NCBI RefSeq assembly: GCF_900188175.1
Contig: NZ_FZOQ01000003.1
Span: forward strand, 186,001-250,000
Source of the DNA: Pontibacter ummariensis
GTDB lineage: Bacteria; Bacteroidota; Bacteroidia; Cytophagales; Hymenobacteraceae
DNA: 64,000 nucleotides
Direction of reading: 5' to 3'
A program made the translations under genes and the position numbers. This document shows positions 1 through 64,000 of the stretch, piece after piece. Below the pieces are notes generated by a model that was given only the letters and a program-made list of their open reading frames with translations, ran no database searches and was not told where the DNA came from. Position 1 is the stretch's first letter. The number at the start of each line of letters is the position of its first letter.

Positions 1-461
1 GCCGGAACCTTGGTGTATGGTTTAGTCCAGAGCAATTGCCGGTGACAAGCCGAGTGCTGCAGAACGTAATTCAGGATGCCACCTTTTACTTTTTTTCGCT
101 GAAGGCGCAGTTTAACCGTGCCAGACCTTATCACCTGGAGCCCCGCCTGAAGAACCTGGAAGCTCCCGGCCATGCCTCTTACCCTAGCGGACACTCTTCT
201 GCTTCACACGTGCATGCTTATTTGCTAAGCAACCTGCTACCGGAGTATAGAGAGCAGTTTTTGCGCAATGCTTATGATCTTGCCTTTTCCCGTGAGGTGC
301 GGGGCGTGCACTACCCCAGTGATTCTGAAGCCGGCAGGGCGTTCGCCAAACAATTCGTGGCTGAGCTGATGAAAAGCAAGAAATTCAACGCTGACTATGC
401 TGCCATGAAAGCCGAGATCGAGGAAGTGAAAAGCAAGCATTCGCTGACTCTGAAGAAATAG
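1..461 (+). CDS. PAP2-family (class A acid) phosphatase, 5' partial
   Basis: The C-terminal part of a phosphatidic acid phosphatase type 2/class A non-specific acid phosphatase that begins before the window; the reading frame is open from base 3, so the TTG at 36 is not the real start. All three motifs of the superfamily are visible: KAQFNRARP (K-x6-RP), PSGH, and SREVRGVHYPSD (SR-x5-H-x3-D), which form the vanadium-haloperoxidase-like phosphate site. It is closely related to the PAP2 protein at 2084-2983, with the same RPYHLEP and HYPSD blocks. Family members hydrolyse phosphomonoesters in the periplasm; the substrate here is unknown. The DoxX-like gene follows after 6 bp, so the two are probably co-transcribed. 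Confidence 0.9.
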   Translation, partial: RNLGVWFSPEQLPVTSRVLQNVIQDATFYFFSLKAQFNRARPYHLEPRLKNLEAPGHASYPSGHSSASHVHAYLLSNLLPEYREQFLRNAYDLAFSREVRGVHYPSDSEAGRAFAKQFVAELMKSKKFNADYAAMKAEIEEVKSKHSLTLKK

Positions 462-467
462 AATACC

Positions 468-869
468 ATGCTAGTTGTCAAGAAACCATTGGTAACCGCC
501 ATCACAGCGGGTACCTACTTCCTGCTAGCCTTCAGCAGCCTCACCAAGATCTTCTTCATTCCTTACATCGCTGCTAAATTTGAGGTGTTGGGCATAGCCG
601 AGTTTGGTCGGCTGTTCGGATACATGGAGCTGATCGCTTTTATGCTTTATATTTACCCGCGCACTATGGGATTTGGCTTTGTGTTGCTGTGCAGTTACCT
701 GGGTGGGGCCATCGCCACTGACATTCATGCCCCGGAGTATCTGTATCAACCCATCGTTGTGCTTACCTTTGTGTTCTTAACTACCTACCTGCGAAATCCT
801 GCTCTTTTCTCCGACAGGCTTGTTGCAGTCAAAAAGAGTTGTTGTACAGTGGTTTCGTATCAGGACTAG
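468..869 (+). CDS. DoxX-like small integral membrane protein
   Basis: A 133-residue, strongly hydrophobic protein with about four predicted membrane segments. The N-terminal layout (a helix ending in FSSLTKIF, a short loop, then FGYMELIAFMLYI) resembles the DoxX-like family (DoxX_2 type). These inner-membrane proteins are common in Bacteroidota; some relatives interact with thiol or quinone redox systems, but no function can be read from this sequence. The gene starts 6 bp after the upstream PAP2 gene, which suggests translational coupling. The C-terminus carries a CC pair outside the last hydrophobic stretch. The family call rests on pattern and length only. Confidence 0.7.
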   Translation: MLVVKKPLVTAITAGTYFLLAFSSLTKIFFIPYIAAKFEVLGIAEFGRLFGYMELIAFMLYIYPRTMGFGFVLLCSYLGGAIATDIHAPEYLYQPIVVLTFVFLTTYLRNPALFSDRLVAVKKSCCTVVSYQD

Positions 870-905
870 GTATTTCAGCAGCTTGACTACCTACTTTATG
901 AAGTT

Positions 906-1400
906 ATGATCGAAGTAATAGAAATGCTTTCGGAGCACTCCGAGGCAGTGCTGAGAATTTATGCTGAGGGTCTTGCAACCGGGCAAGCCACATTCAACAC
1001 AGCGGTTCCTTCCTGGCAGGAGTGGGACATGGGGCACCTGTCCCACAGCCGCCTGGTGGCAGTACAGGATGGTAACGTTCAGGGTTGGGCAGCCCTCTCT
1101 CCGGTCTCCTCCAGGTACTGCTACCGGGGAGTGGCCGAATTCAGCATTTACGTTGGTCGTGCAAATCGCGGGAAAGGAGTAGGCAGCCTGCTGATGCAGC
1201 ACCTCATTGAGGAGAGTGAGGTAAACGGTATCTGGACCCTGTACTCCTCCACTTTCCCGGAGAACGCAGCCAGTGTAAGCCTCCAGAAGAAGTGTGGCTT
1301 TCGTATGATCGGCTATCGGGAGAAGATTTCCTGTTTGAACGGTCAGTGGCGCGACACGGTGCTGCTTGAGAGAAGAAGCAGTAAAGTGGGAATAGACTAA
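906..1400 (+). CDS. GNAT family N-acetyltransferase
   Basis: A 164-residue single-domain GNAT acetyltransferase of the phosphinothricin/methionine-sulfoximine acetyltransferase type. The N-terminus (IEVIEMLSEHSEAVLRIYAEG, with ATFNT after it) is typical of that subfamily. The acetyl-CoA pyrophosphate-binding loop (motif A) is seen as GRANRGKGVGSLLMQ, a good Q/R-x-x-G-x-G/A match, and the C-terminal part has the NAASVSLQKKCGFRMIGYRE block usual in the family. It probably acetylates a small amine in the cytoplasm; the substrate cannot be inferred. It lies 36 bp after the DoxX-like gene and 27 bp before the sigma factor gene, in one direction. Confidence 0.88.
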   Translation: MIEVIEMLSEHSEAVLRIYAEGLATGQATFNTAVPSWQEWDMGHLSHSRLVAVQDGNVQGWAALSPVSSRYCYRGVAEFSIYVGRANRGKGVGSLLMQHLIEESEVNGIWTLYSSTFPENAASVSLQKKCGFRMIGYREKISCLNGQWRDTVLLERRSSKVGID

Positions 1401-1427
1401 TGGAGGAGTAACCAAAAGACCTGAAAG

Positions 1428-2006
1428 ATGGAAACAAAGTGTAATGTGCCGGCATTCTGGCTGGAGTACAAGGATATGGTTCATGACTATATACTGAAGC
1501 GCGTAAAGAACGAGGCGCTGGCTCAGGACCTGACACAAGAGGTGCTCCTGAAAGTATACAGGTTCTGCCACACCCGCAGTGGTGTAAAAAACAAGCGCTC
1601 CTGGCTCTTCGAGATGTCCCGCAACACCATCGTGGACCACTACCGCCGGGAAAGCAAAACAGAAAGCTATGAAACCATAACTGATCCCCAGGCACCTGCC
1701 GAAAGCAGCGATGTCTATGAAAGCATGTCAGACTACATCAGGCCACTGCTCTGTTGCCTGCCTGAGATGTACGCCCGTCCCCTGCAACTGGACCTAGACG
1801 GGGTGGACCAGAAGGAAATTGCACAGCGCCTGGGCCTGGAATTGTCGACAGCAAAATCAAGGGTGCAGCGCTCGCGCAAAAAAGTTAAGGATCTTTTGCA
1901 GGAGTGTCTATACCTGGAGCTCGATGTCTCGGGAAGGGTAACCGGCTTCGCGGCCAAGCCTACTTGTGTGGCGCTTCAAGAATTTGACAAAAAGCACAGG
2001 CATTGA
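1428..2006 (+). CDS. sigZ: SigZ-type ECF RNA polymerase sigma factor
   Basis: A 192-residue sigma-70 family factor of the extracytoplasmic-function size. Region 2 is at about residues 10-75 (YKDMVHDYILKRV, then ALAQDLTQEVLLKVYRFC and SWLFEMSRNTIVDHYR). Region 4, the helix-turn-helix, is at about 110-160 (LDGVDQKEIAQRLGLELSTAKSRVQRSRKK). The spacing and the QEVLLKVYRF block resemble SigZ of Bacillus subtilis rather than RpoE-type factors. No anti-sigma gene follows; the next gene is the second PAP2 phosphatase at 2084. What it senses and which promoters it reads cannot be told from the window. The symbol is given by resemblance to the SigZ family. Confidence 0.85.
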   Translation: METKCNVPAFWLEYKDMVHDYILKRVKNEALAQDLTQEVLLKVYRFCHTRSGVKNKRSWLFEMSRNTIVDHYRRESKTESYETITDPQAPAESSDVYESMSDYIRPLLCCLPEMYARPLQLDLDGVDQKEIAQRLGLELSTAKSRVQRSRKKVKDLLQECLYLELDVSGRVTGFAAKPTCVALQEFDKKHRH

Positions 2007-2083
2007 TTTTTCGGCAGGGCTGCATCTTTTCGGCAGCCTCTTCGTCTTGGTGGCGATTTTCAACCTTAAAAGTTATCAAGACA

Positions 2084-2983
2084 ATGAGAAAATTTCTTTT
2101 ACTACCGTTAATGCTCATCTGGTTCGCTGCTGCGGCCCAGCACAGGCAGGAGCCTGTTTCAGACCACTATAAAGCGCTCCAAAGGCTAAGCGCAGCACCG
2201 GCACCGGAGTGCGCCTGGATGGATACTGTCCGATACCCGGATGCCGAGATTGGTAGCTCCATCACCTTTCTACTGGTGCAGCCCCACTACCTCACTGCGG
2301 CGCAACTGCACACAATCAGCCAGAGCGTAAAAGCCCCGGCCAACAGTTCCGAGCAGACAAGGGCAGAACTGGATTACCTGCTGGAGTTGCAGGCAAAGCG
2401 CACGCCTGAGCAGGAGAAGCGGGTGGATTACCTCGGCCGCATCGGCTACTGGCCACAAGTGAACCAGATGCCCTCTCATCCCTTCTATAAAGAAAACCTG
2501 GAGCACCTTTTCTTCGAGGGCAGGGAAGTGCTGGGCCCATGGTCCACGGCAGAAAACTTTCCTGCCATAACTAAGCTCTTGCAGGGCGTGATGCACGACA
2601 TGCGCGTGATGGAGTTCACCATAAAGCATCGACAGCTCCGTCCCCGGCCCTACCACCTGGAACCGTCAATGAAGGCCATGGGCAGGATCGGCTCCCCGGC
2701 CTTTGCCAGCGGCCATACCATGTGGGCCTACCTGCAGGCCTACGTGTGGAGCGAGGTTATCCCTGAAAAGCGGAAAGAGTTTTTGGCGCTTGCAGACGAA
2801 ATTCGCCGGTCAAGGGAGATTATGGGGATCCACTACCCCAGTGACAACGAGGCAGCTCGCCTGGTGGCCCACCGCATGCTCAAGTCATACTTTCAGAACA
2901 GCCAGTTTAAAAAAGATCTGAAAGCGGCGACTGAAGAGTGGAAGTCAAAATCAACAGGTTTTACGGTAACAGCTAATAAATAA
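2084..2983 (+). CDS. PAP2-family (class A acid) phosphatase, exported
   Basis: A complete 299-residue protein. The frame is open from 2003, but the ATG at 2084 is chosen because it opens a clear signal peptide (MRKFLLLPLMLIWFAAAAQ) and avoids overlapping sigZ. The C-terminal half has the PAP2 motifs: K181-x6-RP, ASGH with the catalytic His near 211, and SREIMGIHYPSD with His near 250 and Asp near 254. Class A acid phosphatases act in the periplasm on phosphomonoesters. The protein is a paralogue of the gene cut by the left window edge, so the two copies bracket the DoxX, GNAT and sigZ genes. The N-terminal half (about residues 25-130) has the helical lead-in usual for this class. Confidence 0.9.
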   Translation: MRKFLLLPLMLIWFAAAAQHRQEPVSDHYKALQRLSAAPAPECAWMDTVRYPDAEIGSSITFLLVQPHYLTAAQLHTISQSVKAPANSSEQTRAELDYLLELQAKRTPEQEKRVDYLGRIGYWPQVNQMPSHPFYKENLEHLFFEGREVLGPWSTAENFPAITKLLQGVMHDMRVMEFTIKHRQLRPRPYHLEPSMKAMGRIGSPAFASGHTMWAYLQAYVWSEVIPEKRKEFLALADEIRRSREIMGIHYPSDNEAARLVAHRMLKSYFQNSQFKKDLKAATEEWKSKSTGFTVTANK

Positions 2984-3737
2984 AGTTAGGCTTGTATCCT
3001 TTATAAAGTTGTGTGAGGCATACCTGAGCTAACGTGGTATATAGCAAAGGCAGAAAACCTTAAATATCTTCAGCTGAAATCCTACACCTTGCCTTGGTGT
3101 ATTTCAAGCAAACTTTAAGATTCACAAAATGAATGGTAACGCTCCGAGATAGCAGTCAAATCTTTGTGTAAAAAGTTCGATACTTCAGAGCTCAGGTCTA
3201 CCTCAGATAAGAGAACCCTTTGTAGGCCTAGGCCTACAAAGGGTTCTTTCTTTTATGCCCCTGTTGTCCCTAACAATTGCTTTTCCAGCGACAGAACGTT
3301 CGAGGTATATTACCTGTCTCTCTGCCTTTACTGCTCTCTGTGTCTAAGGGCACTTGGCAGCTATGCTTGTTCTTCTCTATTCTTAAGCGGCAAGCTATAT
3401 GCCTGCCGGTAAAGTTAAAGAGTCTTAGAAAAGGAAAAGGCTGTAAGGTGCTGGCTAAGTTCTAAATAGCCATATTTTACCTGGCAGAGTTTATAAAGTT
3501 ATACCTATAATATTGCCTTGTAGTCTTTTCTTTTTCATGCACTTCCTATTAAAAGTCTACTCCTTGCTTTATTAAAAACAATAAAAAATTTATAACATTC
3601 TCAGGGGAGCATTGGTATAAGGGGAGAGCCATAAGGTAGCGCATTTTAAGCTCTTAGAGCTGTTTTTAGGCCTTTTTTATTCAGATTTATATCTATAATT
3701 ATATATTTATTTTTTTAACTATTTTAATAAGCAAACT
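2984..3737. other. Intergenic region, 754 bp, with a perfect palindrome
   Basis: No credible gene. Short open frames at 3164-3465 show no start signal, family likeness or hydrophobic pattern. The stretch contains the 36-bp perfect palindrome listed separately. Its last 200 bp, leading into the curlin-repeat gene, are very AT-rich with several T and TA runs. Confidence 0.6.
3212..3247. repeat. 36-bp perfect palindrome followed by T-rich tract
   Basis: Two 18-base arms meet with no spacer: AGAACCCTTTGTAGGCCT (3212-3229) and its exact reverse complement (3230-3247), followed by TTCTTTT. It could serve as a bidirectional transcription terminator, although it lies 228 bp after the nearest upstream gene and about 490 bp before the next one. 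A loopless 36-mer would form a hairpin with a forced four-base loop in RNA. A protein-binding or recombination site is also possible. Confidence 0.7.
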
Positions 3738-4664
3738 ATGAAAAAGCTTAACCTTTCTTTTGTCGCTCTGCTTACGCCCTTTTTTGTAATGGCCCAGAGC
3801 GAGGCAACTGTTGATCAAACTGGTACAGGACACATGGCACAGGTCGACCAGCTTGGTATGAACAAAGCCATGGTAGTGCAGCGTGATAGGGAGCAAGTTG
3901 CTCAAGTGACGCAGACAGGCATGGGTAACGACGTGCTAGTGGACCAGGAAGGAGCTTGGAACAAGGCTATGGTAGAGCAGTCGGGCGAAGGGAACGCAGC
4001 CATGCTGTACCAGGGACAGGAGTCTAACACTCTCAGCTTGATGCAGGCAGGAGCCGATGGTTATGTTCAGATTGAGCAGTTTCTTGGCAGCGATAACGTT
4101 GCTGAAGTAAGCCAAACAGCCAGTTCAGTAGAGAGCGTCACAGAGGTGTACCAGTATGGCGGCTCTAACACGGCCATGGTGGAGCAGGCCGGAGCAGTAG
4201 ACTGGGCTTATGTGGAGCAGTATGGCGACGGTAACGTGGCAGAGAACTACCAGGGTGCTGGAACAGAGAGCGGCTCCAGTGAGCAGTTCCAGTGGGGAGA
4301 TGACAACTATGCCTTTGTGGAGCAAGCAGACGGTATGAACCAAGTTGCCTGGCAGGGCCAGTATGGGGACAGTAACATGGCCACTGCCGCACAGTCCGGC
4401 GATAACCAGTGGGCTATTCAGTACCAGGAAGGGATGTTAAATGCATCTTTCATTGTGCAGGAAGGTGCTGATAACTGGGCCAAGATAGAACAGTACGGCG
4501 AGCTGAACGTTGGGGCTATTGGTCAGTTCGGGACAGACAATGTGGCATACATTGGCCAGTGGGGAGTTGGCAACGTAGCAGGTATTCTGCAACTGAGCAG
4601 TGGCAACAATGCAGTTGTTACGCAAATTGGCGATTTCAACGTGGTAAGCGTCGTACAACGATAG
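3738..4664 (+). CDS. Curlin-repeat (CsgA/CsgB-like) secreted protein
   Basis: A 308-residue protein with a signal peptide (MKKLNLSFVALLTPFFVMAQ) followed by roughly a dozen imperfect curlin-type repeats of about 22 residues, built on patterns such as VEQYGDGNVA, VDQLGMNKAMV and IGQWGVGNVA (V/I-x-Q-x-G-x-x-N-x-A). The chain ends in VVSVVQR, like many curlin subunits. Curlin repeats fold as stacked beta-strand turns and assemble into extracellular amyloid fibres. The repeats are rich in Asp and Glu, so the protein is acidic. None of the usual partners (CsgG pore, CsgE/F, a second subunit) lies in the window, so export and nucleation must depend on genes elsewhere. A strong terminator follows. 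Confidence 0.85.
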   Translation: MKKLNLSFVALLTPFFVMAQSEATVDQTGTGHMAQVDQLGMNKAMVVQRDREQVAQVTQTGMGNDVLVDQEGAWNKAMVEQSGEGNAAMLYQGQESNTLSLMQAGADGYVQIEQFLGSDNVAEVSQTASSVESVTEVYQYGGSNTAMVEQAGAVDWAYVEQYGDGNVAENYQGAGTESGSSEQFQWGDDNYAFVEQADGMNQVAWQGQYGDSNMATAAQSGDNQWAIQYQEGMLNASFIVQEGADNWAKIEQYGELNVGAIGQFGTDNVAYIGQWGVGNVAGILQLSSGNNAVVTQIGDFNVVSVVQR

Positions 4665-4679
4665 AGTTAACAATAATGC

Positions 4680-4720
4680 AAAAGAGGAGGCTATCCCCAA
4701 AAGGGATAGCCTCCTCTTTT
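4680..4720 (+). terminator. Rho-independent terminator of the curlin-repeat gene
   Basis: A perfect 18-bp stem, AAAAGAGGAGGCTATCCC (4680-4697) and its complement (4703-4720), with a CAAAA loop; the right arm ends in TTTT. It starts 15 bp after the curlin stop codon. Confidence 0.9.
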
Positions 4721-5320
4721 GTTATACGGGCGTCAAGCAAGAGAGCACTGTGGTGTAAAAGCTCTCTGAGTACATGTCCCTCACTGCTGCGCCAAGCTTA
4801 AGAGGAGCTTACTACCAGGGCGCTTGCTTTTAGAACCTAGTATCATATTTAAGAGGAAATATTTTTTTTGAGTTATATAGCTTATTGGAAAAGTTTTATT
4901 ATATTAGGGCATAAGGGGTCTGAGGAAGCAAGGAAGCAGATATCCTAGTGCATTCTGTTTCTTTAATGCTTATCTATTGCCGGTGCAAGAAAACAAGATC
5001 ACGAGGAGTGTAATTATTCTGCTTTTTCTCGTCTGAAAGCATAACCGCGTAAGTGTAAGACTTTGTTGTATAAACATCAGATTCAGGGGCTCCCCTGTTT
5101 TCCAGCCTCCAAGGTAGAGAGGCAACCAAAACACAACAGGATAAGCTGTGGAAGACTATTTCGGCTAGTAAGAGAAGTGGTAAGAGGTAAGCAGCTTAAA
5201 AAGCAAAGGGTTTCTAGAAAATTTTACCTTTGTAGAACTTTAACAAGGTACTAACTGTCTGTTGATGGTTGGAGGCTACGTCCTTTATCACTACATTGCA
5301 CACTAATAACACCTTAGCAT
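4721..5320. other. Intergenic region, 600 bp
   Basis: No gene recognised. The only signal seen is a possible promoter near 5225 for the small downstream gene. Open frames inside (such as 5063-5254) have no supporting features. Confidence 0.5.
5225..5232 (+). promoter_or_regulatory. Possible Bacteroidota -7 promoter element
   Basis: TACCTTTG matches the Bacteroidota -7 consensus TAnnTTTG. No clear TTG lies at the usual -33 spacing. The distance to the ATG at 5321 would give a leader of about 80 bases. Confidence 0.35.
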
Positions 5321-5539
5321 ATGGTCGCTACTTTTTGGATTGTCTCTGGCGGAATTATCATACTACTTGCATTAGCCGTGTTTACAATCATGCTCTTACA
5401 GGAGGATGCATTGAAACAACAAAAAGCAGCCCCTGTTTTCAATAGGGAAGCGACCCCTTTTCAAAAAGTAAGTGCAGGTGTGCCTGAGCAGGCTTTAGTG
5501 AAGGACCCTAGCCCTGAAAGAGTGCCGGAAGCAGTTTAG
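5321..5539 (+). CDS. Small single-span membrane protein, unknown function
   Basis: A 72-residue open frame. Residues about 6-26 form one hydrophobic membrane segment (FWIVSGGIIILLALAVFTIML), followed by a polar tail rich in Glu, Lys and Pro. No family is recognised. It stands alone between two non-coding stretches of about 600 bp. The hydrophobic segment next to a charged cytoplasmic-type tail argues that it is coding, but there is no ribosome-binding site and the call is tentative. Confidence 0.5.
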   Translation: MVATFWIVSGGIIILLALAVFTIMLLQEDALKQQKAAPVFNREATPFQKVSAGVPEQALVKDPSPERVPEAV

Positions 5540-6223
5540 TGCTTTCGGGTGGTGCTCGTACAGCACTGGTGAAACCTAACCGAAGCCCAGTTTAGCTTTT
5601 AACAAGGTTGGTAGTCCTTGGCCAGCCAGGCTGTGGCAAGTCTGGTCGTTTTCCTTGCGTGAAGCAAGAGCGGCTAACCTGTCCCCAGAGAGTAGCCTTT
5701 GGAGGAGATAGCAGCTGTAAAAGTACCTCTCCCGTTTTCTTTTCTACATAGCCGTTTAGCGCAGTTGTAAATAGCTGCTAGTGTTGCAGGCTTGCCTGCT
5801 TTTCAACAGCCAACCCGTTTCCTGTTACTTGGCTTAGTGCTAATTTCCTCTCCTTTAAAGCATAATCATGCGCTAAGCAGCAACCTCCCTGCACTATAAG
5901 TAACAGGCTGTCCTTTGCTTTATAAGTTGCTCTGTTTGATGTTCTTCGGATACAATTTAGGCCCCTCTCCGTTCGTTACTAATTTGCTCTTTGCTAAATG
6001 GGGACATCGACGCAACCTTTTATAGCAATTAGCAATAGAGGTATTGGGCGGATGCACTTATTTTAGTTTGTCAGGTTCTGCTAAACGTAACCTCCACCCG
6101 GTACGATTCGCCCATGTTGCCTCCTACAAGCGGTGCAAAACAGGGTAGTTGTAAACATAATATATAGGTAAGTCGTTATATTGAGTGACGGTTTACCGAA
6201 ATTTTATCCTTAACTCCAACTTA
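5540..6223. other. Intergenic region, about 680 bp, ahead of the T9SS surface-protein gene
   Basis: Nothing identifiable was found: no open frame with family likeness, no tRNA-like fold and no strong hairpin. It is the leader and presumed promoter region of the large gene at 6224, but no clear TAnnTTTG element was found close to it. Confidence 0.5.
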
Positions 6224-9200
6224 ATGCAGCTTCTTTTACCAAAGCATCTGTGTGTGCCACTGCTCTTGCTGTGTTTGCTAGTGGGCCACAACCTCTACGC
6301 TCAGTCTAATGCCTGTTCCCTTACGATCGAGGGGCAACAGACCCGAAATCTATGTGTGGGGAAAGTAGAGCTTAAAAGCCAAAACGATTTCAACGCTGAC
6401 TCCTGGATTTGGGAAAGGCGGGACAATGAAAATGCCGCCTGGGTGAGCATTACGGGTGCTGATGGCGGCTCTACCTATACTGTTACAACTCCAGGGGAGT
6501 ACAGAGTGGTGGCAAGTAGCAGTACTGACCCTAGTTGCGGCGCTATAACCTCAAACGTTATAACAGTGCAGGGCGATAGGCCTATACAGCCCCTGTTCAC
6601 TGTTAGCCCAACCGGTGAACCCTGTTCCGGGGAAGAGTTGGAGCTCTTTATAAACAGCCCGGAGGATAACGTTAACTACATCTGGAATTTTGGAGATAAC
6701 AGTGCTGTGGGCAGAGGAACAACTGTTACGCATACTTATACTTCAACTGGTATTGGCACGGAGGAATTCACGGTAAAGGTATTTGGCACACGCAGCGGGT
6801 GTATTTCAGATACCGTAACGCAAGTCATTAGAGTACGACAGAAACCTGAGATCTCTTTTGAGGATGAGGAGGAGAATGATTTCCAGGTGTGTTTGCCGGA
6901 TTCGGTGAGCCCACAGGACACAACTGTTTATGCTACTATCCGAAACACAACAGCCCAGGAGTTTAAGGACGAAATTGATGTTTACTGGATTGATTGGGGG
7001 AAAGGCGAGCCTGCAGAGCCCTACCGCCCAGAGGCTTTTCCTGTAAAAAGCCCAACCCCCTATGATACCTTAGGCAACTATACGATTACCATGACAGCGG
7101 CCGGGCCAAATGGCTGTGAGGTTACGACCACGCAAGTGTTTAAATACAGTCAGGAACCGAAAGCTAACTTCTCACTGGATAAAAAAGAGCGGGCCGAGGA
7201 GGACCAGGTGCCCCCTTGTGTGCCCGTTATTGTAACCCCAACAGACAGTTCCACAGGAGGTGGTTTGTCCTATAAATGGGCTATACAACCCGATAAAGGG
7301 TATCAACTAGAGTCTGGAACCCTAACCTCGCCCGACCCTGTCTTTAGGTTTACCGAATCAGGGGTATACAATGTCGAGTTAATTGTGGAGAACGGCTGTG
7401 GCTCCGATACTACTTCACAGAGTATTGTGATCGGCTGGCCACAGGTACAAGTTCCTGCCAGTGTTACCTATTGTGGCCCTACCACGGTAGAGTATAGCAG
7501 TAGTGGAGCTGGTGGCGGAGGAGGAATCCCTGGAGGCGGAGGCGGCGGGCCGGGCGGAGGCAGTGCCGGCAGTATAATGGTCGACAAGAACCTGGGCGAG
7601 AACGTGACGGTAACCGTTACAATCAAGCGTGGCGGCGCTACTGTCTCGACGCAAACGTTTAACTCGGATACCTTTAGCTTTGAATATGACTTTAATCAGC
7701 CTGGCACCTACACGGTTGGGGTAGAAGCGGTGAATGAGTGTGGTAGCTCTAACGCGATTTACCAAGGGCAGCCGGCACCGGTGCAGGAAGTAGTGATACT
7801 ACAGCAGCCCGTTGCGCCTACAGTACAAGCGCCACCTACCGCCTGTGCAGGAGAAACCGTGAGGCTGGCGCCTTCGGGAGGAGGACCGATCTATGTTTGG
7901 TTTGATTCCGATCTTCCAGAGGCAACCCCCATTGCTACAGGCCCTTCTTTCACGACACCGGCCCTGACCGAAGATGTAACTTATTATGTTGCTGCTTTAG
8001 ACACGGCAAACAGCGTGGTGTGTATTAGCCCTCGTACTCCGATCGCCATAGAAGTTGTGCCGGGTGTAACGAATAACACCATTGAAGGAGAGCAGGTCCA
8101 GACCCTTTGTAAGGGAGAAGTGCCGCCTGCGCTGACAGGAAGTACCCCTTCTGGAGGCGACACAAGTGTGCCTTATAGCTACAGCTGGCAAATAAGCACG
8201 ACTGGTCCTTCTGCTGGGTTCGCAGCAGCACCCGGAGTAAACAACGAGGTGAATTATACACCAACAGCACCAATTAACAGCGATACCTGGTTCAGGCGCT
8301 TGGTGTACTCCGGTAGTTGCTCTGCTGATACCAGCAATGTGGTTGCCATTCTCGCTGTTGATCCGATACCAGCCAGCGCCAACACGGTCGAGTCGGATCA
8401 GGAGATCTGTGAAGGCGATACCCCTGCTACTTTGATTGGCTCCCGCCCTACAGGCGGTGGCGGAGCTCCTTATACTTATATGTGGGAGATCAGTACAGAT
8501 GGGGCAGAGGAAGGGTTTACCAGTGCTCCAGGAGCCAACAACGGAGAGAACTATACGATTCCGGCGGGTACCTTAACGGAGCAGGAAACATGGTTCAGGC
8601 GTGCGGTTACTTCAGGAGGCTGTACTTCCTACTCAGAAGCAGTTCGGGTTACCGTTTATCCGAAACTGGCGAATAATACAATCAGCGCAGACGAGCCAGA
8701 TGTGTGTACAGGTACTACACCTGGCATCCTGACCGGGTCAACGCCTGAAGGCGGTAGCGGAAGCTATACCTATGTTTGGGAGAGAAGTACCACAGGACCG
8801 AATGCTGGCTTTACGAAAGCCCCAGGTACAAGCAATGGCCAGAGTTATTCTCCTGGTCCCCTTACCCGTACTACTTGGTTCCGCCGCATAGTCACTTCTG
8901 CTGCCTGTGGTGCCGATACCAGTGCCGCTTTAGAAATCCAAGTCAGCCCGGCTGTCCGTAACAACACCATCGTGGCTACCCAGACAGCTGTTTGTACAGG
9001 TCAGGTAGCCGCACAAATTACAGGCAGTACGCCTACAGATGGGGCCGGCGGTTATACTTATTTATGGGAAAGCAGTACCACAGGGCCTAATGCAGGTTTC
9101 GTGCAGGCGGCCGGGACCAATGATGGGCAAAACTATACGCCAGCGGCTTTACAACGAGACACCTGGTTCCGCAGAGTCGTTTTCTCTGGTGGTTGCTCAG

Positions 9201-9982
9201 ATACTTCCGAGGTTGTGAATGTAACGGTATTGCCTATTCCAGCTTCACCTAGCCTGGTAACACGTAACGCAACGGCCTGCGAGAATGGATCTGTTACTCT
9301 GGCGGTAGCCAATCCGACTGCGTCAGACTACCGATGGTATACTTCGTCTACAGGAGGGGCTCCGGTTTTTATAGGTCCTGAGTTTACTCTAGACAATGTA
9401 ACACAATCGGCTACCTATTATGTGGAGGCCGTGAACGAGCAGGAATGCGCCAGTGCTGCCCGCACCCCGGCCACCGTGACGGTGGTAGCCGTGGAGGCCG
9501 GGGCTGGTAAGAATGTAACGATCATTTCGGGGCAGACAGTGGAGCTAAGAGGATCTGGCGGGGTTACCTATCGCTGGGAACCGATTGACTACCTCAACAA
9601 CCCGAACATAAAGAACCCGATTGCAAAGCCAGAGAAGACGACGACCTATACGGTGACGGTTACCACCGAGGAAGGCTGTACGGATACGGCCAGTGTAACC
9701 GTAGAGGTGATCCCAGCTATCAAGGTGCCAAATGCCTTTACCCCGAATGGTGACAATGTGAATGAGATATGGGAGATAGAGAACTACCAGACGTATCCTG
9801 ATATGCGCGTGGAGGTCTTTAACCGATGGGGTAACAAAGTGTACAGCTCTAAAGGCTATGGTGTGCCATGGGACGGTACACACAATGGAAAGGAGTTACC
9901 TGTAGCCACTTACTATTACCTCATTTATCTCCGTAGTACAGATGAGGAGCCGATTTCTGGCAACGTGACTATTATCCGATAA
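6224..9982 (+). CDS. Giant T9SS type B-sorted surface protein with PKD/Ig-like repeats
   Basis: The ATG at 6224 is preferred over the GTG at 6185 because it opens directly into a signal peptide (LCVPLLLLCLLVGHNLYAQS); the product is 1252 residues. After it come PKD-like domains (about residues 120-330; YIWNFGDN is a typical PKD core), an Ig-like region with a Gly-rich insert near residues 427-450, and four tandem repeats of about 98 residues at about 616-1002, each opening with NNTI or NTVE and containing WFRR. The last 85 residues are the gliding-motility-associated type B sorting domain (VPNAFTPNGDNVNE, then VFNRWGNKVY and WDG). Such proteins are exported by the type IX system to the cell surface, often as SprB-like adhesins. 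A PorP/SprF gene follows after 3 bp. Confidence 0.92.
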   Translation: MQLLLPKHLCVPLLLLCLLVGHNLYAQSNACSLTIEGQQTRNLCVGKVELKSQNDFNADSWIWERRDNENAAWVSITGADGGSTYTVTTPGEYRVVASSSTDPSCGAITSNVITVQGDRPIQPLFTVSPTGEPCSGEELELFINSPEDNVNYIWNFGDNSAVGRGTTVTHTYTSTGIGTEEFTVKVFGTRSGCISDTVTQVIRVRQKPEISFEDEEENDFQVCLPDSVSPQDTTVYATIRNTTAQEFKDEIDVYWIDWGKGEPAEPYRPEAFPVKSPTPYDTLGNYTITMTAAGPNGCEVTTTQVFKYSQEPKANFSLDKKERAEEDQVPPCVPVIVTPTDSSTGGGLSYKWAIQPDKGYQLESGTLTSPDPVFRFTESGVYNVELIVENGCGSDTTSQSIVIGWPQVQVPASVTYCGPTTVEYSSSGAGGGGGIPGGGGGGPGGGSAGSIMVDKNLGENVTVTVTIKRGGATVSTQTFNSDTFSFEYDFNQPGTYTVGVEAVNECGSSNAIYQGQPAPVQEVVILQQPVAPTVQAPPTACAGETVRLAPSGGGPIYVWFDSDLPEATPIATGPSFTTPALTEDVTYYVAALDTANSVVCISPRTPIAIEVVPGVTNNTIEGEQVQTLCKGEVPPALTGSTPSGGDTSVPYSYSWQISTTGPSAGFAAAPGVNNEVNYTPTAPINSDTWFRRLVYSGSCSADTSNVVAILAVDPIPASANTVESDQEICEGDTPATLIGSRPTGGGGAPYTYMWEISTDGAEEGFTSAPGANNGENYTIPAGTLTEQETWFRRAVTSGGCTSYSEAVRVTVYPKLANNTISADEPDVCTGTTPGILTGSTPEGGSGSYTYVWERSTTGPNAGFTKAPGTSNGQSYSPGPLTRTTWFRRIVTSAACGADTSAALEIQVSPAVRNNTIVATQTAVCTGQVAAQITGSTPTDGAGGYTYLWESSTTGPNAGFVQAAGTNDGQNYTPAALQRDTWFRRVVFSGGCSDTSEVVNVTVLPIPASPSLVTRNATACENGSVTLAVANPTASDYRWYTSSTGGAPVFIGPEFTLDNVTQSATYYVEAVNEQECASAARTPATVTVVAVEAGAGKNVTIISGQTVELRGSGGVTYRWEPIDYLNNPNIKNPIAKPEKTTTYTVTVTTEEGCTDTASVTVEVIPAIKVPNAFTPNGDNVNEIWEIENYQTYPDMRVEVFNRWGNKVYSSKGYGVPWDGTHNGKELPVATYYYLIYLRSTDEEPISGNVTIIR
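8072..9232 (+). repeat. Four tandem about 290-bp coding repeats in the surface-protein gene
   Basis: The repeat units start near 8072, 8380, 8671 and 8961. Each encodes the order NNTI or NTVE, C-x-G, LTGS/LIGS/ITGS-x-P, a W-x-x-ST or W-x-I-ST strand, GF, NYTP or similar, then TWFRR and S-x-x-C. They diverge in DNA but align in protein, as expected for duplicated adhesin domains. Confidence 0.85.
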
Positions 9983-9985
9983 GAC

Positions 9986-10957
9986 ATGAACAAGTCGCTT
10001 ATACTAATTATAATACTTTTATGCTTTGCCATTACCACGCAAGTGCGGGCTCAGCAGCGCCCGCAGTATAGCCAATACATGCTGAATGGCTTTCTGCTGA
10101 ACCCGGCTATCGCTGGCATTGAGGATTACGCAGATTTGAGGGTGGGCCACCGCAGGCAGTGGGTGGGGCTGGAGGGGGCTCCGACAACTTACTATGTGTC
10201 AGCGCACACGCCATTAAACAAAGGGGCCTCGGGGAACAAGTACCATCGGGCATTGGCACATCATGGCATGGGAGCCATCCTTCATACTGATGAGACGGGC
10301 CCTTTACGCCGTACGGGCCTTAGTGTGTCGTACGCCTACCACCTGCCCATTACGACCAAGATCAATGTGTCGGCTGGCGTATCTACTGGCTTGATAAGAA
10401 ACTCTATTAACGCCAGCGAGCTTGAGTTTGGCAATGATAATGATCCGCTGATAGGTGGCGGAAACATCAGAAACACCATGCTGGACCTTAACCTCGGGTT
10501 TTGGGTGTACTCCCGCAACTTCTCGGTAGGAGTAGCCGGCGCACAGCTGCTGGAGGATGCCGGGAGCTTGGATGAAGGCATAACGCCGGACGATGAAGCA
10601 AACCTGGGCCTGCAAAGACATTACTTCGCTACAGCTAGTTACCGTTTTGAACCAACCGAAGAACTTGATGTAATTCCAAGCGTGATGTTAAAGCTGGCAA
10701 GTCCTAGCCCAGCCTCTATCGATGCCAGTATGCGGGTGCTATATGATGAACGGTTTTGGGTAGGGGCTGGCTACCGGCACAAGGATGCCCTGGTGGGCAT
10801 GGTCGGTGTTTATGTGAGTCCTCTGCTGGATGTCTCCTACTCTTACGACTACACGCTGTCAGACTTAAACCAGGTAAGCGCCGGTACCCATGAGATAGTC
10901 ATTGGCTTTAAGGTGTTGAATAACCGTCGTGTAATTTGTCCGCAGTGGGTTTGGTAA
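9986..10957 (+). CDS. Type IX secretion system PorP/SprF family outer-membrane protein
   Basis: A 323-residue protein with a signal peptide (to about residue 23, VRAQ) and the family signature QYSQYMLNGFLLNPAIAGIEDYADLRVGHRRQW, followed by a beta-barrel pattern of alternating strands. PorP/SprF proteins sit in the outer membrane, and individual members are paired with type B T9SS substrates, attaching or helping to export them. The gene begins 3 bp after the large type B substrate gene, so this is a dedicated cargo/partner pair. The N-terminal block ends in a conserved WVGLEGAPTTYY. No other T9SS core gene is in the window. Confidence 0.93.
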   Translation: MNKSLILIIILLCFAITTQVRAQQRPQYSQYMLNGFLLNPAIAGIEDYADLRVGHRRQWVGLEGAPTTYYVSAHTPLNKGASGNKYHRALAHHGMGAILHTDETGPLRRTGLSVSYAYHLPITTKINVSAGVSTGLIRNSINASELEFGNDNDPLIGGGNIRNTMLDLNLGFWVYSRNFSVGVAGAQLLEDAGSLDEGITPDDEANLGLQRHYFATASYRFEPTEELDVIPSVMLKLASPSPASIDASMRVLYDERFWVGAGYRHKDALVGMVGVYVSPLLDVSYSYDYTLSDLNQVSAGTHEIVIGFKVLNNRRVICPQWVW

Positions 10958-11007
10958 GTTGTGTAGCATCGTGCCCCAATAAGTAGTCAAGACAAGAAGA
11001 GACAACA

Positions 11008-11045
11008 ACAAGAGGGCTGCAGAAGTTATTCTGCAGCCCTCTTGT
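11008..11045. terminator. Bidirectional terminator between porP/sprF and the Bat-type operon
   Basis: A perfect 17-bp stem (ACAAGAGGGCTGCAGAA at 11008-11024, complement at 11029-11045) with a GTTA loop. It lies between convergent genes (stops at 10957 and 11133) and has A/T-rich flanks, so it may serve both. Confidence 0.8.
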
Positions 11046-11132
11046 CTTATCCCCACGGATTTCCTGGGTTCCTGTCTCGTTACAAGGGCACCTCAGTTTC
11101 AGTTGAAACTTTAGGCTTCTCAGCCTACTTTT

Positions 11133-12944
11133 CTAAAACTTCTCTTCCAGCCAAAGAAAGCTGCTGCTCAGTACAAACAAGGCAAAGAACCAGAGTACGG
11201 ACACTGGCTCCTCTTCAAAGGCTACAGGGGTATCAGGAGTGCTGTCCATTTTCTGCCTTGCGGCGTAATGTTGTACAGCCTGCCGCCGTGCCAGCCTGTT
11301 TTCGAAAGGCCAGGCGGAGGTATCCTGCACAAAGAAGTAAAAAGGTGCGCTATCAGAAGCCTGAACGGAGTACCAGCCACTATGCTGGGGCCAGTACGTG
11401 GCGCTAAACTGCTCTGGCTGCGTAAGGCTCTGTGCAAGAGCAAGTCGGTTCCGGGTGGAGCCGTTGAGGGCGCTAACAGTAGCAGTAGGTGCTGTTGTGT
11501 TAGTTTTGGCTGTGTAGTCAGTATAGAAAAGCTGCATGGGCCTGCCTGCCTGGGGCATTTGCGGGTCTCCTACCCTCCAAAACTTCTCCTGCACACTTAG
11601 CTTCGCTACCGCTGAAAGTAAGTTAGCCCAATAGCCGGCATACACCTCCTCCTTACCTTCCAGTTGCCAGGGGAACGTCTCCGGAACCACACTTAAGGCT
11701 ACTTTTCCCCAGCTTTCCTGTCGCAGTACGGCCAGGAGGTTCTCGCCAGACTCCTCTACTAAGCCTGTTGTCGACTTTATTCCTGTTAAGGCGTAAGGCC
11801 CAGTTGTTAACGTAGTGGTTATACCATCCCAGGAGGCTTGAACAGAGCGAGGGCCCTGTGATAGGCGCTTCCCTTCAAAAGCAGTGAAAAAGGCTGTATG
11901 AGGGCTATTACCAGGCTCATTCGCAAGCGTCAACACACCTAGGCCTTCTTCCCGAACAGCTCTTTCCAGTGCTACCCGTTCAGCAGAACTCAGATCCTGC
12001 AGTGCCTGCGGTTCGGTAATCACGACATCAAACGCCTGTAGTAGCCTTGGGGTAACACGGCCCAGGTTCTGTTTCGGCATATTAACCCACTCACTTTGGC
12101 TGATACCCTTGCTCACCTGAGTTCGTAAGGCTACACCGTGCTGCAGTTCTCCCAGGTGGTTCTTCAGAAACTTGAACTCAAAGGATGGGGCAGCGGCTAA
12201 AAGGAGTGTATTCAGTTTCTGTAAGGGTGCTACCTGAAGCGGTATCTGTCCTAAGGTGTCCTGCTTCTCCCCTGTTTTCCTTAGCAGGGTGTACGTAAAC
12301 CGGCCCTCCTGCTTGGGTGTATAGTGCAGGGCGAAAGCCTGTGTCGTATCAGCTTTAATTAGAGCAGAATCCTGCAGGCTGCCTGCTGCCTGTAAGTAAA
12401 GCCATGCATCCACCTCTGTTGCGTTCTTATACTTTCCTGTTACGACAAGTGCCTCTCCCAACCGCATGTGCTCGGGCCAGCGAACAGCTGTTACGCCAGT
12501 CGACAAAGGGCTAAGGTGGGGCACAACGCTAATATTTTCTAAGGTGCCTAGTTCATGTTCTTCCAGTCCGTAGCCTAACAGGTGTACTGTTTGCAAACCG
12601 GGTTGTTCTTGCTTCCAGGTAGCGAGATCTGGTACAGCGGGAGCGCCCTCCTGGTGCAGTTTATAAGCATACACTTCAGTCCTGGCCTCTGTATTGTTCA
12701 ACAATGCCTCCAGCGTGTCTGCGTCATAGCCTTCTGTTAGAAGGATAGCCGATGAGGGGCGAATGGCCTGTTGCCGGGTAGGCGGAAAGACCAGTAACAC
12801 CAGGCTGATGCCCGCTACCACACTCGCAAGCAGGCGCCACCCCAATCGCTGCCGGTTAGGTCTGCGCCAAGTCAGCCATGCCAGCAACAGGACCGCCAGG
12901 GAAGCTAAAAGCCAGGGTAAATAAGGGTGTAGATACTGTGGCAC
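11133..12944 (-). CDS. Large membrane-anchored protein, last gene of the Bat-type operon
   Basis: A 603-residue protein. Two hydrophobic segments stand at the N-terminus (about 8-24 and 36-53), followed by a long exported part and one membrane segment near the C-terminus (VLWFFALFVLSSSFLWL, about 582-598). The middle part has Ig-like strands and then a glutamine-amidotransferase-like stretch (FDVVITEPQALQDLSSAERVALERAVREEGLGVLTL), the arrangement of large BatA-related proteins of Bacteroidota. I do not recognise a named family with confidence. It starts 3 bp after the DUF4175 gene and ends the operon. A role in envelope maintenance together with MoxR/DUF58 is inferred only from position. Confidence 0.75.
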   Translation of the reverse strand: MPQYLHPYLPWLLASLAVLLLAWLTWRRPNRQRLGWRLLASVVAGISLVLLVFPPTRQQAIRPSSAILLTEGYDADTLEALLNNTEARTEVYAYKLHQEGAPAVPDLATWKQEQPGLQTVHLLGYGLEEHELGTLENISVVPHLSPLSTGVTAVRWPEHMRLGEALVVTGKYKNATEVDAWLYLQAAGSLQDSALIKADTTQAFALHYTPKQEGRFTYTLLRKTGEKQDTLGQIPLQVAPLQKLNTLLLAAAPSFEFKFLKNHLGELQHGVALRTQVSKGISQSEWVNMPKQNLGRVTPRLLQAFDVVITEPQALQDLSSAERVALERAVREEGLGVLTLANEPGNSPHTAFFTAFEGKRLSQGPRSVQASWDGITTTLTTGPYALTGIKSTTGLVEESGENLLAVLRQESWGKVALSVVPETFPWQLEGKEEVYAGYWANLLSAVAKLSVQEKFWRVGDPQMPQAGRPMQLFYTDYTAKTNTTAPTATVSALNGSTRNRLALAQSLTQPEQFSATYWPQHSGWYSVQASDSAPFYFFVQDTSAWPFENRLARRQAVQHYAARQKMDSTPDTPVAFEEEPVSVLWFFALFVLSSSFLWLEEKF

Positions 12945-12947
12945 GTC

Positions 12948-15131
12948 TTACGGCTGGTTTAGTTGTTTAAAGTATTCTCTCGATAACTGGCTGCGGGAAG
13001 TTGTCTTTTGCTGTGGCGTCTGTGCAGTAGGAGGTAAAAGAGTAGCCCAGGCATGCTCTACACTGGCCAAACATGTTGCGCACAGCTTCTTTTTACTTTG
13101 GATGTCCGAGATGAGAGTACGGAGGTCCTGTAGGGGCCGCAGGTAGCCTCCCGGCCTATTGAGTGTTTGCTGTGCCAACTCCTGCCCTGCCCGCTCCAGT
13201 ACCTGTGCATCGGCTTGCTTATACTGGCCATGCTGCTTGTAGCCCTCCAACCAGTTAAGGGCTGCCCGGGTATGAGGAAACTGAGGTTTTTTCTCTACTT
13301 GCTGTTTTTCTGAGGGGGGCGTAATCTTATGCAGTTCTCCTGTTAAGCGGAGCTCAGGTTCTTTTAGCGGAGGGGCCTCGAAACCTGTCTTGGCCACGTA
13401 AGCGCGGGTGCTCTGTTGTACATCCTTCAGCATGCGGAGTGCCTTGTACTCGTAAGGCAATGCTTCTTTGGGCTTGTGCGTGCGCAGGCGCAACTCTGCT
13501 TCCCACATCTGGGCAAGAGCCCCTTTCAGTTTGGCTTTCACAGCGGGCTCAAAAATGGTGGCTTCTCCCTCCTGGTCGTGCTTGTGCATGTAGGGTGATA
13601 GGAGGGCATCCGGGCTGTTTTTATCCTCGAATTCCGGGTGATCATGGCCGTCGCCGGAGAAGTGCTGTGCCTCCTCGTGCCCCTCCTCTCCTTCTGGAAT
13701 GCCGCCCCCTGGCCCAATACCACTCTCAAACTCCTCTCCCAAGAACTTACCGTAGCGCAGGCGCAGTAGTTTCTGGTCTACCCCGATGTTGTTTGACCGT
13801 TCTTCAAACTCCGCCCGGCTGATGCTGTTCTGTTCCTTTATTAGCTTTTCTGTGTCGATGATGATCTGGCGCTGGCTCCGGAAGTATTCGGGCACAGGGT
13901 TCACGCCCATCGACATGTCAAAGGCTGCCTCTACAATGGTGGTATCCTCTATTTGCACAAAATAAACATCAGAGCGGGTGTAGCCCTGCTGCTTATCCCA
14001 GGCCTGCAGGTAAAAGTAAAGCTCATCACCAAAGCTCATGCCCAGCTTTTGCAGGTCCAGGGTTTGACTGACTTTATAACTGCGGGAGTTACCTTTCAGG
14101 TCCAGCTTGATCTTTTCTTCCCGGAATTTCACGGCCTCGCCGCTGCCTTTCGCAACCGTTGCGACCATGTTAGCATCCCGGATGCCATAGTCATCGGAAA
14201 GCTGCGCCAGGAGCTTTACCCGCTGCGGCTCGCCCAGGCGTATTTCAGTGTACTGCTCCGGCCTTTCGAGCTGAATAAGAGGTGCCTCATCCGGAACAAG
14301 CTCTACGGTATAAAAAGCGGATTGCTTTCCGTTTAGGTTAATGGTGTAGAGAGTAGGCGTGGTAAAGCGACGAGAGAAGGTGTACTCGTTCTTTTTTACT
14401 GTAAAGTCCTCAGGAGTTTCTCCGCTTAGCTCCAGCTGTAAAGCATGGGCCGGCTTGTTCGTTCGTACCCGCCAGGTAACATTGGCGCCTTCTTCTATCC
14501 GTAAACTCAAGTTGTCGGCCTGGTAAGCTTTCTTTCCTGTGTACGCTGGTGGCGTAATGCTTACCTCTACGCCTTCTATCACCGTGGCGGTGTCTCCCGC
14601 AGGAGCCGGCGCATCAGGAAAAGCCACTTTCATTTCAGGAGGAGAGGACCCCGGAACCAGGGGGGCGGCAGGCAAATAAAGGATGCCGGCGGAAAGTACC
14701 AGGGCTAACCCGAGTGCCAGGTAAGAGGGTGCAGGGCGCAGGGCATAGGTCTTTTCCTTTTCCGGATGGAGCTCCTGTAAAGTAGAGGCTATTTTTTGCT
14801 GCTGCAGACGTTGGAGCAGGTTGTGAGGCTCCTGCAACAGCAGTTCAGCGCTGTCTTCCAGTTGAGGGTACTGCCGGTTTAAATGCCGTGCGACCTGCTG
14901 CAGGCTTGTCTTGTTGATTTGCCTCCAGCGCAAGGCTAGGTACAAGATTGCTCCTAGAGTGAGAGACACAGCTGTAAAAGCCAGTACAGGAGCCTCAAAC
15001 CCCCACCTGTAAAGGACAACGATACCCACCACCATGGCTGCTGCTGCTTGCAAGGCATAAAGCCATAGCTTTGCCTGTACATAGCGGCGGCGAATCCGAC
15101 GGAGAGTCTGTATACTTTGCTCTGTTGCCAT
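12948..15131 (-). CDS. DUF4175 family membrane protein
   Basis: The ATG at 15131 (MATEQSIQTLRRIRRRY) is preferred over the longer frame from 15206, which would overlap the BatA-type gene by 73 bp; the product is 727 residues. The two N-terminal membrane segments (about 20-65), a third near residues 150-165 and the long charged C-terminal part match the DUF4175 proteins found in Bacteroidota Bat-like operons. The middle contains an Ig-like unit (VEVSITPPAYTGKKAYQ) and a Gly/His-rich acidic loop (GGGIPEGEEGHEEAQHF). The gene begins 2 bp after the BatA-type gene. The function is unknown. Confidence 0.8.
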   Translation of the reverse strand: MATEQSIQTLRRIRRRYVQAKLWLYALQAAAAMVVGIVVLYRWGFEAPVLAFTAVSLTLGAILYLALRWRQINKTSLQQVARHLNRQYPQLEDSAELLLQEPHNLLQRLQQQKIASTLQELHPEKEKTYALRPAPSYLALGLALVLSAGILYLPAAPLVPGSSPPEMKVAFPDAPAPAGDTATVIEGVEVSITPPAYTGKKAYQADNLSLRIEEGANVTWRVRTNKPAHALQLELSGETPEDFTVKKNEYTFSRRFTTPTLYTINLNGKQSAFYTVELVPDEAPLIQLERPEQYTEIRLGEPQRVKLLAQLSDDYGIRDANMVATVAKGSGEAVKFREEKIKLDLKGNSRSYKVSQTLDLQKLGMSFGDELYFYLQAWDKQQGYTRSDVYFVQIEDTTIVEAAFDMSMGVNPVPEYFRSQRQIIIDTEKLIKEQNSISRAEFEERSNNIGVDQKLLRLRYGKFLGEEFESGIGPGGGIPEGEEGHEEAQHFSGDGHDHPEFEDKNSPDALLSPYMHKHDQEGEATIFEPAVKAKLKGALAQMWEAELRLRTHKPKEALPYEYKALRMLKDVQQSTRAYVAKTGFEAPPLKEPELRLTGELHKITPPSEKQQVEKKPQFPHTRAALNWLEGYKQHGQYKQADAQVLERAGQELAQQTLNRPGGYLRPLQDLRTLISDIQSKKKLCATCLASVEHAWATLLPPTAQTPQQKTTSRSQLSREYFKQLNQP

Positions 15132-15133
15132 GC

Positions 15134-16639
15134 TTATTCTTTGCTGCGCCTTCCGGCGTTGATCCTTTCCGTTAAAAACAGCACAAACGCAGCCAGCACA
15201 AACCAAGGTAACAGGTGCTGTCGTTTCGCTGCAGGTGTTGCAGGAGCAGCAAGTGTTGTTCTTCTGCTCGGCAGGAGCTGCTGCTCATCCAGTGCCCGTA
15301 GATCATGAAAACCGACCTCGGGCTGCGCAAACAGCAGGGGGAGTAATAATTCAGGTAGTTGAGGGCTCTGCCCCAGTTCACTCCAGGTTGGGCTAAACCC
15401 GCTTCTGAACTGGTAGACATTGCCCTTGCCGTAAGGTCTCACGGAAAGCAAAGGATCGCTGTTCATGCCTGCCCAGATCGTTCTTGCCTCCTCGCCTGGC
15501 GCAGGTAAACTGTTTAGCAGGTGTATTCTGGCAGTTGCGCCTGTGGGGGTTGCCATTCTTGTCTGTGTCGCTATGGGGGTTGCCCCAGGTTGAAGCCACA
15601 AGGTAGTTCCCTCCTGCGCGACCCGCTGCATCAAGCTTTCCGGCACCATCTCTTCCTGTAACCAGAACACCCAATCGGCAAGTGAGTCAGGTTGGGTAGT
15701 AACCTGAACAGGAAGGCCCGTATAGCTGCTAATTGCCCCTAATGCCGCCTGCAGGTGCTTTACTTCTTCCTGCTGCGCCTCGTTTGCCAGCAGGCTTACC
15801 TGCAGCGGCTTCTTCTGTATCTTTACCTTACTGATGTAAGGGCCTACCATAGCCTGTAAAGTGTCCCCTCTTTTTTGCAACTGCATAACACCTGTTCTCA
15901 GGCTAACGCTTCTTGCAGAAGCGGCCGTACGGTGGTGTGTATAGGTACTACCCTCACGCGTGCTGTTACCCAGGAATAAAAGCAGGCTGTCGGGGGCGCT
16001 TTGTACGGCTAGCTGTAACCAGTCGGCGGAGGCCTCAGAGGCTAGTGGCACCCAACGAACATTGCCGAGCATACTAGCAGGGCGGGCACCCCTAAAAAAG
16101 CGCTGCTGGTCTGAGGTGAAGAGCCAGGCGCTATCCTGTTGGTACTTGTGCTTTTCAGCTAGAGCTGCTAAAAGGCTCCAGTAGTTGCTGTTAGTACGGA
16201 CTATAGAGTCTAGGGGGCTGTCGCTCAGCTTTTTCCACTGTTCGGTTGAGATCTCTTTGAAATCTGGCGTGTAAGTATGCAAGGTGTAGCCCTGCCGCAA
16301 GAGGCTGTTTATGCTAGGCACGAGAGGTTTTAGACTGGAACTATAAAGCAGCTCCTCCCCAATATAAACAGCCTTTCGTCCTGCAACCTTCTGTTCTTGC
16401 TGCACCCACACGGGCTGTGCCAGTGCTACAGCTAACAACAGGAGGATGGCGCAGCGAAGCAGCAGTAGCCACAGCTGGTTAAGTTTAACACGGCTCCAGC
16501 GCTTACTGGCCGCAGCCTCCAACCAGCGCAGGCTGCCCACCTTTACTGTTTTCCCCTGTCGCTTGTTCCAGAGGTGGATAGTGATGGGGATGAGTACGGC
16601 CGATGCTGCCAAGAGCCAATATGGTGCGAGGAAAGCCAA
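15134..16639 (-). CDS. BatA N-terminal-domain membrane protein
   Basis: A 501-residue protein starting at an unusual TTG codon; a stop codon lies immediately upstream in frame and the following residues (AFLAPYWLLAASAVLIPITIHLWNKRQGK) are the typical BatA N-terminal domain, so TTG is the only reasonable start. Membrane segments are at about 5-22, 58-78 and near the C-terminus (about 476-492). The middle part is a large exported domain without an obvious von Willebrand MIDAS motif, so it is not a full BatA. BatA-type proteins work with MoxR ATPases in aerotolerance or envelope stress in Bacteroides; here that is inference from context. It follows the DUF58 gene by 69 bp. Confidence 0.85.
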   Translation of the reverse strand: MAFLAPYWLLAASAVLIPITIHLWNKRQGKTVKVGSLRWLEAAASKRWSRVKLNQLWLLLLRCAILLLLAVALAQPVWVQQEQKVAGRKAVYIGEELLYSSSLKPLVPSINSLLRQGYTLHTYTPDFKEISTEQWKKLSDSPLDSIVRTNSNYWSLLAALAEKHKYQQDSAWLFTSDQQRFFRGARPASMLGNVRWVPLASEASADWLQLAVQSAPDSLLLFLGNSTREGSTYTHHRTAASARSVSLRTGVMQLQKRGDTLQAMVGPYISKVKIQKKPLQVSLLANEAQQEEVKHLQAALGAISSYTGLPVQVTTQPDSLADWVFWLQEEMVPESLMQRVAQEGTTLWLQPGATPIATQTRMATPTGATARIHLLNSLPAPGEEARTIWAGMNSDPLLSVRPYGKGNVYQFRSGFSPTWSELGQSPQLPELLLPLLFAQPEVGFHDLRALDEQQLLPSRRTTLAAPATPAAKRQHLLPWFVLAAFVLFLTERINAGRRSKE

Positions 16640-16708
16640 TTATAAACGCGTAATAATGTATTTGAAGTGATAAGTTCAGGATGGCTAGAGTTAGTATGCC
16701 GCAGCGGA

Positions 16709-17608
16709 CTATCCGTACAGCAGTCGCTTTTGCAGAAAGGCGCGCAAGGCTTTATCGAGCGGTGCTGTCGTGGTAAACCGGTCGTAGGCGATCTGGCGGT
16801 TGCGCAGGTTACTTTCTGTTTTCTCCAGCCACTCCTGTAGCCGTTGCAGATAAGCTTTCCGTTGCTCTCCAGTACTTACCTGCATCGTCTGCCCCGTTTC
16901 CAGGTCCTCAAAGGTAAGCGTGCCGCTGTAAGTAAAGTCTAACTCGTTATGGCTCATCAGGTGAAATAAAAGTAACTCATGGCGCTGTGCCCCTAATTTA
17001 TAGAGCAACTCCGATATCTCTTCCTCCTGCTCATACAGGTCTGTCAGAAACACGGTCAGCTCCTTTTGCCGTCGGTCTGCCAGCAGGTTCGTAGCCATTT
17101 GTGCGTCCGGGAACCTGCCCTGCGGCTTTACCTCTGCTAATTGGTGCCAGAAGCGCTGCAGGTGCATGTTATCGGAGCGGGGCGTTAAGTTGATAAGCTG
17201 ATGCTCGTGCAGCACGTATAGCCCTATAGCATCGCCTTGTGTGGTAGCCAGGTAGGCCAACGAGGCAACCAGGAAGCGGGCATAGTCCATTTTGCTGATG
17301 CCGTTCTGGTCTTCGTGGCCCATCGACGCACTGCCATCCAGAATAAAGCGCACTGTGATGTTGGTGTCTACCTCGGCCTCGCGAATATAGTAGCGATCAG
17401 AGCGGGCAAACATCTTCCAGTCCAGCTGCCGCAGGTCATCACCCGGCTGGTAACTGCGGTACTGGCTAAACTCCAACCCTGCCCCACGCCGCAAGCTCTG
17501 GTTCTGCCCTGCCATAAAGCCCTCTACTACTACTTTGGCTAGCAGCGGCAGGTCTTTTATGGTGGCGAGAACTGTCGGGTCTATGAATTTGTGAGAAGGG
17601 CTTGCCAT
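16709..17608 (-). CDS. DUF58 domain-containing protein
   Basis: A 299-residue soluble protein of the DUF58 family, the standard partner of MoxR ATPases. The signature GLEFSQYRSYQPGDDLRQLDWKMFARSD is present at about residues 44-71, followed by a von Willebrand-like fold with a MIDAS-type DGSASMG at residues 91-97. No membrane segment is seen. The gene starts 20 bp after the MoxR gene and precedes the BatA-type gene. In this class the AAA+ MoxR protein is thought to act as a chaperone on a VWA-type partner; the client is unknown. Confidence 0.92.
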   Translation of the reverse strand: MASPSHKFIDPTVLATIKDLPLLAKVVVEGFMAGQNQSLRRGAGLEFSQYRSYQPGDDLRQLDWKMFARSDRYYIREAEVDTNITVRFILDGSASMGHEDQNGISKMDYARFLVASLAYLATTQGDAIGLYVLHEHQLINLTPRSDNMHLQRFWHQLAEVKPQGRFPDAQMATNLLADRRQKELTVFLTDLYEQEEEISELLYKLGAQRHELLLFHLMSHNELDFTYSGTLTFEDLETGQTMQVSTGEQRKAYLQRLQEWLEKTESNLRNRQIAYDRFTTTAPLDKALRAFLQKRLLYG

Positions 17609-17628
17609 TTGTCTCTTACTTGATGTAC

Positions 17629-18624
17629 TTAAGCCAACACCGCCTTGGGCAGCGTGATGCTTTCCAGCAGCTCGTCTACTACTTTGTCCGGTGTTATGCC
17701 TTCTGCCTCTGCTGTAAAGTTCACCAACACCCGATGGCGCAACACAGGGTAAGCCATTACCCGAACATCCTCCGCCGTTACGGCGAAGCGGCCATGCAGC
17801 AGTGCCCGGGCTTTGGCCGTCAGGATAAGCGCCTGTCCGGCTCTTGGGCCTGCTCCCCAGCGGCAGTAGGTCTTCACAAAGTTAACAGTGGTACTGTCAG
17901 GGCGGGTAGCCCGAACGATCCGGTTAACATACCTCAGCAGGTCTTCGCTGATGCTCACCTCTCTTACCAGTTGCCGCAGTAGCATAATTTCTTCACCCGT
18001 CAAGCTTGGTTGTACCTGTGCTTTTCGGGTACCCGTGGTATTGGCCAGGATGTTTAGCTCCTCCTGTTCTGTGGGGTACTTTATTTTGATGTACAACAGA
18101 AAGCGGTCCAGCTGCGCTTCCGGCAGCGAGTAAGTCCCGGCTTGCTCGATCGGGTTTTGAGTAGCTAACAGGAAGAAAGGCTGTGGGAGCTGGTAGGTCT
18201 TGCCTGCATAGGTTACCTCATACTCCTGCATGGCCTCCAACAAGGCAGACTGGGTTTTGGGAGGTGTGCGGTTGATCTCATCTGCCAGCACGATGTTAGA
18301 GAAGATAGGCCCTTCGTTGAACTTAAAGAAACGCTTACCTGTCGCATGGTCCTCTTCCAGCACCTCCGTACCGAGGATGTCTGTAGGCATCAGGTCCGGA
18401 GTGAACTGGATACGGCGGAAGTCCAGGTCCATCGCATTGCTCAGCGTGCGTACCAGCAAGGTCTTTGCCAGCCCCGGTACGCCCTCCAGTAAGCCATGGC
18501 CGCCAGCCAGCAAGGTGATCAGCACCTCGTCCAGTACTTCTCCCTGCCCCACGATTACTTTTTGTATCTCCTGCTTTAGCCTTGGCAATTTGTTAAGCAG
18601 GGCTTGTATGTCTCGTTCTGTCAT
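17629..18624 (-). CDS. MoxR family AAA+ ATPase
   Basis: A 331-residue AAA+ ATPase. The Walker A motif GVPGLAKT is at residues 48-55, Walker B VLADEINR is near 108-115, sensor 1 is LLATQNP and the MoxR signature LLEAMQEYEVTYAGKTY is intact. The C-terminal lid includes the HRVLVNF block. MoxR proteins couple ATP hydrolysis to folding or assembly of partner complexes, and this one sits directly upstream of its usual DUF58 partner. It begins 74 bp downstream of the DUF4159 gene in the same orientation. Confidence 0.95.
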   Translation of the reverse strand: MTERDIQALLNKLPRLKQEIQKVIVGQGEVLDEVLITLLAGGHGLLEGVPGLAKTLLVRTLSNAMDLDFRRIQFTPDLMPTDILGTEVLEEDHATGKRFFKFNEGPIFSNIVLADEINRTPPKTQSALLEAMQEYEVTYAGKTYQLPQPFFLLATQNPIEQAGTYSLPEAQLDRFLLYIKIKYPTEQEELNILANTTGTRKAQVQPSLTGEEIMLLRQLVREVSISEDLLRYVNRIVRATRPDSTTVNFVKTYCRWGAGPRAGQALILTAKARALLHGRFAVTAEDVRVMAYPVLRHRVLVNFTAEAEGITPDKVVDELLESITLPKAVLA

Positions 18625-18698
18625 TTAAGGATGACTTGTGATTCTAAAGATTGGAAGCCTGTAGGAGCTTCGCACACTGTGAGGTCTTGGCCTGCCCA

Positions 18699-19316
18699 TC
18701 AACTCGTTAAAGCGTACATAATGATGTTGACACCGAACTTGGTATTGTCCTCGGCCAGCCAGCGCTTGTTCCGGAAGTCGTAGTCCCACTCACAGCCGTA
18801 GTCTTTGTTGCTGTAGAGTACCGCAATGCGGCCATTCACTTCTATCGCTTTCAGGTAGTCGTGCACCAGGTCATCGCCCCAGCCGTTAAGCTCAAAAGAG
18901 GTGGTAGGAGGGCCTTCCTCAAAGGTAAAAAAGGACTTGTACAGCTTGTGGTTGTTTGGGATCTTCTTCAGTACGCTTTGCCCAAAGATCTGCCGCATCT
19001 GCTCTTCGAACGATCGCGCAAAAAGACCGTCGATGTCGTGGTTGCAGTCATCCACGAACACAAAGCCTCCGTTGCGCACATAGGTCTCGAAGTTTTGCCG
19101 CTCTTTCTGGTTAAACTGTACCAGTTTATGCCCACTCAGGTAGCTGAAAGGGTATTTGAACAGTTCCGAACTCTCCAGCGCCACTACTTTCTCCTGCTCC
19201 TCTACCGGTACTGTCGTGTATTGGATAAGCGAGTGCAGCAGGTTACTGGGCATGCGCGGGTCTGTGTCCCAGTTGCCGGAGCGGTATTGTAAACGAACGA
19301 AGGTAAAAGGCTGCAC
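18699..19316 (-). CDS. DUF4159 domain-containing protein
   Basis: A 205-residue protein made almost wholly of a DUF4159 domain, starting with FTFVRLQYRSGNWDTDP and containing the glutamine-amidotransferase-like core GGFVFVDDCNHD and YLSGHKLVQF. The start is GTG at 19316; upstream in the same frame there is no ATG, GTG or TTG before a stop codon. Many relatives carry an N-terminal signal peptide; none can be built here. This is the first gene of the MoxR/DUF58/BatA/DUF4175 operon. Its function is not known. Confidence 0.85.
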   Translation of the reverse strand: MQPFTFVRLQYRSGNWDTDPRMPSNLLHSLIQYTTVPVEEQEKVVALESSELFKYPFSYLSGHKLVQFNQKERQNFETYVRNGGFVFVDDCNHDIDGLFARSFEEQMRQIFGQSVLKKIPNNHKLYKSFFTFEEGPPTTSFELNGWGDDLVHDYLKAIEVNGRIAVLYSNKDYGCEWDYDFRNKRWLAEDNTKFGVNIIMYALTS

Positions 19317-19353
19317 AGGTCGAAAGCAGGGATTAAAACAACTGCCATCCCGA

Positions 19354-19401
19354 ACAACAAGAGAGACCTGTTACTAATTCATAGTAGGCCTCTCCTGTTG
19401 T
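19354..19401 (-). terminator. Terminator hairpin after the TldE gene
   Basis: Arms at 19354-19369 and 19386-19401 pair over 16 positions; the two imperfect positions become G-U pairs in the minus-strand transcript, which indicates a minus-strand hairpin. It separates the TldD/TldE unit from the DUF4159-led operon, though no long U-run follows. Confidence 0.6.
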
Positions 19402-19437
19402 CTGGTGACAGAAGTTATGGGAACAACTCAACAGCTT

Positions 19438-20754
19438 TTATACCGCGTCTGAAAGGCTCGTAAACGTAAAGTCGCGAATCTTCATCGGTGGGATCAGGCT
19501 ACCACTGATGCGCTGCGGTTTGCCAAGCGCCTCCAGGTTGTTCAGCATGATCACAGGGCTCTCGTTAAAGCGGAAGTTCTTTACCGGGTACATGATCTTG
19601 CCGTTCTCGATGTAAAAGGTGCCATCACGGGTCAGGCCGGTGTAGAGCAGCGTTTGCGGGTCTACCGTGCGGATGTACCACAGGCGCGTGACCAAGATAC
19701 CACGTTTGGTGCTCTTGATCATGTCTTCCAACGACTCGTTGCCACCGGCCATGATCACATTGCCTGGCGCAGGAACAGCCTTCACGCCTTTTTTGGCGGC
19801 CCAGTAACGGGAATTGTACATGTTCTTTACCACGCCCTTGTCGATCCAGGTAATCTTCTCCTGGGGGCGTCCGTCTCCGGCAAAAGGAGAGGAGGGTACC
19901 TCCGGATTCGTCGGGTCGGAGTACACGTTGATGCGCTCATCCACCAGCTTCTCGCCCAGTTTCGTCAGCCCCCCGGCTTTGCTGAGGAAGCTGCGGCCCT
20001 CTTCGGCATTGCGCTGGTCCATGTTAAAGAACATGTTTTGCAGCAGGTCGATGGAGGCGGCTGGCTCCAGGATAACAGTGTACTTACCAGGCTCCAGTGC
20101 CTTCGCGTTACGGGAGCCTACTGCTTTATCGGCAGCTATCTTCGAAGCGATAGCAGTATCCAGCTTACTGGAATCACTAAAGTCCTGCGTTACATAGCCT
20201 GAGCCGGTGCCGTCCTCTGTACGCATGGTCACTGAAAAGTCCACCACTGTAGAGGGGTGGTAGGCAAACAGGCCCTTGTTATTCATTTTAGCTATGAACC
20301 GGGTATAATGCTCCAGGAAGCCGGCAGCCGTAAGGCCTTTGTCTGCCGCGGCCTTGATGCTTTTGGCAGCTGCTTCGGCCCGGAAAGCCGGGTCTATCTT
20401 AGCAGTGGTATCGAAGTGCTCCCGTGTGGTAATGTAAGTCTGAGGGCCCAATAACTCGATGTACTCCGGGCTTTCCGGGGCGATACGGGCGATCTCCTCT
20501 GAACGGCGGATCACCTTCTCCAGCGACTTGTCGTCGAACTCATTAATTGTGGCCACACCTGAGCGCTTGCCGAAGCGAGACTCCACGGACATAGACACGT
20601 TTTCTTCGGCGCCACTGGTCGACACCTCATTCCGGGCGTAGCGGATGTTGCCGCCGACGTTGCCGCTAAGCGTGACCTCACACTCGTCGGCCTTCGAAAA
20701 ACTCAGGGCTTTCTTCAGTATCGCCTGAGCTTCTTCTTTACTTAATATTGCCAT
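19438..20754 (-). CDS. TldE/PmbA-type subunit of a TldD/TldE metalloprotease
   Basis: A 438-residue protein of the TldD/PmbA family, lacking the HExxxH zinc motif, as expected of TldE/PmbA, the partner that shapes the substrate cavity. Recognisable blocks are RYARNEVSTSGAEENVSMSVESRFGKRSGVATINEFD near the N-terminus, SSPFAGDGRPQEKITWIDKGVV in the middle and GRIV-like strands in the C-terminal half. There is no signal peptide. In Escherichia coli, TldD and TldE form a heterodimeric protease that degrades unfolded peptides and matures microcin B17 and CcdA. It follows the TldD gene by 32 bp on the same strand. Confidence 0.88.
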   Translation of the reverse strand: MAILSKEEAQAILKKALSFSKADECEVTLSGNVGGNIRYARNEVSTSGAEENVSMSVESRFGKRSGVATINEFDDKSLEKVIRRSEEIARIAPESPEYIELLGPQTYITTREHFDTTAKIDPAFRAEAAAKSIKAAADKGLTAAGFLEHYTRFIAKMNNKGLFAYHPSTVVDFSVTMRTEDGTGSGYVTQDFSDSSKLDTAIASKIAADKAVGSRNAKALEPGKYTVILEPAASIDLLQNMFFNMDQRNAEEGRSFLSKAGGLTKLGEKLVDERINVYSDPTNPEVPSSPFAGDGRPQEKITWIDKGVVKNMYNSRYWAAKKGVKAVPAPGNVIMAGGNESLEDMIKSTKRGILVTRLWYIRTVDPQTLLYTGLTRDGTFYIENGKIMYPVKNFRFNESPVIMLNNLEALGKPQRISGSLIPPMKIRDFTFTSLSDAV

Positions 20755-20786
20755 TTTACTGATGCGCTAGATAAGATTGGAAAGAC

Positions 20787-22433
20787 TTAGATTTTTCTGG
20801 CGGTGTTGATCACGTTCACGCCATTAAAACGGGTGTGGGCAGAGCCGTGCGATACCGCGCTTACCTGGCTCGGCTGGCCCTTGCCATCAAAGAACGAGCC
20901 GAACAAACGGTAGTCGCTCTCGTCGCACATATCAGCGCAGGAGTTCCAGAATTCCTGCGTGTTGCTCTGGTACGCCACGTCCTCTAATGGACCCACAATC
21001 TTGCCGTTCTTGATCTCGTGGAAGGTAGTGCCACCGAACTGGAAGTTGTAGCGCTGCTGGTCGATGGAGTACGAACCGCGGCCCGCGATGTAAATGCCTC
21101 TGTCTACACCGGCAATTAATTGGTCCACGTTCTTTTTCTCCTTGCCCGGTGCCAGGGAAATGTTGGCCATGCGCTGGAACTGCACCGAACTCCAGTTGTC
21201 GGCATAGCAGCAGCCATGCGACTCTTTCTCGCCCAGGATGTGCGCCTGGTCGCGGATGGCCTGGTAGTTCACCAGCACGCCGTTCTTAATCAGGTCCCAC
21301 TGCTTCGTCTTCACGCCTTCGTCGTCCCAGCCCACATAGCCCAGGGAGCCTTTCTGTGTCTTGTCGGCGAAAATGTTCACCTTGTCAGAGCCGTACTTGA
21401 AGTTCTTCGTCTTCCACTTATCCAGTGTGGCGAAGGAAGTACCGGCATAATTAGCTTCGTAACCCAGCACGCGGTCCAGCTCCAGTGGGTGCCCCACCGA
21501 CTCGTGAATTGTTAAGCCCAGGTGGTTCGGATCCAGTACCAGGTCGTACTTGCCTGCCATCACTGATTTGGCTGTCAGCTTTTCACGGGCCTGCTTAGCG
21601 GCCAGGGCAGCATCCTCCAGCATGTCATATGCATAGCGGTAGCCGGTCAGGCCAGTGCCTTCCGGTCCTTTTATCTTTTCAGATGCCTTGGGGATCATGT
21701 ACTCGTAGCCCAGGCCCATCGGCGCGCTCAGGGCCTCGCGGGTCTTGAACTTACCCGTAGCCTTATCCACGGCTGTAACTGTAAAGTTCGGCCAGATGCG
21801 GTGCACGTCCTGGTCAATGTAAGAACCTTCGGTAGAGGCAAAGTATTTCTGTTCGTTTACCTGAAACAAAGCAGAGTTCACGAAGTTAGCCCCGTTATCC
21901 ATGGCGGCGGCGTTAGCGGCCAGAAGCAGGTCTGCTTTCTCGCTTACCGGCACCTCAAAGGCATTCTTCTCGATGGGGGTGCGCCAGCTTACTTCGCCGT
22001 AGCTTTGCACGGGGGCCAGCTGCACCGGCTCTTTCTGCAATTTGGCATTTGCCTTAGCGATGGCTACGGCTTGCTCTGCTGCTTTGGCTACACCCTTATC
22101 GGATACATCAGAGGTAGCGGCAAAACCCCAGGTGCCGTTAGCCAACACGCGCACACCTACCCCGAAGGACTCAGCGTTTACTATGTTCTGCACCTGCTTC
22201 TCACGGGTAAAGATGTACTGCTGCAGGTAACGGCCGATACGCACATCGGCATAAGAGGCACCTTTTGATTTGGCTGTGTTCAGGGCCACATCGGCCAGTC
22301 TTTTCTTCAGGGCTATGTCTACGGTTTCAAGTGCTTTCTCCGGGGCGATGATGTCGCCGAACACCGGGATAGAAGGCAGCATTAAACCACCGAAGCCAAG
22401 CGCCGATAACTCAAGAAAGTTACGTCGTTTCAA
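20787..22433 (-). CDS. TldD-type zinc metalloprotease with a Tat-like N-terminus
   Basis: A 548-residue protein with the TldD active-site motif HESVGH (HExxxH) near residue 308 in LGLTIHESVGHPLELDRVLG, plus the GSCSIC-like downstream block replaced by GCCYADNWSS. The N-terminus MKRRNFLELSALGFGGLMLP fits a twin-arginine (RRxFL) export signal, which classical TldD does not have. TldD is the catalytic zinc subunit of the TldD/TldE protease. The TldE-type gene follows directly, so the two subunits should be made together, but only this one carries an export signal. The Tat assignment is from motif only. Confidence 0.9.
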   Translation of the reverse strand: MKRRNFLELSALGFGGLMLPSIPVFGDIIAPEKALETVDIALKKRLADVALNTAKSKGASYADVRIGRYLQQYIFTREKQVQNIVNAESFGVGVRVLANGTWGFAATSDVSDKGVAKAAEQAVAIAKANAKLQKEPVQLAPVQSYGEVSWRTPIEKNAFEVPVSEKADLLLAANAAAMDNGANFVNSALFQVNEQKYFASTEGSYIDQDVHRIWPNFTVTAVDKATGKFKTREALSAPMGLGYEYMIPKASEKIKGPEGTGLTGYRYAYDMLEDAALAAKQAREKLTAKSVMAGKYDLVLDPNHLGLTIHESVGHPLELDRVLGYEANYAGTSFATLDKWKTKNFKYGSDKVNIFADKTQKGSLGYVGWDDEGVKTKQWDLIKNGVLVNYQAIRDQAHILGEKESHGCCYADNWSSVQFQRMANISLAPGKEKKNVDQLIAGVDRGIYIAGRGSYSIDQQRYNFQFGGTTFHEIKNGKIVGPLEDVAYQSNTQEFWNSCADMCDESDYRLFGSFFDGKGQPSQVSAVSHGSAHTRFNGVNVINTARKI

Positions 22434-22579
22434 GGTAGTGAAGGTTAGTTATGAGTTTAGTTTTGAGTATCTAAGTATAGCGATTGAAATTATCTTGTCA
22501 AAATATCACCATCTTTTTAAGCTAAAGGCGCGCTTTTTATAGATGAACCAAAGGCAACCATATACAAACTTGGCACAAA
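22434..22579. other. Non-coding gap between TldD gene and RlpA terminator
   Basis: A 146-bp AT-rich leader of the TldD gene. The stretch GTCAAAATATCACC near 22498 resembles a minus-strand promoter element, but one base breaks the TAnnTTTG consensus. Confidence 0.35.
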
Positions 22580-22615
22580 AAAGCGCGCCAGGCCTCTACA
22601 GGCCTGGCGCGCTTT
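22580..22615 (-). terminator. Terminator of the RlpA-family gene
   Basis: A perfect 15-bp GC-rich stem (AAAGCGCGCCAGGCC at 22580-22594, complement at 22601-22615) with a six-base spacer. Read on the minus strand it is followed by a run of T, the standard form for a minus-strand terminator. Confidence 0.92.
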
Positions 22616-22665
22616 AATCAAAATAATATACTCTGAGAAGATGGAAAAGGCTGACAGGCCTTGCC

Positions 22666-23163
22666 TTAGTTCCTGCTGATCATAAGGCCGGGCTCATGAT
22701 CGGCAGCGAAAGCATAATCAGCAAAGTTGGCGACATCGAAGTCAAAACCAACGGCGGATGCAATTTCTGTAGGGGAATCCAGGACCTCAATCTTTACACG
22801 CCCAATGCCTTTGCTGTGGAACTCGAGTTCTTTGGCTGCTGCTTCTGACACATCAATAATGCGGTCGCCCACAAAAGGCCCTCTGTCATTGATGCGCACG
22901 ACAACAGATTCATTGTTGGCGAGGTTGGTAACTTTCACTTTCGTACCGAAAGGAAGTGTCTTGTGTGCAGCGGTCATCTCGTACTTGTTGTAAAGTTCGC
23001 CACTGCTGGTCTTTTTGCCATGATAGCGGCTCCCGTACCAGGAAGCTGCCCCCTTTTGGGTCTTGGCTTTTGAGGAGTTGTTTTGTGCTAAAAGTGGTTG
23101 GCTAACGCCGATAATGAGAAAAATGATTACTGTTAAAAGGTAGCACTTTCTATTATCATTCAT
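22666..23163 (-). CDS. RlpA-like double-psi beta-barrel lipoprotein/exported protein
   Basis: The ATG at 23163 (MNDNRKCYLLTVIIFLIIG) is preferred over 23190 because it opens directly into a signal peptide ending at about residue 27 (LLAQ); the product is 165 residues. The RlpA double-psi barrel is seen as GAASWYGSRYHGKKTSSGELYNKYEMTAAH-KTLPFGTKVKVTN, followed by RINDRGPFVGDRIIDVSEAAA. RlpA proteins bind or cleave denuded peptidoglycan glycan strands and act at the septum. The SPOR domain found in larger members is absent. The N-terminal Cys is not in a clean lipobox. A TACCTTTG promoter element lies just upstream. Confidence 0.88.
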   Translation of the reverse strand: MNDNRKCYLLTVIIFLIIGVSQPLLAQNNSSKAKTQKGAASWYGSRYHGKKTSSGELYNKYEMTAAHKTLPFGTKVKVTNLANNESVVVRINDRGPFVGDRIIDVSEAAAKELEFHSKGIGRVKIEVLDSPTEIASAVGFDFDVANFADYAFAADHEPGLMISRN

Positions 23164-23476
23164 ATCACGTAATAGTTGGTGAAGCGACAAAGGTAAGACA
23201 AAATTTGCTAAAAGAGCCCTTTTAAGCTTCGATGTGGCCGAGGGTAGAGGGGGATACGGGAGAAACTGCTAAATTTGCTATAAGTCAGGTAATGCAAGAA
23301 TGTTTGTTTAACGGCTGTAAGGTGGGATTTTTGGCCTGGTTAGAGTATTAGATATAGGCTATAAAAAATAGTTAATTTTTTTTCAAAAAACAAAATCGCC
23401 ACCCGGCAAAACGGACCTTTTTTACAGGTAGCCGAGGTCTTTTACCCGGCTTTGGGACAAAAACGAATGATCAATT
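23164..23476. other. Divergent promoter region between the RlpA and DUF72 genes
   Basis: A 313-bp AT-rich gap separating divergent genes. It holds the RlpA promoter element listed separately; no clear element was found for the plus-strand gene. No open frame of note. Confidence 0.6.
23188..23195 (-). promoter_or_regulatory. Bacteroidota -7 element of the RlpA-family gene
   Basis: The minus strand reads TACCTTTG, an exact TAnnTTTG match, 25 bp upstream of the chosen ATG at 23163. A good -33 TTG is not seen. The short leader this implies also supports the 23163 start over 23190. Confidence 0.55.
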
Positions 23477-24385
23477 ATGGACTTTGGAAAGCTGTCGGAT
23501 ATCAGTCATGTAGACTTTACCCTGCCCCCTAGTCACCCGCGTACTTTGCAGTTGCTGCAACAGTCCGGTAACTACGAAAAGCCCCGGGTACATGTAGGCT
23601 TGCCGGTGTGGGTAAACAAAGCATGGGTAGGCAAATACTATCCTGTCAGGATGCCCGAGAAGGAGTCCTTGCTGTGGTATGGCAAACAGTTTAATACCAT
23701 TGAGCTAAACAGTACCCATTACCATATCCCCAGCCCTGACACCATTGACCGATGGCGGCACATGGTCCCCCACCACTTCCGGTTCAGCCCAAAATTCCCG
23801 CAGCTTATCAGCCACGAGGCCGCTCTGCGAAGCACGCAGGATGTTACCGCTGCTTTTTGTGCGTCTATCGCCGGGCTGGAGGAGAGATTAGGGACCTCTT
23901 TCCTGCAATTGCCTCCTACCTTTGGTCCGCGCCAGTTGTCTGACCTGGAGGCTTTTGTGCGCTTTGTTCCGGAAACGATACCTTTTGCAATAGAACTGAG
24001 GCACCCGGATTGGTATGCGGATAAGGTAGCTTCGCAGGAGCTCTTTGACGTGCTGGAGAAGCACCGCGTGGGAACGGTACTGACAGATGTGGCCGGCCGG
24101 CGGGACATGCTGCACATGCAGCTGGCCACCCCTGCGGCCATGGTGCGCTTTGTAGGCAATGGCCTGCACCCGACTGATTATACCCGGATAGACAGCTGGG
24201 TGGTGCGCCTGCAGGAGTGGTTCGACCATGGTTTGCAGGAGCTGTACTTCTTTGTGCACGAGCCGGACAACACGCAGGCCCCGGAACTGGCTACTTACCT
24301 GATCGAGCAGCTGAACAAAGTGTGCGGATTCGACCTAAAGCCGCCAAAGAAGTTTGTACAGCCTGTGCAGGGGGAACTGTTCTAG
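23477..24385 (+). CDS. DUF72 domain-containing protein
   Basis: A 302-residue protein of the DUF72 family (TIM-barrel fold). Typical motifs are the N-terminal VHVGLPVWVNKAWVGKYYP, FNTIELNSTHYHIPSPDTIDRW, FRFSPKFPQLISHE and the strand FAIELRHPDWY followed by a VLTDVAGRRD segment. No signal peptide. The biochemical role of DUF72 is not known; a nuclease-like TIM-barrel activity has been suggested for relatives. It stands alone, divergent from the RlpA-type gene, with a hairpin terminator downstream. Confidence 0.9.
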   Translation: MDFGKLSDISHVDFTLPPSHPRTLQLLQQSGNYEKPRVHVGLPVWVNKAWVGKYYPVRMPEKESLLWYGKQFNTIELNSTHYHIPSPDTIDRWRHMVPHHFRFSPKFPQLISHEAALRSTQDVTAAFCASIAGLEERLGTSFLQLPPTFGPRQLSDLEAFVRFVPETIPFAIELRHPDWYADKVASQELFDVLEKHRVGTVLTDVAGRRDMLHMQLATPAAMVRFVGNGLHPTDYTRIDSWVVRLQEWFDHGLQELYFFVHEPDNTQAPELATYLIEQLNKVCGFDLKPPKKFVQPVQGELF

Positions 24386-24427
24386 TTTCAGGTGGGAAGT
24401 TGTCGCTTAACAAGGTGCATAAACAAA

Positions 24428-24461
24428 AGAAGGGGCTGTCTCATGCGAGACAACCCCTTCT
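24428..24461. terminator. Bidirectional terminator between DUF72 and M16 genes
   Basis: A 15-bp stem (24428-24442 and 24447-24461) with an ATGC loop; the single imperfect pair is a G-U pair on the minus strand. It sits between convergent genes. Confidence 0.8.
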
Positions 24462-24513
24462 GCTTTCTAGAGCAAGTGCTATGGCTTTGTCCTTCCTCCT
24501 TTGTTTTTAAAGC

Positions 24514-26601
24514 TTACAGCTTAAACGTGTCGTCGGCCAAGCCTTTGTTAACCTCCACGTTCTGTACTTCCGCCTTGATTACTTGCGGGCCCACAGTCGT
24601 CTCTGTTACATAAGGAAGCTTTACACCGTTCACCTCTTTGTAATTGCTGTAGCTCTTCGTCTGGGTGATCACGCCTTGCGGCGATTGCAGGTTGTTTACT
24701 TCTTTCAGGCGAAGGCCGGAGTCTTTTGCGAAGTAATGGGTAGCTTTCTGACCGTTTGGCAAGCTAACCTCTACCACGTAGGCGTCTTTGCCATCTACCT
24801 TCTCCATGCCTGTGAGTTGGGTCTTGATACCCAGTTTATCGTACAGGAGGGCAGCGAACAGGTTAGTCTCCAGTTTTTGGGCGGCCAGTTCCTCTTTGGT
24901 TATTTCCTTGTTTACGCCCTGCATCGGGGCTTCCATCTTCCCTTTATCGCCATTGATAACCACGCGCTGAATTGGGTTGTTGTTCATCAGCACCTGCACA
25001 GCAAACTTGTCGTTGCCCTTCTGCTGCTGTACAACAGTTAGCGGCATTCCTTGTATTGTGGCATTGCTGGTAACCGTGATGTCCTTCAGCTTCTCGATGT
25101 TTGCTTTGCCGCCGATTGCTTTGATGTAGTCTGCGATAACCTGCTCAGCCGTTACGCCTGCTGGTACGCCCATGGCTTTGCGGTCTACTTTCTCGCCGGT
25201 TGTGGAGTAGTAGGCGATGCTGTTATCGTCCTTGTCAAACTTCTGCAGTTTGTCGGCTATCTCGGAGGCATTGCCTACGGCCACCACATACATCTTGTCT
25301 GGCTGCACATATTTCTGCGCCACACGCTGCACGTCCTCTGCCGTGACAGCCTCTACCTTTTTCAGGTAGTTAGCATAGTAATCTTCTGGCAAGCCATAGC
25401 GGGCTGTGTTGATGGCGTAAACGGCTACCGTAGCAGGGTTTTCCAGGCCACGGCCAAAGCTGCCCATGACGTAGGCTTTGGCATCACGTAGCTCTTCGTC
25501 CGTCACCTTTTCGCTACGGATCTTGCTAAGCTCGTTTATGAACTCTACCACGGCGCTGTCCGTCACGGCATTCCGCACGTTCGCGCTCGCATTAAAACGG
25601 CCCAGGATCTCATCGCTGTTGATGGAGGAGTAAGCCCCGTACGTATAGCCATGGGTTTCCCGTAGGTTCTGGAACAGACGAGAGTCCATGCCGCCACCCA
25701 GGATGTTGTTCATCAATTGGGCCGCTACGGCATCCTCAGCCCCGGGCTTCAGGTCGGCAGGGTTTGTTAGCACCAGGGAGCTCTGTACTGCGCTTGGGCG
25801 GTCTACGATTACCACCTGCGTTTCTTTAGGGCGCTGTGGTAGTTCGTAGTTCTTTTCCGGCACAGTGCCTTTCTCCCATTTCGCTAACGATTTCTTCAGG
25901 AGCTTTTTTACCTCCTTTGGCTTTACATCACCCACCACAGCCAGGTAGCCGATATTCGGTTTGAAATAGGTGTTGTAATAGCTCTGAATATCCTGCAGCG
26001 TAATGTTGTCAACCGTTTCTTCGGTCATCAACTCTCCGTATGGGTGCTCCTTGCCGTACAGCACCATGTTTCGGGTGCGGCTGGCAATGGCATCAGGGTT
26101 ATCCTTCGACTGGGCCAGGCTGGCTTTCATTTGCTTTTTCACCTTGTCCAGTTCCTCCTGCGTGAACTTCGGGTGCAGCAGGGCATCTGTGGTCAGGTCC
26201 ACCAGCGTTGGGAGGTGCTTCTTCAGGGCAGAGGCATTAAAGCCGGTGGAGGAGAAGCCCAGGTCGGCGCCGATAAAGTCTACCTGCTCGTCAAACTGGT
26301 CTTTGGTGCGGGTAGTGGTGCCCGTACGCAGCATCTGCCCGGCTGCCTGTACGTAACCGGCCTTGTCGCCTTCCAAAATCGGGTCGCGGTCCAGCACCAG
26401 CGACATGGATACCACGGGTTGCTTGTGGTTCTCTACCACATACACCTTCAGGCCGTTTTTGAGTGTAAAGCTTTCATATTCGCCCAGCTCAATGGTAGGG
26501 GCAGGGCCTGGGGGCGGAGGAGTAGTTCGTTGTGCTTGCGTTGGCATGGCAAACATGAGCGCCAAAGCAAGAAATGCGGCACTATAAAGTTTCTTTATCA
26601 T
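24514..26601 (-). CDS. M16-family peptidase-like protein, non-catalytic subunit with C-terminal extension
   Basis: A 695-residue exported protein (signal peptide to about residue 23, PTQAQ). Residues about 40-460 form two M16 (pitrilysin-like) units, but the HxxEH zinc motif is missing: the corresponding place reads GYVQAAGQMLRTGTTTRTKDQ. The second half keeps the R/Y substrate-binding block (GGGMDSRLFQNLRETHGYTYGAYSS). The last 200 residues form a separate beta-rich domain (DYIKAIGGKANIEKLKDITVTSNATIQG) resembling lipoprotein-sorting (LolA-like) folds. It lies 14 bp after the catalytic M16 gene, so the two probably form a heterodimer like PqqL-type or mitochondrial processing peptidase pairs. 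Confidence 0.9.
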   Translation of the reverse strand: MIKKLYSAAFLALALMFAMPTQAQRTTPPPPGPAPTIELGEYESFTLKNGLKVYVVENHKQPVVSMSLVLDRDPILEGDKAGYVQAAGQMLRTGTTTRTKDQFDEQVDFIGADLGFSSTGFNASALKKHLPTLVDLTTDALLHPKFTQEELDKVKKQMKASLAQSKDNPDAIASRTRNMVLYGKEHPYGELMTEETVDNITLQDIQSYYNTYFKPNIGYLAVVGDVKPKEVKKLLKKSLAKWEKGTVPEKNYELPQRPKETQVVIVDRPSAVQSSLVLTNPADLKPGAEDAVAAQLMNNILGGGMDSRLFQNLRETHGYTYGAYSSINSDEILGRFNASANVRNAVTDSAVVEFINELSKIRSEKVTDEELRDAKAYVMGSFGRGLENPATVAVYAINTARYGLPEDYYANYLKKVEAVTAEDVQRVAQKYVQPDKMYVVAVGNASEIADKLQKFDKDDNSIAYYSTTGEKVDRKAMGVPAGVTAEQVIADYIKAIGGKANIEKLKDITVTSNATIQGMPLTVVQQQKGNDKFAVQVLMNNNPIQRVVINGDKGKMEAPMQGVNKEITKEELAAQKLETNLFAALLYDKLGIKTQLTGMEKVDGKDAYVVEVSLPNGQKATHYFAKDSGLRLKEVNNLQSPQGVITQTKSYSNYKEVNGVKLPYVTETTVGPQVIKAEVQNVEVNKGLADDTFKL

Positions 26602-26615
26602 AATCAGGATAAGTC

Positions 26616-27953
26616 TTAGTTGTTCTTTTGAGCTGACTTCGGCAGGTAGTGCAGTACCACACGGTTGTCCTTGGTCAGGTACTTTTTGGCTACGCGCTGA
26701 ATATCGTCTTTCGTCACGTTCAGGTAGCGCTGCAGCTCTGTGTTGATCAGGTTCGCATCATCGTAGTACACGTGGTAGTTGGCCAGGCTCTCAGCGATGC
26801 CTGCTACGGTGCTGTTTTGCTGCACAAAGTTACTTTCTACCTGGTTGCGCAGTTTCTGGAACTCCCGGTCCGAAAGCGGCTCTGTTTTTACGCGCTCGAT
26901 CTCAGCGTTCATCGCTTTTTCCAAGTCATCCACCTCTACGCCCATATTGGCGATAGCGAAGGTCAGGAATAGGCCCGGATCTTCGGTAGGGAACGGAATC
27001 GAGGCGGCAGCCACTGCTTTTTGCTGCTTGTCTACCAGTGCCTTCGGCAAACGGGCACTCTCACCGCCAGATAACAGTGTGGTTAGCATGGAAAGGGCAT
27101 AGTAATCGTCTGTGCCCTGTGCCGGCACGTGGTAAGCCTGGATAACGGCAGGCAGCTGGATGTTGTCATACACGACTTTACGACGCTCTTCTGTCTGCTC
27201 CGGCTCCACTACGTTCGGGCGAGGAATCTCTTTGGTGCCCTTCGGAATACCTCCAAAGTATTTCTCGATCATCTTCTTGGTTTCCTCTATGTTGATATCG
27301 CCTGCTACAGAAAGGGTAGCGTTATTCGGCACATAGAAGGTCTTGTAGAAGTCGCGGAACTCGTCGATGCTGGCTGCGTTCAAATCTTCGAAGGAGCCGA
27401 TCGGCATGGTCTTGTAGGGGTGCTCTTTGTAAGCCAGGGCGAACACGTTCTCCCCTATTGAGCCATAGGGCTGGTTGTCGATGCGTTCGCGCTTCTCTTC
27501 CTGCACAACCTTGCGCTGTGTTTCTACGCCTACCTCATCTATTTTTGCGTGCTTCATGCGTTCTGCTTCCAGCCACAGGCCTAACTCTACCTGGTTAGAC
27601 GGGAGCAGCTCATAGTAGTAGGTGCGGTCGAAAGAGGTATTGGCGTTGAGGGCGCCGCCGGCTTTCTGTACCAGCGAGCTGTACTCACCGCGGTCGATGT
27701 TCTCCGTGCCTTCGAACATCAGGTGCTCGAAGAAATGGGCAAAGCCGGAGCGGCCTTCCACTTCGTTTTTGGAGCCTACGTGGTACAGCACCGACACCGC
27801 TACGTTAGGGGTAGACTTGTCCTGGTGCAGGATCACGTGCAGGCCGTTCGGGAGCGTGTACTCCGTGAACTCGATCTTGTTGCCCTTTGTCTGTGCCATG
27901 GCTGTTAAGCTGGCAGCACACCACAAAAGGCAGAGGATAAACTTGCGTTTCAT
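26616..27953 (-). CDS. M16 family zinc metallopeptidase, catalytic subunit
   Basis: The ATG at 27953 (MKRKFILCLLWCAASLTAMAQ) gives a proper signal peptide and is preferred over 27986; the product is 445 residues. The inverted zinc motif HFFEH is at residues 73-77 in SGFAHFFEHLMFEGTENI, and the distal Glu is in VVQEEKRERIDNQPYG near 152. It cleaves peptides in the periplasm, probably with the adjacent non-catalytic M16 protein. The gene is first in a two-gene minus-strand unit. No promoter element was found in the 355-bp gap upstream. Confidence 0.93.
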   Translation of the reverse strand: MKRKFILCLLWCAASLTAMAQTKGNKIEFTEYTLPNGLHVILHQDKSTPNVAVSVLYHVGSKNEVEGRSGFAHFFEHLMFEGTENIDRGEYSSLVQKAGGALNANTSFDRTYYYELLPSNQVELGLWLEAERMKHAKIDEVGVETQRKVVQEEKRERIDNQPYGSIGENVFALAYKEHPYKTMPIGSFEDLNAASIDEFRDFYKTFYVPNNATLSVAGDINIEETKKMIEKYFGGIPKGTKEIPRPNVVEPEQTEERRKVVYDNIQLPAVIQAYHVPAQGTDDYYALSMLTTLLSGGESARLPKALVDKQQKAVAAASIPFPTEDPGLFLTFAIANMGVEVDDLEKAMNAEIERVKTEPLSDREFQKLRNQVESNFVQQNSTVAGIAESLANYHVYYDDANLINTELQRYLNVTKDDIQRVAKKYLTKDNRVVLHYLPKSAQKNN

Positions 27954-28308
27954 GCGTTTATAGATTGTTTGATGAGTGTATAACAATAGCTGTGTATGCC
28001 ACGGCTCTTGTTATAGAATGTATAAAATTAATGCTAAGTTCAGGAAGAAACCAGCCGGCGCTTGCCGTATTCCAATTGATTCGGCCAAGATGGTATGTAT
28101 GCAGACGAAGCAAAGCTTTTTATAGACGAACGAGACGTGCGAAAAAGCCTGGGTACGGCCTCTGTCATCACCTGAGGTTAACGGTTCCTTTAAAAGCAAG
28201 ATCAGTACCAAAGCGACTAACTCGGCAGAAGAACAGAAAAAGTACAAGAAACAGCAGGTGCCAGGTAGCAGCGGGCCCCTTGCCCTGTGTCCGGCTGCTG
28301 CAGGCAAT
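27954..28308. other. Intergenic region, 355 bp, between M16 and dGTPase genes
   Basis: No gene recognised. Overlapping open frames on both strands (27965-28312 plus, 28011-28307 minus) show no family likeness. No clear terminator for the dGTPase gene was seen. Confidence 0.5.
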
Positions 28309-29679
28309 TTAATACATCCTTGGTAATTCGATGCCCTTGATCTTACGGTAGAGCCCCAGGGCAGCCTGGTCTGTAAGGCTGGCCACGAAGTCGGTAATGT
28401 GAACCATGCGCTCGTAGGCTGTGGCTGTATCCGGTAGACTTAAGTAGTGGGGTGGTACCAGTGCCGCCAGCTTGCGGTGGTGCTTCGATTCCGGCTTAAA
28501 CGCGGCTTTCATGCAGGCATCCAGCAGGCCTCCCAGCACCTCGAAGCCGGCAGCCTCTATCTCCAGCACAGGCCGGTTCTGATAGATCAGCTTTATGGAA
28601 AGGTCCTTGATCTCGTCCAGCACAGGTTTGCAGGCCAGTTCGTTAATAAGAGGCTTATCGTAGGTACCCTCCAGTAGTTCCTGCTCATGCCGCAGAAAAA
28701 CGGAAGTGCATGCTTCTATTAGTTTGCCGATGATGCGCGCGCGCAAGTAGCCGATCTCTTCCCGCCAATCGTAAAAGGTAAGGCTGGACTTGCGGTTCGG
28801 GTCATCGTCTAAGATCTGGCGGAGGAGTCCTAGCCCCTGCTCTTGGGGCACTAACCCTAGCTTTAGCCCGTCTTCAAAGTCGATGATGCGGTAGCAGATG
28901 TCATCAGCAGCCTCTACTAAAAAGGCCAGTGGGTGGCGGTGGTAGAACACCTCTCCGTCCTTCCCCTTCTTTAACAGCCCTAACTCTTGTGCAATGGTGT
29001 TGAACCAGTTCTTCTCTGTCTGGAAGAAACCGTACTTTTTTTCGCTGGTGTTTTTTGTGTTCAGAATGATCGGGAGCGACTCCTTCGGGTATTTGGTAAA
29101 GGTAGCCAGGGTGGTATAGGTCAGGCTAAGGCCTCCCGGCAAGTTGCAGTGCGCCGGGTAGGTGTACGTTAGCACCCGAAAGCCGGCTGCGTTACCCTCA
29201 AACCGTTGCAGGTCTGCTTTCTCCGCTTCTGTTAAGGACATCATATAAGGCCTGGCTTCCTCGCTTTGAAAGTAGGCCGAGATAGCATCCTCGCCCGAGT
29301 GGCCGAAAGGGGGGTTGCCAATATCATGTGCCAGACAGGCTGCTGCTACTATGTCACCGAAATCAGCCTCCTGTATGTTCTTTTCCTGTGCCAGCTTCGG
29401 GTAGCGTTCCAGAATGCTCTTCCCCACAATACGGCCTAGTGAGCGGCCGACCACCGATGCTTCCAAGCTGTGGGTAAGGCGGGTGTGCACGAAGTCGCTC
29501 TCCGGCATAGGCATTACCTGTGTCTTGTTCTGCAGCCTTCTGAAAGCAGAGGAAAACACGATCCGGTCGTAATCGCGCTGAAACTCGCCCCGTACCGACT
29601 CATCGGCCTTATACTTCGGGTCAGCGGTCTCGTACCGCTTCTTGGAAATCAGCTTGTCCCAGGTGGTTGTGTTTTGCAT
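28309..29679 (-). CDS. dgt: dGTPase (deoxyguanosinetriphosphate triphosphohydrolase)
   Basis: A 456-residue HD-superfamily enzyme. The metal ligands are in THSLEAS (His70) and LAHDIGNPPFGHSGE (His118, Asp119). The N-terminal YDRIVFSSAFRRLQNKTQVMP block and the later DDICYRIIDFEDG block are typical of dGTP triphosphohydrolases, which convert dGTP to deoxyguanosine and tripolyphosphate and so trim dNTP pools. It is 36 bp downstream of the DUF3667 gene and co-transcribed with it by position. Confidence 0.95.
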   Translation of the reverse strand: MQNTTTWDKLISKKRYETADPKYKADESVRGEFQRDYDRIVFSSAFRRLQNKTQVMPMPESDFVHTRLTHSLEASVVGRSLGRIVGKSILERYPKLAQEKNIQEADFGDIVAAACLAHDIGNPPFGHSGEDAISAYFQSEEARPYMMSLTEAEKADLQRFEGNAAGFRVLTYTYPAHCNLPGGLSLTYTTLATFTKYPKESLPIILNTKNTSEKKYGFFQTEKNWFNTIAQELGLLKKGKDGEVFYHRHPLAFLVEAADDICYRIIDFEDGLKLGLVPQEQGLGLLRQILDDDPNRKSSLTFYDWREEIGYLRARIIGKLIEACTSVFLRHEQELLEGTYDKPLINELACKPVLDEIKDLSIKLIYQNRPVLEIEAAGFEVLGGLLDACMKAAFKPESKHHRKLAALVPPHYLSLPDTATAYERMVHITDFVASLTDQAALGLYRKIKGIELPRMY

Positions 29680-29715
29680 AAGGGTTGTGAGGTAGGTGGA
29701 AAAGAAACTAAAGGC

Positions 29716-30618
29716 TTAGCTCATCATAACACTGACGGCCAGCGTGCCCAAGAACAGCAAGGTTAGGGCAATAAGATACACGATGCCTACCGGGAGTAAC
29801 ATAACAAAGGTGCGCAGGTAGGACTGCTTGTAAACCCGGTGTAACGCGAGGAACAGGTAAACAACCGCGATCCAGAAGACCCAGGTATCCACATCAAAGC
29901 CCTCGAAGACAAACTCCACCCCGAGCGCCAGGATAACTAGTATAAAGAAGAAGGTGTGGAAGTGTATGGAGAACATCAGGTGTTCCACGTAGTTCCGCCG
30001 CTGCTTGTAGTAAAACAAATGCAGGATAAGCCCAAAGAAGGGCATCAGGAGGAACATCATAAAAGAGGTGTTCTTTAGCAGTTTCTGGGTTGAGTCCGCT
30101 TCGTCTTGTGTGAACTTGCGGAACTTGGTCATGAACTCTTCCCACATTTCGCTTCTCTCCTCGAGGGGGAGGGCTGGCAGCCCAACTGCTGCAGAATCAG
30201 CGGGGAGCACAAACGCTTTGTTCGCATTTAGCAGCGAGTCTGTTAAAGCAGCTGCAGCTTTCTCCTCTGCTATCTTAACCTGTACATTATCGTTATCCTG
30301 ACCTGCTCTAAGCGCGAGTACAAAAAAGAAAACGATGCTGACGAACACATACAACCGGAAGGGCGGGACATAGGAGGCGCGTTGACCAAGATTAAACTTC
30401 TCGGTGAGTAAGCCGGGGCGCAAAAGCAGATACTTAAGCGTGCGCCATACCTTCGTATCGTAGTGTATGGTGCCCTCCAGAAACTCCCAGGCCAGGTGCT
30501 TTACCGGTACATTCAAATCATGGTTCTCCTGCCCGCAGTTAGGGCAGTAGTTGTTCACCTCCTCGTAAGAGTAGTTACAGTTCGGGCACTGCGTAAACTT
30601 GCGTCTTTTTTTTGCCAT
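29716..30618 (-). CDS. DUF3667 zinc-ribbon membrane protein
   Basis: A 300-residue protein with an N-terminal zinc ribbon of four cysteines (CPNC at 11-14, CPNC at 25-28) followed by the DUF3667 signature HLAWEFLEGTIHYDTKVWRTLKYLLLRPG. Five or so membrane segments follow at about 90-105, 190-210, 230-250, 255-270 and 280-298. DUF3667 proteins are confined largely to Bacteroidota and have no known function. It is the first gene of a unit with dgt, and a TATATTTG promoter element lies upstream. Confidence 0.88.
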   Translation of the reverse strand: MAKKRRKFTQCPNCNYSYEEVNNYCPNCGQENHDLNVPVKHLAWEFLEGTIHYDTKVWRTLKYLLLRPGLLTEKFNLGQRASYVPPFRLYVFVSIVFFFVLALRAGQDNDNVQVKIAEEKAAAALTDSLLNANKAFVLPADSAAVGLPALPLEERSEMWEEFMTKFRKFTQDEADSTQKLLKNTSFMMFLLMPFFGLILHLFYYKQRRNYVEHLMFSIHFHTFFFILVILALGVEFVFEGFDVDTWVFWIAVVYLFLALHRVYKQSYLRTFVMLLPVGIVYLIALTLLFLGTLAVSVMMS

Positions 30619-30653
30619 GGTCTTATCGGTAGCAGGTTGAACTCTAGCCTGTT

Positions 30654-30661
30654 CAAATATA
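30654..30661 (-). promoter_or_regulatory. Bacteroidota -7 element upstream of DUF3667-dgt
   Basis: The minus strand reads TATATTTG, an exact TAnnTTTG match, 36 bp upstream of the DUF3667 ATG. No TTG at the usual -33 distance. Confidence 0.5.
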
Positions 30662-31306
30662 GCCTTATCAATATAATAAAGCCAGTTTACAGCATATTAA
30701 GGAGTATGTGGCATAGGTTTTTAATGTTTAAACAATTTACTTAAAAGGGCTGATGTTACAAAAGTACTTGCGCTGTCCCCCTTCTAAACGCTCTAAATCG
30801 CCTGTAATCCCGTACAGCTGCTTTTCTCGTTGTTTTTAGCTGCGCAAGGTTATGTTACAAACGTGCCTTTAAATACCTTGTGTTATAGAAGGGATAAGCG
30901 GAAATTTGAATCACATTCGATTACCTTTCCAAGCTTTAGAAAACGTACTGCTCCTATAACCCCTATTAAACGCTTGGTTTCCGGGCTGTTTCCATGTGTA
31001 GTCCGGGAGCCAATTGTTCCCCTAGTTTAGCTGAAAAGCCGGAGAAAGTCATCCCCCAATGGCTTTTTTCGGCTTTTGCTGTTGTAAAGGTTGTTGTTAC
31101 AGGCTACTCTGCTTGCGCTTTTAATGGATGTGTTGCCTGTTTTTGCTTTGTGCCCATGTTACAACGGAGGGTGTTTGCTGCAAAAAACAAAGCGAGCATA
31201 ACCAAGTCCTCTTGTTGGCTGTTACAGGCGCTCTGCCCGGCTAAGAAAAGAAACCAGTCTAAAGCAAGCCCAAGAGGAATGAGGGAGAAGGTAGGCGGGT
31301 GAATGA
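30662..31306. other. Intergenic region, about 650 bp, with five TGTTACA motifs
   Basis: No gene recognised. The heptamer TGTTACA occurs five times in direct orientation, at 30754, 30853, 31095, 31157 and 31220. Copies three and five share a longer block (TGTTACAGGC then CTCTGC). Its purpose is unknown. Confidence 0.6.
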
Positions 31307-31341
31307 AAAGGGGGGAGCTACCGTGGTAACTCCCCCCTTTC
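31307..31341 (-). terminator. Terminator of the metzincin-like gene
   Basis: A hairpin with the arms AAAGGGGGGAG and CTCCCCCCTTT, extended inward with one G-U pair on the minus strand. It lies 11 bp beyond the stop codon at 31352. Confidence 0.8.
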
Positions 31342-31351
31342 TTTTGGTCCT

Positions 31352-33502
31352 CTACAGTTTCACGAGCTTTATGGTGCCCCCCGAAGATTCTATGTTCCGC
31401 TCCTGCCATTTCAGAACGTACATGCCTCCTGCTAGCCCGGATAAATCAATGGAGAGGGGGGTGTTGTTGTTTGTAAAAGTAAGGTCGAAGGTCCGAACCA
31501 GCTGCCCTTTCATGTCATATAACAAAAATTCCAGGTAGGCGTTGGTTTCTACAATATACGTCAGGTACACGAGGCCTTCCCCGTTGTTGCCCTGGTTAAC
31601 CAGCGTAGGATATACCCGCAATCGGCGGATAGAGGCCGGGTTGATGACGCGAACCCGTGGCGAAAAGCTAAAGCTGGTGTTGTTGTAAACCACCTTTAGG
31701 CGGTAATAAGCGATCTCTGGCAGTGGTGCGTTGTCTACGAACGTGTAGGTGAGCTCTCCGGGGTTAGGGCCGTTGGAGGCAACGACTCCTATGTCTTCCC
31801 ACTCCACGCCACTAACACTGCGCTGCACGATAAACTCATCTATGAGAATCTCATTCCGGGTGGTCCACAATACGGTGACTGCATTTGGCGACGTGAACTC
31901 TGCCTCTATGGTATACACCTCAATCGAGAGGTTACAGTCTCCATCCAGGTTTCGGGCCATCGGGGTTTCGCCGCAGAAGTTCTCCCCGAGGCTACGTGCC
32001 ATCACCAGGCTCGCTCCTGTTACATCCGGTAGGCTTAAGTCGCGGTACAGTCTTGCAAACTCTATGGCGTAGAACATAACGGCCCGCGGCAGAATTACGT
32101 GGCTCAGCTGATGCGCATGCCCCAGTTCGTGCAGCATGACTGTCTCGAAGTCAAACTCCCTGTCTTCCGGTGGCGCTGGGCCATACTCCCAGTCAATGCT
32201 GCTGTTGATCTCCATGTCAAACTCTGTTACCCAAAATAAGGTATCCGTGCTGGAGGCACAGCCCTCATAGCGGCTAATGGTGCGCGCCAGCACCCCGGCT
32301 CCCACCACAGAGGGGCTGGCATAGCGGATAATACTGAGGTCATCGTCGGCAGCCACGTCTTTAAGTGTTGGCTCTGCAATGCGCCAGTTTACTTCCGACA
32401 CGCAGATCCAGGTGTTCATCGCGCGCCGGAAGCCTTCCCGCGCGGGCTGCCTGCTCATAATACTTGGGGCAAAATGTATCGAGTAGCCCCCTAAGCCGTC
32501 CCGGTCTAGCAGGACAGGCTGGAAAGCCTTGTTATCGAAACCAATGTTGGAGTAAGCGTACTCTATAACAATCGGAACCTCGCTCACGGCAACGTTGCCA
32601 CTGCTATCGATTACACGGATGGGGCCAGAGCCTGCCGTGCCGCCGGTAAGGGTGGCAGAGGGGATGTAAACCTTGATTTGTGTGTCTGTCCAGAGCAGGT
32701 AAGCGGAGGGGAGCGGCTGCACGAAGGTCTGGCCGGCATCGTCTGCATTCAAAAACTCAACAGCCCCTTCGCCCCGCGTGCGACCGAAGCCGGAACCGTT
32801 TATTGTCAGGACAGTCTCTGTCCCCGCGCTGGCAATTTGCGGCGAGAAGCTTCTGATCGTCACGGCCTGGGGGGACGCCTGCTTTTGTTGCTGTGTATGT
32901 TCAAGGGCGGGTATGGACTTTAGCGCCTTGTTCTCGGCCAGGGTGCGATAGTCTTGCCCTGTTTGTTCGGTTAGCTCCTTGTATAAGGCTTGTACGCTGT
33001 TGTAGCTGTCAAAAACACTGTACGCCTTGCCTTCGTGCAGGTTATATCGCACAAAGCCCTGCTGGCTGCCATAGGCCATTGTGCTGGTACCTGTGTTGCC
33101 TGGGGTGCGCTGCATTTGCTGCTGCCGGTTGAGAAAGAAAACCCCTTGCTGGCCGGGCCTTAACTCCAGGGCTGAGGAGAAAACATGCTTCTTAAAGCCA
33201 ATGCTGCCCCCTTCTGTAATGACTTCTATCCTCTCTGAGTTGGTATTTCCTTTAAAGGACTTATAGGGCCTGATGATGTTAGAAGTATAGATGTTCTCGT
33301 GCCTGGCATCCCAGAACGACTGCTGGGAAATTACCTCCCCCTCTACCACGATGTCTGCTTTTTGCACGCGTTCCTCAAGCGAAAGTGGTACCATGTGCGG
33401 GTTATCCTGGGCCATCAGGCGGGAGGCGATAAGCAGCAGCGCAAACAGTAGAACGGTTTTAGCGTGGGGTATGGCAGCAGTGAGTGCGTAAAGTCTATGC
33501 AT
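31352..33502 (-). CDS. Secreted metzincin-like protease with IPT/TIG and T9SS type A domains
   Basis: A 716-residue exported protein (signal peptide to about residue 31, LMAQ). An IPT/TIG-like Ig unit begins near residue 215 (IASAGTETVLTINGSGFG). A zinc protease domain follows: HELGHAHQLSH near residues 455-465 fits HExxHxxxxxH, and a Met-turn candidate is seen in RAVMFYAIEF. The usual Gly of the metzincin motif is replaced by Gln. Fibronectin-like strands come next, and the last 80 residues are a type A T9SS sorting domain (LRVYPTLVNQG, then LLYDMKGQLV and GMYVLKW). It should be exported to the surface or medium by the type IX system. Confidence 0.88.
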   Translation of the reverse strand: MHRLYALTAAIPHAKTVLLFALLLIASRLMAQDNPHMVPLSLEERVQKADIVVEGEVISQQSFWDARHENIYTSNIIRPYKSFKGNTNSERIEVITEGGSIGFKKHVFSSALELRPGQQGVFFLNRQQQMQRTPGNTGTSTMAYGSQQGFVRYNLHEGKAYSVFDSYNSVQALYKELTEQTGQDYRTLAENKALKSIPALEHTQQQKQASPQAVTIRSFSPQIASAGTETVLTINGSGFGRTRGEGAVEFLNADDAGQTFVQPLPSAYLLWTDTQIKVYIPSATLTGGTAGSGPIRVIDSSGNVAVSEVPIVIEYAYSNIGFDNKAFQPVLLDRDGLGGYSIHFAPSIMSRQPAREGFRRAMNTWICVSEVNWRIAEPTLKDVAADDDLSIIRYASPSVVGAGVLARTISRYEGCASSTDTLFWVTEFDMEINSSIDWEYGPAPPEDREFDFETVMLHELGHAHQLSHVILPRAVMFYAIEFARLYRDLSLPDVTGASLVMARSLGENFCGETPMARNLDGDCNLSIEVYTIEAEFTSPNAVTVLWTTRNEILIDEFIVQRSVSGVEWEDIGVVASNGPNPGELTYTFVDNAPLPEIAYYRLKVVYNNTSFSFSPRVRVINPASIRRLRVYPTLVNQGNNGEGLVYLTYIVETNAYLEFLLYDMKGQLVRTFDLTFTNNNTPLSIDLSGLAGGMYVLKWQERNIESSGGTIKLVKL

Positions 33503-33641
33503 AGAGGGCTGTGTAGGTCATATGGATGAAACAAAATGCAGGGCTGTAAAAACTTAGAAGGTACAGCGGTATATACTTACGGGAAATTGCCAGTAAATGG
33601 ATACTATTTTTGAAGCTCCTGTAGCTCGGTAAGACAAAAAT

Positions 33642-33678
33642 AAACGCCCGTAGCTATAAAACAAGCTTACGGGCGTTT
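33642..33678 (-). terminator. Terminator of the BlaI/M56 operon
   Basis: The arms AAACGCCCGTAGCT and AGCTTACGGGCGTTT pair with one bulged base. On the minus strand the hairpin is followed by TTTATTTTTG. It lies 23 bp beyond the M56 stop codon. Confidence 0.85.
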
Positions 33679-33700
33679 GTGCATCGAGTGCAATAAAGGT

Positions 33701-35794
33701 TTAATTGCTGTTTAGCTGAAAGTTAAAGCTTTCTTTACCGTCTCCTTTAATCTGCAGGAGGTCCTTGTATTTCTCGTAGAGCTTCTGCGATTGCTTTTTC
33801 CCATTCACAAAAAAGCCTTCGCTGTTAAGCTGAATACTCAGGTTTGTGGCGCCTTTCTCCAGGAGGCCATCTTTTACCAGTTCCTCTTTCACCTGCTCGA
33901 TTTGCGCTCTCCTTTGGTTTAACTCCTCCTGTCGCTGTGCCATCTCTTTGCGCCGCTCAACTAGCTCTTCCTGCCTTTCTAGCATCTCTTGGCGTCTTTC
34001 AGCTAACTCTGCCTCTCTTTCGGCCATTTCCTGGCGCAGTTCAGCCTGTTGCTTTAGTATTTCCCGGCGCTGCTCCAGTTGTTCGCGGTTCTGTGACTTC
34101 TTTAGCCGGCCCTCCTGCCGGAACTGACGGATTTCCTCTTTGTAGCGCTCCATCTCTTTTTTGTAAGTCTTTATTTCCTTCTCATAGCGCTTTTGCTCCT
34201 CCTTGTACTTTTTCTGCTCTTCTTCATCGTCTGCGAGAGGGGCTAGCGGAGGCAGGGGCGGCATGGGCGGAACGGCTGGCACCGGAGGGACAGGGGCTAC
34301 ACCTGGTGCCGGAGGCGCAGGGGGAGCTGGCGGAGCAGGCGGTGGCGGTACATCCTGCCCACTGCCCTTGTAGTAGTAAGTGTAGTTCTCCCGCTGTGTG
34401 CGCCGGGCCTCTGCCACAGCCTCCCTGGCTTCCTGCATGTGCTGCTCTACTTCGCTGCGGCTAGCTTTTGTTGCAGCATTGGTCGCCTCTAGCCGTTCTT
34501 CAATCAGTGCTGTGTACGCCGGAATGTCCTTTTTAGGGATTCGTTTGCCGTCTACATACAGCTCAGTTACTTTGCCCTTTTTGTTTTTGATGATGACAAC
34601 ATCATTGTTTTGGCCGGTAGAGTCTTGTAGCGAATAGACAAAGGCTTGGCTTTCTCCTGCTACAGGACTGAACGCTGTTTCCTCTCCAGCAGCAATGCCA
34701 GTGCCCGTAGTGTTCCTGACTATAGCTTTGTCTTCCTCCGTCGAGGGCTTAAGCCCGGCTACGGCACCAAAAGAAAGGGCCAGTAGTCCTGCTACCAGCA
34801 GAATAGCGGAGGCAAAGCCTTCGGAGAAAGTGGGCTTTAATGTTTGCTGCCCTACCAGTCGCTTTACCCGTTGCATCAGCGAACCCCGCTTGCCTGAAAC
34901 GGCGAGGGCCATGGAAGGGGCAGCCGGTAAGCGCAGGGCTTCCAGCTGGGCCAAAGCGCGTGCATAAGTCAGGGTGTCTCCGCAGGCCGCCACCGCAATA
35001 TCGTCGCAGCAGTTCTCCCGTTCTGCGCGCACTGCTCCTGATAGCCACCAGACAGCAGGGTGGTAGAAGAAAAGCATCTCCACCACAGACTGTAACAAGT
35101 TAAAGAGGTAATCTTTCCGGAGAATGTGTGCCAGTTCATGAGCAAGCACTGCCTCAACCTGAGCCTGCGATAAGCCGGTTATAGCACCAATGGGTAAGAG
35201 GATAACAGGTTTGGTCAAGCCTATGGCGACCGGGACCTGCACCAGTGCCGACTCTGCCAAGCGCACTGTCTGCTGTATGCCCAGCTGCTGGCAAAGCAAA
35301 GTCAGCTTCTCCTGCCACGCAGCGCTAAGAGGCGTGGTCTTGTAATGCCGTAGCCGCTGGGTGTATGCGAAGCCGCCTACGAAGCGAAGCGTCATCACAA
35401 CCAGGCCTAGCAGCCACAGGATGACCAGCAGGGGCAAATGCTGCTTAAAATACAGTTGGGCTGTGGCAACAGGCGTAGCCCAGAAAGAAAGAGCAGGGAG
35501 TTCTGCAGCAGAAGTTGTAAGTACGGTTTCTGAAGACCTGGCGTGTACGTAAACAGCTTCTTCGGACAGTGGCCGGTTCGTATAATAGGCAAAAGTGGCA
35601 ACTGCTACGAATAGCTGCACCAGCAAAGCGCCGCCTGAAACTGCATAGCGCAACTTGGCGCTGTGCCGGTGCAGCAGTACCAGTAGCAGGCTCAGGAGCA
35701 AAGCAATGAAAGCACCTTGCCATAGCGAGTGTAACAGGGTCCAGCCCAGGGCCTGCACCACTGCTTCGGGGAAAAGGCTTGTTATTCCGTTCAT
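33701..35794 (-). CDS. M56-family (BlaR1/MecR1-like) membrane metallopeptidase
   Basis: A 697-residue protein. The N-terminal third has four membrane segments (about 10-28, 35-65, 108-130 and near 300-325) and an M56 zinc site HELAH near residues 220-224 followed by ERENCCDD. The rest is unusual: instead of a penicillin-binding sensor it has a Pro-rich linker (about 480-520, repeating PPAPP and PPVPA) and a long charged coiled coil (about 530-650, rich in Glu, Arg, Gln and Lys). It overlaps the BlaI-type repressor gene by four bases (ATGA), so the two are translationally coupled. It probably cleaves its repressor partner on an envelope signal; that signal is unknown. Confidence 0.9.
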   Translation of the reverse strand: MNGITSLFPEAVVQALGWTLLHSLWQGAFIALLLSLLLVLLHRHSAKLRYAVSGGALLVQLFVAVATFAYYTNRPLSEEAVYVHARSSETVLTTSAAELPALSFWATPVATAQLYFKQHLPLLVILWLLGLVVMTLRFVGGFAYTQRLRHYKTTPLSAAWQEKLTLLCQQLGIQQTVRLAESALVQVPVAIGLTKPVILLPIGAITGLSQAQVEAVLAHELAHILRKDYLFNLLQSVVEMLFFYHPAVWWLSGAVRAERENCCDDIAVAACGDTLTYARALAQLEALRLPAAPSMALAVSGKRGSLMQRVKRLVGQQTLKPTFSEGFASAILLVAGLLALSFGAVAGLKPSTEEDKAIVRNTTGTGIAAGEETAFSPVAGESQAFVYSLQDSTGQNNDVVIIKNKKGKVTELYVDGKRIPKKDIPAYTALIEERLEATNAATKASRSEVEQHMQEAREAVAEARRTQRENYTYYYKGSGQDVPPPPAPPAPPAPPAPGVAPVPPVPAVPPMPPLPPLAPLADDEEEQKKYKEEQKRYEKEIKTYKKEMERYKEEIRQFRQEGRLKKSQNREQLEQRREILKQQAELRQEMAEREAELAERRQEMLERQEELVERRKEMAQRQEELNQRRAQIEQVKEELVKDGLLEKGATNLSIQLNSEGFFVNGKKQSQKLYEKYKDLLQIKGDGKESFNFQLNSN

Positions 35795-36180
35795 TTTGTA
35801 CCTCCTTCCAGTTTATCTAATAAGTCTCTTATTTCGTCCAGCTCTTCTTTGGAAGTGCTCCTGTTGCCCAGTGCCTGCATCACCAGCTTACCGGCCGACC
35901 CTCTGAAAGCAGAATCCAGAAAACGATCCAGGAGTTGCCGTTGGGTGTCTTCTTCCTGTAGCAAGGGACGAAAAACGTGAGAGCGGCTTGTCTTGTCAGC
36001 TTCCAGCATGCCCTTTTCAGCCATGATCTGCATGAGCTTTAAGGTAGTGGTATAGCCCGCTTCTTTTGTTTTGCTGAGCTGCTCGTGCACAAAGCGTACT
36101 GTGCTGGGGCCGTACTGCCAGAGTACCTGCAGTATCTCCAGTTCAGCGTCTGTGGGTTTGGGGGTTTGTCCTAATGCCAT
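35791..36180 (-). CDS. BlaI/MecI/CopY family transcriptional repressor
   Basis: A 129-residue winged-helix repressor. The N-terminus PTDAELEILQVLWQYGPSTVRFVHEQL and the recognition region GYTTTLKLMQIMAEKGML are classic BlaI/MecI features; the C-terminal half is the dimerisation and cleavage region. Relatives are released from DNA when a BlaR1-type protease cleaves them. The gene is first in a two-gene unit with the M56 protease. Two palindromic operator-like sites lie directly upstream, which indicates autoregulation. Confidence 0.93.
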   Translation of the reverse strand: MALGQTPKPTDAELEILQVLWQYGPSTVRFVHEQLSKTKEAGYTTTLKLMQIMAEKGMLEADKTSRSHVFRPLLQEEDTQRQLLDRFLDSAFRGSAGKLVMQALGNRSTSKEELDEIRDLLDKLEGGTK

Positions 36181-36218
36181 AACTTAAAGAGGGTTACAAT
36201 GTTCTGAGTGTTGCACTA

Positions 36219-36226
36219 CAAGTATA
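36219..36226 (-). promoter_or_regulatory. Possible -7 promoter element of the BlaI-like operon
   Basis: The minus strand reads TATACTTG, one base off TAnnTTTG. Operator 1 ends directly against it, so a bound repressor would cover the core promoter. Confidence 0.4.
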
Positions 36227-36242
36227 TACGAATGTTTTCGTA
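36227..36242. promoter_or_regulatory. Operator 1 of the BlaI-like repressor
   Basis: A perfect palindrome TACGAA-TGTT-TTCGTA, 47 bp upstream of the repressor ATG and overlapping the probable core promoter. BlaI/MecI repressors bind such 6-4-6 dyads as dimers. Confidence 0.7.
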
Positions 36243-36256
36243 AAACGAAATTTAAT

Positions 36257-36272
36257 TACGATTATTTTCGTA
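36257..36272. promoter_or_regulatory. Operator 2 of the BlaI-like repressor
   Basis: A near-palindrome TACGAT-TATT-TTCGTA, one base off operator 1. Its centre is 30 bp from that of operator 1, about three helical turns, so two repressor dimers would lie on one face of the DNA. Confidence 0.65.
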
Positions 36273-36398
36273 TATGCTGGCGGGAGAAGCGAAAGTTGCC
36301 GTTAGAACAGCTGCCTCAGTGGGTGTGAGGCGGGCCCTGGAAATGTGCTGCGCCAGGCTCGAGAGGAATGAGGTAGGCAGGTAGCAGCACGATTAGTT

Positions 36399-37478
36399 TT
36401 AATGTGTTAAAGCCGACTTGATCATGATAAACTCGTTGATATTATCAGTATTGATGACCCCGGCCAGTTTTCCATTTTCAAGGACGGGATAAAGCGGCGC
36501 CTTGGTCTTTTGTAGCTCTGTGTAGGCCTCTGAAAGCTTGTCCTGCACATTAAAGGCGGTAAACTCTCCGGACATGATGTGCGCAACAGGGGTCTCCATT
36601 TGTTCTTCTTTCACGGCCTGGATCAATTGGCTACGGGTCAGGGTGCCAACTACCTGCCCCTCCTCCTCTACAATAAACTCATGCTCCGAGCCCATCAGCA
36701 GCTTGTTCAGTGCATCGCGCACTGTGTCGGTAGGGTTCAGCGTCACAAAGTTCGTCATCATGCCCTCCCGCACGCTGTGGCCCCGCAGGTAGTCCAGGTG
36801 CTGTACCAGGATGTTCTCAGAATAAGCCCCGAAGAAGACAAAAGCCCCGATCAGGATCAGGAAAGGGTTGTAGAGAAAGCCAACGAAAACAAAGCCGATA
36901 GCCAAAAGCTGCCCCAGGTTAGCCGCTATCTGTGTGGCGCGCACGCGCCCCAGTTTAAAGGCCAGCAGTGCCCGTAGTACCCGGCCACCGTCCATCGGAA
37001 AAGCCGGGATCGCGTTGAACAGCACCAACACCACATTCACAAAAAGCAACAGGTACAGGAAGTTGGCAGGTGTAATCTGAACAAAGAACTCCTCTTCGGG
37101 TACGTTCTGAAGCGATGGCAGCAGGAGCCACAGGATAAGCGCGATAACCACATTCACGGCAGGGCCTGCGATGGCAATGAGCAGCTCCTTCCTGGGTTTC
37201 TCGGGCATGCGCTCCAGGCTGGCCACGCCGCCGATGGGGAGCAGAGTGATAGTTTTGGTGTTGATGCCAAAGCGCTGTGCCGTAAGGGAGTGCCCCAGCT
37301 CGTGCAGTACCACGCAAAAGAACACGGCAAGTACAAACCCCATGGCCAGTAAGGTTGTATTAAGGTCACTGCCCCGCTGCGCCTCTCTAAAAGCTACCCA
37401 GCCCAACAGCAACACAAAAGTCCAGTGTACGAGTATTTTGATGCCGGCTACTCTACCTAAGGTAAGGGACCATTTCAT
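36399..37478 (-). CDS. Site-2 protease family (M50) membrane metallopeptidase with CBS domains
   Basis: A 359-residue protein. The zinc motif HELGH is at residues 59-63 and the second ligand block FPMDGG is near 160-165; about six membrane segments run from residue 12 to 220. Two C-terminal CBS domains (about 235-290 and 300-355; the first contains TVRDALNKLL) are likely to bind adenine nucleotides and regulate the protease. This is the group 3 (SpoIVFB-like/Rv2625-like) type of S2P. Neighbouring genes do not reveal its substrate. It lies 81 bp after the GH13 gene in the same orientation. Confidence 0.92.
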   Translation of the reverse strand: MKWSLTLGRVAGIKILVHWTFVLLLGWVAFREAQRGSDLNTTLLAMGFVLAVFFCVVLHELGHSLTAQRFGINTKTITLLPIGGVASLERMPEKPRKELLIAIAGPAVNVVIALILWLLLPSLQNVPEEEFFVQITPANFLYLLLFVNVVLVLFNAIPAFPMDGGRVLRALLAFKLGRVRATQIAANLGQLLAIGFVFVGFLYNPFLILIGAFVFFGAYSENILVQHLDYLRGHSVREGMMTNFVTLNPTDTVRDALNKLLMGSEHEFIVEEEGQVVGTLTRSQLIQAVKEEQMETPVAHIMSGEFTAFNVQDKLSEAYTELQKTKAPLYPVLENGKLAGVINTDNINEFIMIKSALTH

Positions 37479-37559
37479 GAGAATTTGCTTTTTGCGTTCG
37501 CTTTAAACTAACGCAGCCCCTTTGCTTATGGTTGAAGGTCACGAGTCTTGGGGCTGGTG

Positions 37560-39224
37560 CTAGCTTGGCTTTGTCTTGCCGCACTCTTCAGCCTGTCGTT
37601 CTTTGTCTTCGGGATGGAGCCTGAACCAACGGTACCCATAAGGGCTGATTGTTAGCCTGCCCCCCTTTGGCGGGTCATAGGCTGCGTTGCTGAATACTTC
37701 TGTTTGGTACCTTCCGCCACTGTCAAGCACAGGTAAGTGCAGTGATACCTCTTCGCCGCTCAGGTTATGCACCAGCACAGTTGTGTAGACGAGCGTACAG
37801 CGATGGGCAAAGACTTTCGGGTCTGTTTCCAGGATGTCGCATTGGCCGTTGCTCAGCTCAGGGTACTGCCGGCACAGCCGGATCAGGCGCTCCATCCAGT
37901 TGAGCAGGGAGTTGGTTTCGCGCTGTTGCCGCACAACGTTCAGGTGTTGGTAGGCGTACTCCCCCTCCGAAATAACAGGGTGGGGCAGCTTATCCGCAGA
38001 AGCGGTGGAAAAGCCCCCATTTTTCTCGGCAGACCATTGCATGGGGGTGCGCACACTTGTGCGGCCTTCCAGCGAAAGGTTGTCCCCCATGCCGATTTCG
38101 GCACCATATTGGATCAGGGGTGTGCCCGGCAAAGAGAAAAGCAGGCTATAAGCTAGTTCTATCCTGGCGCGGTCTCCGTTAAGTATAGGGGCAAGGCGGC
38201 GGCGAATGCCACGGCCAAAGATGCGCATGTCCTCATCCGGGGCGAACGCCTGAAAGACCTCCTTTGTCTCTTTCTCTTCCAGGTCCTCCAGGTTGAGTTC
38301 GTCGTGGTGGCGCAGAAAGTTTAACCACTGTAGTTGTTCCGCTTTAGGAGGCAGCATGCGGAGGCCTTTGGCTAGAGGAGTTCCTTCCTGCCGGGCCAGG
38401 GCAAGGAACAAGTGCTGGTTCAGCAGGAAGTTGAACATCATGTGTACCCTGTCTTTGCCTTGAAAGAACTTGCCCACTACCTCTGGCGGTCCTGATGCCT
38501 CTGCCAGCAGAACTGCGTCCTGGCTGTGCATGGTAATGAAGTCGCGCATGTCCTCTATCAGGCTGTAGTACTCACCTTTGTTTTGCACCTTATCGCTTTG
38601 CACCAAAATGTGGGCAGCATCTATTCTAAACCCAGACACACCGAGGGTAAGCCAGAAGCCCATGATGTGGTGCAGTTCTCTCCGTACTTCAGGATTGTTG
38701 AAGTTGAGATCCGGTTGGTGCTTGTAAAAGCGGTGTAGGTAGTAGGCGTCTGCTACTTCATCGTAGGCCCAGATGCCCTCCTGTTCACCAGCAAATGCGG
38801 GACTGCCTACCTGTTCTTCCGGTTTCTCTTTACGCCAGGTATAGTAGTCACGGTACTTAGAGTTCTCCTCGCGCCGTGACTTCTGAAACCAGGGATGCTG
38901 GTCAGACGTGTGGTTTACCACCAGGTCTATCAGTACCCGTATTCCCCGCTCCTTCGCCTCCCTGATAAAGGCAGCAAAGTCACCAAGGGAGCCTAACTTG
39001 CTGTGGACATTATAATAGTCCATCACATCGTAGCCGTTGTCACGGTTAGGTGTGGGGTAGAAGGGTAACAGCCAGATGCAGGTTATCCCTAGCGTGGCCA
39101 AGTAGTCCAGGCGCCCGATCAATCCCTGAAAATCGCCGATGCCGTCGCCGTCCGAGTCCTGAAAGGTCTCCACGTCCAGGGCATATATGACGGCCCGCTT
39201 ATACCAAAGGTCTTTTTCTAACAT
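37560..39224 (-). CDS. GH13 alpha-amylase family enzyme, trehalose-synthase-like
   Basis: A 554-residue GH13 protein. The opening WYKRAVIYALDVETFQDSDGDGIGDF and the region-I block DLVVNHTSDQHPWFQ are close to trehalose synthases (TreS). The nucleophile Asp is in GFRIDAAH (about 202), the acid/base Glu in LLAEASG (about 240) and the third acid in LRHHDELNLED, where TreS usually has LRNHDELTLE. TreS interconverts maltose and trehalose; an oligo-alpha-glucosidase activity is a fair alternative. There is no signal peptide. It starts 24 bp after the ASRT-family gene, so they share a transcript. Confidence 0.85.
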   Translation of the reverse strand: MLEKDLWYKRAVIYALDVETFQDSDGDGIGDFQGLIGRLDYLATLGITCIWLLPFYPTPNRDNGYDVMDYYNVHSKLGSLGDFAAFIREAKERGIRVLIDLVVNHTSDQHPWFQKSRREENSKYRDYYTWRKEKPEEQVGSPAFAGEQEGIWAYDEVADAYYLHRFYKHQPDLNFNNPEVRRELHHIMGFWLTLGVSGFRIDAAHILVQSDKVQNKGEYYSLIEDMRDFITMHSQDAVLLAEASGPPEVVGKFFQGKDRVHMMFNFLLNQHLFLALARQEGTPLAKGLRMLPPKAEQLQWLNFLRHHDELNLEDLEEKETKEVFQAFAPDEDMRIFGRGIRRRLAPILNGDRARIELAYSLLFSLPGTPLIQYGAEIGMGDNLSLEGRTSVRTPMQWSAEKNGGFSTASADKLPHPVISEGEYAYQHLNVVRQQRETNSLLNWMERLIRLCRQYPELSNGQCDILETDPKVFAHRCTLVYTTVLVHNLSGEEVSLHLPVLDSGGRYQTEVFSNAAYDPPKGGRLTISPYGYRWFRLHPEDKERQAEECGKTKPS

Positions 39225-39248
39225 GTTTGGGTGCTGCTAAGAAATAGG

Positions 39249-39632
39249 TTAGTGGCTGTCTCCTGCAAAAGCAATGGTACTCAGCAGGGCATTTTCCGAT
39301 TGGCGTGAATCCAGGCGGGTATGCTGCACTACTACCGGCACGTCAGACTCTATGACGCTGGCATAGTCGGTGTCACGGGGAACGGGTTCAGGATTCTTCA
39401 GGTCGTTAAAGCGGAGGTGCTTCGTGCGGCGCGGCTGTACTGTCTCTACATAAGGACCTACTGGGTCGCGGTCGCTGAAGTAGAGCCAGATCTTTATGTT
39501 TGCCTCCTGGTCAGAGGTGTTCAGAATGCAAGCGGTTTCGTGGCTGGTAAACTGGGGCTCGGGGCCATTGCCATAAGGGGGAATATAACCCTCTGCAATA
39601 GCCCATACTTTATGGCCGATGGCGTTTTTCAT
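39249..39632 (-). CDS. Sensory rhodopsin transducer (ASRT) family protein
   Basis: A 127-residue soluble protein of the family of the Anabaena sensory rhodopsin transducer. Diagnostic blocks are WAIAEGYIPPYGNGPEPQF, SHETACILNTSDQEANI, GPYVETVQPRRTKHLRFNDL and VVVQHTRLDSRQSENALLST. In Anabaena the transducer binds the cytoplasmic side of a sensory rhodopsin, but the family is wider than rhodopsin and has been proposed as a small-molecule, possibly sugar-binding, fold. No rhodopsin gene is in the window. Its place in one unit with a trehalose-synthase-like enzyme favours a role in carbohydrate sensing. Confidence 0.93.
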   Translation of the reverse strand: MKNAIGHKVWAIAEGYIPPYGNGPEPQFTSHETACILNTSDQEANIKIWLYFSDRDPVGPYVETVQPRRTKHLRFNDLKNPEPVPRDTDYASVIESDVPVVVQHTRLDSRQSENALLSTIAFAGDSH

Positions 39633-39730
39633 AGTCAGGAGATATCTTGTAACACATCATGCGGCTACGTTATGGCCGTATCTCCTACTACGGTTTTACT
39701 TTTACTCTTGGTTCAGAGGGTATCAAAGTA

Positions 39731-39767
39731 GTCGCCCGCTTTGTGCGCTACTTACAAAGCGGGCGAC
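39731..39767 (-). terminator. Hairpin terminator after the alpha/beta hydrolase gene
   Basis: A perfect 14-bp GC-rich stem, GTCGCCCGCTTTGT (39731-39744) and its complement (39754-39767), with a nine-base loop. It starts 16 bp beyond the hydrolase stop codon. No strong T-run follows. Confidence 0.7.
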
Positions 39768-39782
39768 AGTCTGGTGGGGGCA

Positions 39783-40688
39783 TTAGTTTAGCTTGGCCAG
39801 GAAGCGCCGGACATGTTTCCGGAACTCCTCTGGTTGCTCCTGATAGGGGCAGTGGCCGGTGTCCACCACCTGGTAAGTGGCATTCGGAAACTGAAAGCTC
39901 TTGTAGTGCTTCGGGCCGATAGCGTAATCATACTTGCCAGCAAATACCAGCACGGGGCTTTTTATTTGGGCTGACTTAACCGTGAAGTCCTGCTCATACT
40001 CTTTGTAGTTCCAAACATTGCTGCCGAAGTGCCAGTTTAGGGTCGTGTCCATCACAGCATTCATCTGCTCAAACATCTTCTTCTCGGGGTACATCATTTT
40101 GTACATCAGGTCCTTTTCATGCAGCTTGCCTACTACGCCTCCCAGGGCTTCGCCAACGGGTGTCCCTGGCTTACGTAACTCCGAGGCGGGTACGTTTAGC
40201 ATACGGGCCCCTTCTACTATATAACTTTCCAGGGAGTTATTCAGGTTGAGGGTGCTGTTTACGTAAATAGTGGCGGTTACATGCGTGGGCTGGGTATAAG
40301 CGTACTCCGTGGCGATGGTGCCACCGAAAGAATGGGGCATCAGGATCCACTTATCGTAGCCCATGTACTCGCGCAGCTCCTCAAAATCCTGTACCATCCG
40401 CGCCAGCGAGTAGTCGTTGTTCGCCGGGCTACCCGACCGGCCACAGCCACGCTGGTCCACGTAAATCATGGTCATGTCCTGTTCTACTACGTCCCCGCCC
40501 AAGGCGTAGAAGTACTTGGTCCAGGAGCCGGGGCCACCATGAATGAACAGACAGGGTTTCCCTTGGCCGGCTACCCGTACGTATAGCTGAACACTGTCAG
40601 ACGTGGTAAAATAAAAATGCTTTTGCTGGGCCTGCGTGGCCGTGGCCAACAGTAGCAGAAGCAGAAAGGAAAGAAGTGCTTTTTTCAT
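39783..40688 (-). CDS. Exported alpha/beta hydrolase, proline-iminopeptidase-like
   Basis: A 301-residue protein with a signal peptide to about residue 20 (ATATQA). The S33-type signature is clear: HGGPGSWTKYF for the oxyanion region, DQRGCGRSG, and the nucleophile Ser120 in PHSFGG; likely catalytic partners are Asp254 (GKYDYAIG) and His279 (DTGHCPYQ). S33 family enzymes remove N-terminal proline or act as esterases; the substrate here is not known. It stands alone with a hairpin terminator, divergent from arfB. Confidence 0.88.
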   Translation of the reverse strand: MKKALLSFLLLLLLATATQAQQKHFYFTTSDSVQLYVRVAGQGKPCLFIHGGPGSWTKYFYALGGDVVEQDMTMIYVDQRGCGRSGSPANNDYSLARMVQDFEELREYMGYDKWILMPHSFGGTIATEYAYTQPTHVTATIYVNSTLNLNNSLESYIVEGARMLNVPASELRKPGTPVGEALGGVVGKLHEKDLMYKMMYPEKKMFEQMNAVMDTTLNWHFGSNVWNYKEYEQDFTVKSAQIKSPVLVFAGKYDYAIGPKHYKSFQFPNATYQVVDTGHCPYQEQPEEFRKHVRRFLAKLN

Positions 40689-40812
40689 AGAACGGGCGAA
40701 ATGTTTTAAATAAAGTTGCTAAATATTTGTCGTTGAGAATAAGGACATCATTAAAAAATATTTATGGTGCTGCTCCAAGGGGTTAAGTGCACCTTTTTAC
40801 AAAGTATAGCGA

Positions 40813-41223
40813 ATGGATTTACAGAGCAGAGGATTAGAGCAGGAATTACAGTTTCAGGCGTCGCGCAGCGGGGGCGCTGGCGGGCAAAATGTGAACAAGG
40901 TCAACACAAAGATAGAGCTGCGGTTTGACGTGCAAAACTCCGCATTGCTGACTGATGAGGAAAAGGAACGGCTGCAACAGAAGTTAAGCAACCGCATTAA
41001 CAATGAAGGAGTTTTGCAACTGACTTGCCAGACGGAGCGAAGCCAGCTGCGGAACAAAGAACTGTGTGTAGAGCGCTTTTATGAGCTGCTACGGCAGGCG
41101 TTTACACGGCAAAAGAGGCGAAAGGCGACCAAACCCACCCGTTCCAGCGTGCGACGCCGCTTGGAGAACAAGAAAAAGCAGGCAGAGAAGAAGAGCAACA
41201 GAGGCTACCGGAGCGACTATTAG
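40813..41223 (+). CDS. arfB: Alternative ribosome-rescue peptidyl-tRNA hydrolase ArfB (YaeJ)
   Basis: A 136-residue class I release-factor-like protein with the catalytic GGQ at residues 23-25 in RSGGAGGQNVNKVNTKIELR, and a basic C-terminal tail (QKRRKATKPTRSSVRRRLENKKKQAEKK) that enters the mRNA channel of stalled ribosomes. It hydrolyses peptidyl-tRNA on ribosomes lacking a stop codon. The length and tail match ArfB rather than RF1/RF2. It is a single-gene unit, divergent from the hydrolase gene. Confidence 0.95.
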   Translation: MDLQSRGLEQELQFQASRSGGAGGQNVNKVNTKIELRFDVQNSALLTDEEKERLQQKLSNRINNEGVLQLTCQTERSQLRNKELCVERFYELLRQAFTRQKRRKATKPTRSSVRRRLENKKKQAEKKSNRGYRSDY

Positions 41224-41483
41224 CTTTTAGCCCGTTAAACTACTTAGTTGTTCCGCTTCTTCCGGCAGCTCAGGGACGGAGTTGGCGAGCCTTGCCCCTG
41301 TTAATTTTTGTTCTCTTATTTTCTGTTGGTAAGCAGGCTAAGGCGGTGATTGCCAGAGTGAAGCCGGGGTGCTGCCTGCTGCTTCGACTACTTGTGGTGA
41401 GCAAAGGTGTGCCAGGATACTTGGTCCCTGCCTTTTCAGGTAAGATATTTGCTGCCATTGCTGGCGTAAGAACACCCTTGTTT

Positions 41484-42059
41484 ATGAGAAATAGAATTCT
41501 GCTGATCATCGTGCTGCTTTGTGGGGTAAGCATGGCAGGTAACGCTCAAAAGTATAAAACAGCGGCAGGTGTGCGGCTGGAGAGTGACCGGTTCGGGTTA
41601 ACGATACAACAGAAGCTGCACGAATCGGGGACCTTAGAGGGCATTGTGGCCGTTGGTGCCCGGGAGTATAGCGGCACTGTGCTCTACGAGAAGCATTACA
41701 AGCTTTTGGGAGAGCGCTTTAACTACTATATCGGTGGGGGTGGCCATGTTGGTAACCTGAAAGACAACGGGGTGTTTACTGGCGTGGATGCTATATTGGG
41801 CATTGAGTATAAAGTAAACGGCTTGCCTTTCCTCCTCTCTGCCGACGTGAAACCGGCTGTGCATATTAACCACGAAGACTGGGTACAGCTCTCCTCTGGG
41901 GTTTCTGTTCGCTACGTGCTGGTAAAGGAAAAGAAAAAGAAGAAAAGTATCTGGCCGTTTGGCAACAGGGATGAGGGCAAGAGCCAAAAGAAAAGCAAGA
42001 ACAGAAAAGAAGAGAAGAAACCGGGGCTGTTCGATATCTTTAAAAAGCAGGAAGACTAA
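41484..42059 (+). CDS. Small exported protein with beta-barrel-like N-terminal part
   Basis: The frame is open from 41292, but the ATG at 41484 opens a clear signal peptide (MRNRILLIIVLLCGVSMAGNAQ) and is chosen; the product is 191 residues. The mature part has alternating strands (YYIGGGGHVG, VDAILGIEYKVNG, LLSADVKPAVHI) like small outer-membrane barrels, and ends in a Lys/Glu-rich tail (KEKKKKKSIWPFG and KNRKEEKKPG). No family is named with confidence. A weak hairpin follows. Confidence 0.75.
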   Translation: MRNRILLIIVLLCGVSMAGNAQKYKTAAGVRLESDRFGLTIQQKLHESGTLEGIVAVGAREYSGTVLYEKHYKLLGERFNYYIGGGGHVGNLKDNGVFTGVDAILGIEYKVNGLPFLLSADVKPAVHINHEDWVQLSSGVSVRYVLVKEKKKKKSIWPFGNRDEGKSQKKSKNRKEEKKPGLFDIFKKQED

Positions 42060-42793
42060 AGCGGTCGGAAATTTAAGTGTTGCAGGCAGTCCGCTTTTGG
42101 GAGCTGTACTCCGATCAAAAGAAAAGCCCGGTGGGGGCCGGGCTTCCTTACAGGGTTAAAGAGCTTTTTGGCAGGAAGTTCTGTCGCTTGCGCATGTTTT
42201 TTTTAAGTTTGCAGGGCAGGCACTACAGAAAGGGGGACTGTAGCGCTTCGCAAAGCGTATCAACAGAAGCTGCTTCCAAAAGATCTAGTTGGTCATCAAT
42301 CAAAGGGGAAAGCTCTTTTCCTTTATACTCTAACAAATTATCTCGAAGATTTTCTTATATCGAAACAGACTTGGTTTGTCACCAGGCCCCTAATTATAGT
42401 GGTATAGACCGGAGGAAAGGTGGTGCGGCTGTCGAAAGCAGTTCTTATTCCACTTGAGGTTTCTACGTTAGCACTGTATCCTCACCAAGGCCTTGCCTGC
42501 GCTATGCCTGCTGCCTATCCCTCAGGCTTTAGGCAGACGGCCGTCTTCTTTACGCACTCCTTTCTCTTGCGTAAAATTAGGGGCTTTGCCTGCGGAAAAA
42601 AAGGAATTAAGGGTGCGTTTTGTAACACCGGCAGATGGTGCGCAAGGGAGGTTGTGTACGACGTGTTGTAGCTTTTTAGGCGTAACAGAGGGTTTTTATG
42701 CTGCGGGTATTGGGGTGCTTTGTAACATTGGGTAGGTTATATGGCAATAGGCAAAAAGGCAGTGGCTGAAGAAGTTGCCTGTGCAAGCTCAGA
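42060..42793. other. Intergenic region, about 730 bp, ahead of the short-peptide array
   Basis: No gene recognised. Open frames at 42077-42457 and 42493-42735 have no supporting features. TGTAACA, the reverse complement of the motif seen at 30.7-31.2 kb, appears at 42621 and 42721. A weak hairpin sits at 42124-42145. Confidence 0.5.
42124..42145 (+). terminator. Possible weak terminator hairpin
   Basis: The arms AAGCCCGG (42124-42131) and CCGGGCTT (42138-42145) flank a six-base loop TGGGGG. There is no long T-run. It lies 64 bp beyond the stop codon at 42059. Confidence 0.55.
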
Positions 42794-42820
42794 CTATAAA
42801 GTAACTATAGCCTGAGCTTG
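42784..42820. repeat. Inverted repeat at the end of short-peptide gene C
   Basis: The arms CAAGCTCAGACTATA (42784-42798) and its near-complement (42806-42820) pair over 15 positions with one mismatch. It covers the stop codon and last residues of peptide gene C. It may terminate the array, though no U-run follows on the minus strand. Confidence 0.6.
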
Positions 42821-42955
42821 GGTGGCAATTGGCTGTGCAGTGGCATAAGCTATCAACTGTTGGCGTTCAGCCACTACACGGCGGTAATCAAAGGCATCTT
42901 TGCAGGCAAAGCAAAAGCCAGCTAGTATTGTGAATAAAAGGACCAGGATTTTCAT
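42794..42955 (-). CDS. Short-peptide gene C, diverged member of a three-gene array
   Basis: A 53-residue peptide found by reading the minus strand. It starts MKILVLLFTILAGF, like its two neighbours, but the rest has diverged (KDAFDYRRVVAERQQLIAYA, then a Gln/Ala-rich tail) and the NLLPEVEIVA block is absent. The 20 bp before the ATG resembles that of gene B (ACAA then ATAAAAC). It may be a decaying or functionally changed copy. Two Cys residues follow the hydrophobic stretch, without a clean lipobox. Confidence 0.5.
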   Translation of the reverse strand: MKILVLLFTILAGFCFACKDAFDYRRVVAERQQLIAYATAQPIATQAQAIVTL

Positions 42956-43014
42956 CGTTTTATCTTGTCTAATGGTTGCGGTCGTAGGTCTGTTCCTTCA
43001 AAGGCTGCGAGGCA

Positions 43015-43179
43015 CTAGCTTTGTGGTGCCACTATCTCTACTTCTGGCAGTAAATTGCCGTGGTGCTTATACTCTTTGATCTCATTTCGGGTACTGATCT
43101 GATTCATGTCATCAACTGACTTCTTTACAGTGGCTCCGAATCCGAATAAAATGGCGAATAATAAAATGATAATTTTCAT
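43015..43179 (-). CDS. Short-peptide gene B with NLLPEVEIVA motif
   Basis: A 54-residue peptide: hydrophobic MKIIILLFAILFGFGA, a charged middle with KKSVDD and ISTRNEIKEY, then NLLPEVEIVA close to the C-terminus. It aligns without gaps to gene A over its whole length. The stop is TAG at 43015. The leader lacks a Shine-Dalgarno and reads ACAAAATAAAACC before the ATG. The gap to gene A is 56 bp and to gene C 59 bp. No known family is recognised. Conservation of two copies at the protein level is the main evidence that it is coding. Confidence 0.7.
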   Translation of the reverse strand: MKIIILLFAILFGFGATVKKSVDDMNQISTRNEIKEYKHHGNLLPEVEIVAPQS

Positions 43180-43235
43180 GGTTTTATTTTGTTATAGTTT
43201 TTAGGATCGTGTTTGGTACTTGTGCTTGGTATGGT

Positions 43236-43418
43236 TTAGTTGTGGAGGCCAGCGTTGCTACTTTCTGCCACAATCTCCACCTCAGGTAAAAGATTAGGGA
43301 GGTTTTGATAGGCTTTCATCTCGTTTCTTTTAGAGATCTCTTTCAAGTCGTCAGCAGACTTTTTAACGTTAGCTCCTAAACCGAATAACATGGCGAATAA
43401 AAGGACGATGATTTTCAT
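43236..43418 (-). CDS. Short-peptide gene A with NLLPEVEIVA motif
   Basis: A 60-residue peptide with N-terminal MKIIVLLFAMLFGLGA (membrane anchor or signal-like), then NVKKSADDLKEISKRNEMKAY and NLLPEVEIVA, with a short polar tail. It is the first gene of the array on the minus strand and the longest. Identity to gene B is high in the KKS-x-DD, IS-x-RNE and LLPEVEIVA blocks. The hydrophobic part is followed by Asn-Val-Lys-Lys and has no obvious signal peptidase site. Its function is unknown. Confidence 0.75.
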   Translation of the reverse strand: MKIIVLLFAMLFGLGANVKKSADDLKEISKRNEMKAYQNLPNLLPEVEIVAESSNAGLHN

Positions 43419-43626
43419 AGTTTTAAGTTTTATAAGTTCTAAGTATTCTTTTCTTGTTTCTGCTTAATAGATAGCGGCTTAGGTCTAAAGGTTGCTTGCG
43501 CCGCTATAATTATTTTAATTTCTGATTGAGCTATTACACTTTGTGTGCCAAACTAGATAACTTATTGATTATTAGCATGTTATCCAGGTGGTGTTTGTGT
43601 GGGGATAAGTGAAAACTGTCCGGTGC

Positions 43627-43654
43627 CGAACACCTGACTGTTCGCTCTCGAACA
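43627..43654. promoter_or_regulatory. Inverted CGAACA repeats in front of the sterol-desaturase-family gene
   Basis: CGAACA (43627-43632), its reverse complement TGTTCG (43639-43644) and a third CGAACA (43649-43654) sit 5 to 32 bp before the ATG at 43659. The inverted pair has a six-base spacer, like an operator. Confidence 0.4.
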
Positions 43655-43658
43655 ACTA

Positions 43659-44606
43659 ATGCTGGCCTATCCTGAACAGAAGTTTTCCTTCTCTTCTCGC
43701 GGGCGTAACCTGTGGATAGTTTTACTGGTAGCTAAGGCTATGAAGATGATGTTCCCGAAGTTCGACAAAGTAGGCATGCCCTTGCTTGGCCTGGTGGCTA
43801 CAACCTTGTTCGTACTAGAAGCAAAAAGGCAACTGCGCAAACGAAGCAGACCCAAAAAGGAACGCTTGCTGGAGAATGGAAGTGTTGCTGCGGTCGCACT
43901 GCCGGCACTGCGATTGCTGTTGCTGCCAACCATGTATGCCGCCGCAAAGTGGAGCGAGAAACACCAGGTAGGGCTCCTGAGGCGGATGGGCTTGCCTAGG
44001 TGGACCAAGCATGTGGTGGGGTTCCTGTTGCTTGATTACTCTAATTACCTGTGGCATGTGCTGCTGCACCGGTCTACCCTGCTTTGGCGCTTCCATAACG
44101 TACACCACATCGACCTGGACCTGGACCTTTCCACTGCCTGGCGCTTTCATGTGGGGGAGAACCTCGCCTCTGTGCCCTACCGTAGTGCAGCCGTGGCACT
44201 GATAGGGGTGCCCGCCCCCCTGTTACTGGCTTATGAGGTCCTGTTTGAGGGCTGCACTGCTTTCCACCACAGCAACTTGCGGTTGCCGTATAAGTTAGAG
44301 CGCCGACTGTGCCAGCTAATGGTAACGCCGCGTATGCACGGCATTCACCACTCTATTGTAGAAAAAGAGACAAACAGCAACTTCTCTGTTATCTTCTCCT
44401 GGTGGGACCGCCTGCACCGGACTATTCGCCTTAACGTGCCCCAAGAGGCTGTTACGATTGGTGTGCCTTCTTACCGCGACCCAGCTGAGCAGACGATAAA
44501 GCACCTTTTTCTGCTGCCCTTTGAGCAGCTGCGCCCCTGGCAATTACCAGATGGTACTGTGCCGGAGCGGGAGGAAGGGCCCAACAAGGCGCTGTTGCTG
44601 CCTTAG
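43659..44606 (+). CDS. Sterol desaturase/fatty acid hydroxylase family membrane protein
   Basis: A 315-residue membrane protein with the His boxes of the diiron hydroxylase superfamily: HVLLH (133-137), HNVHH (146-150), and HGIHH (227-231), with an extra FHH at 203-204. Membrane segments are around 40-52, 78-95, 117-135 and 175-195. These enzymes hydroxylate or desaturate lipid chains or rings using O2 and two irons. The substrate is unknown. The ATG at 43659 is the first in frame; one at 43740 is possible. Cyanophycinase follows 107 bp later. Confidence 0.88.
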   Translation: MLAYPEQKFSFSSRGRNLWIVLLVAKAMKMMFPKFDKVGMPLLGLVATTLFVLEAKRQLRKRSRPKKERLLENGSVAAVALPALRLLLLPTMYAAAKWSEKHQVGLLRRMGLPRWTKHVVGFLLLDYSNYLWHVLLHRSTLLWRFHNVHHIDLDLDLSTAWRFHVGENLASVPYRSAAVALIGVPAPLLLAYEVLFEGCTAFHHSNLRLPYKLERRLCQLMVTPRMHGIHHSIVEKETNSNFSVIFSWWDRLHRTIRLNVPQEAVTIGVPSYRDPAEQTIKHLFLLPFEQLRPWQLPDGTVPEREEGPNKALLLP

Positions 44607-44713
44607 AGGAGCGGAAGGCTGGTGCAGCTACCATTGTTTTTAAATACTGCTTAATGATAAACTTCCTGCTACAGAAGTAAGTATAAGATACTTCTTTTGG
44701 TGTTAATGTATCT

Positions 44714-45550
44714 ATGGAGCAGGTAAAAGGAAAATTGATAGCGCTTGGCGGAGGGGATGACGAAGGGATGATTAAACTAATCAAATCGGAGATATGCGAT
44801 CTGCACTCTCGGGTAGAGGTAATTGCGACAGCCGCGACGGAGCCCAAATCGTCGGGTAATGCTTATAAAGAGGCATTTGAGGAGCTAGGCTGTAGCAATG
44901 CCCACTTTATGCACATAGATGAGGAGCACGAGGCAGACACGCCAAACAACCTGGAGCGCATCCAGAGCGCTGATGTCATCTTCTTTACAGGAGGAGACCA
45001 GGTACGGCTGGCGGCATTCCTAAATGGTACTGAGTTATTGCGTATCATGCGCTACCGGTACCATGCGGAGGACATTATCATAGCGGGAACAAGCGCAGGG
45101 GCAGCGGTGATGTCTGACCGCATGATTTATGATGGCTATGGGCACTACTCACTAATCAAGGGCGAAATGAAAACAACCGACGGCTGTTCCTTTATCCGTA
45201 ATGTGTACATCGACACGCATTTTGTAGAGCGGGGGCGCTTTGGGCGACTGGCCCATGCCGTTGCCCATGACCCGGACTACGTCGGGATTGGGCTGAGTGA
45301 GGAAACCGGCATTATCATCAAAGAAGGCGACCAGGTAGAGGTGTTCGGCCCTGGAGTCGTCACAATCATAGACGGAAGCCATGTTCGCTTCTCCAATACC
45401 CGGCAGGTAGAGGAAAATGAACCCATTGCTGTCGAAAACCTGAAAATGCACCTCTTGGTAAGCGGCTACCGTTATTGCCTCCGGGAGCATCTCTTCCAAC
45501 CCGTGCAGGAAGCGGACGCCCCCAACTCTATCGCAGTACCAAATAAGTAA
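44714..45550 (+). CDS. cphB: Cyanophycinase (S51 peptidase family)
   Basis: A 278-residue S51 serine exopeptidase. The catalytic Ser127 is in IIAGTSAGAAVMS, and the flanking blocks IFFTGGDQVRL and DTHFVERGRFGRL are typical of cyanophycinase, which cleaves the arginyl-aspartate polymer cyanophycin to beta-Asp-Arg. No cyanophycin synthetase gene is in the window, so it may act on polymer made elsewhere in the genome or imported, or on related isopeptides. No signal peptide is seen, so it should be cytoplasmic. It converges with the flavoprotein gene. Confidence 0.9.
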   Translation: MEQVKGKLIALGGGDDEGMIKLIKSEICDLHSRVEVIATAATEPKSSGNAYKEAFEELGCSNAHFMHIDEEHEADTPNNLERIQSADVIFFTGGDQVRLAAFLNGTELLRIMRYRYHAEDIIIAGTSAGAAVMSDRMIYDGYGHYSLIKGEMKTTDGCSFIRNVYIDTHFVERGRFGRLAHAVAHDPDYVGIGLSEETGIIIKEGDQVEVFGPGVVTIIDGSHVRFSNTRQVEENEPIAVENLKMHLLVSGYRYCLREHLFQPVQEADAPNSIAVPNK

Positions 45551-45620
45551 GGCTTTTTGTTTTGCGAGAAGGCAAGCACCAAGGTGCCGCAGCAGTGAAC
45601 AAGCCCACACCGCCATTTGG

Positions 45621-46523
45621 CTAACTTACCTTTTTTCGTTCTTCCCGCTGTAGTTCCATGTTAATGGCCACTCCTGCCCGTGCCCCTTCTGCAGCTGCCA
45701 CCACCACCATTTGCATGTCGCGGGCAGCGTCTCCGGCTACAAACAGGCCGGGTATGTTCGAGTGTTGTAGTTTACGGGTTTTAATGACGCCTTTGCTTGT
45801 AAACTCACAGCCTAGCTGCTCACCTAAAGATGACTGTTGCTTGGTGCCCAGCGAAAAGAACAAGGCCTGCTGGGGGCGCTTTTCGCCCCCCTCCAGTACG
45901 ATGTACTGCAGCATGCCTTCCTCTCCTTCCAGCCGTTGGATCTTTTGGGTGCACACCTTTACCCCGTTCAATTCCAATAATTCCAGGTCGGCCCGACGCA
46001 AAGTGTTGGTGCCGTCTGTGTAGAGGGTCACGCCGTTGCTCCAGTTCTTCATTGCCAGCGCCTGCCCTATGCCTTTTCTTTTGGGTCCGTACACCGCAAT
46101 GGCTTTATCGCGGCTTTCCCAGCCATCACAATAGGGGCAGTGGTGAACGCTTTTACCATACAGCGGCTCCAGGCCTTCAAGCTCCGGTAGATTATCTTTC
46201 AGGCCAGTGGCTAAAAGTAACTTTCGGGAGCGGTACACGTTTTCGTCGGCGTCGTTCACTACAAACTGGCCTTTGCTGTATGTGGCAGAGGATACCTCTG
46301 TTTCTTTCATCTCCACACCGTACTTAGACAGCTCTGCTTTACCGCGTTGAAGAAACTCGCCGGGGTGCATCCCATCGCTGGTCAGGAAGCCGTTTAGTGA
46401 TGCTGCCCAGCGGTTACGGGGCTTGCCTCCGTCAAACACTACTACTTTGCGCCTGGAGCGACCAAGCAGCATCGCCGCGTTAAGCCCGGCAGGCCCGCCT
46501 CCAATTATGATGACATCATACAT
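45621..46523 (-). CDS. Thioredoxin-reductase-like NAD(P)/FAD oxidoreductase
   Basis: The ATG at 46523 (MYDVIIIGGGPAGLNAA) is chosen over 46604 since it places the FAD-binding GxGxxG directly at the start; the product is 300 residues. The redox motif CPYC is at 129-132 in HHCPYCDGWE, and the C-terminal FAD motif is LFVAGDAARDMQ. This belongs to the small TrxB-like flavoproteins of Bacteroidota; the CPYC with the following DG is unlike classical CATC. The partner disulfide protein is unknown. It is a single-gene unit. Confidence 0.9.
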   Translation of the reverse strand: MYDVIIIGGGPAGLNAAMLLGRSRRKVVVFDGGKPRNRWAASLNGFLTSDGMHPGEFLQRGKAELSKYGVEMKETEVSSATYSKGQFVVNDADENVYRSRKLLLATGLKDNLPELEGLEPLYGKSVHHCPYCDGWESRDKAIAVYGPKRKGIGQALAMKNWSNGVTLYTDGTNTLRRADLELLELNGVKVCTQKIQRLEGEEGMLQYIVLEGGEKRPQQALFFSLGTKQQSSLGEQLGCEFTSKGVIKTRKLQHSNIPGLFVAGDAARDMQMVVVAAAEGARAGVAINMELQREERKKVS

Positions 46524-46870
46524 GCTCTGTCCTGGTTTATTTCGAAGTCTTGTAAACGGCGTGCAGCAAAATAAGGTAGCGTAAAAGCTATGATAAATTT
46601 GCACTTTACCTGGTGAGCGGGAGGCAGCGCACCTTATATTTCCTTTCTCCGCTCAGTTGAGGGGCTGGCAGAAAAAAGGTAAACGGGCGGGCTGTTCCAG
46701 GTGAGTAAATACTTGTGCGTAGCTTAAAAGAACCTATTAAGAACACAGGAAGCGCTTTTTTTTGCTTTTCGACTCATTTGTAAAAATATTTGAAAACCCC
46801 TTGCATGGTGAGTCAATTACTCTATATTTGTTTGGACTAATTATCACCCTACTTTATTAAAGCCGCATTT
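46524..46870. other. Divergent promoter region, 347 bp
   Basis: A non-coding gap between the flavoprotein and OmpP1 genes, containing the textbook promoter at 46801-46830 listed separately. A minus-strand TTATTTTG near 46568, one base off consensus, could serve the flavoprotein gene. Confidence 0.6.
46801..46830 (+). promoter_or_regulatory. Consensus Bacteroidota promoter of the OmpP1 gene
   Basis: TTG at 46801-46803, a spacer of exactly 19 bases and TATATTTG at 46823-46830 form a full match to the Bacteroidota -33/-7 consensus (TTG-N19-TAnnTTTG). Transcription should begin a few bases after 46830 and give a leader of about 35 bases. Confidence 0.9.
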
Positions 46871-48109
46871 ATGAAAAGCAAAATTTTAGCCTTACTAGGT
46901 GGTACTTTACTGTCGGCATCGGCTATGGCCGGAGGGTACCAGGTAAACCTGGCAAGCCAACGACAGATCGGGATGGGCCATACAGGCACAGGCATAGTTG
47001 CCGGTACCTCAAGTATCTTTTTTAACCCTGGTGCAATGAGCTTCCTGCGCGAGAACGGCGTAACAATCGGTGCAAGCGCCATCGTTTCTAAAATCGCTTA
47101 CCGTTCTACCGAGTTTACCAGTGCTACGGCGAATACAGATAACCCGATAGGCACTCCGTTCGAAGTGTATGCCGTGTATGGTATTACCGAAAAGCTAAAA
47201 GCAGGCTTGGGAGTGTACACGCCATTTGGAAGCACAGTAAATTGGGGGGATGAGTGGAACGGCCGCTTTGGCTTAACCCAGCTCTCCTTAGAGGCGGCCT
47301 TTATACAGCCTACCCTGAGCTACCAGATATCTGATAAAGTTGGCGTTGGGGCGGGTCTGGTGATAGCTACTGGCGGCGTAAACCTGCAGCGCCAGTTACC
47401 ACTGCAGGGGCCAGACGGTACAGAGCCGGGCGTTGAGCTGGATGGTGGTGCAAACACAGGCTTCGGTTTTAACGCCGGTATTTATTTTCAGCCAACCGAG
47501 GCATTCTCTATCGGTATTGACTACCGCTCCAGAATCGACCTGCAGGTAGAAGGCGGAGAAGTGTCTTTCTCTGACCTCCCCTCTTCTGCCTCTGCCTTGT
47601 TTCAGCCGGGAACAGAGTTCTCTGCTGAATTGCCCTTGCCTTCCACGCTTACGGTGGGTGTTGGTTACCGTCCAAACGATCGCGTGACCTTGGCGGTGGA
47701 TGTTAGCCGTGTTGGGTGGAGCGCCTATGAAAAATTACGCTTCGACTATACGAAGCCGGTAGGTGGCCGCTTGTTTTCTGAGAATGCCCGCAACTATGAC
47801 GATGCCTACATCTACCGCATTGGTGGAGAGTACAAGTCCAGTGATGCCCTTACCCTGCGTGCCGGGGTGTATTATGACACCACGCCTGTAAACAATGGCT
47901 ACTTAACCCCAGAGACGCCGGATGCTAACGCTCTTGGTCTGTCTGCCGGCCTCACTTACCATCTTTCTGATGACTTCAGTGTGGATGCCTCCTTCCTGTA
48001 CGTGAACAAAGAAGAAAGAACAGACCCTGCCAACTTATCAGGTGGTGTAGCTGGTACTTTCAAGTCCGTAGCCTATATCCCGGGCATAGGCCTGAACTAT
48101 AAATTCTAA
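46871..48109 (+). CDS. OmpP1/FadL/TodX family outer-membrane transporter
   Basis: A 412-residue protein with a signal peptide to about residue 21 (ASAMAGG) and a FadL-type N-terminus: YQVNLASQRQIGMGHTGTGIV, then FFNPGAMSFLREN. Long beta-barrel strands fill the rest, ending in GIGLNYKF with a C-terminal Phe. FadL proteins carry long-chain fatty acids or other hydrophobic compounds through the outer membrane. An SGNH-type lipoprotein gene follows after 18 bp, a pairing common in Bacteroidota. Confidence 0.93.
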   Translation: MKSKILALLGGTLLSASAMAGGYQVNLASQRQIGMGHTGTGIVAGTSSIFFNPGAMSFLRENGVTIGASAIVSKIAYRSTEFTSATANTDNPIGTPFEVYAVYGITEKLKAGLGVYTPFGSTVNWGDEWNGRFGLTQLSLEAAFIQPTLSYQISDKVGVGAGLVIATGGVNLQRQLPLQGPDGTEPGVELDGGANTGFGFNAGIYFQPTEAFSIGIDYRSRIDLQVEGGEVSFSDLPSSASALFQPGTEFSAELPLPSTLTVGVGYRPNDRVTLAVDVSRVGWSAYEKLRFDYTKPVGGRLFSENARNYDDAYIYRIGGEYKSSDALTLRAGVYYDTTPVNNGYLTPETPDANALGLSAGLTYHLSDDFSVDASFLYVNKEERTDPANLSGGVAGTFKSVAYIPGIGLNYKF

Positions 48110-48127
48110 TTTTCTTTCCTGATCAAT

Positions 48128-49471
48128 ATGAAAAAGTATATCTATAAAGTAAGTGTACTGGCCCTTTTCGGCAGCGTGCTGTTTACAAGCTGTGAGCCGG
48201 AGGTGGACTATGAGGTTAATCCATCTGCAGGCGAAGAACTAGACTTCAGTAACTACGTTGCTGTAGGAAACTCTCTTACTGCTGGTTTTCAGGATGGCGG
48301 CTTGTACCTGGAGGGGCAGCTGTACTCTTATCCGGCTATTCTGGCAGATCAGTTCGAGGAAGTAGGTGGTGGTGAGTTTGTGCAGCCTCTTTTTACAGCA
48401 GCACAAAGAAACGGTTCCGGATATTTAAGGCTGGCGGCACTGCCTACCCCAACCTCTCCTGTTACGGAGCGTGTTACAGATAACCTTGCTGTCAGAACAG
48501 ATGTTCCGCCTTTGCCAGGTGGGCCCCGCCTCACGAAGTTTACACAACCTGTAAACAACCTCGCAGTTCCAGGCATGTCTGTGCTATCAAGCTACTCTAC
48601 GCAGTACGGTGCTATTAACCCTTACTTCGAGCGTTTGCTTCCGGATGCGGAAGTGGGCACGAAAAGCTACCTGCAGCGAGTGGCAGAAGCTGACCCTACG
48701 TTCTTTACGCTCTGGCTGGGCAACAACGACATCCTGACCTATGCCACGAACGGTGCTGTCGCAGATCCAGCCAACCCTCTGAGCGATAAGACCCCAGTGG
48801 TTAGCTTTAAGACTATTTATTCCCTGTTGGTTAATGAGCTAACAGATGGCGGGGAAGTGGAGGGGGTTATTGCTAACATCCCGGATGTAACAGCTGTGCC
48901 ATTTTTTAACACAGTAACGCTCGCTGCAATTAGACAGGGTGCGGGAGCTCCTGACCTGAAGGTGTATATTAAAGTAGGACCGGCACCGTCTGATGTTCGT
49001 GAACTAACTGCTGATGATCTGGTGCTTTTGTCTGCCAAGGCAAACATAGGCCGTCCGGACCAGGTACAGACGCCTAACGGCCCGGTGGTTATCCCGCACG
49101 GTTTTAACCCTGCCAACCCGCTGAACGATAACGAGGTGCTGGACAAGGATGAGGTGGTGGAAGTGAAGAACCACACCAAACTGCTTAACGATGCTATTGC
49201 TGAGATAGCCGCTGCAAACAACATTCCTGTGTTTGATGTGAATGCTTTCTTTAATTCCATTAAAGGAGGCTTTAAGATAGACGAGGTGACTTACTCTCCT
49301 GCCTTTATCAGCGGTAACCTCTTCTCGCTGGATGGCATACATCTAACGCCCCGGGGATATGCCATCATCGCGAACGAGTTTATTCGGGTAGCCAACGAAT
49401 ACTATAATGCAAGCATTCCTACTGTGGATGTAACCCAATATCGCACGGTAGTTTTCCCTAACAACAACTAA
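48128..49471 (+). CDS. SGNH/GDSL hydrolase-family lipoprotein
   Basis: A 447-residue lipoprotein (lipobox FTSC, Cys22). The SGNH blocks are present in variant form: GNSLTAG (Ser49) for block I, LGNNDILTY for block III and DGIHLTPRGY for block V with Asp and His near 400-405. Such proteins are esterases or lipases of the cell envelope. It is in one unit with the FadL-type transporter, so it may release hydrophobic compounds for uptake, or process lipids brought to the outer membrane. A strong terminator follows. Confidence 0.9.
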   Translation: MKKYIYKVSVLALFGSVLFTSCEPEVDYEVNPSAGEELDFSNYVAVGNSLTAGFQDGGLYLEGQLYSYPAILADQFEEVGGGEFVQPLFTAAQRNGSGYLRLAALPTPTSPVTERVTDNLAVRTDVPPLPGGPRLTKFTQPVNNLAVPGMSVLSSYSTQYGAINPYFERLLPDAEVGTKSYLQRVAEADPTFFTLWLGNNDILTYATNGAVADPANPLSDKTPVVSFKTIYSLLVNELTDGGEVEGVIANIPDVTAVPFFNTVTLAAIRQGAGAPDLKVYIKVGPAPSDVRELTADDLVLLSAKANIGRPDQVQTPNGPVVIPHGFNPANPLNDNEVLDKDEVVEVKNHTKLLNDAIAEIAAANNIPVFDVNAFFNSIKGGFKIDEVTYSPAFISGNLFSLDGIHLTPRGYAIIANEFIRVANEYYNASIPTVDVTQYRTVVFPNNN

Positions 49472-49491
49472 AGTTTAAAGAAGCTCTAAAG

Positions 49492-49523
49492 AAAAAAAGC
49501 ACCTCCTTTGAGGTGCTTTTTTT
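49492..49523 (+). terminator. Terminator of the OmpP1/SGNH operon
   Basis: AAAAAAAGCACCTC (49492-49505) pairs with GAGGTGCTTTTTTT (49510-49523) around a CTTT loop. It is a textbook A-tract/T-tract terminator, 20 bp after the SGNH stop. Confidence 0.95.
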
Positions 49524-49681
49524 GTCTGAGCCAGGATGCACAGGATTTATAAATTTATAGGACGGCTGTAAACACAAATTGGGAAACCGTTTCAGTAAAG
49601 CTTATTTTAATACAAGTATCCTGCTCATCCCAAAACCTGTACATTTTGATTCAGATAAAAGAACCTTGCAAATTCTGATTC

Positions 49682-52522
49682 TTAATGTGCTTCCAGCCAG
49701 TCTTTCCCAACGCCTAGGCCTATCTCCATCGGTACGCTTAACGGCAGGGCGTTCGTCATCAGCTCGACTATTTTTGGTGTCACGATCTCCACTTCCTCTT
49801 TTGGGGCATCAAATAAAAGTTCGTCATGCACCTGAAGGATCATGCGGGTCTGCAATCTCTCCTGGCGTAAATAATCGTGTATGTTGATCATCGCGATCTT
49901 GATGATGTCGGCGGCAGTACCCTGGATAGGAGCATTGATAGCGTTACGCTCCGCAAAGGCCCGCATGTTCTGGTTACGGGAGTTGATATCCCGGAGGTAA
50001 CGGCGGCGGCCCAATACTGTCTCGGCATATTCCAGTTCACGGGCTTTCTCAATGGCGCTGTCCATGTACTCCTTTACGGCCGGGAACTCCTGAAAGTAGG
50101 CCTCAATAATGTCGGCTGCCTCCCGGCGCGGGATGCTTAGACGTTCTGCCAGGCCAAAGGCAGAGATGCCGTAGATGATCCCGAAGTTCACCATCTTTGC
50201 CTTGCGTCGCATTTCGCTGTCCACTTTCTCTAATGGCACGTGAAACACTTTGCTGGCTGTTGAGGCATGAATGTCCTGTCCGTTCTTAAAGGCCTCTTTC
50301 ATGGTCGGGTCTCCGCTAAAGTCCGCCATAATGCGGAGCTCTATCTGCGAATAGTCAGCGGAGATGATGAGGTGCCTGCTGTTGCGGGCAACAAAGGCTT
50401 TCCGTATTTCGCGGCCCCGCTCTGTGCGGATAGGGATGTTCTGCAGGTTCGGGTTGGTGGAGCTGAGGCGTCCGGTAGCCGTTACCGCCTGGTTAAAGGA
50501 GGTATGCACCCGGTTGTCCTGTTCACACACGAGTTGCGGCAGTGCGTCTACGTAGGTTGACTTTAGCTTTGTGAGCTGGCGGTGATCCAGGATCAGGCGC
50601 ACGATCTCATGCTCTGAGGCCAATTTGATCAGGATCTCCTCTCCGGTGGCATACTGTCCCGTCTTCGTCTTCTTTATCTTGCTCTTGCCATGGAGCTGCA
50701 GCTTGTCGAACAGGATCTCGCCGAGTTGCTTGGGGGAGCCGATGTTAAACTCCTCTCCTGCTGTTTCGAAAATACGTTTCTCTATACCAGCTATTTCAGA
50801 CTCAAGTTCTGTCGAGTAGTCAGCCAGCGCGTTGGCATCTATGCTGATTCCCTCCTTTTCGATAGCGGCCAATACCTGCACCAAGGGGTTCTCCACATCC
50901 CGGAAAAGTTTCATCAAGCCCTGCTCTTGTAGCAGAGGCTCAAAGTACTGCTTCAGCTGCAGGGTTATGTCAGCGTCCTCACAAGCATAGTCCTTTACCT
51001 CTTCCGGAGTCAGGTCTGCCATCGTTTTCTGGTTCTTGCCTTTTGGCCCTATCAGGTCTGTGATGGGTACCGGACTGTAGTTCAGGTAAGTTTCCGACAG
51101 CACGTCCATGTTGTGGCGCATTTCGGGCTCCAGCAGGTAATGGGCGAGCATGGTGTCGAAGATAGGGCCTTGCACCTCCACGTCATAGTTTTTCATCACC
51201 AGGATGTCGTACTTGATGTTCTGACCGATCATGGAAATGTTCGGGCTTTCGAGCACAGGTTTAAAATCCCCTACAATGCGAAGGGCCTCTTCTCTGTTAT
51301 CAGCAGGCACCGGCACATAGTAAGCCTCACCGGGACGATAGCAGAAGGACATGCCCACTAGTCTGGCCGTGATAGGGTCCGTGCTGGTCGTTTCGGTATC
51401 AAAGGAGATCTCGTCCTGCCGCAGCAGGTACTTCATCAGGTTCTGGCGTAACTCAGGGGTATTGATGAGGTGATAGTCGTGCCGTTTGGTATGGATGCTC
51501 TGCAAAGGGGTAAGCACCGACTCTGCTTCCGTTTGTTCTTCTTCTGCAGTCGCAATATCAAACAGAGAGGTCTGGCCTTGCGCAGCGGCTTTACTTTTAC
51601 GTGCTGGCTTGGTAGCCGTGGCTGTCGTGGCATCGGCTAATGACTGCCCTAATACACGCTGTGCCAGCTGCCGGAACTCCAGTTCAGCAAACAGTTCAGT
51701 CAGCTGCTCCTCGTTCGGGCCATCGTAATGCAGGGCTTCGGCACTGAAAGTAAGTGGTACATCGCAATGGATGGTAGCCAGCTCTTTGGACATAAGCCCC
51801 TGCTCGGCAAACTTCTCCACGTTCTCTTTCTGCTTGCCCTTCAACTGGTCGCTGTTGGCGATCAGGTTCTCAACAGAGCCGAAGCGTTGGATCAGGGACT
51901 TGGCCGTTTTCTCCCCTATTCCCGGGATCCCCGGGATGTTGTCCACAGCATCGCCCTGCAGGCCCAGGATGTCGATCACCTGCTCTACACGCTCCACTTC
52001 CCATTTCTCCAGCACCTTTTGTACATCCCATACTTCCACGGCATTACCCAGGAAAGCAGGCTTGTAAAGAAACACATGCTCTGTAACCAGTTGGCAGTAG
52101 TCCTTGTCGGGTGTCATCATGTACACGTCAAAGCCTTCTTTCTCGGCTTTGCACGCCATCGTACCGATGATATCATCCGCCTCATAGCCGTCCAGGATCA
52201 GCACAGGAATGTTGAAAGCCTCCGCGATCTTCTTACAGTAGGGGATGGCAATAGAGATATCCTCCGGCTGGGCCTGGCGGTTTGCCTTGTAGTCGGCAAA
52301 ACTATCGTGGCGGAAAGTCTTTGCTGCTGAATCGAAGGCGATCCCAATATGGGTTGGCTGCTCTCGCTGCAGTACGTCTACCAACGTGTTGGTAAAGCCA
52401 AGGGCAGCCCCTGTGTTCATGCCCTTAGAGTTGATGCGCGGGTTCTTGCTGAAGGCAAAATGCGCACGATATATCAATGCCAGGGCATCTAGCAGAAATA
52501 GTTTCTTACGTGGTTCACTCAT
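49682..52522 (-). CDS. polA: DNA polymerase I
   Basis: The ATG at 52522 (MSEPRKKLFLLDALALIYRAHFAF) is preferred over the longer frame from 52642; the product is 946 residues. Three domains are in order: 5'-3' exonuclease (about 1-300, with YEADDIIGTMA), 3'-5' exonuclease with an intact DTE motif near 373-376, and the family A polymerase with motif A DYSQIELR (about 722), O helix RRKAKMVNFGIIYG (about 775) and motif C QVHDELLFD (about 900). The proofreading site seems functional. It is a single-gene unit, divergent from the PepSY-like genes. Confidence 0.97.
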   Translation of the reverse strand: MSEPRKKLFLLDALALIYRAHFAFSKNPRINSKGMNTGAALGFTNTLVDVLQREQPTHIGIAFDSAAKTFRHDSFADYKANRQAQPEDISIAIPYCKKIAEAFNIPVLILDGYEADDIIGTMACKAEKEGFDVYMMTPDKDYCQLVTEHVFLYKPAFLGNAVEVWDVQKVLEKWEVERVEQVIDILGLQGDAVDNIPGIPGIGEKTAKSLIQRFGSVENLIANSDQLKGKQKENVEKFAEQGLMSKELATIHCDVPLTFSAEALHYDGPNEEQLTELFAELEFRQLAQRVLGQSLADATTATATKPARKSKAAAQGQTSLFDIATAEEEQTEAESVLTPLQSIHTKRHDYHLINTPELRQNLMKYLLRQDEISFDTETTSTDPITARLVGMSFCYRPGEAYYVPVPADNREEALRIVGDFKPVLESPNISMIGQNIKYDILVMKNYDVEVQGPIFDTMLAHYLLEPEMRHNMDVLSETYLNYSPVPITDLIGPKGKNQKTMADLTPEEVKDYACEDADITLQLKQYFEPLLQEQGLMKLFRDVENPLVQVLAAIEKEGISIDANALADYSTELESEIAGIEKRIFETAGEEFNIGSPKQLGEILFDKLQLHGKSKIKKTKTGQYATGEEILIKLASEHEIVRLILDHRQLTKLKSTYVDALPQLVCEQDNRVHTSFNQAVTATGRLSSTNPNLQNIPIRTERGREIRKAFVARNSRHLIISADYSQIELRIMADFSGDPTMKEAFKNGQDIHASTASKVFHVPLEKVDSEMRRKAKMVNFGIIYGISAFGLAERLSIPRREAADIIEAYFQEFPAVKEYMDSAIEKARELEYAETVLGRRRYLRDINSRNQNMRAFAERNAINAPIQGTAADIIKIAMINIHDYLRQERLQTRMILQVHDELLFDAPKEEVEIVTPKIVELMTNALPLSVPMEIGLGVGKDWLEAH

Positions 52523-52841
52523 GGTATAAAGGTAGTCAATTTTCCCTAACCCAAGTACGGGCAGGGCGCTTGCTAAAGTAAGGGGTAAAGGCCGAAAATT
52601 GTTTTGTACAGGGCCTCCCTTGCCCCAAGAACTGTTGCCCAATATGCGGCGCCCTTACGCAAGGTGTGGAAGATGCTCCACGCCTTTCCCCTATTCGGTT
52701 ATCTGGTAACTATGCCGGGATTTGTTTTTAAGGTGCTGGTAATAAGATTGTTACGGTTTAAGTGTGGCCTTTGGCACAGTTATGTCATAAGGGAACAGCA
52801 GAGAAACAATCAACATTGTAAACACTTTAAGAAACAAAGTC
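52523..52841. other. Divergent intergenic region between polA and the PepSY-like gene
   Basis: A 319-bp gap holding the sigma-54-like element at 52771-52787. A minus-strand near-match to TACCTTTG just upstream of polA (52526-52533) may be its promoter. Confidence 0.55.
52771..52787 (+). promoter_or_regulatory. Possible sigma-54 promoter of the PepSY-like genes
   Basis: TTGGCAC is a perfect -24 block, and the -12 block reads TGTCA where the consensus is TTGCA, with the usual spacing (GG-N10 before TC). One of the two near-invariant -12 bases is wrong. If used, the leader would be about 44 bases. Confidence 0.4.
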
Positions 52842-53183
52842 ATGAAAAAAGCAACCGTATTCGCCTTCGTAATAGCCGCCTTCGGCTTTTTGTCCACTGA
52901 AGCCAACGCACAGGTTAGCAGCACCCCAGCTACACAAGAGCAAGTGCAGCAGGAAACAGGCAAGCAGAAGATAACAGAAGAAGAACTGCCTGATGCCGTA
53001 AAGCAGTCCCTGAAAAGCGATAACCTGAAGGACTGGCAAGTAAGCGAAGTGTACAAGGTAGCTCCGGACGCACAGACTCCAGACGCTAGACCAACCTACG
53101 AGGTGCGTTTCACAAACGCGAAGCAGGAGCAAGCGGTAGCTCGTTTCGATGAGGCGGGGAAACCATTGGCTAGTGCAGAGTAA
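52842..53183 (+). CDS. Exported PepSY-like small protein 1
   Basis: A 113-residue protein with a signal peptide (MKKATVFAFVIAAFGFLSTEANAQ). The mature part has the small PepSY-like pattern: ITEEELPDAVKQSL (helix), then WQVSEVYKV, TYEVRF and ARFDEAGKPLAS (strands ending in a DEAG turn). Such proteins are periplasmic and are often controlled by two-component systems. The downstream gene is a clear paralogue. It may respond to the NtrC-type regulator encoded 600 bp downstream; this is inferred from the sigma-54-like site only. Confidence 0.75.
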   Translation: MKKATVFAFVIAAFGFLSTEANAQVSSTPATQEQVQQETGKQKITEEELPDAVKQSLKSDNLKDWQVSEVYKVAPDAQTPDARPTYEVRFTNAKQEQAVARFDEAGKPLASAE

Positions 53184-53226
53184 GCCTAACAGTAGAAGCA
53201 ATAATTGATTTTAAGCATAGTAAATC

Positions 53227-53544
53227 ATGAAGAAGACAACTTTTTTAGCCCTGGCCTTTGCCTTGTTGGGAACAACTGTCGCTATGAATGCGCAGGCCCA
53301 GGACTCGCCGCAAACACAAACAGTACTGCAAGAAAAGCAGAAGGTAACAGCTGAAGAGCTTCCGGAAGCAGTGAAAGCGGCCGTGGAGAACAGTGAGTAC
53401 AAGGGCTTTACGTATGGCGAAATCTACAAGATAGCGCCGGTGAAAGAGGGCGAGGCCACTATCTTTGAGTTACAGCTAAAGAAAGGGGAGCAAGAACCCA
53501 TTGTAGTACGCTATGATGAGGCTGGTAACAAGGTAACCAGTTAA
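53227..53544 (+). CDS. Exported PepSY-like small protein 2
   Basis: A 105-residue paralogue of the preceding protein, with a signal peptide (MKKTTFLALAFALLGTTVAMNAQAQ), then VTAEELPEAVKAAV, FTYGEIYKI, IFELQL and VRYDEAGNKVTS. It begins 43 bp after gene 1 and is followed by a terminator, so the pair is likely one transcript. The duplicate is divergent enough to suggest separate roles. Confidence 0.75.
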   Translation: MKKTTFLALAFALLGTTVAMNAQAQDSPQTQTVLQEKQKVTAEELPEAVKAAVENSEYKGFTYGEIYKIAPVKEGEATIFELQLKKGEQEPIVVRYDEAGNKVTS

Positions 53545-53586
53545 GCAGTAAGTAGTAGAGCTTTATTGCTTATTATATAAGTTATG

Positions 53587-53618
53587 GCAGGAGCTTCCGT
53601 TGGCGCGGAAGCTCCTGC
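53587..53618 (+). terminator. Terminator of the PepSY-like pair
   Basis: A 13-bp perfect stem GCAGGAGCTTCCG (53587-53599) with its complement (53606-53618), a TTGGCG loop, and TGTTTTG after it. Confidence 0.88.
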
Positions 53619-53792
53619 TGTTTTGGGTACTATTATTATTCGGTCTGGCGTTAGATAAGAAGGTACAGCAGCGCGGTGCTTCATAGGTGAGATAGATAAA
53701 CGAACCAATAGAACAATTATAGTGTCTTGGTCGTTATGTATTAGCTGCATAAAGTCTATGAGACTGCATGTTACCACAGTATTTAACGATCT

Positions 53793-55172
53793 ATGCCAAA
53801 GATTCTTCTGATTGATGACGACCCAGCCTTCTGCCTGATGCTGAAGGCTTTTTTGCAGCGGCAGCAATATGAGGTGGAAACCGCCTATACTGCTAATGAT
53901 GGGCTGCAGGCACTCAAGTCGTCCTCTTTTGACTTAGTGCTAACAGACTTCCGGTTGCCGGACAAAGACGGCCTGGAACTATTACCACAGATACGGGTAC
54001 TGTCCGAGGACCTGCCTGTGATCCTGATGACGCATTACGCGGACATCCGCACAGCCGTTAGAGCCATCAAGATGGGCGCTTTTGAGTACATCACCAAGCC
54101 TATCAACCCCGACGAAACCCTGTTGGTTGTGCAAAACGCGCTTAGCAAAAAAACAGCACCTGCCAAAGCTGCAGCACCTGCCGCCGTAGTGGGCGGTTTC
54201 CAGTTTGTGCGGGGGCAGAGTCCGCAGGCTTCCCAGATCGAAGAGTTTATCTCACTGGTGGCGCCTACTAACCTATCTGTTATCATTGAAGGGGAGAGCG
54301 GTACGGGCAAGGAATATGTAGCCAGTATGATCCATCGGAGCAGTAAGCGGGCCGATAAGCCTTTTGTGGCCATCGACTGCGGGGCTCTTTCTAAGGAACT
54401 GGCGGGGAGTGAGCTTTTTGGTTATGTGAAAGGTGCCTTTACCGGAGCCATGAAAGACAAGCAGGGGCAGTTTGAAGCGGCAGAGGGTGGCACCCTGTTT
54501 CTGGATGAGATTGGAAACCTGCCCTATGAGGTACAGGTAAAGTTGCTGCGCGCCCTGCAGGAGCGGAAAGTGCGGAAAGTGGGAAGTACGACGGACCTGG
54601 ACGTGGATGTACGGGTGTTAGCTGCTACCAACGAGGACTTGCAGCAAGCCGTGGCCAACGGGCAGTTCCGCGAGGACCTGTATCACCGCCTAAATGAGTT
54701 TAAGATTAACATCCCGCCCCTGCGCGAGCGCGATGGAGATGTACTGCTTTTTGCCAGGCACTTTCTGCAACAAGCAAATAAGGACCTGGAAAGAAACGTC
54801 GCCGGTTTTGAAGATGAAGTGGAGGAGGCCATGGAGAACTACAACTGGCCCGGAAACCTGCGGGAACTACGCAATGTAGTGAAACGCGCCGTGCTGCTGG
54901 CTAAAACAAATCAGGTAACGCTACAGGAGCTACCGAAAGAAATTGTAGACTTTAAGCCAGAGCCAGAGGAAGTGGTGCCAGCCCACACCGTCATTCCACA
55001 GCCCATTACGGCCGATATTGATCTTAAGAGCCTTAACGAGCGCAATGAGCGGGAGCTGATCGTGCAAATGCTGGAGCGCGTGAAATACAACAAATCCAAA
55101 GCCGCCCGACTGCTGAAAATAGACCGCAAGACCCTTTACAACAAGCTAAAGCTGTATAATATCGAGGCTTAG
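53793..55172 (+). CDS. Sigma-54-dependent response regulator (NtrC family)
   Basis: A 459-residue regulator in the usual order. The receiver (1-125) has the acidic cluster DDD at 8-10, phospho-Asp52 in LTDFRLP and Lys near 102 in ITKP. The AAA+ domain has Walker A GESGTGKE near 166, GAFTGA near 214-219 (the sigma-54 contact loop) and Walker B FLDEIGNL. A Fis-type helix-turn-helix closes the chain (KYNKSKAARLLKIDRKTLYNKLK). It activates sigma-54 promoters when phosphorylated. It converges with a hybrid kinase gene after 5 bp, its likely partner. Confidence 0.96.
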   Translation: MPKILLIDDDPAFCLMLKAFLQRQQYEVETAYTANDGLQALKSSSFDLVLTDFRLPDKDGLELLPQIRVLSEDLPVILMTHYADIRTAVRAIKMGAFEYITKPINPDETLLVVQNALSKKTAPAKAAAPAAVVGGFQFVRGQSPQASQIEEFISLVAPTNLSVIIEGESGTGKEYVASMIHRSSKRADKPFVAIDCGALSKELAGSELFGYVKGAFTGAMKDKQGQFEAAEGGTLFLDEIGNLPYEVQVKLLRALQERKVRKVGSTTDLDVDVRVLAATNEDLQQAVANGQFREDLYHRLNEFKINIPPLRERDGDVLLFARHFLQQANKDLERNVAGFEDEVEEAMENYNWPGNLRELRNVVKRAVLLAKTNQVTLQELPKEIVDFKPEPEEVVPAHTVIPQPITADIDLKSLNERNERELIVQMLERVKYNKSKAARLLKIDRKTLYNKLKLYNIEA

Positions 55173-55177
55173 CCGGG

Positions 55178-57814
55178 TTATGCTATAGCTTGCGCTTGCT
55201 GTGCAACCGAGCGCCTGAGCGCTTCCAGCTCTTTTTGAAGCGCCGCCAGTACCCGTTGCGTTTTTTGCTCTGTTTCGGCCACCACTTTCTGCAGGTCTTT
55301 TGTGTTTGCCTTAGCGCCATGCAGGACCTGCTCCAGCTCCTGCAGATGCGGTATCACAGTGTATGCCTGCAGGTGCCGGAAGCCGGTCAGCATTTTATGG
55401 GCAATGTTCCCGGCTTTCTCCCAATCCTCCTGTTTGGCTACAGCAGACAGCTGCTCCAGGCTCTGCTGCTGATCAGCGAGAAGTACCTCCAGTACTGCCG
55501 CCAGCGTTTGGTTATCCTGCCCCGTGAAAAGGCGCATCTCATGCAGGCTGTAAAGGCCTGTCTCACCAGTAGGTTCATTAGGCTGGGCCTCAACTTGCTC
55601 CTTATCTGGGGCAATCGTAACAGGTAGGGTTGGTAGCGTTTCGGCGAGTTTTTGGTGCAACTCCTGCTCCGTGTAAGGCTTTAATAAGTGAGTCTTAATA
55701 GGCGTGTTCTTAAAGAAGTCACTGTCATTACTTAGTACATTGGCTGTGAGGGCAATGATCGGCACCTTCTTGTCCTGCTTGCGAATGTTGCGGGCTACCG
55801 TTTTACCACTCATGCCAGGCAGCTGTATGTCTGTCAGTACCACATCATACTGGTGCTGTTGTACCAGCGCCAAGGCCTCCTGCCCGTCGTTGGCCAGGTG
55901 CACCTCTATGCCCCACCTGCTCAGAATCAGGTTACAGAGCGTACGGCTGTAAGCATCATCATCCACTACCAGCGCAGTGTAGCCGTTAAAAGCAGGTGCT
56001 TGCGGAACGGCTACAGCAGGGGTGGCAGGCACGGTCTCTTTACTTTCCTGCAAAGGCAGTACAACCGTAAAGGCTGTGCCCCGGTTATGCTGGCTGCTTA
56101 CCGACAGGGTACCGCCCTGTATTTCTACCAGCTTTTTGCTGATGGACAGGCCAAGCCCCGTACCTCCGTACTTGCGCAGAATGGAGTCGTCTGCCTGGTT
56201 AAACTCCCCAAACACATGCTGCAGGCGTTCTTCCGGAATGCCAATGCCCGTATCGGCCACCGTTATGCTGACCACGACCCGGCTCCTTCGCCGGCTTTTT
56301 AGCTTCGCGTTTACCTGTACCTGCCCTTCATGCGTGAACTTGATGGCATTATCCACGAGGTTAAACATGACCTGCTTTAAACGAAGCACATCCCCTTGCA
56401 GCGCATCAGGAATCGTTTCCTCTGCCTGGCACTTAAAAGCAATATGTTTGCTCGAGGCCTTTAGGGCAAAGGCCTGCTCCACTTCCGTAAGCAACTGCTT
56501 CAGGCTAAAAGGAGTGGGGGTAATGTCCAGCTTTCCAGCTTCTATTTTAGACAGGTCGAGCACATCGTTTACGATATGCAGAAGGTGCTGCCCTGCCCCG
56601 TTCACTGCCTGCAGGTGTTCCTGCTGTTGCGTGTCTAGGGCTGTATGGTTCAGCTGTTGTGTAAAACCGAGGATTACGTTAAGGGGCGTGCGCATCTCGT
56701 GGCTCATGTTCGCTACAAAAGCCTCTTTGGCGCGTGCCAGTTGCACGGCTTCTTTCTGCGCCTTTATCAGCCTCGACTTGTAGTTATCACTGCGCGTTAC
56801 ATCACGAAGGATAAGCAGCATAAAAGCGCCGCCGCTACCCAGACCCAGTAAGCCGATAATAAGCAGGGTAACGGATGTTTCATGGGCTACAGCCTTTACC
56901 TGCTCCGCGTTCTGCCGTGCCTGGTCCTGTTCGTAATGCTCTAGCTTGTACATCATGTCCCGGACCTGGTCCATGATCTGCTTATCGTTCTGTAGCAAGG
57001 CCAGTTCTTCGGCCTCCAGCTGTTCTTCTTTCTGGTCTGCCTCCCGTTGCACGTTGTGCAGGATGCGGCGTACTTTGGCCAAGGGAGCCACGGGGGCCGT
57101 ACTGGCGCTGGTATCTATGGCTACCTCACGTGTCACGTTCAGCTGTGGCACGATTACTTTAGGAGGCATGGTATCCTCAGGCACCTGCTTTTCTTTCTTG
57201 GAGAATATTCTGCTAAAGAGCCCGCGTTTGTTTTCCCGGGGTTTTTCCTTTTCCCGCCTCGTCTCCTTTTGCTCGTCTTCCTGCTGGTGCAGGCTTAGCC
57301 GGTCTGATATGGTCGTGGTTGTGTGCTGGGTGATGGTGGTGGCCAGCGGCTTTTCTTCTGCCGTAGAGGCAATCTGTTGGAGGGCTTTGTTGGAGTAATT
57401 GTTTTTCTTCTGTTGCTTCTTCAGCGCGACAAAGCGCTCCATGCTTTTCTGCTTTTCCTTTAACAAAGCAGAAACCGAGTCGACCTGTGCCAGCTCCTGG
57501 GGGCTATTTTTCATGAGCAGCTGTAAAGAGTCGATCTGGTTCTGGATCGTGTCGAGGTGGCAGAGGTAAGACTTGAAGTGCTCCTCCTTTGTGGTGAGGG
57601 TATAGGCACGTATGGCGCTTTCAGCCGTGGAGATAGTGGCCAAAGTGTGCTGTAGTTCTATCAACTTCCTGTTGGGCTTCGACAGCACGTTCACAGAGTG
57701 AAGCAGCTGAGTGAAGCTCGTATAGGTGAGGTAGATGGCAAACACGAATATGCTAAGCGCCAGCCCGAAGCCAATTACTACCTTTACCCGTATGCTATCT
57801 CCAAGTTTCTTCAT
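55178..57814 (-). CDS. Hybrid sensor histidine kinase with receiver and HPt domains
   Basis: An 878-residue membrane kinase. Membrane segments near 10-32 and 320-342 enclose a long, charged sensor region of CHASE3-like helices with Thr/Lys/Glu-rich loops. Then come the HisKA domain (phospho-His in MSHEMRTPLN near 371), the ATPase with DNAIKFTHEG, DTGIGIPEE and GGTGLGLSI, a receiver with Asp near 661 (LTDIQLPG), and a C-terminal HPt domain (NIAHKML, near 805). The built-in HPt allows relay to a separate regulator. It is convergent with the NtrC-type gene. Confidence 0.95.
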   Translation of the reverse strand: MKKLGDSIRVKVVIGFGLALSIFVFAIYLTYTSFTQLLHSVNVLSKPNRKLIELQHTLATISTAESAIRAYTLTTKEEHFKSYLCHLDTIQNQIDSLQLLMKNSPQELAQVDSVSALLKEKQKSMERFVALKKQQKKNNYSNKALQQIASTAEEKPLATTITQHTTTTISDRLSLHQQEDEQKETRREKEKPRENKRGLFSRIFSKKEKQVPEDTMPPKVIVPQLNVTREVAIDTSASTAPVAPLAKVRRILHNVQREADQKEEQLEAEELALLQNDKQIMDQVRDMMYKLEHYEQDQARQNAEQVKAVAHETSVTLLIIGLLGLGSGGAFMLLILRDVTRSDNYKSRLIKAQKEAVQLARAKEAFVANMSHEMRTPLNVILGFTQQLNHTALDTQQQEHLQAVNGAGQHLLHIVNDVLDLSKIEAGKLDITPTPFSLKQLLTEVEQAFALKASSKHIAFKCQAEETIPDALQGDVLRLKQVMFNLVDNAIKFTHEGQVQVNAKLKSRRRSRVVVSITVADTGIGIPEERLQHVFGEFNQADDSILRKYGGTGLGLSISKKLVEIQGGTLSVSSQHNRGTAFTVVLPLQESKETVPATPAVAVPQAPAFNGYTALVVDDDAYSRTLCNLILSRWGIEVHLANDGQEALALVQQHQYDVVLTDIQLPGMSGKTVARNIRKQDKKVPIIALTANVLSNDSDFFKNTPIKTHLLKPYTEQELHQKLAETLPTLPVTIAPDKEQVEAQPNEPTGETGLYSLHEMRLFTGQDNQTLAAVLEVLLADQQQSLEQLSAVAKQEDWEKAGNIAHKMLTGFRHLQAYTVIPHLQELEQVLHGAKANTKDLQKVVAETEQKTQRVLAALQKELEALRRSVAQQAQAIA

Positions 57815-57982
57815 GGGGTAGTTTTTCTCTTTACCTAAAGCAGCTTTTGCGGCATAAAGTTCTATAACGACAGAAAAAGAGAAATGATTGTACCAGCACT
57901 GGTAGGTGAATCAGCTGTAAGAAGGAACAAGCTATAGCTACAGTGTCTTGATAGCTAATGCTTTAGGGGGTGTGCCTATAGA

Positions 57983-58028
57983 GAAGGGCCGGGGCAGAAA
58001 GTTCTAACCCTTTCTGCCCCGGCCCTTC
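57983..58028 (-). terminator. Hairpin terminator of the LemA-TPM operon
   Basis: A perfect 19-bp GC-rich stem (57983-58001 and 58010-58028) with an eight-base loop, 23 bp beyond the TPM protein stop codon. The T-rich tract is stronger on the plus strand (TTGTTTTG), so it may also stop plus-strand read-through. Confidence 0.8.
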
Positions 58029-58051
58029 TTGTTTTGTGTTTAAGCCACTAA

Positions 58052-58834
58052 CTACCAACTACTGCTGGCTCCTCCTCCGCCAAAGGAGCCTCCGCCAAAG
58101 CCGCCGAAGCCTCCTCCGCCTCCGCCGCCACCTCCAAAAACGCCCCCGCCGGAGCGGAAGGTGCCGAAGCCTCCCGGCACGATAACAGGGCCGCCAAACG
58201 TACGGGAGTAGCGCCTACCGCCGCCTCTGCCTCCGCGACCGCCACCCATCCGGGAGAGAATGAAGACAACCAGGAGTACAATGATCATGATAAACACCAG
58301 GGAGGGGCCTGAGCCCCCTTCTTCCTGCTCGTCAGGCTCAGCCTGGTAGGCTCCGCTAGCCAGGCTGATGATCAGGCTGGTTGCTTCGTTGAGCCCCCTA
58401 TAGTACTCGCCCTCCTGAAAGTTAGGCTTGAGTGTGCGCTCGGTAATCCGTTTTGCGAGCGCGTCCGGTACCAGGGCTTCCATGCCGTAGCCGGTCTGTA
58501 TCGCTACTTTGCGCTCGTTCTTGGCCACCAGTATGATCAGACCGTTGTCGTTTTGCTCCGTGCCTATTCCCCAGCGCTCGCCTAGCGCGGCGGCATACTG
58601 GTTTATATCGTAATCCCCGATGGAGATAAGGGTAACGACAGCGACCTGCGTGGAGGTGGTGTCGTTGTAATTAACCAGCTTTTGCTCCAACGCCTGCTCC
58701 TCTTCTGCACTTAGCATGTCGGCCAAGTCGTTTACCAGGCGCGGTGGGTTAGGGCGTGGCGGGAAATCACTGTTTTGCCCGAGAGCCAGCAAGCTCAGAA
58801 GGCAGCAGTGCAAAAGTAGAATGAAGTGCTTCAT
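58052..58834 (-). CDS. TPM-domain membrane protein (YgcG type)
   Basis: A 260-residue protein with a signal peptide (MKHFILLLHCCLLSLLALGQ), a TPM phosphatase-like domain at about 35-160 (RLVNDLADMLSAEEEQALEQKL, then VAVVTLISIGDYDINQYA and VAIQTGYGMEALVPD), one membrane segment near 180-195, and a Gly/Ser-rich C-terminus with runs of GGGG that ends in SSW. TPM proteins of this kind are linked to photosystem repair in plants; in bacteria they often sit with LemA. It follows the smaller TPM gene by 5 bp. Confidence 0.92.
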   Translation of the reverse strand: MKHFILLLHCCLLSLLALGQNSDFPPRPNPPRLVNDLADMLSAEEEQALEQKLVNYNDTTSTQVAVVTLISIGDYDINQYAAALGERWGIGTEQNDNGLIILVAKNERKVAIQTGYGMEALVPDALAKRITERTLKPNFQEGEYYRGLNEATSLIISLASGAYQAEPDEQEEGGSGPSLVFIMIIVLLVVFILSRMGGGRGGRGGGRRYSRTFGGPVIVPGGFGTFRSGGGVFGGGGGGGGGFGGFGGGSFGGGGASSSW

Positions 58835-58839
58835 AGGTT

Positions 58840-59277
58840 TTAGTCTCCGAACGAAATATCATCGCTCAGTTCGTTGATGTCTCCCCTCTCGTTATAAGGG
58901 AAGTGTGCTTTGAGTTGCTCACCAGCCATCAGCACACCCTTGGCCAGGCCTGCGGCATACTTCTTTTGCTTGAAATGCTTGATGACCTCCGCCGTGATGT
59001 CTTCCCAGAAATGGTCTGGTACAATGGCGTTGATGCCCGCGTCCCCCAGCACAGCGAACTGGTGATCTTCCAGGGCCACGTAAAACAGCACTCCGTTCCG
59101 CAATTTCGTGTGGTGCATGTTCAGTTCCGCAAAGACCTCTGTGGCGCGGTCCAGCACATCGCCTTCGCAGTTGCTCTCAATGTGCACGCGTATTTCCCCG
59201 GAGGTGTTTGTTTCGGCCTCCTGTATGGCGGCCATAATCTGCTGCTCGTCAGCTGGTGTTATCGTGTCTCTCGGCAT
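58840..59277 (-). CDS. Small TPM-domain protein
   Basis: A 145-residue soluble TPM protein without a signal peptide: ITPADEQQIMAAIQEAETNTSGEIRVHIE opens the domain and VALEDHQFAVLGDAGINAIVPDHFW continues it. It is the middle gene of the LemA-TPM-TPM operon. The cytoplasmic form next to an exported TPM copy suggests they act on either side of the membrane; that is inference. Confidence 0.88.
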   Translation of the reverse strand: MPRDTITPADEQQIMAAIQEAETNTSGEIRVHIESNCEGDVLDRATEVFAELNMHHTKLRNGVLFYVALEDHQFAVLGDAGINAIVPDHFWEDITAEVIKHFKQKKYAAGLAKGVLMAGEQLKAHFPYNERGDINELSDDISFGD

Positions 59278-59302
59278 GGCGTTCGTGTTTACTCAATCTT
59301 CA

Positions 59303-59881
59303 TTAGAACTGCACAGTTGGTGCCTCCTGTGCACTTGCTTCGGCCTCGAAGTAGCCTTTTCGCTCAAAGTCAAACATATTAGCGGTTAGGTTACGCGGAA
59401 ATGCGCGGATATAGGAGTTGTAGTCCTGTACCGTTTCGTTAAACTTACGGCGCTCTACGGCAATGCGGTTCTCCGTTCCTTCCAGCTGGGCCTGCAGCTC
59501 CAGAAAGTTCTGGTTTGCTTTCAGCTCCGGATAGCGCTCCACAGAAACCAATAAACGGCTTAAGGCACCTGAGAGCTCCCCTTGTGCCTGCTGAAAGCGC
59601 TCTATGTTCTCCGGGGTCAGGTTGTCGGGGCTAATGTTGACGCTGGTGGCCTTTGCACGTGCCTCTATGACCTGTGTCAGCGTTTCCTGCTCAAAGTCGG
59701 CGGCACCCTTTACAGTGTTGACCAGGTTCGGGATCAGGTCGGCGCGACGTTGGTAAACGTTCTGCACGTTGGCCCACTGGGCTTCCACGCCTTCGTCTTT
59801 CTGTACGATCTCGTTATATCCGCAGGAAGACTGAGAAGCCAGGATCACAAATCCGAGAAGGTAAAAAAACAGTTTTTTCAT
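59303..59881 (-). CDS. LemA family protein
   Basis: A 192-residue protein with an N-terminal lipoprotein-like or membrane signal (FFYLLGFVILASQSSCGYNE, Cys21 in a lipobox-like QSSC) and the LemA helical domain: EGVEAQWANVQNVYQRRADLIPNLVNTVKG, then LTQVIEARAKAT and ENRIAVERRKFNETVQDYNSYIRAFP. LemA proteins are four-helix envelope proteins of unknown function, often found with TPM proteins, as here. Confidence 0.94.
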   Translation of the reverse strand: MKKLFFYLLGFVILASQSSCGYNEIVQKDEGVEAQWANVQNVYQRRADLIPNLVNTVKGAADFEQETLTQVIEARAKATSVNISPDNLTPENIERFQQAQGELSGALSRLLVSVERYPELKANQNFLELQAQLEGTENRIAVERRKFNETVQDYNSYIRAFPRNLTANMFDFERKGYFEAEASAQEAPTVQF

Positions 59882-60134
59882 AAGTTAGTATGGGTATAAG
59901 GTGGTATACGTTTCCCTTTGTTTTTGCGGGCATTGTAACTACGAAGTTAAGAAGGCAACGTTAAGAAGGCTATTAATATTTGATAATGTCTATATTAACC
60001 TGTCTTTCATGAGGGGCAAAAGCCCGGCTTGCTTTTACTTTTGTAGAGGGTACAGCGGTTTTTTATCGCTGGGTGGTTCACTTGTTCGTAAAGCTGTTAA
60101 CCGGTACGCGAACCTTTTGCCTTTCTTGAAGTTA

Positions 60135-60142
60135 TAGTTTTG
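60135..60142 (+). promoter_or_regulatory. Bacteroidota -7 element of the nucleotidyltransferase gene
   Basis: TAGTTTTG matches TAnnTTTG and lies 31 bp before the ATG. A TTG lies 15 bases upstream, closer than the standard 19. Confidence 0.5.
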
Positions 60143-60172
60143 TATAGATATATTGCAGGAAAAGTATAGTAT

Positions 60173-61174
60173 ATGAAAGTAGTTATTCCCGTAGCAGGCG
60201 TTGGTTCAAGGCTTCGGCCACACACGCATACACAACCCAAGTCACTGGTGCCTGTAGCGGATAAAACTATACTTGGCCATATCATCGACAAGCTGTTGGA
60301 GGCGGGCTTGCAGGAGTTTGTTTTTGTAATCGGGTATTTAGGTGAGAAGGTAGAGCACTACGTGCGCAGTACCTACCCCCAACTGCATGCCGAGTTTGTG
60401 GTGCAGGAGCCGCGCGAAGGCCTGGGGCATGCCCTGTGGGTGGCTCGCCATACTTATGAGCAAGACGAGAGTGTGCTCATCATGCTCGGGGATGCAATTG
60501 TAGACGTAGACCTGAAAGCTTTTATAGAGGCCCCCTACTCAGTGCTGGGAATAAAGAAAGTAGCGAAGCCCTCCCTCTTTGGGGTGACAGAGGTAGGAAA
60601 CGATGAGTTTATCGTAAAGCTGGTGGAGAAGCCAAAAATCCCGAAATCTAACTTTGCCCTGGTAGGCCTTTACAAGATCGTGCAACCGAAGAAGCTGGTT
60701 GCCTCTTTAGAGCACATCATCAAGGAAGACATTCGCACGCAGGAGGAGTATCACCTGACGGATGCCTTGATGCACATGATCAAGAACGGAGAGAAAATGG
60801 TGACCTGGAGCGTGGACCATTGGTTTGACTGTGGCCGGAAAGAAACCTTACTGGAGGCAAACGCTACCCTGCTGAACCGCCCTAAGTTCCGCGCGCATCC
60901 CCCTAGCGACCAGTTTCCGGGCTGCATTATCATTCCACCTGTTAGTATTGGCAGCGACTGTGCCATCTACAACTCGATTATTGGTCCGAATGTGGCGATC
61001 GGGGACAACGCGACTATCGAGAACTGTATCCTGAGCAACTCCATTATTGGTACCTATGCCGAGCTGCGCTTCGCCGTAATGCAGGATTCTATCATTGGCA
61101 GTGATGCTTCCTTTAGAGGCTTCAGCCACAGCCTGAACATCGGCGACAGCACCGAGATTAATTTTGGGCAGTAG
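60173..61174 (+). CDS. Sugar-phosphate nucleotidyltransferase with hexapeptide C-terminus
   Basis: A 333-residue protein of the glucose-1-phosphate thymidylyl/uridylyl transferase class. The nucleotide-binding start is MKVVIPVAGVGSRLRPHT, with KSLVPV after it and EKPKIP later; the C-terminal part has isoleucine-rich left-handed helix repeats (IGSDCAIYNSIIGPNVAIGDNATI). It activates a sugar phosphate to a nucleotide sugar for cell-surface polysaccharides. Which sugar and nucleotide it prefers cannot be read from the sequence. Confidence 0.9.
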   Translation: MKVVIPVAGVGSRLRPHTHTQPKSLVPVADKTILGHIIDKLLEAGLQEFVFVIGYLGEKVEHYVRSTYPQLHAEFVVQEPREGLGHALWVARHTYEQDESVLIMLGDAIVDVDLKAFIEAPYSVLGIKKVAKPSLFGVTEVGNDEFIVKLVEKPKIPKSNFALVGLYKIVQPKKLVASLEHIIKEDIRTQEEYHLTDALMHMIKNGEKMVTWSVDHWFDCGRKETLLEANATLLNRPKFRAHPPSDQFPGCIIIPPVSIGSDCAIYNSIIGPNVAIGDNATIENCILSNSIIGTYAELRFAVMQDSIIGSDASFRGFSHSLNIGDSTEINFGQ

Positions 61175-61249
61175 CTGGTAGATCTCGTAGCATCTGCAGG
61201 TTCTGAAAGTGTGTGGAAGGGTGGCGTTCAACTTATAGCGCCGGGACTG

Positions 61250-61903
61250 TTACAAAAACGTCAGCTCGTTCAGCTGGTCCAGCATCCAGCCGGTAAGGCT
61301 ATAGCGGTGGCGGGTCGCCATCAGTACCTCGTGTGGAATCAGGTCGGCGCGGAAACAGGCGAGGCGACCGGCGATTGGCAGAACGTCCACTTCCTCCTCT
61401 GCGCCGTCTTCTTGCGGTAAATACAAACGCAGATTACCCCCATGCTCAGGTAGCCAGTTCTCGTTTAGGTAACAGATAAAAGAAAGACGGCGGTGGTCAT
61501 TCGCCTGAAACTGGTCTATGTGGCGCTGGTACACGGTGCCCGGAGGGTAGACCGTAAAATGGAACTCATAATCCTTTAGCCCCAGGAAACAGGTGCGGTT
61601 TATGTAGCGCATCACTTCATCCATTCGCTCCAGGAACACTTTTGTAGGGGGCAGAGCCTCCTTTGGTTCAATCCAACGGATATAGTCACCCCGTACTTCC
61701 TTGTCCACTGTAAACTGATCGGCAGCGCCTATGCCCGCCTTTCTGAAGGTGCCCTGCTCCTGGTGGTGTGCCAGTACGCCCAAAATGTCATGCACCTCCT
61801 GTGGTGTCAGGAAGTTATCAATGATGGCATAGCCCTTTTCAGAAAGCCTGTCGGCGATCTGCTCAAACTTCTGCAGTGTTTTCTCGTCCAGTTCTTCGAC
61901 CAT
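61250..61903 (-). CDS. 2OG-Fe(II) oxygenase
   Basis: A 217-residue soluble dioxygenase. The iron ligands H128-x-D130 are in QRHIDQF, and the third ligand His191 is in IPHEVL; Arg200 in RYSLTGW should bind the 2-oxoglutarate carboxylate. The blocks YEFHFTVYPPGTVYQRHID and RRLSFICYLNENW are like prolyl/arginyl hydroxylase-type (PF13640) proteins. The substrate is unknown. It converges with the nucleotidyltransferase gene. Confidence 0.92.
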   Translation of the reverse strand: MVEELDEKTLQKFEQIADRLSEKGYAIIDNFLTPQEVHDILGVLAHHQEQGTFRKAGIGAADQFTVDKEVRGDYIRWIEPKEALPPTKVFLERMDEVMRYINRTCFLGLKDYEFHFTVYPPGTVYQRHIDQFQANDHRRLSFICYLNENWLPEHGGNLRLYLPQEDGAEEEVDVLPIAGRLACFRADLIPHEVLMATRHRYSLTGWMLDQLNELTFL

Positions 61904-62179
61904 GTGGTTCCCTCTTTCTTGTTTGTCCTTTTATACTTACAGATTCCTTTTTAGGCTACATGAGAGGTAAAAAGTGGGCAAAAGTAGTGACTAAATACAT
62001 CACTTGTACAGGTAAGGCAATAAGAAATCATCAACCTATAACAAGCTGGTTCTAAGGCTGAAAGTAGACTGTGTAACAAGGGGCATAAATGGCAAGGTTT
62101 CTGAAAAGAGAAGTGAAATGCGTATATTGGACAATTCTATTTGACTATATCTTAAACAATTTTACAGGCGTAGCCCTTT

Positions 62180-64000
<1,821 letters not shown>

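Follow-up and report, generated by a model that had tools for sequence, protein, structure and literature searches.

A genus-wide family of small Pontibacter peptides has a sigma-54-like promoter and a tail that matches TonB boxes

TonB boxes of E. coli are of the DTxVxA type, and the box-like pentapeptide ETVIV reportedly goes back to original work by Tuckman and Osburne. TonB adds the TonB box as an extra strand to its C-terminal sheet, according to the available sections of PMC11658791. In those of PMC5413942, TonB binds a TonB-box peptide from BtuB with a Kd of 9.4 uM, and known TonB-box peptides have Kd values of about 10-40 uM. In the same sections, ETVIV given to E. coli cells served as the control for blocked TonB activity, and adding it made cells whose BtuB plug had been weakened resistant to bacitracin again (PMC5413942). 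That the corresponding position in Bacteroidota is a TonB box rests on the SusC-type protein Bt1763, whose box is DEVVVTG and in which, in the accessible text of PMC7782687, deletion of the box or its replacement by alanine gave a levan growth defect like that of SusD loss. Here, we describe a real, genus-wide and previously nameless peptide family of Pontibacter with a sigma-54-like promoter and a tail matching TonB boxes.

The DNA analysed, hereafter the window, is a stretch of 64,000 nucleotides from Pontibacter ummariensis. A sequence-only reading had marked in it a tandem array of three short minus-strand genes, A, B and C, and re-reading the ORFs reproduced all three, separated by 56 and 59 bp (Table 1). 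A and B have the blocks MKIIxLLFA, VKKSxDD, ISxRNE and NLLPEVEIVA in common, C having the N-terminus only, and A and B are 69% identical over residues 1-54. The hydrophobic N-terminus was borne out in the ORFs and their homologues. Peptide A comprises this hydrophobic start, a charged helix and a tail with NLLPEVEIVA at residues 42-51; the structure model (weak, mean pLDDT 65.5) has a helix at residues 3-39 and then a disordered tail. Among 23 aligned proteins, K19, N42, L43, L44, P45 and V47 are invariant outside the hydrophobic start, and the nearly invariant residues include P41, E48, V50 and A51. Across the retrieved loci, N[LM]L[PN]xV is kept in each of the 61 distinct A/B proteins; in 55 of them residue 44 is the first of the box, and in 44 proteins the best-scoring 9-residue window is followed by three residues. 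Two lysines come directly after the hydrophobic stretch, a placement that is unusual in cleaved signal peptides.

Table 1. Positions of the peptide genes and of the elements upstream of the array (window numbering unless a contig is named)
Feature	Position	Strand	Basis
Window	G000:C42:186001-250000		5.97 Mb genome
Peptide A, 60 aa	43236-43418	(-)	ORF, homologues, purifying selection, box score
Peptide B, 54 aa, A paralogue with same tail	43015-43179	(-)	ORF, purifying selection, box score
Peptide C, 53 aa, A/B N-terminus, without box	42794-42955	(-)	ORF, weak profile match
Double palindrome, 38 bp, TGTTCG-N4-CGAACA-N6-TGTTCG-N4-CGGACA	43617-43654	(-)	2 places in genome, conserved
IHF-like site AATCAATAAGTTA	43558-43570	(-)	0 mismatches to consensus
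Sigma-54-like element TTGGCAC-N6-TGTAAT	43533-43551	(-)	only such place in genome, conserved
AGCAACC-N17-ATCTATTA	43465-43496	(-)	only such place in genome, conserved
D-type peptide gene, LDTVEI tail	G000:C64:418949-419152 (L005 1501-1704)		

Within the window, A and B differ by a dN of 0.231 and a dS of 1.82. Selection was assessed at 24 loci, i.e., 23 Pontibacter loci and the window, 15 of which have two A/B-type genes. None of the 276 A pairs or 105 B pairs had pN equal to or above pS. With dS saturated in 131 of the A pairs and 35 of the B pairs, the median dN/dS was 0.217 for the 145 usable A pairs and 0.219 for the 69 usable B pairs. The earlier claim that these are real conserved peptides thus gains a dN/dS of about 0.22, and none of the testable outcomes that it had named against itself, such as a lack of homologues outside the locus, was seen. 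Their supposed position below the size limits of gene calling did not hold up, as NCBI records carry relatives as hypothetical proteins. Short length is the sole point in favour of the array ORFs being chance frames rather than genes; purifying selection, conservation across the genus and a conserved promoter stand against it. Selection and conservation rule out a chance or non-coding origin of A and B, and for the array we give it a negligible probability.

A protein search with A returned 22 matches, A itself counted. The profile search gave 194 matches at E <= 1, and among the 120 listed those labelled with an organism came from Pontibacter and from two Hymenobacteraceae MAGs. At the genome level, A/B-type matches were present in 50/50 Pontibacter genomes, with a weakest best E value of 1.7e-15, and the homologue search proposed in the sequence-only reading thereby yielded relatives well beyond the locus. 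Across the family, 63 of 204 genomes matched at E <= 0.1, i.e., the 50 Pontibacter genomes and 13 others, the latter at 5.6e-5 or worse; across the order, 27 of 390 matched at E <= 0.01, 19 of them strong Pontibacter matches and the other eight again at 5.6e-5 or worse. In line with the statement that no family could be recognised, A, B and C had no match above cut-off in Pfam or NCBIfam; the same was true in Pfam for four relatives including D (see below), and PADLOC had no match above cut-off for A-D. Rfam at gathering scores gave 0 matches across the window, and the only match from profile searching of the PDB was weak and covered 17 residues (8vd6, 'CAP REPEAT', E 7e-4).

The tail was compared with the residues that precede the 58 Plug matches of the genome, among which are LDEVEIVAQR, LETVEVVAAK, LQEVEVTAEK and LEEVVVVGYG. 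A box matrix was built from 57 of these, one having been dropped for an upstream stop and one evident non-box retained. LLPEVEIVA scored 13.37, a value equalled or exceeded by 47 of the 57 boxes when each was left out in turn, with 10 lower; the sequences of A and B thus score no differently from many TonB boxes of this genome. None of 245 other small window ORFs reached this score, nor did any of 5000 shuffles of A, and one of 5000 shuffles of B did. In a background of 800 kb, made up of 40 hand-chosen stretches of the same genome, 13.37 was reached by 1/1934 small ORFs and 5/462 long ORFs, and 0/71 small ORFs with a signal-like start reached 9.7, which is the median of the A/B family (range 2.1-14.8). 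The lower family scores include PVVEVVA, the form of many B-type boxes. Exact EVE[IV]xA occurs at six places in the genome, namely in two transporters, A, B and two unrelated frames, and a DUF5686 protein, which is not a TonB-dependent transporter, has the same strand after its CarboxypepD_reg domain. At the level of sequence, the A/B tail is a match to the TonB boxes of the genome's own transporters.

Beyond this shared residue pattern, the peptides differ from TonB-dependent transporters in having neither a plug nor a 22-strand barrel: they are 54-60 aa long with no Pfam domain, and their box lies a few residues from the C-terminus instead of before a plug. Like synthetic ETVIV, they would present a free box peptide in the sense of the available text of PMC5413942. 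ETVIV was added externally, whereas A and B are genome-encoded, with a hydrophobic N-terminus and a predicted regulated promoter.

A second peptide type, D, has the N-terminus common to A/B and a different tail, ranging from LDTVEITV to LDTVVITA, in which L51, D52 and T53 were kept in 30/30 aligned homologues. D matches reaching at least model position 61 were counted by hand in 45 of the 50 genus genomes. These tails resemble enterobacterial TonB boxes, among which ETLTV and ETVIV occur in the available parts of the papers cited above and below. The D box of this genome scored 5.9, equalled or exceeded by 4/245 small window ORFs, and two of 19 D proteins carry the box twice. In the structure model of D, residues 3-21 form a helix and confidence is low elsewhere. 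D genes have a different conserved promoter of the AACAGTAC-TTTGCAATACATAGTAC type, which we take to be PadR-like, and the double palindrome of the array was absent at all 19 D genes examined. At three loci that are an extra, unlinked copy (L007, L010 and L011), an A gene is followed by a D gene under the D-type promoter.

Peptide C gave a weak profile match (E 3e-7). All 18 distinct C-type proteins scored <= 0.0 with the box matrix, their tails being variable and box-free, with an ARQQLLA-like stretch in several relatives. The idea that C is a lipoprotein was dropped on account of the cysteine missing in several C-type relatives.

About 200 bp upstream of the array are conserved and hold four elements (Table 1). 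Elements were counted up to 400 bp from the first gene at the 24 loci and at 29 further loci, many from the same genomes. The double palindrome, allowing at most two mismatches, was found at 19/24 and 23/29, the sigma-54-like element at 19/24 and 23/29, and AGCAACC-N17-ATCTATTA at 21/24 and 26/29; when each locus was shuffled once, none of the three turned up. The palindromes, missing upstream of 5/24 arrays, are presumed activator (enhancer) sites. An IHF-like site, AATCAATAAGTTA in the window, was present with at most one mismatch in 18 of 30 distinct array promoters, compared with 9% of shuffles. The -12 part of the sigma-54-like element, TGTAAT, departs from the sigma-54 consensus. AGCAACC-N17-ATCTATTA was present (<= 2 mismatches) at 47 loci, every one with a 17-bp spacer, and is possibly a second promoter, for an alternative sigma factor; no motif like it appears in the available part of PMC12596196. 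An inverted repeat, ATAGCGGC...GCCGCTAT (window 43471-43507, minus strand), overlaps this element.

At least one double palindrome was present in 46/50 genus genomes, compared with 3/50 for the reversed pattern. The genome studied here has two, the second lying between a response regulator gene and a divergent run of pump genes. The regulator has Sigma54_activat and HTH_8 domains, and its gene is followed by a histidine-kinase-like gene; the run encodes an HlyD adaptor, an ABC ATPase, a MacB permease, a toast_rack/LiaF-like protein, an M61 peptidase and an outer-membrane efflux protein. Twenty further non-array sites, fetched from those listed, comprised 13 taken as second sites and seven weaker third sites (two mismatches). 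A MacA-like gene adjoined 11 of the 13 second sites, with the activator as well at 10; around the palindromes L233 (G154:C45) and L234 (G176:C13), no MacA-like, MacB-like or activator gene was found within 6 kb. Six of the seven third sites adjoin other MacB-type permeases, of 28-35% identity, the exception being L240.

Of 30 distinct array promoters, 28 have TGGCAY at 63-66 bp from the palindromes and two have no TGGCAY. Of 12 pump promoters, 11 have it at 64-65 bp; for the last one, L235, an earlier TGGCAC was counted, but the alignment shows the element in its usual position. At the -12 position, pump promoters mostly have TTGGCA and arrays TGTAAT, or TGCAAT in two. By sequence comparison, then, the array and the MacAB-TolC-type pump operon have a common promoter layout. 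Of the features expected of a sigma-54-dependent operon, palindromes, TGGCAC at a fixed spacing, a candidate activator and rpoN (one copy in this genome) are present, but the -12 part is off the consensus. Array and pump operon are likely to be co-regulated by one sigma-54 activator. Literature searches on MacB with sigma-54 response regulators in Bacteroidetes, whose coverage took in few subscription journals, returned no report.

Our best-supported guess, which is not a finding, is that A and B may occupy TonB as decoys, switched on together with the pump, and so throttle uptake while efflux rises; we advance this tentatively, at somewhat short of an even chance. The response regulator beside the pump would bind both the array site and the pump site, with envelope stress as the putative trigger because the operon holds LiaF/toast_rack-like and efflux genes. 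The peptides would reach the periplasm, anchored or cleaved, where they would show their TonB box and occupy TonB, and TonB-dependent entry would fall as efflux increased. A wider form, in which the genus as a whole makes its own TonB decoys and an envelope-stress activator closes TonB uptake, opens efflux and excludes toxic riders, is conceivable, with the doubt on it outweighing the trust. Presence in 50/50 genomes, the dN/dS values, the box match, the tail kept in 61/61 and LDT in 30/30 proteins, the operator near the pump and the precedent of ETVIV argue for the decoy reading. Against it count the lysines after the hydrophobic stretch, the weak scores of PVVEVVA and D, the DUF5686 strand, the 5/462 long ORFs at the A/B score, the -12 TGTAAT, the operator missing at 5/24 arrays, the L233 and L234 sites without pump or activator, and the boxless C, which this reading does not account for.

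The genome has eight TonB_C matches to its 58 plug matches, so a large set of transporters has to make do with a small number of TonB proteins. If true, the decoy reading would amount to a genome-encoded, direct post-translational brake on TonB, explain how uptake could be shut as efflux is raised, and offer a natural scaffold for TonB inhibitors. Titles and opening lines of abstracts on TonB-box peptides and TonB inhibition mentioned no natural TonB-box peptide besides colicins, and searches covering few subscription journals found nothing on a TonB box in small periplasmic Bacteroidetes proteins or on a Pontibacter small protein with TonB.

The strongest rival is that A and B are partners or cargo of the MacAB-TolC-type pump, i.e., MacB modulators or exported peptides. 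AcrZ is a small membrane modulator of AcrB with about 50 residues and one N-terminal hydrophobic helix, to which the peptides, likely pump-co-regulated, can be likened; A and B differ from it by their conserved TonB-box-like tail. The promoter layout common to the array and the MacA-like operon, the MacB-type permeases beside 6/7 weaker operator sites and the single long helix predicted for A (residues 3-39, weak model) all speak for such a partnership, which nevertheless leaves the tail's copy of the genome's TonB boxes unexplained and has to contend with D, which keeps a similar tail under another promoter. On balance we think it somewhat unlikely. Alternatively, the tail might be an edge strand that docks on another envelope protein, its likeness to TonB boxes being a convergence of short beta-motifs. 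The motif is indeed short, and both the DUF5686 protein and the two unrelated EVE[IV]xA frames show that it can occur elsewhere; however, two peptide families have the pattern in common, and a score of 9.7 was reached by 0/71 small ORFs with a signal-like start in the 800 kb, which both count against convergence, and we regard this reading as unlikely. The same degree of doubt applies to its example partners, the LiaF/toast_rack-like protein of the likely co-regulated operon or a beta protein of the outer membrane.

The peptides might also be exported signals or colicin-like peptides that enter other cells through their own TonB box and a TonB-dependent transporter. In colicin M (box ETLTV), the TonB box likewise lies in an unstructured, flexible terminal segment, as the available sections of PMC8469651 and PMC11658791 describe. 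Unlike colicins, A and B have no killing or receptor-binding domain, are 54-60 aa long and occur in every genus genome examined, at syntenic positions in most; neither a toxin-like or other Pfam domain in A, B or C nor an immunity-like gene among the scanned neighbours was recognised, and strong purifying selection, not diversification, acts on them. We consider a role as exported signals or colicin-like peptides improbable. The sequence-only reading had named three options. Its partner of an envelope protein is favoured by the TonB-box-like block, and signals, which it also suggested, are conceivable; its precursor of a modified peptide found no support, with no NCBIfam or Pfam match for A, B and C and no such enzyme in five neighbours searched with Pfam.

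Several minor observations concern similar strands and the surroundings of the array. Nine sister-genus peptides (L137-L145) have a similar hydrophobic start and lack NLLPEV; in most of the nine, a QEVIYINQ-like strand replaces NLLPEVEIVA. Elsewhere in this genome, a 219-aa protein with no Pfam match (L283 16630-17289, G000:C64) has NLKEVVVRP directly after a signal-like start and is possibly another non-transporter with a TonB-box-like strand. Near the array, an S51-peptidase gene was found at 20/24 loci, an RF-1-domain gene at 20/24 and a conserved convergent gene without a Pfam match at 21/24. An operon link to these neighbours was rejected, and they were not taken as functional evidence because array and S51 gene are divergently oriented and the next conserved gene is convergent with the array. 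Positions 39249-39632 of the window, a few kb away, encode an Anabaena sensory rhodopsin transducer (PF07100, E 2.5e-56).
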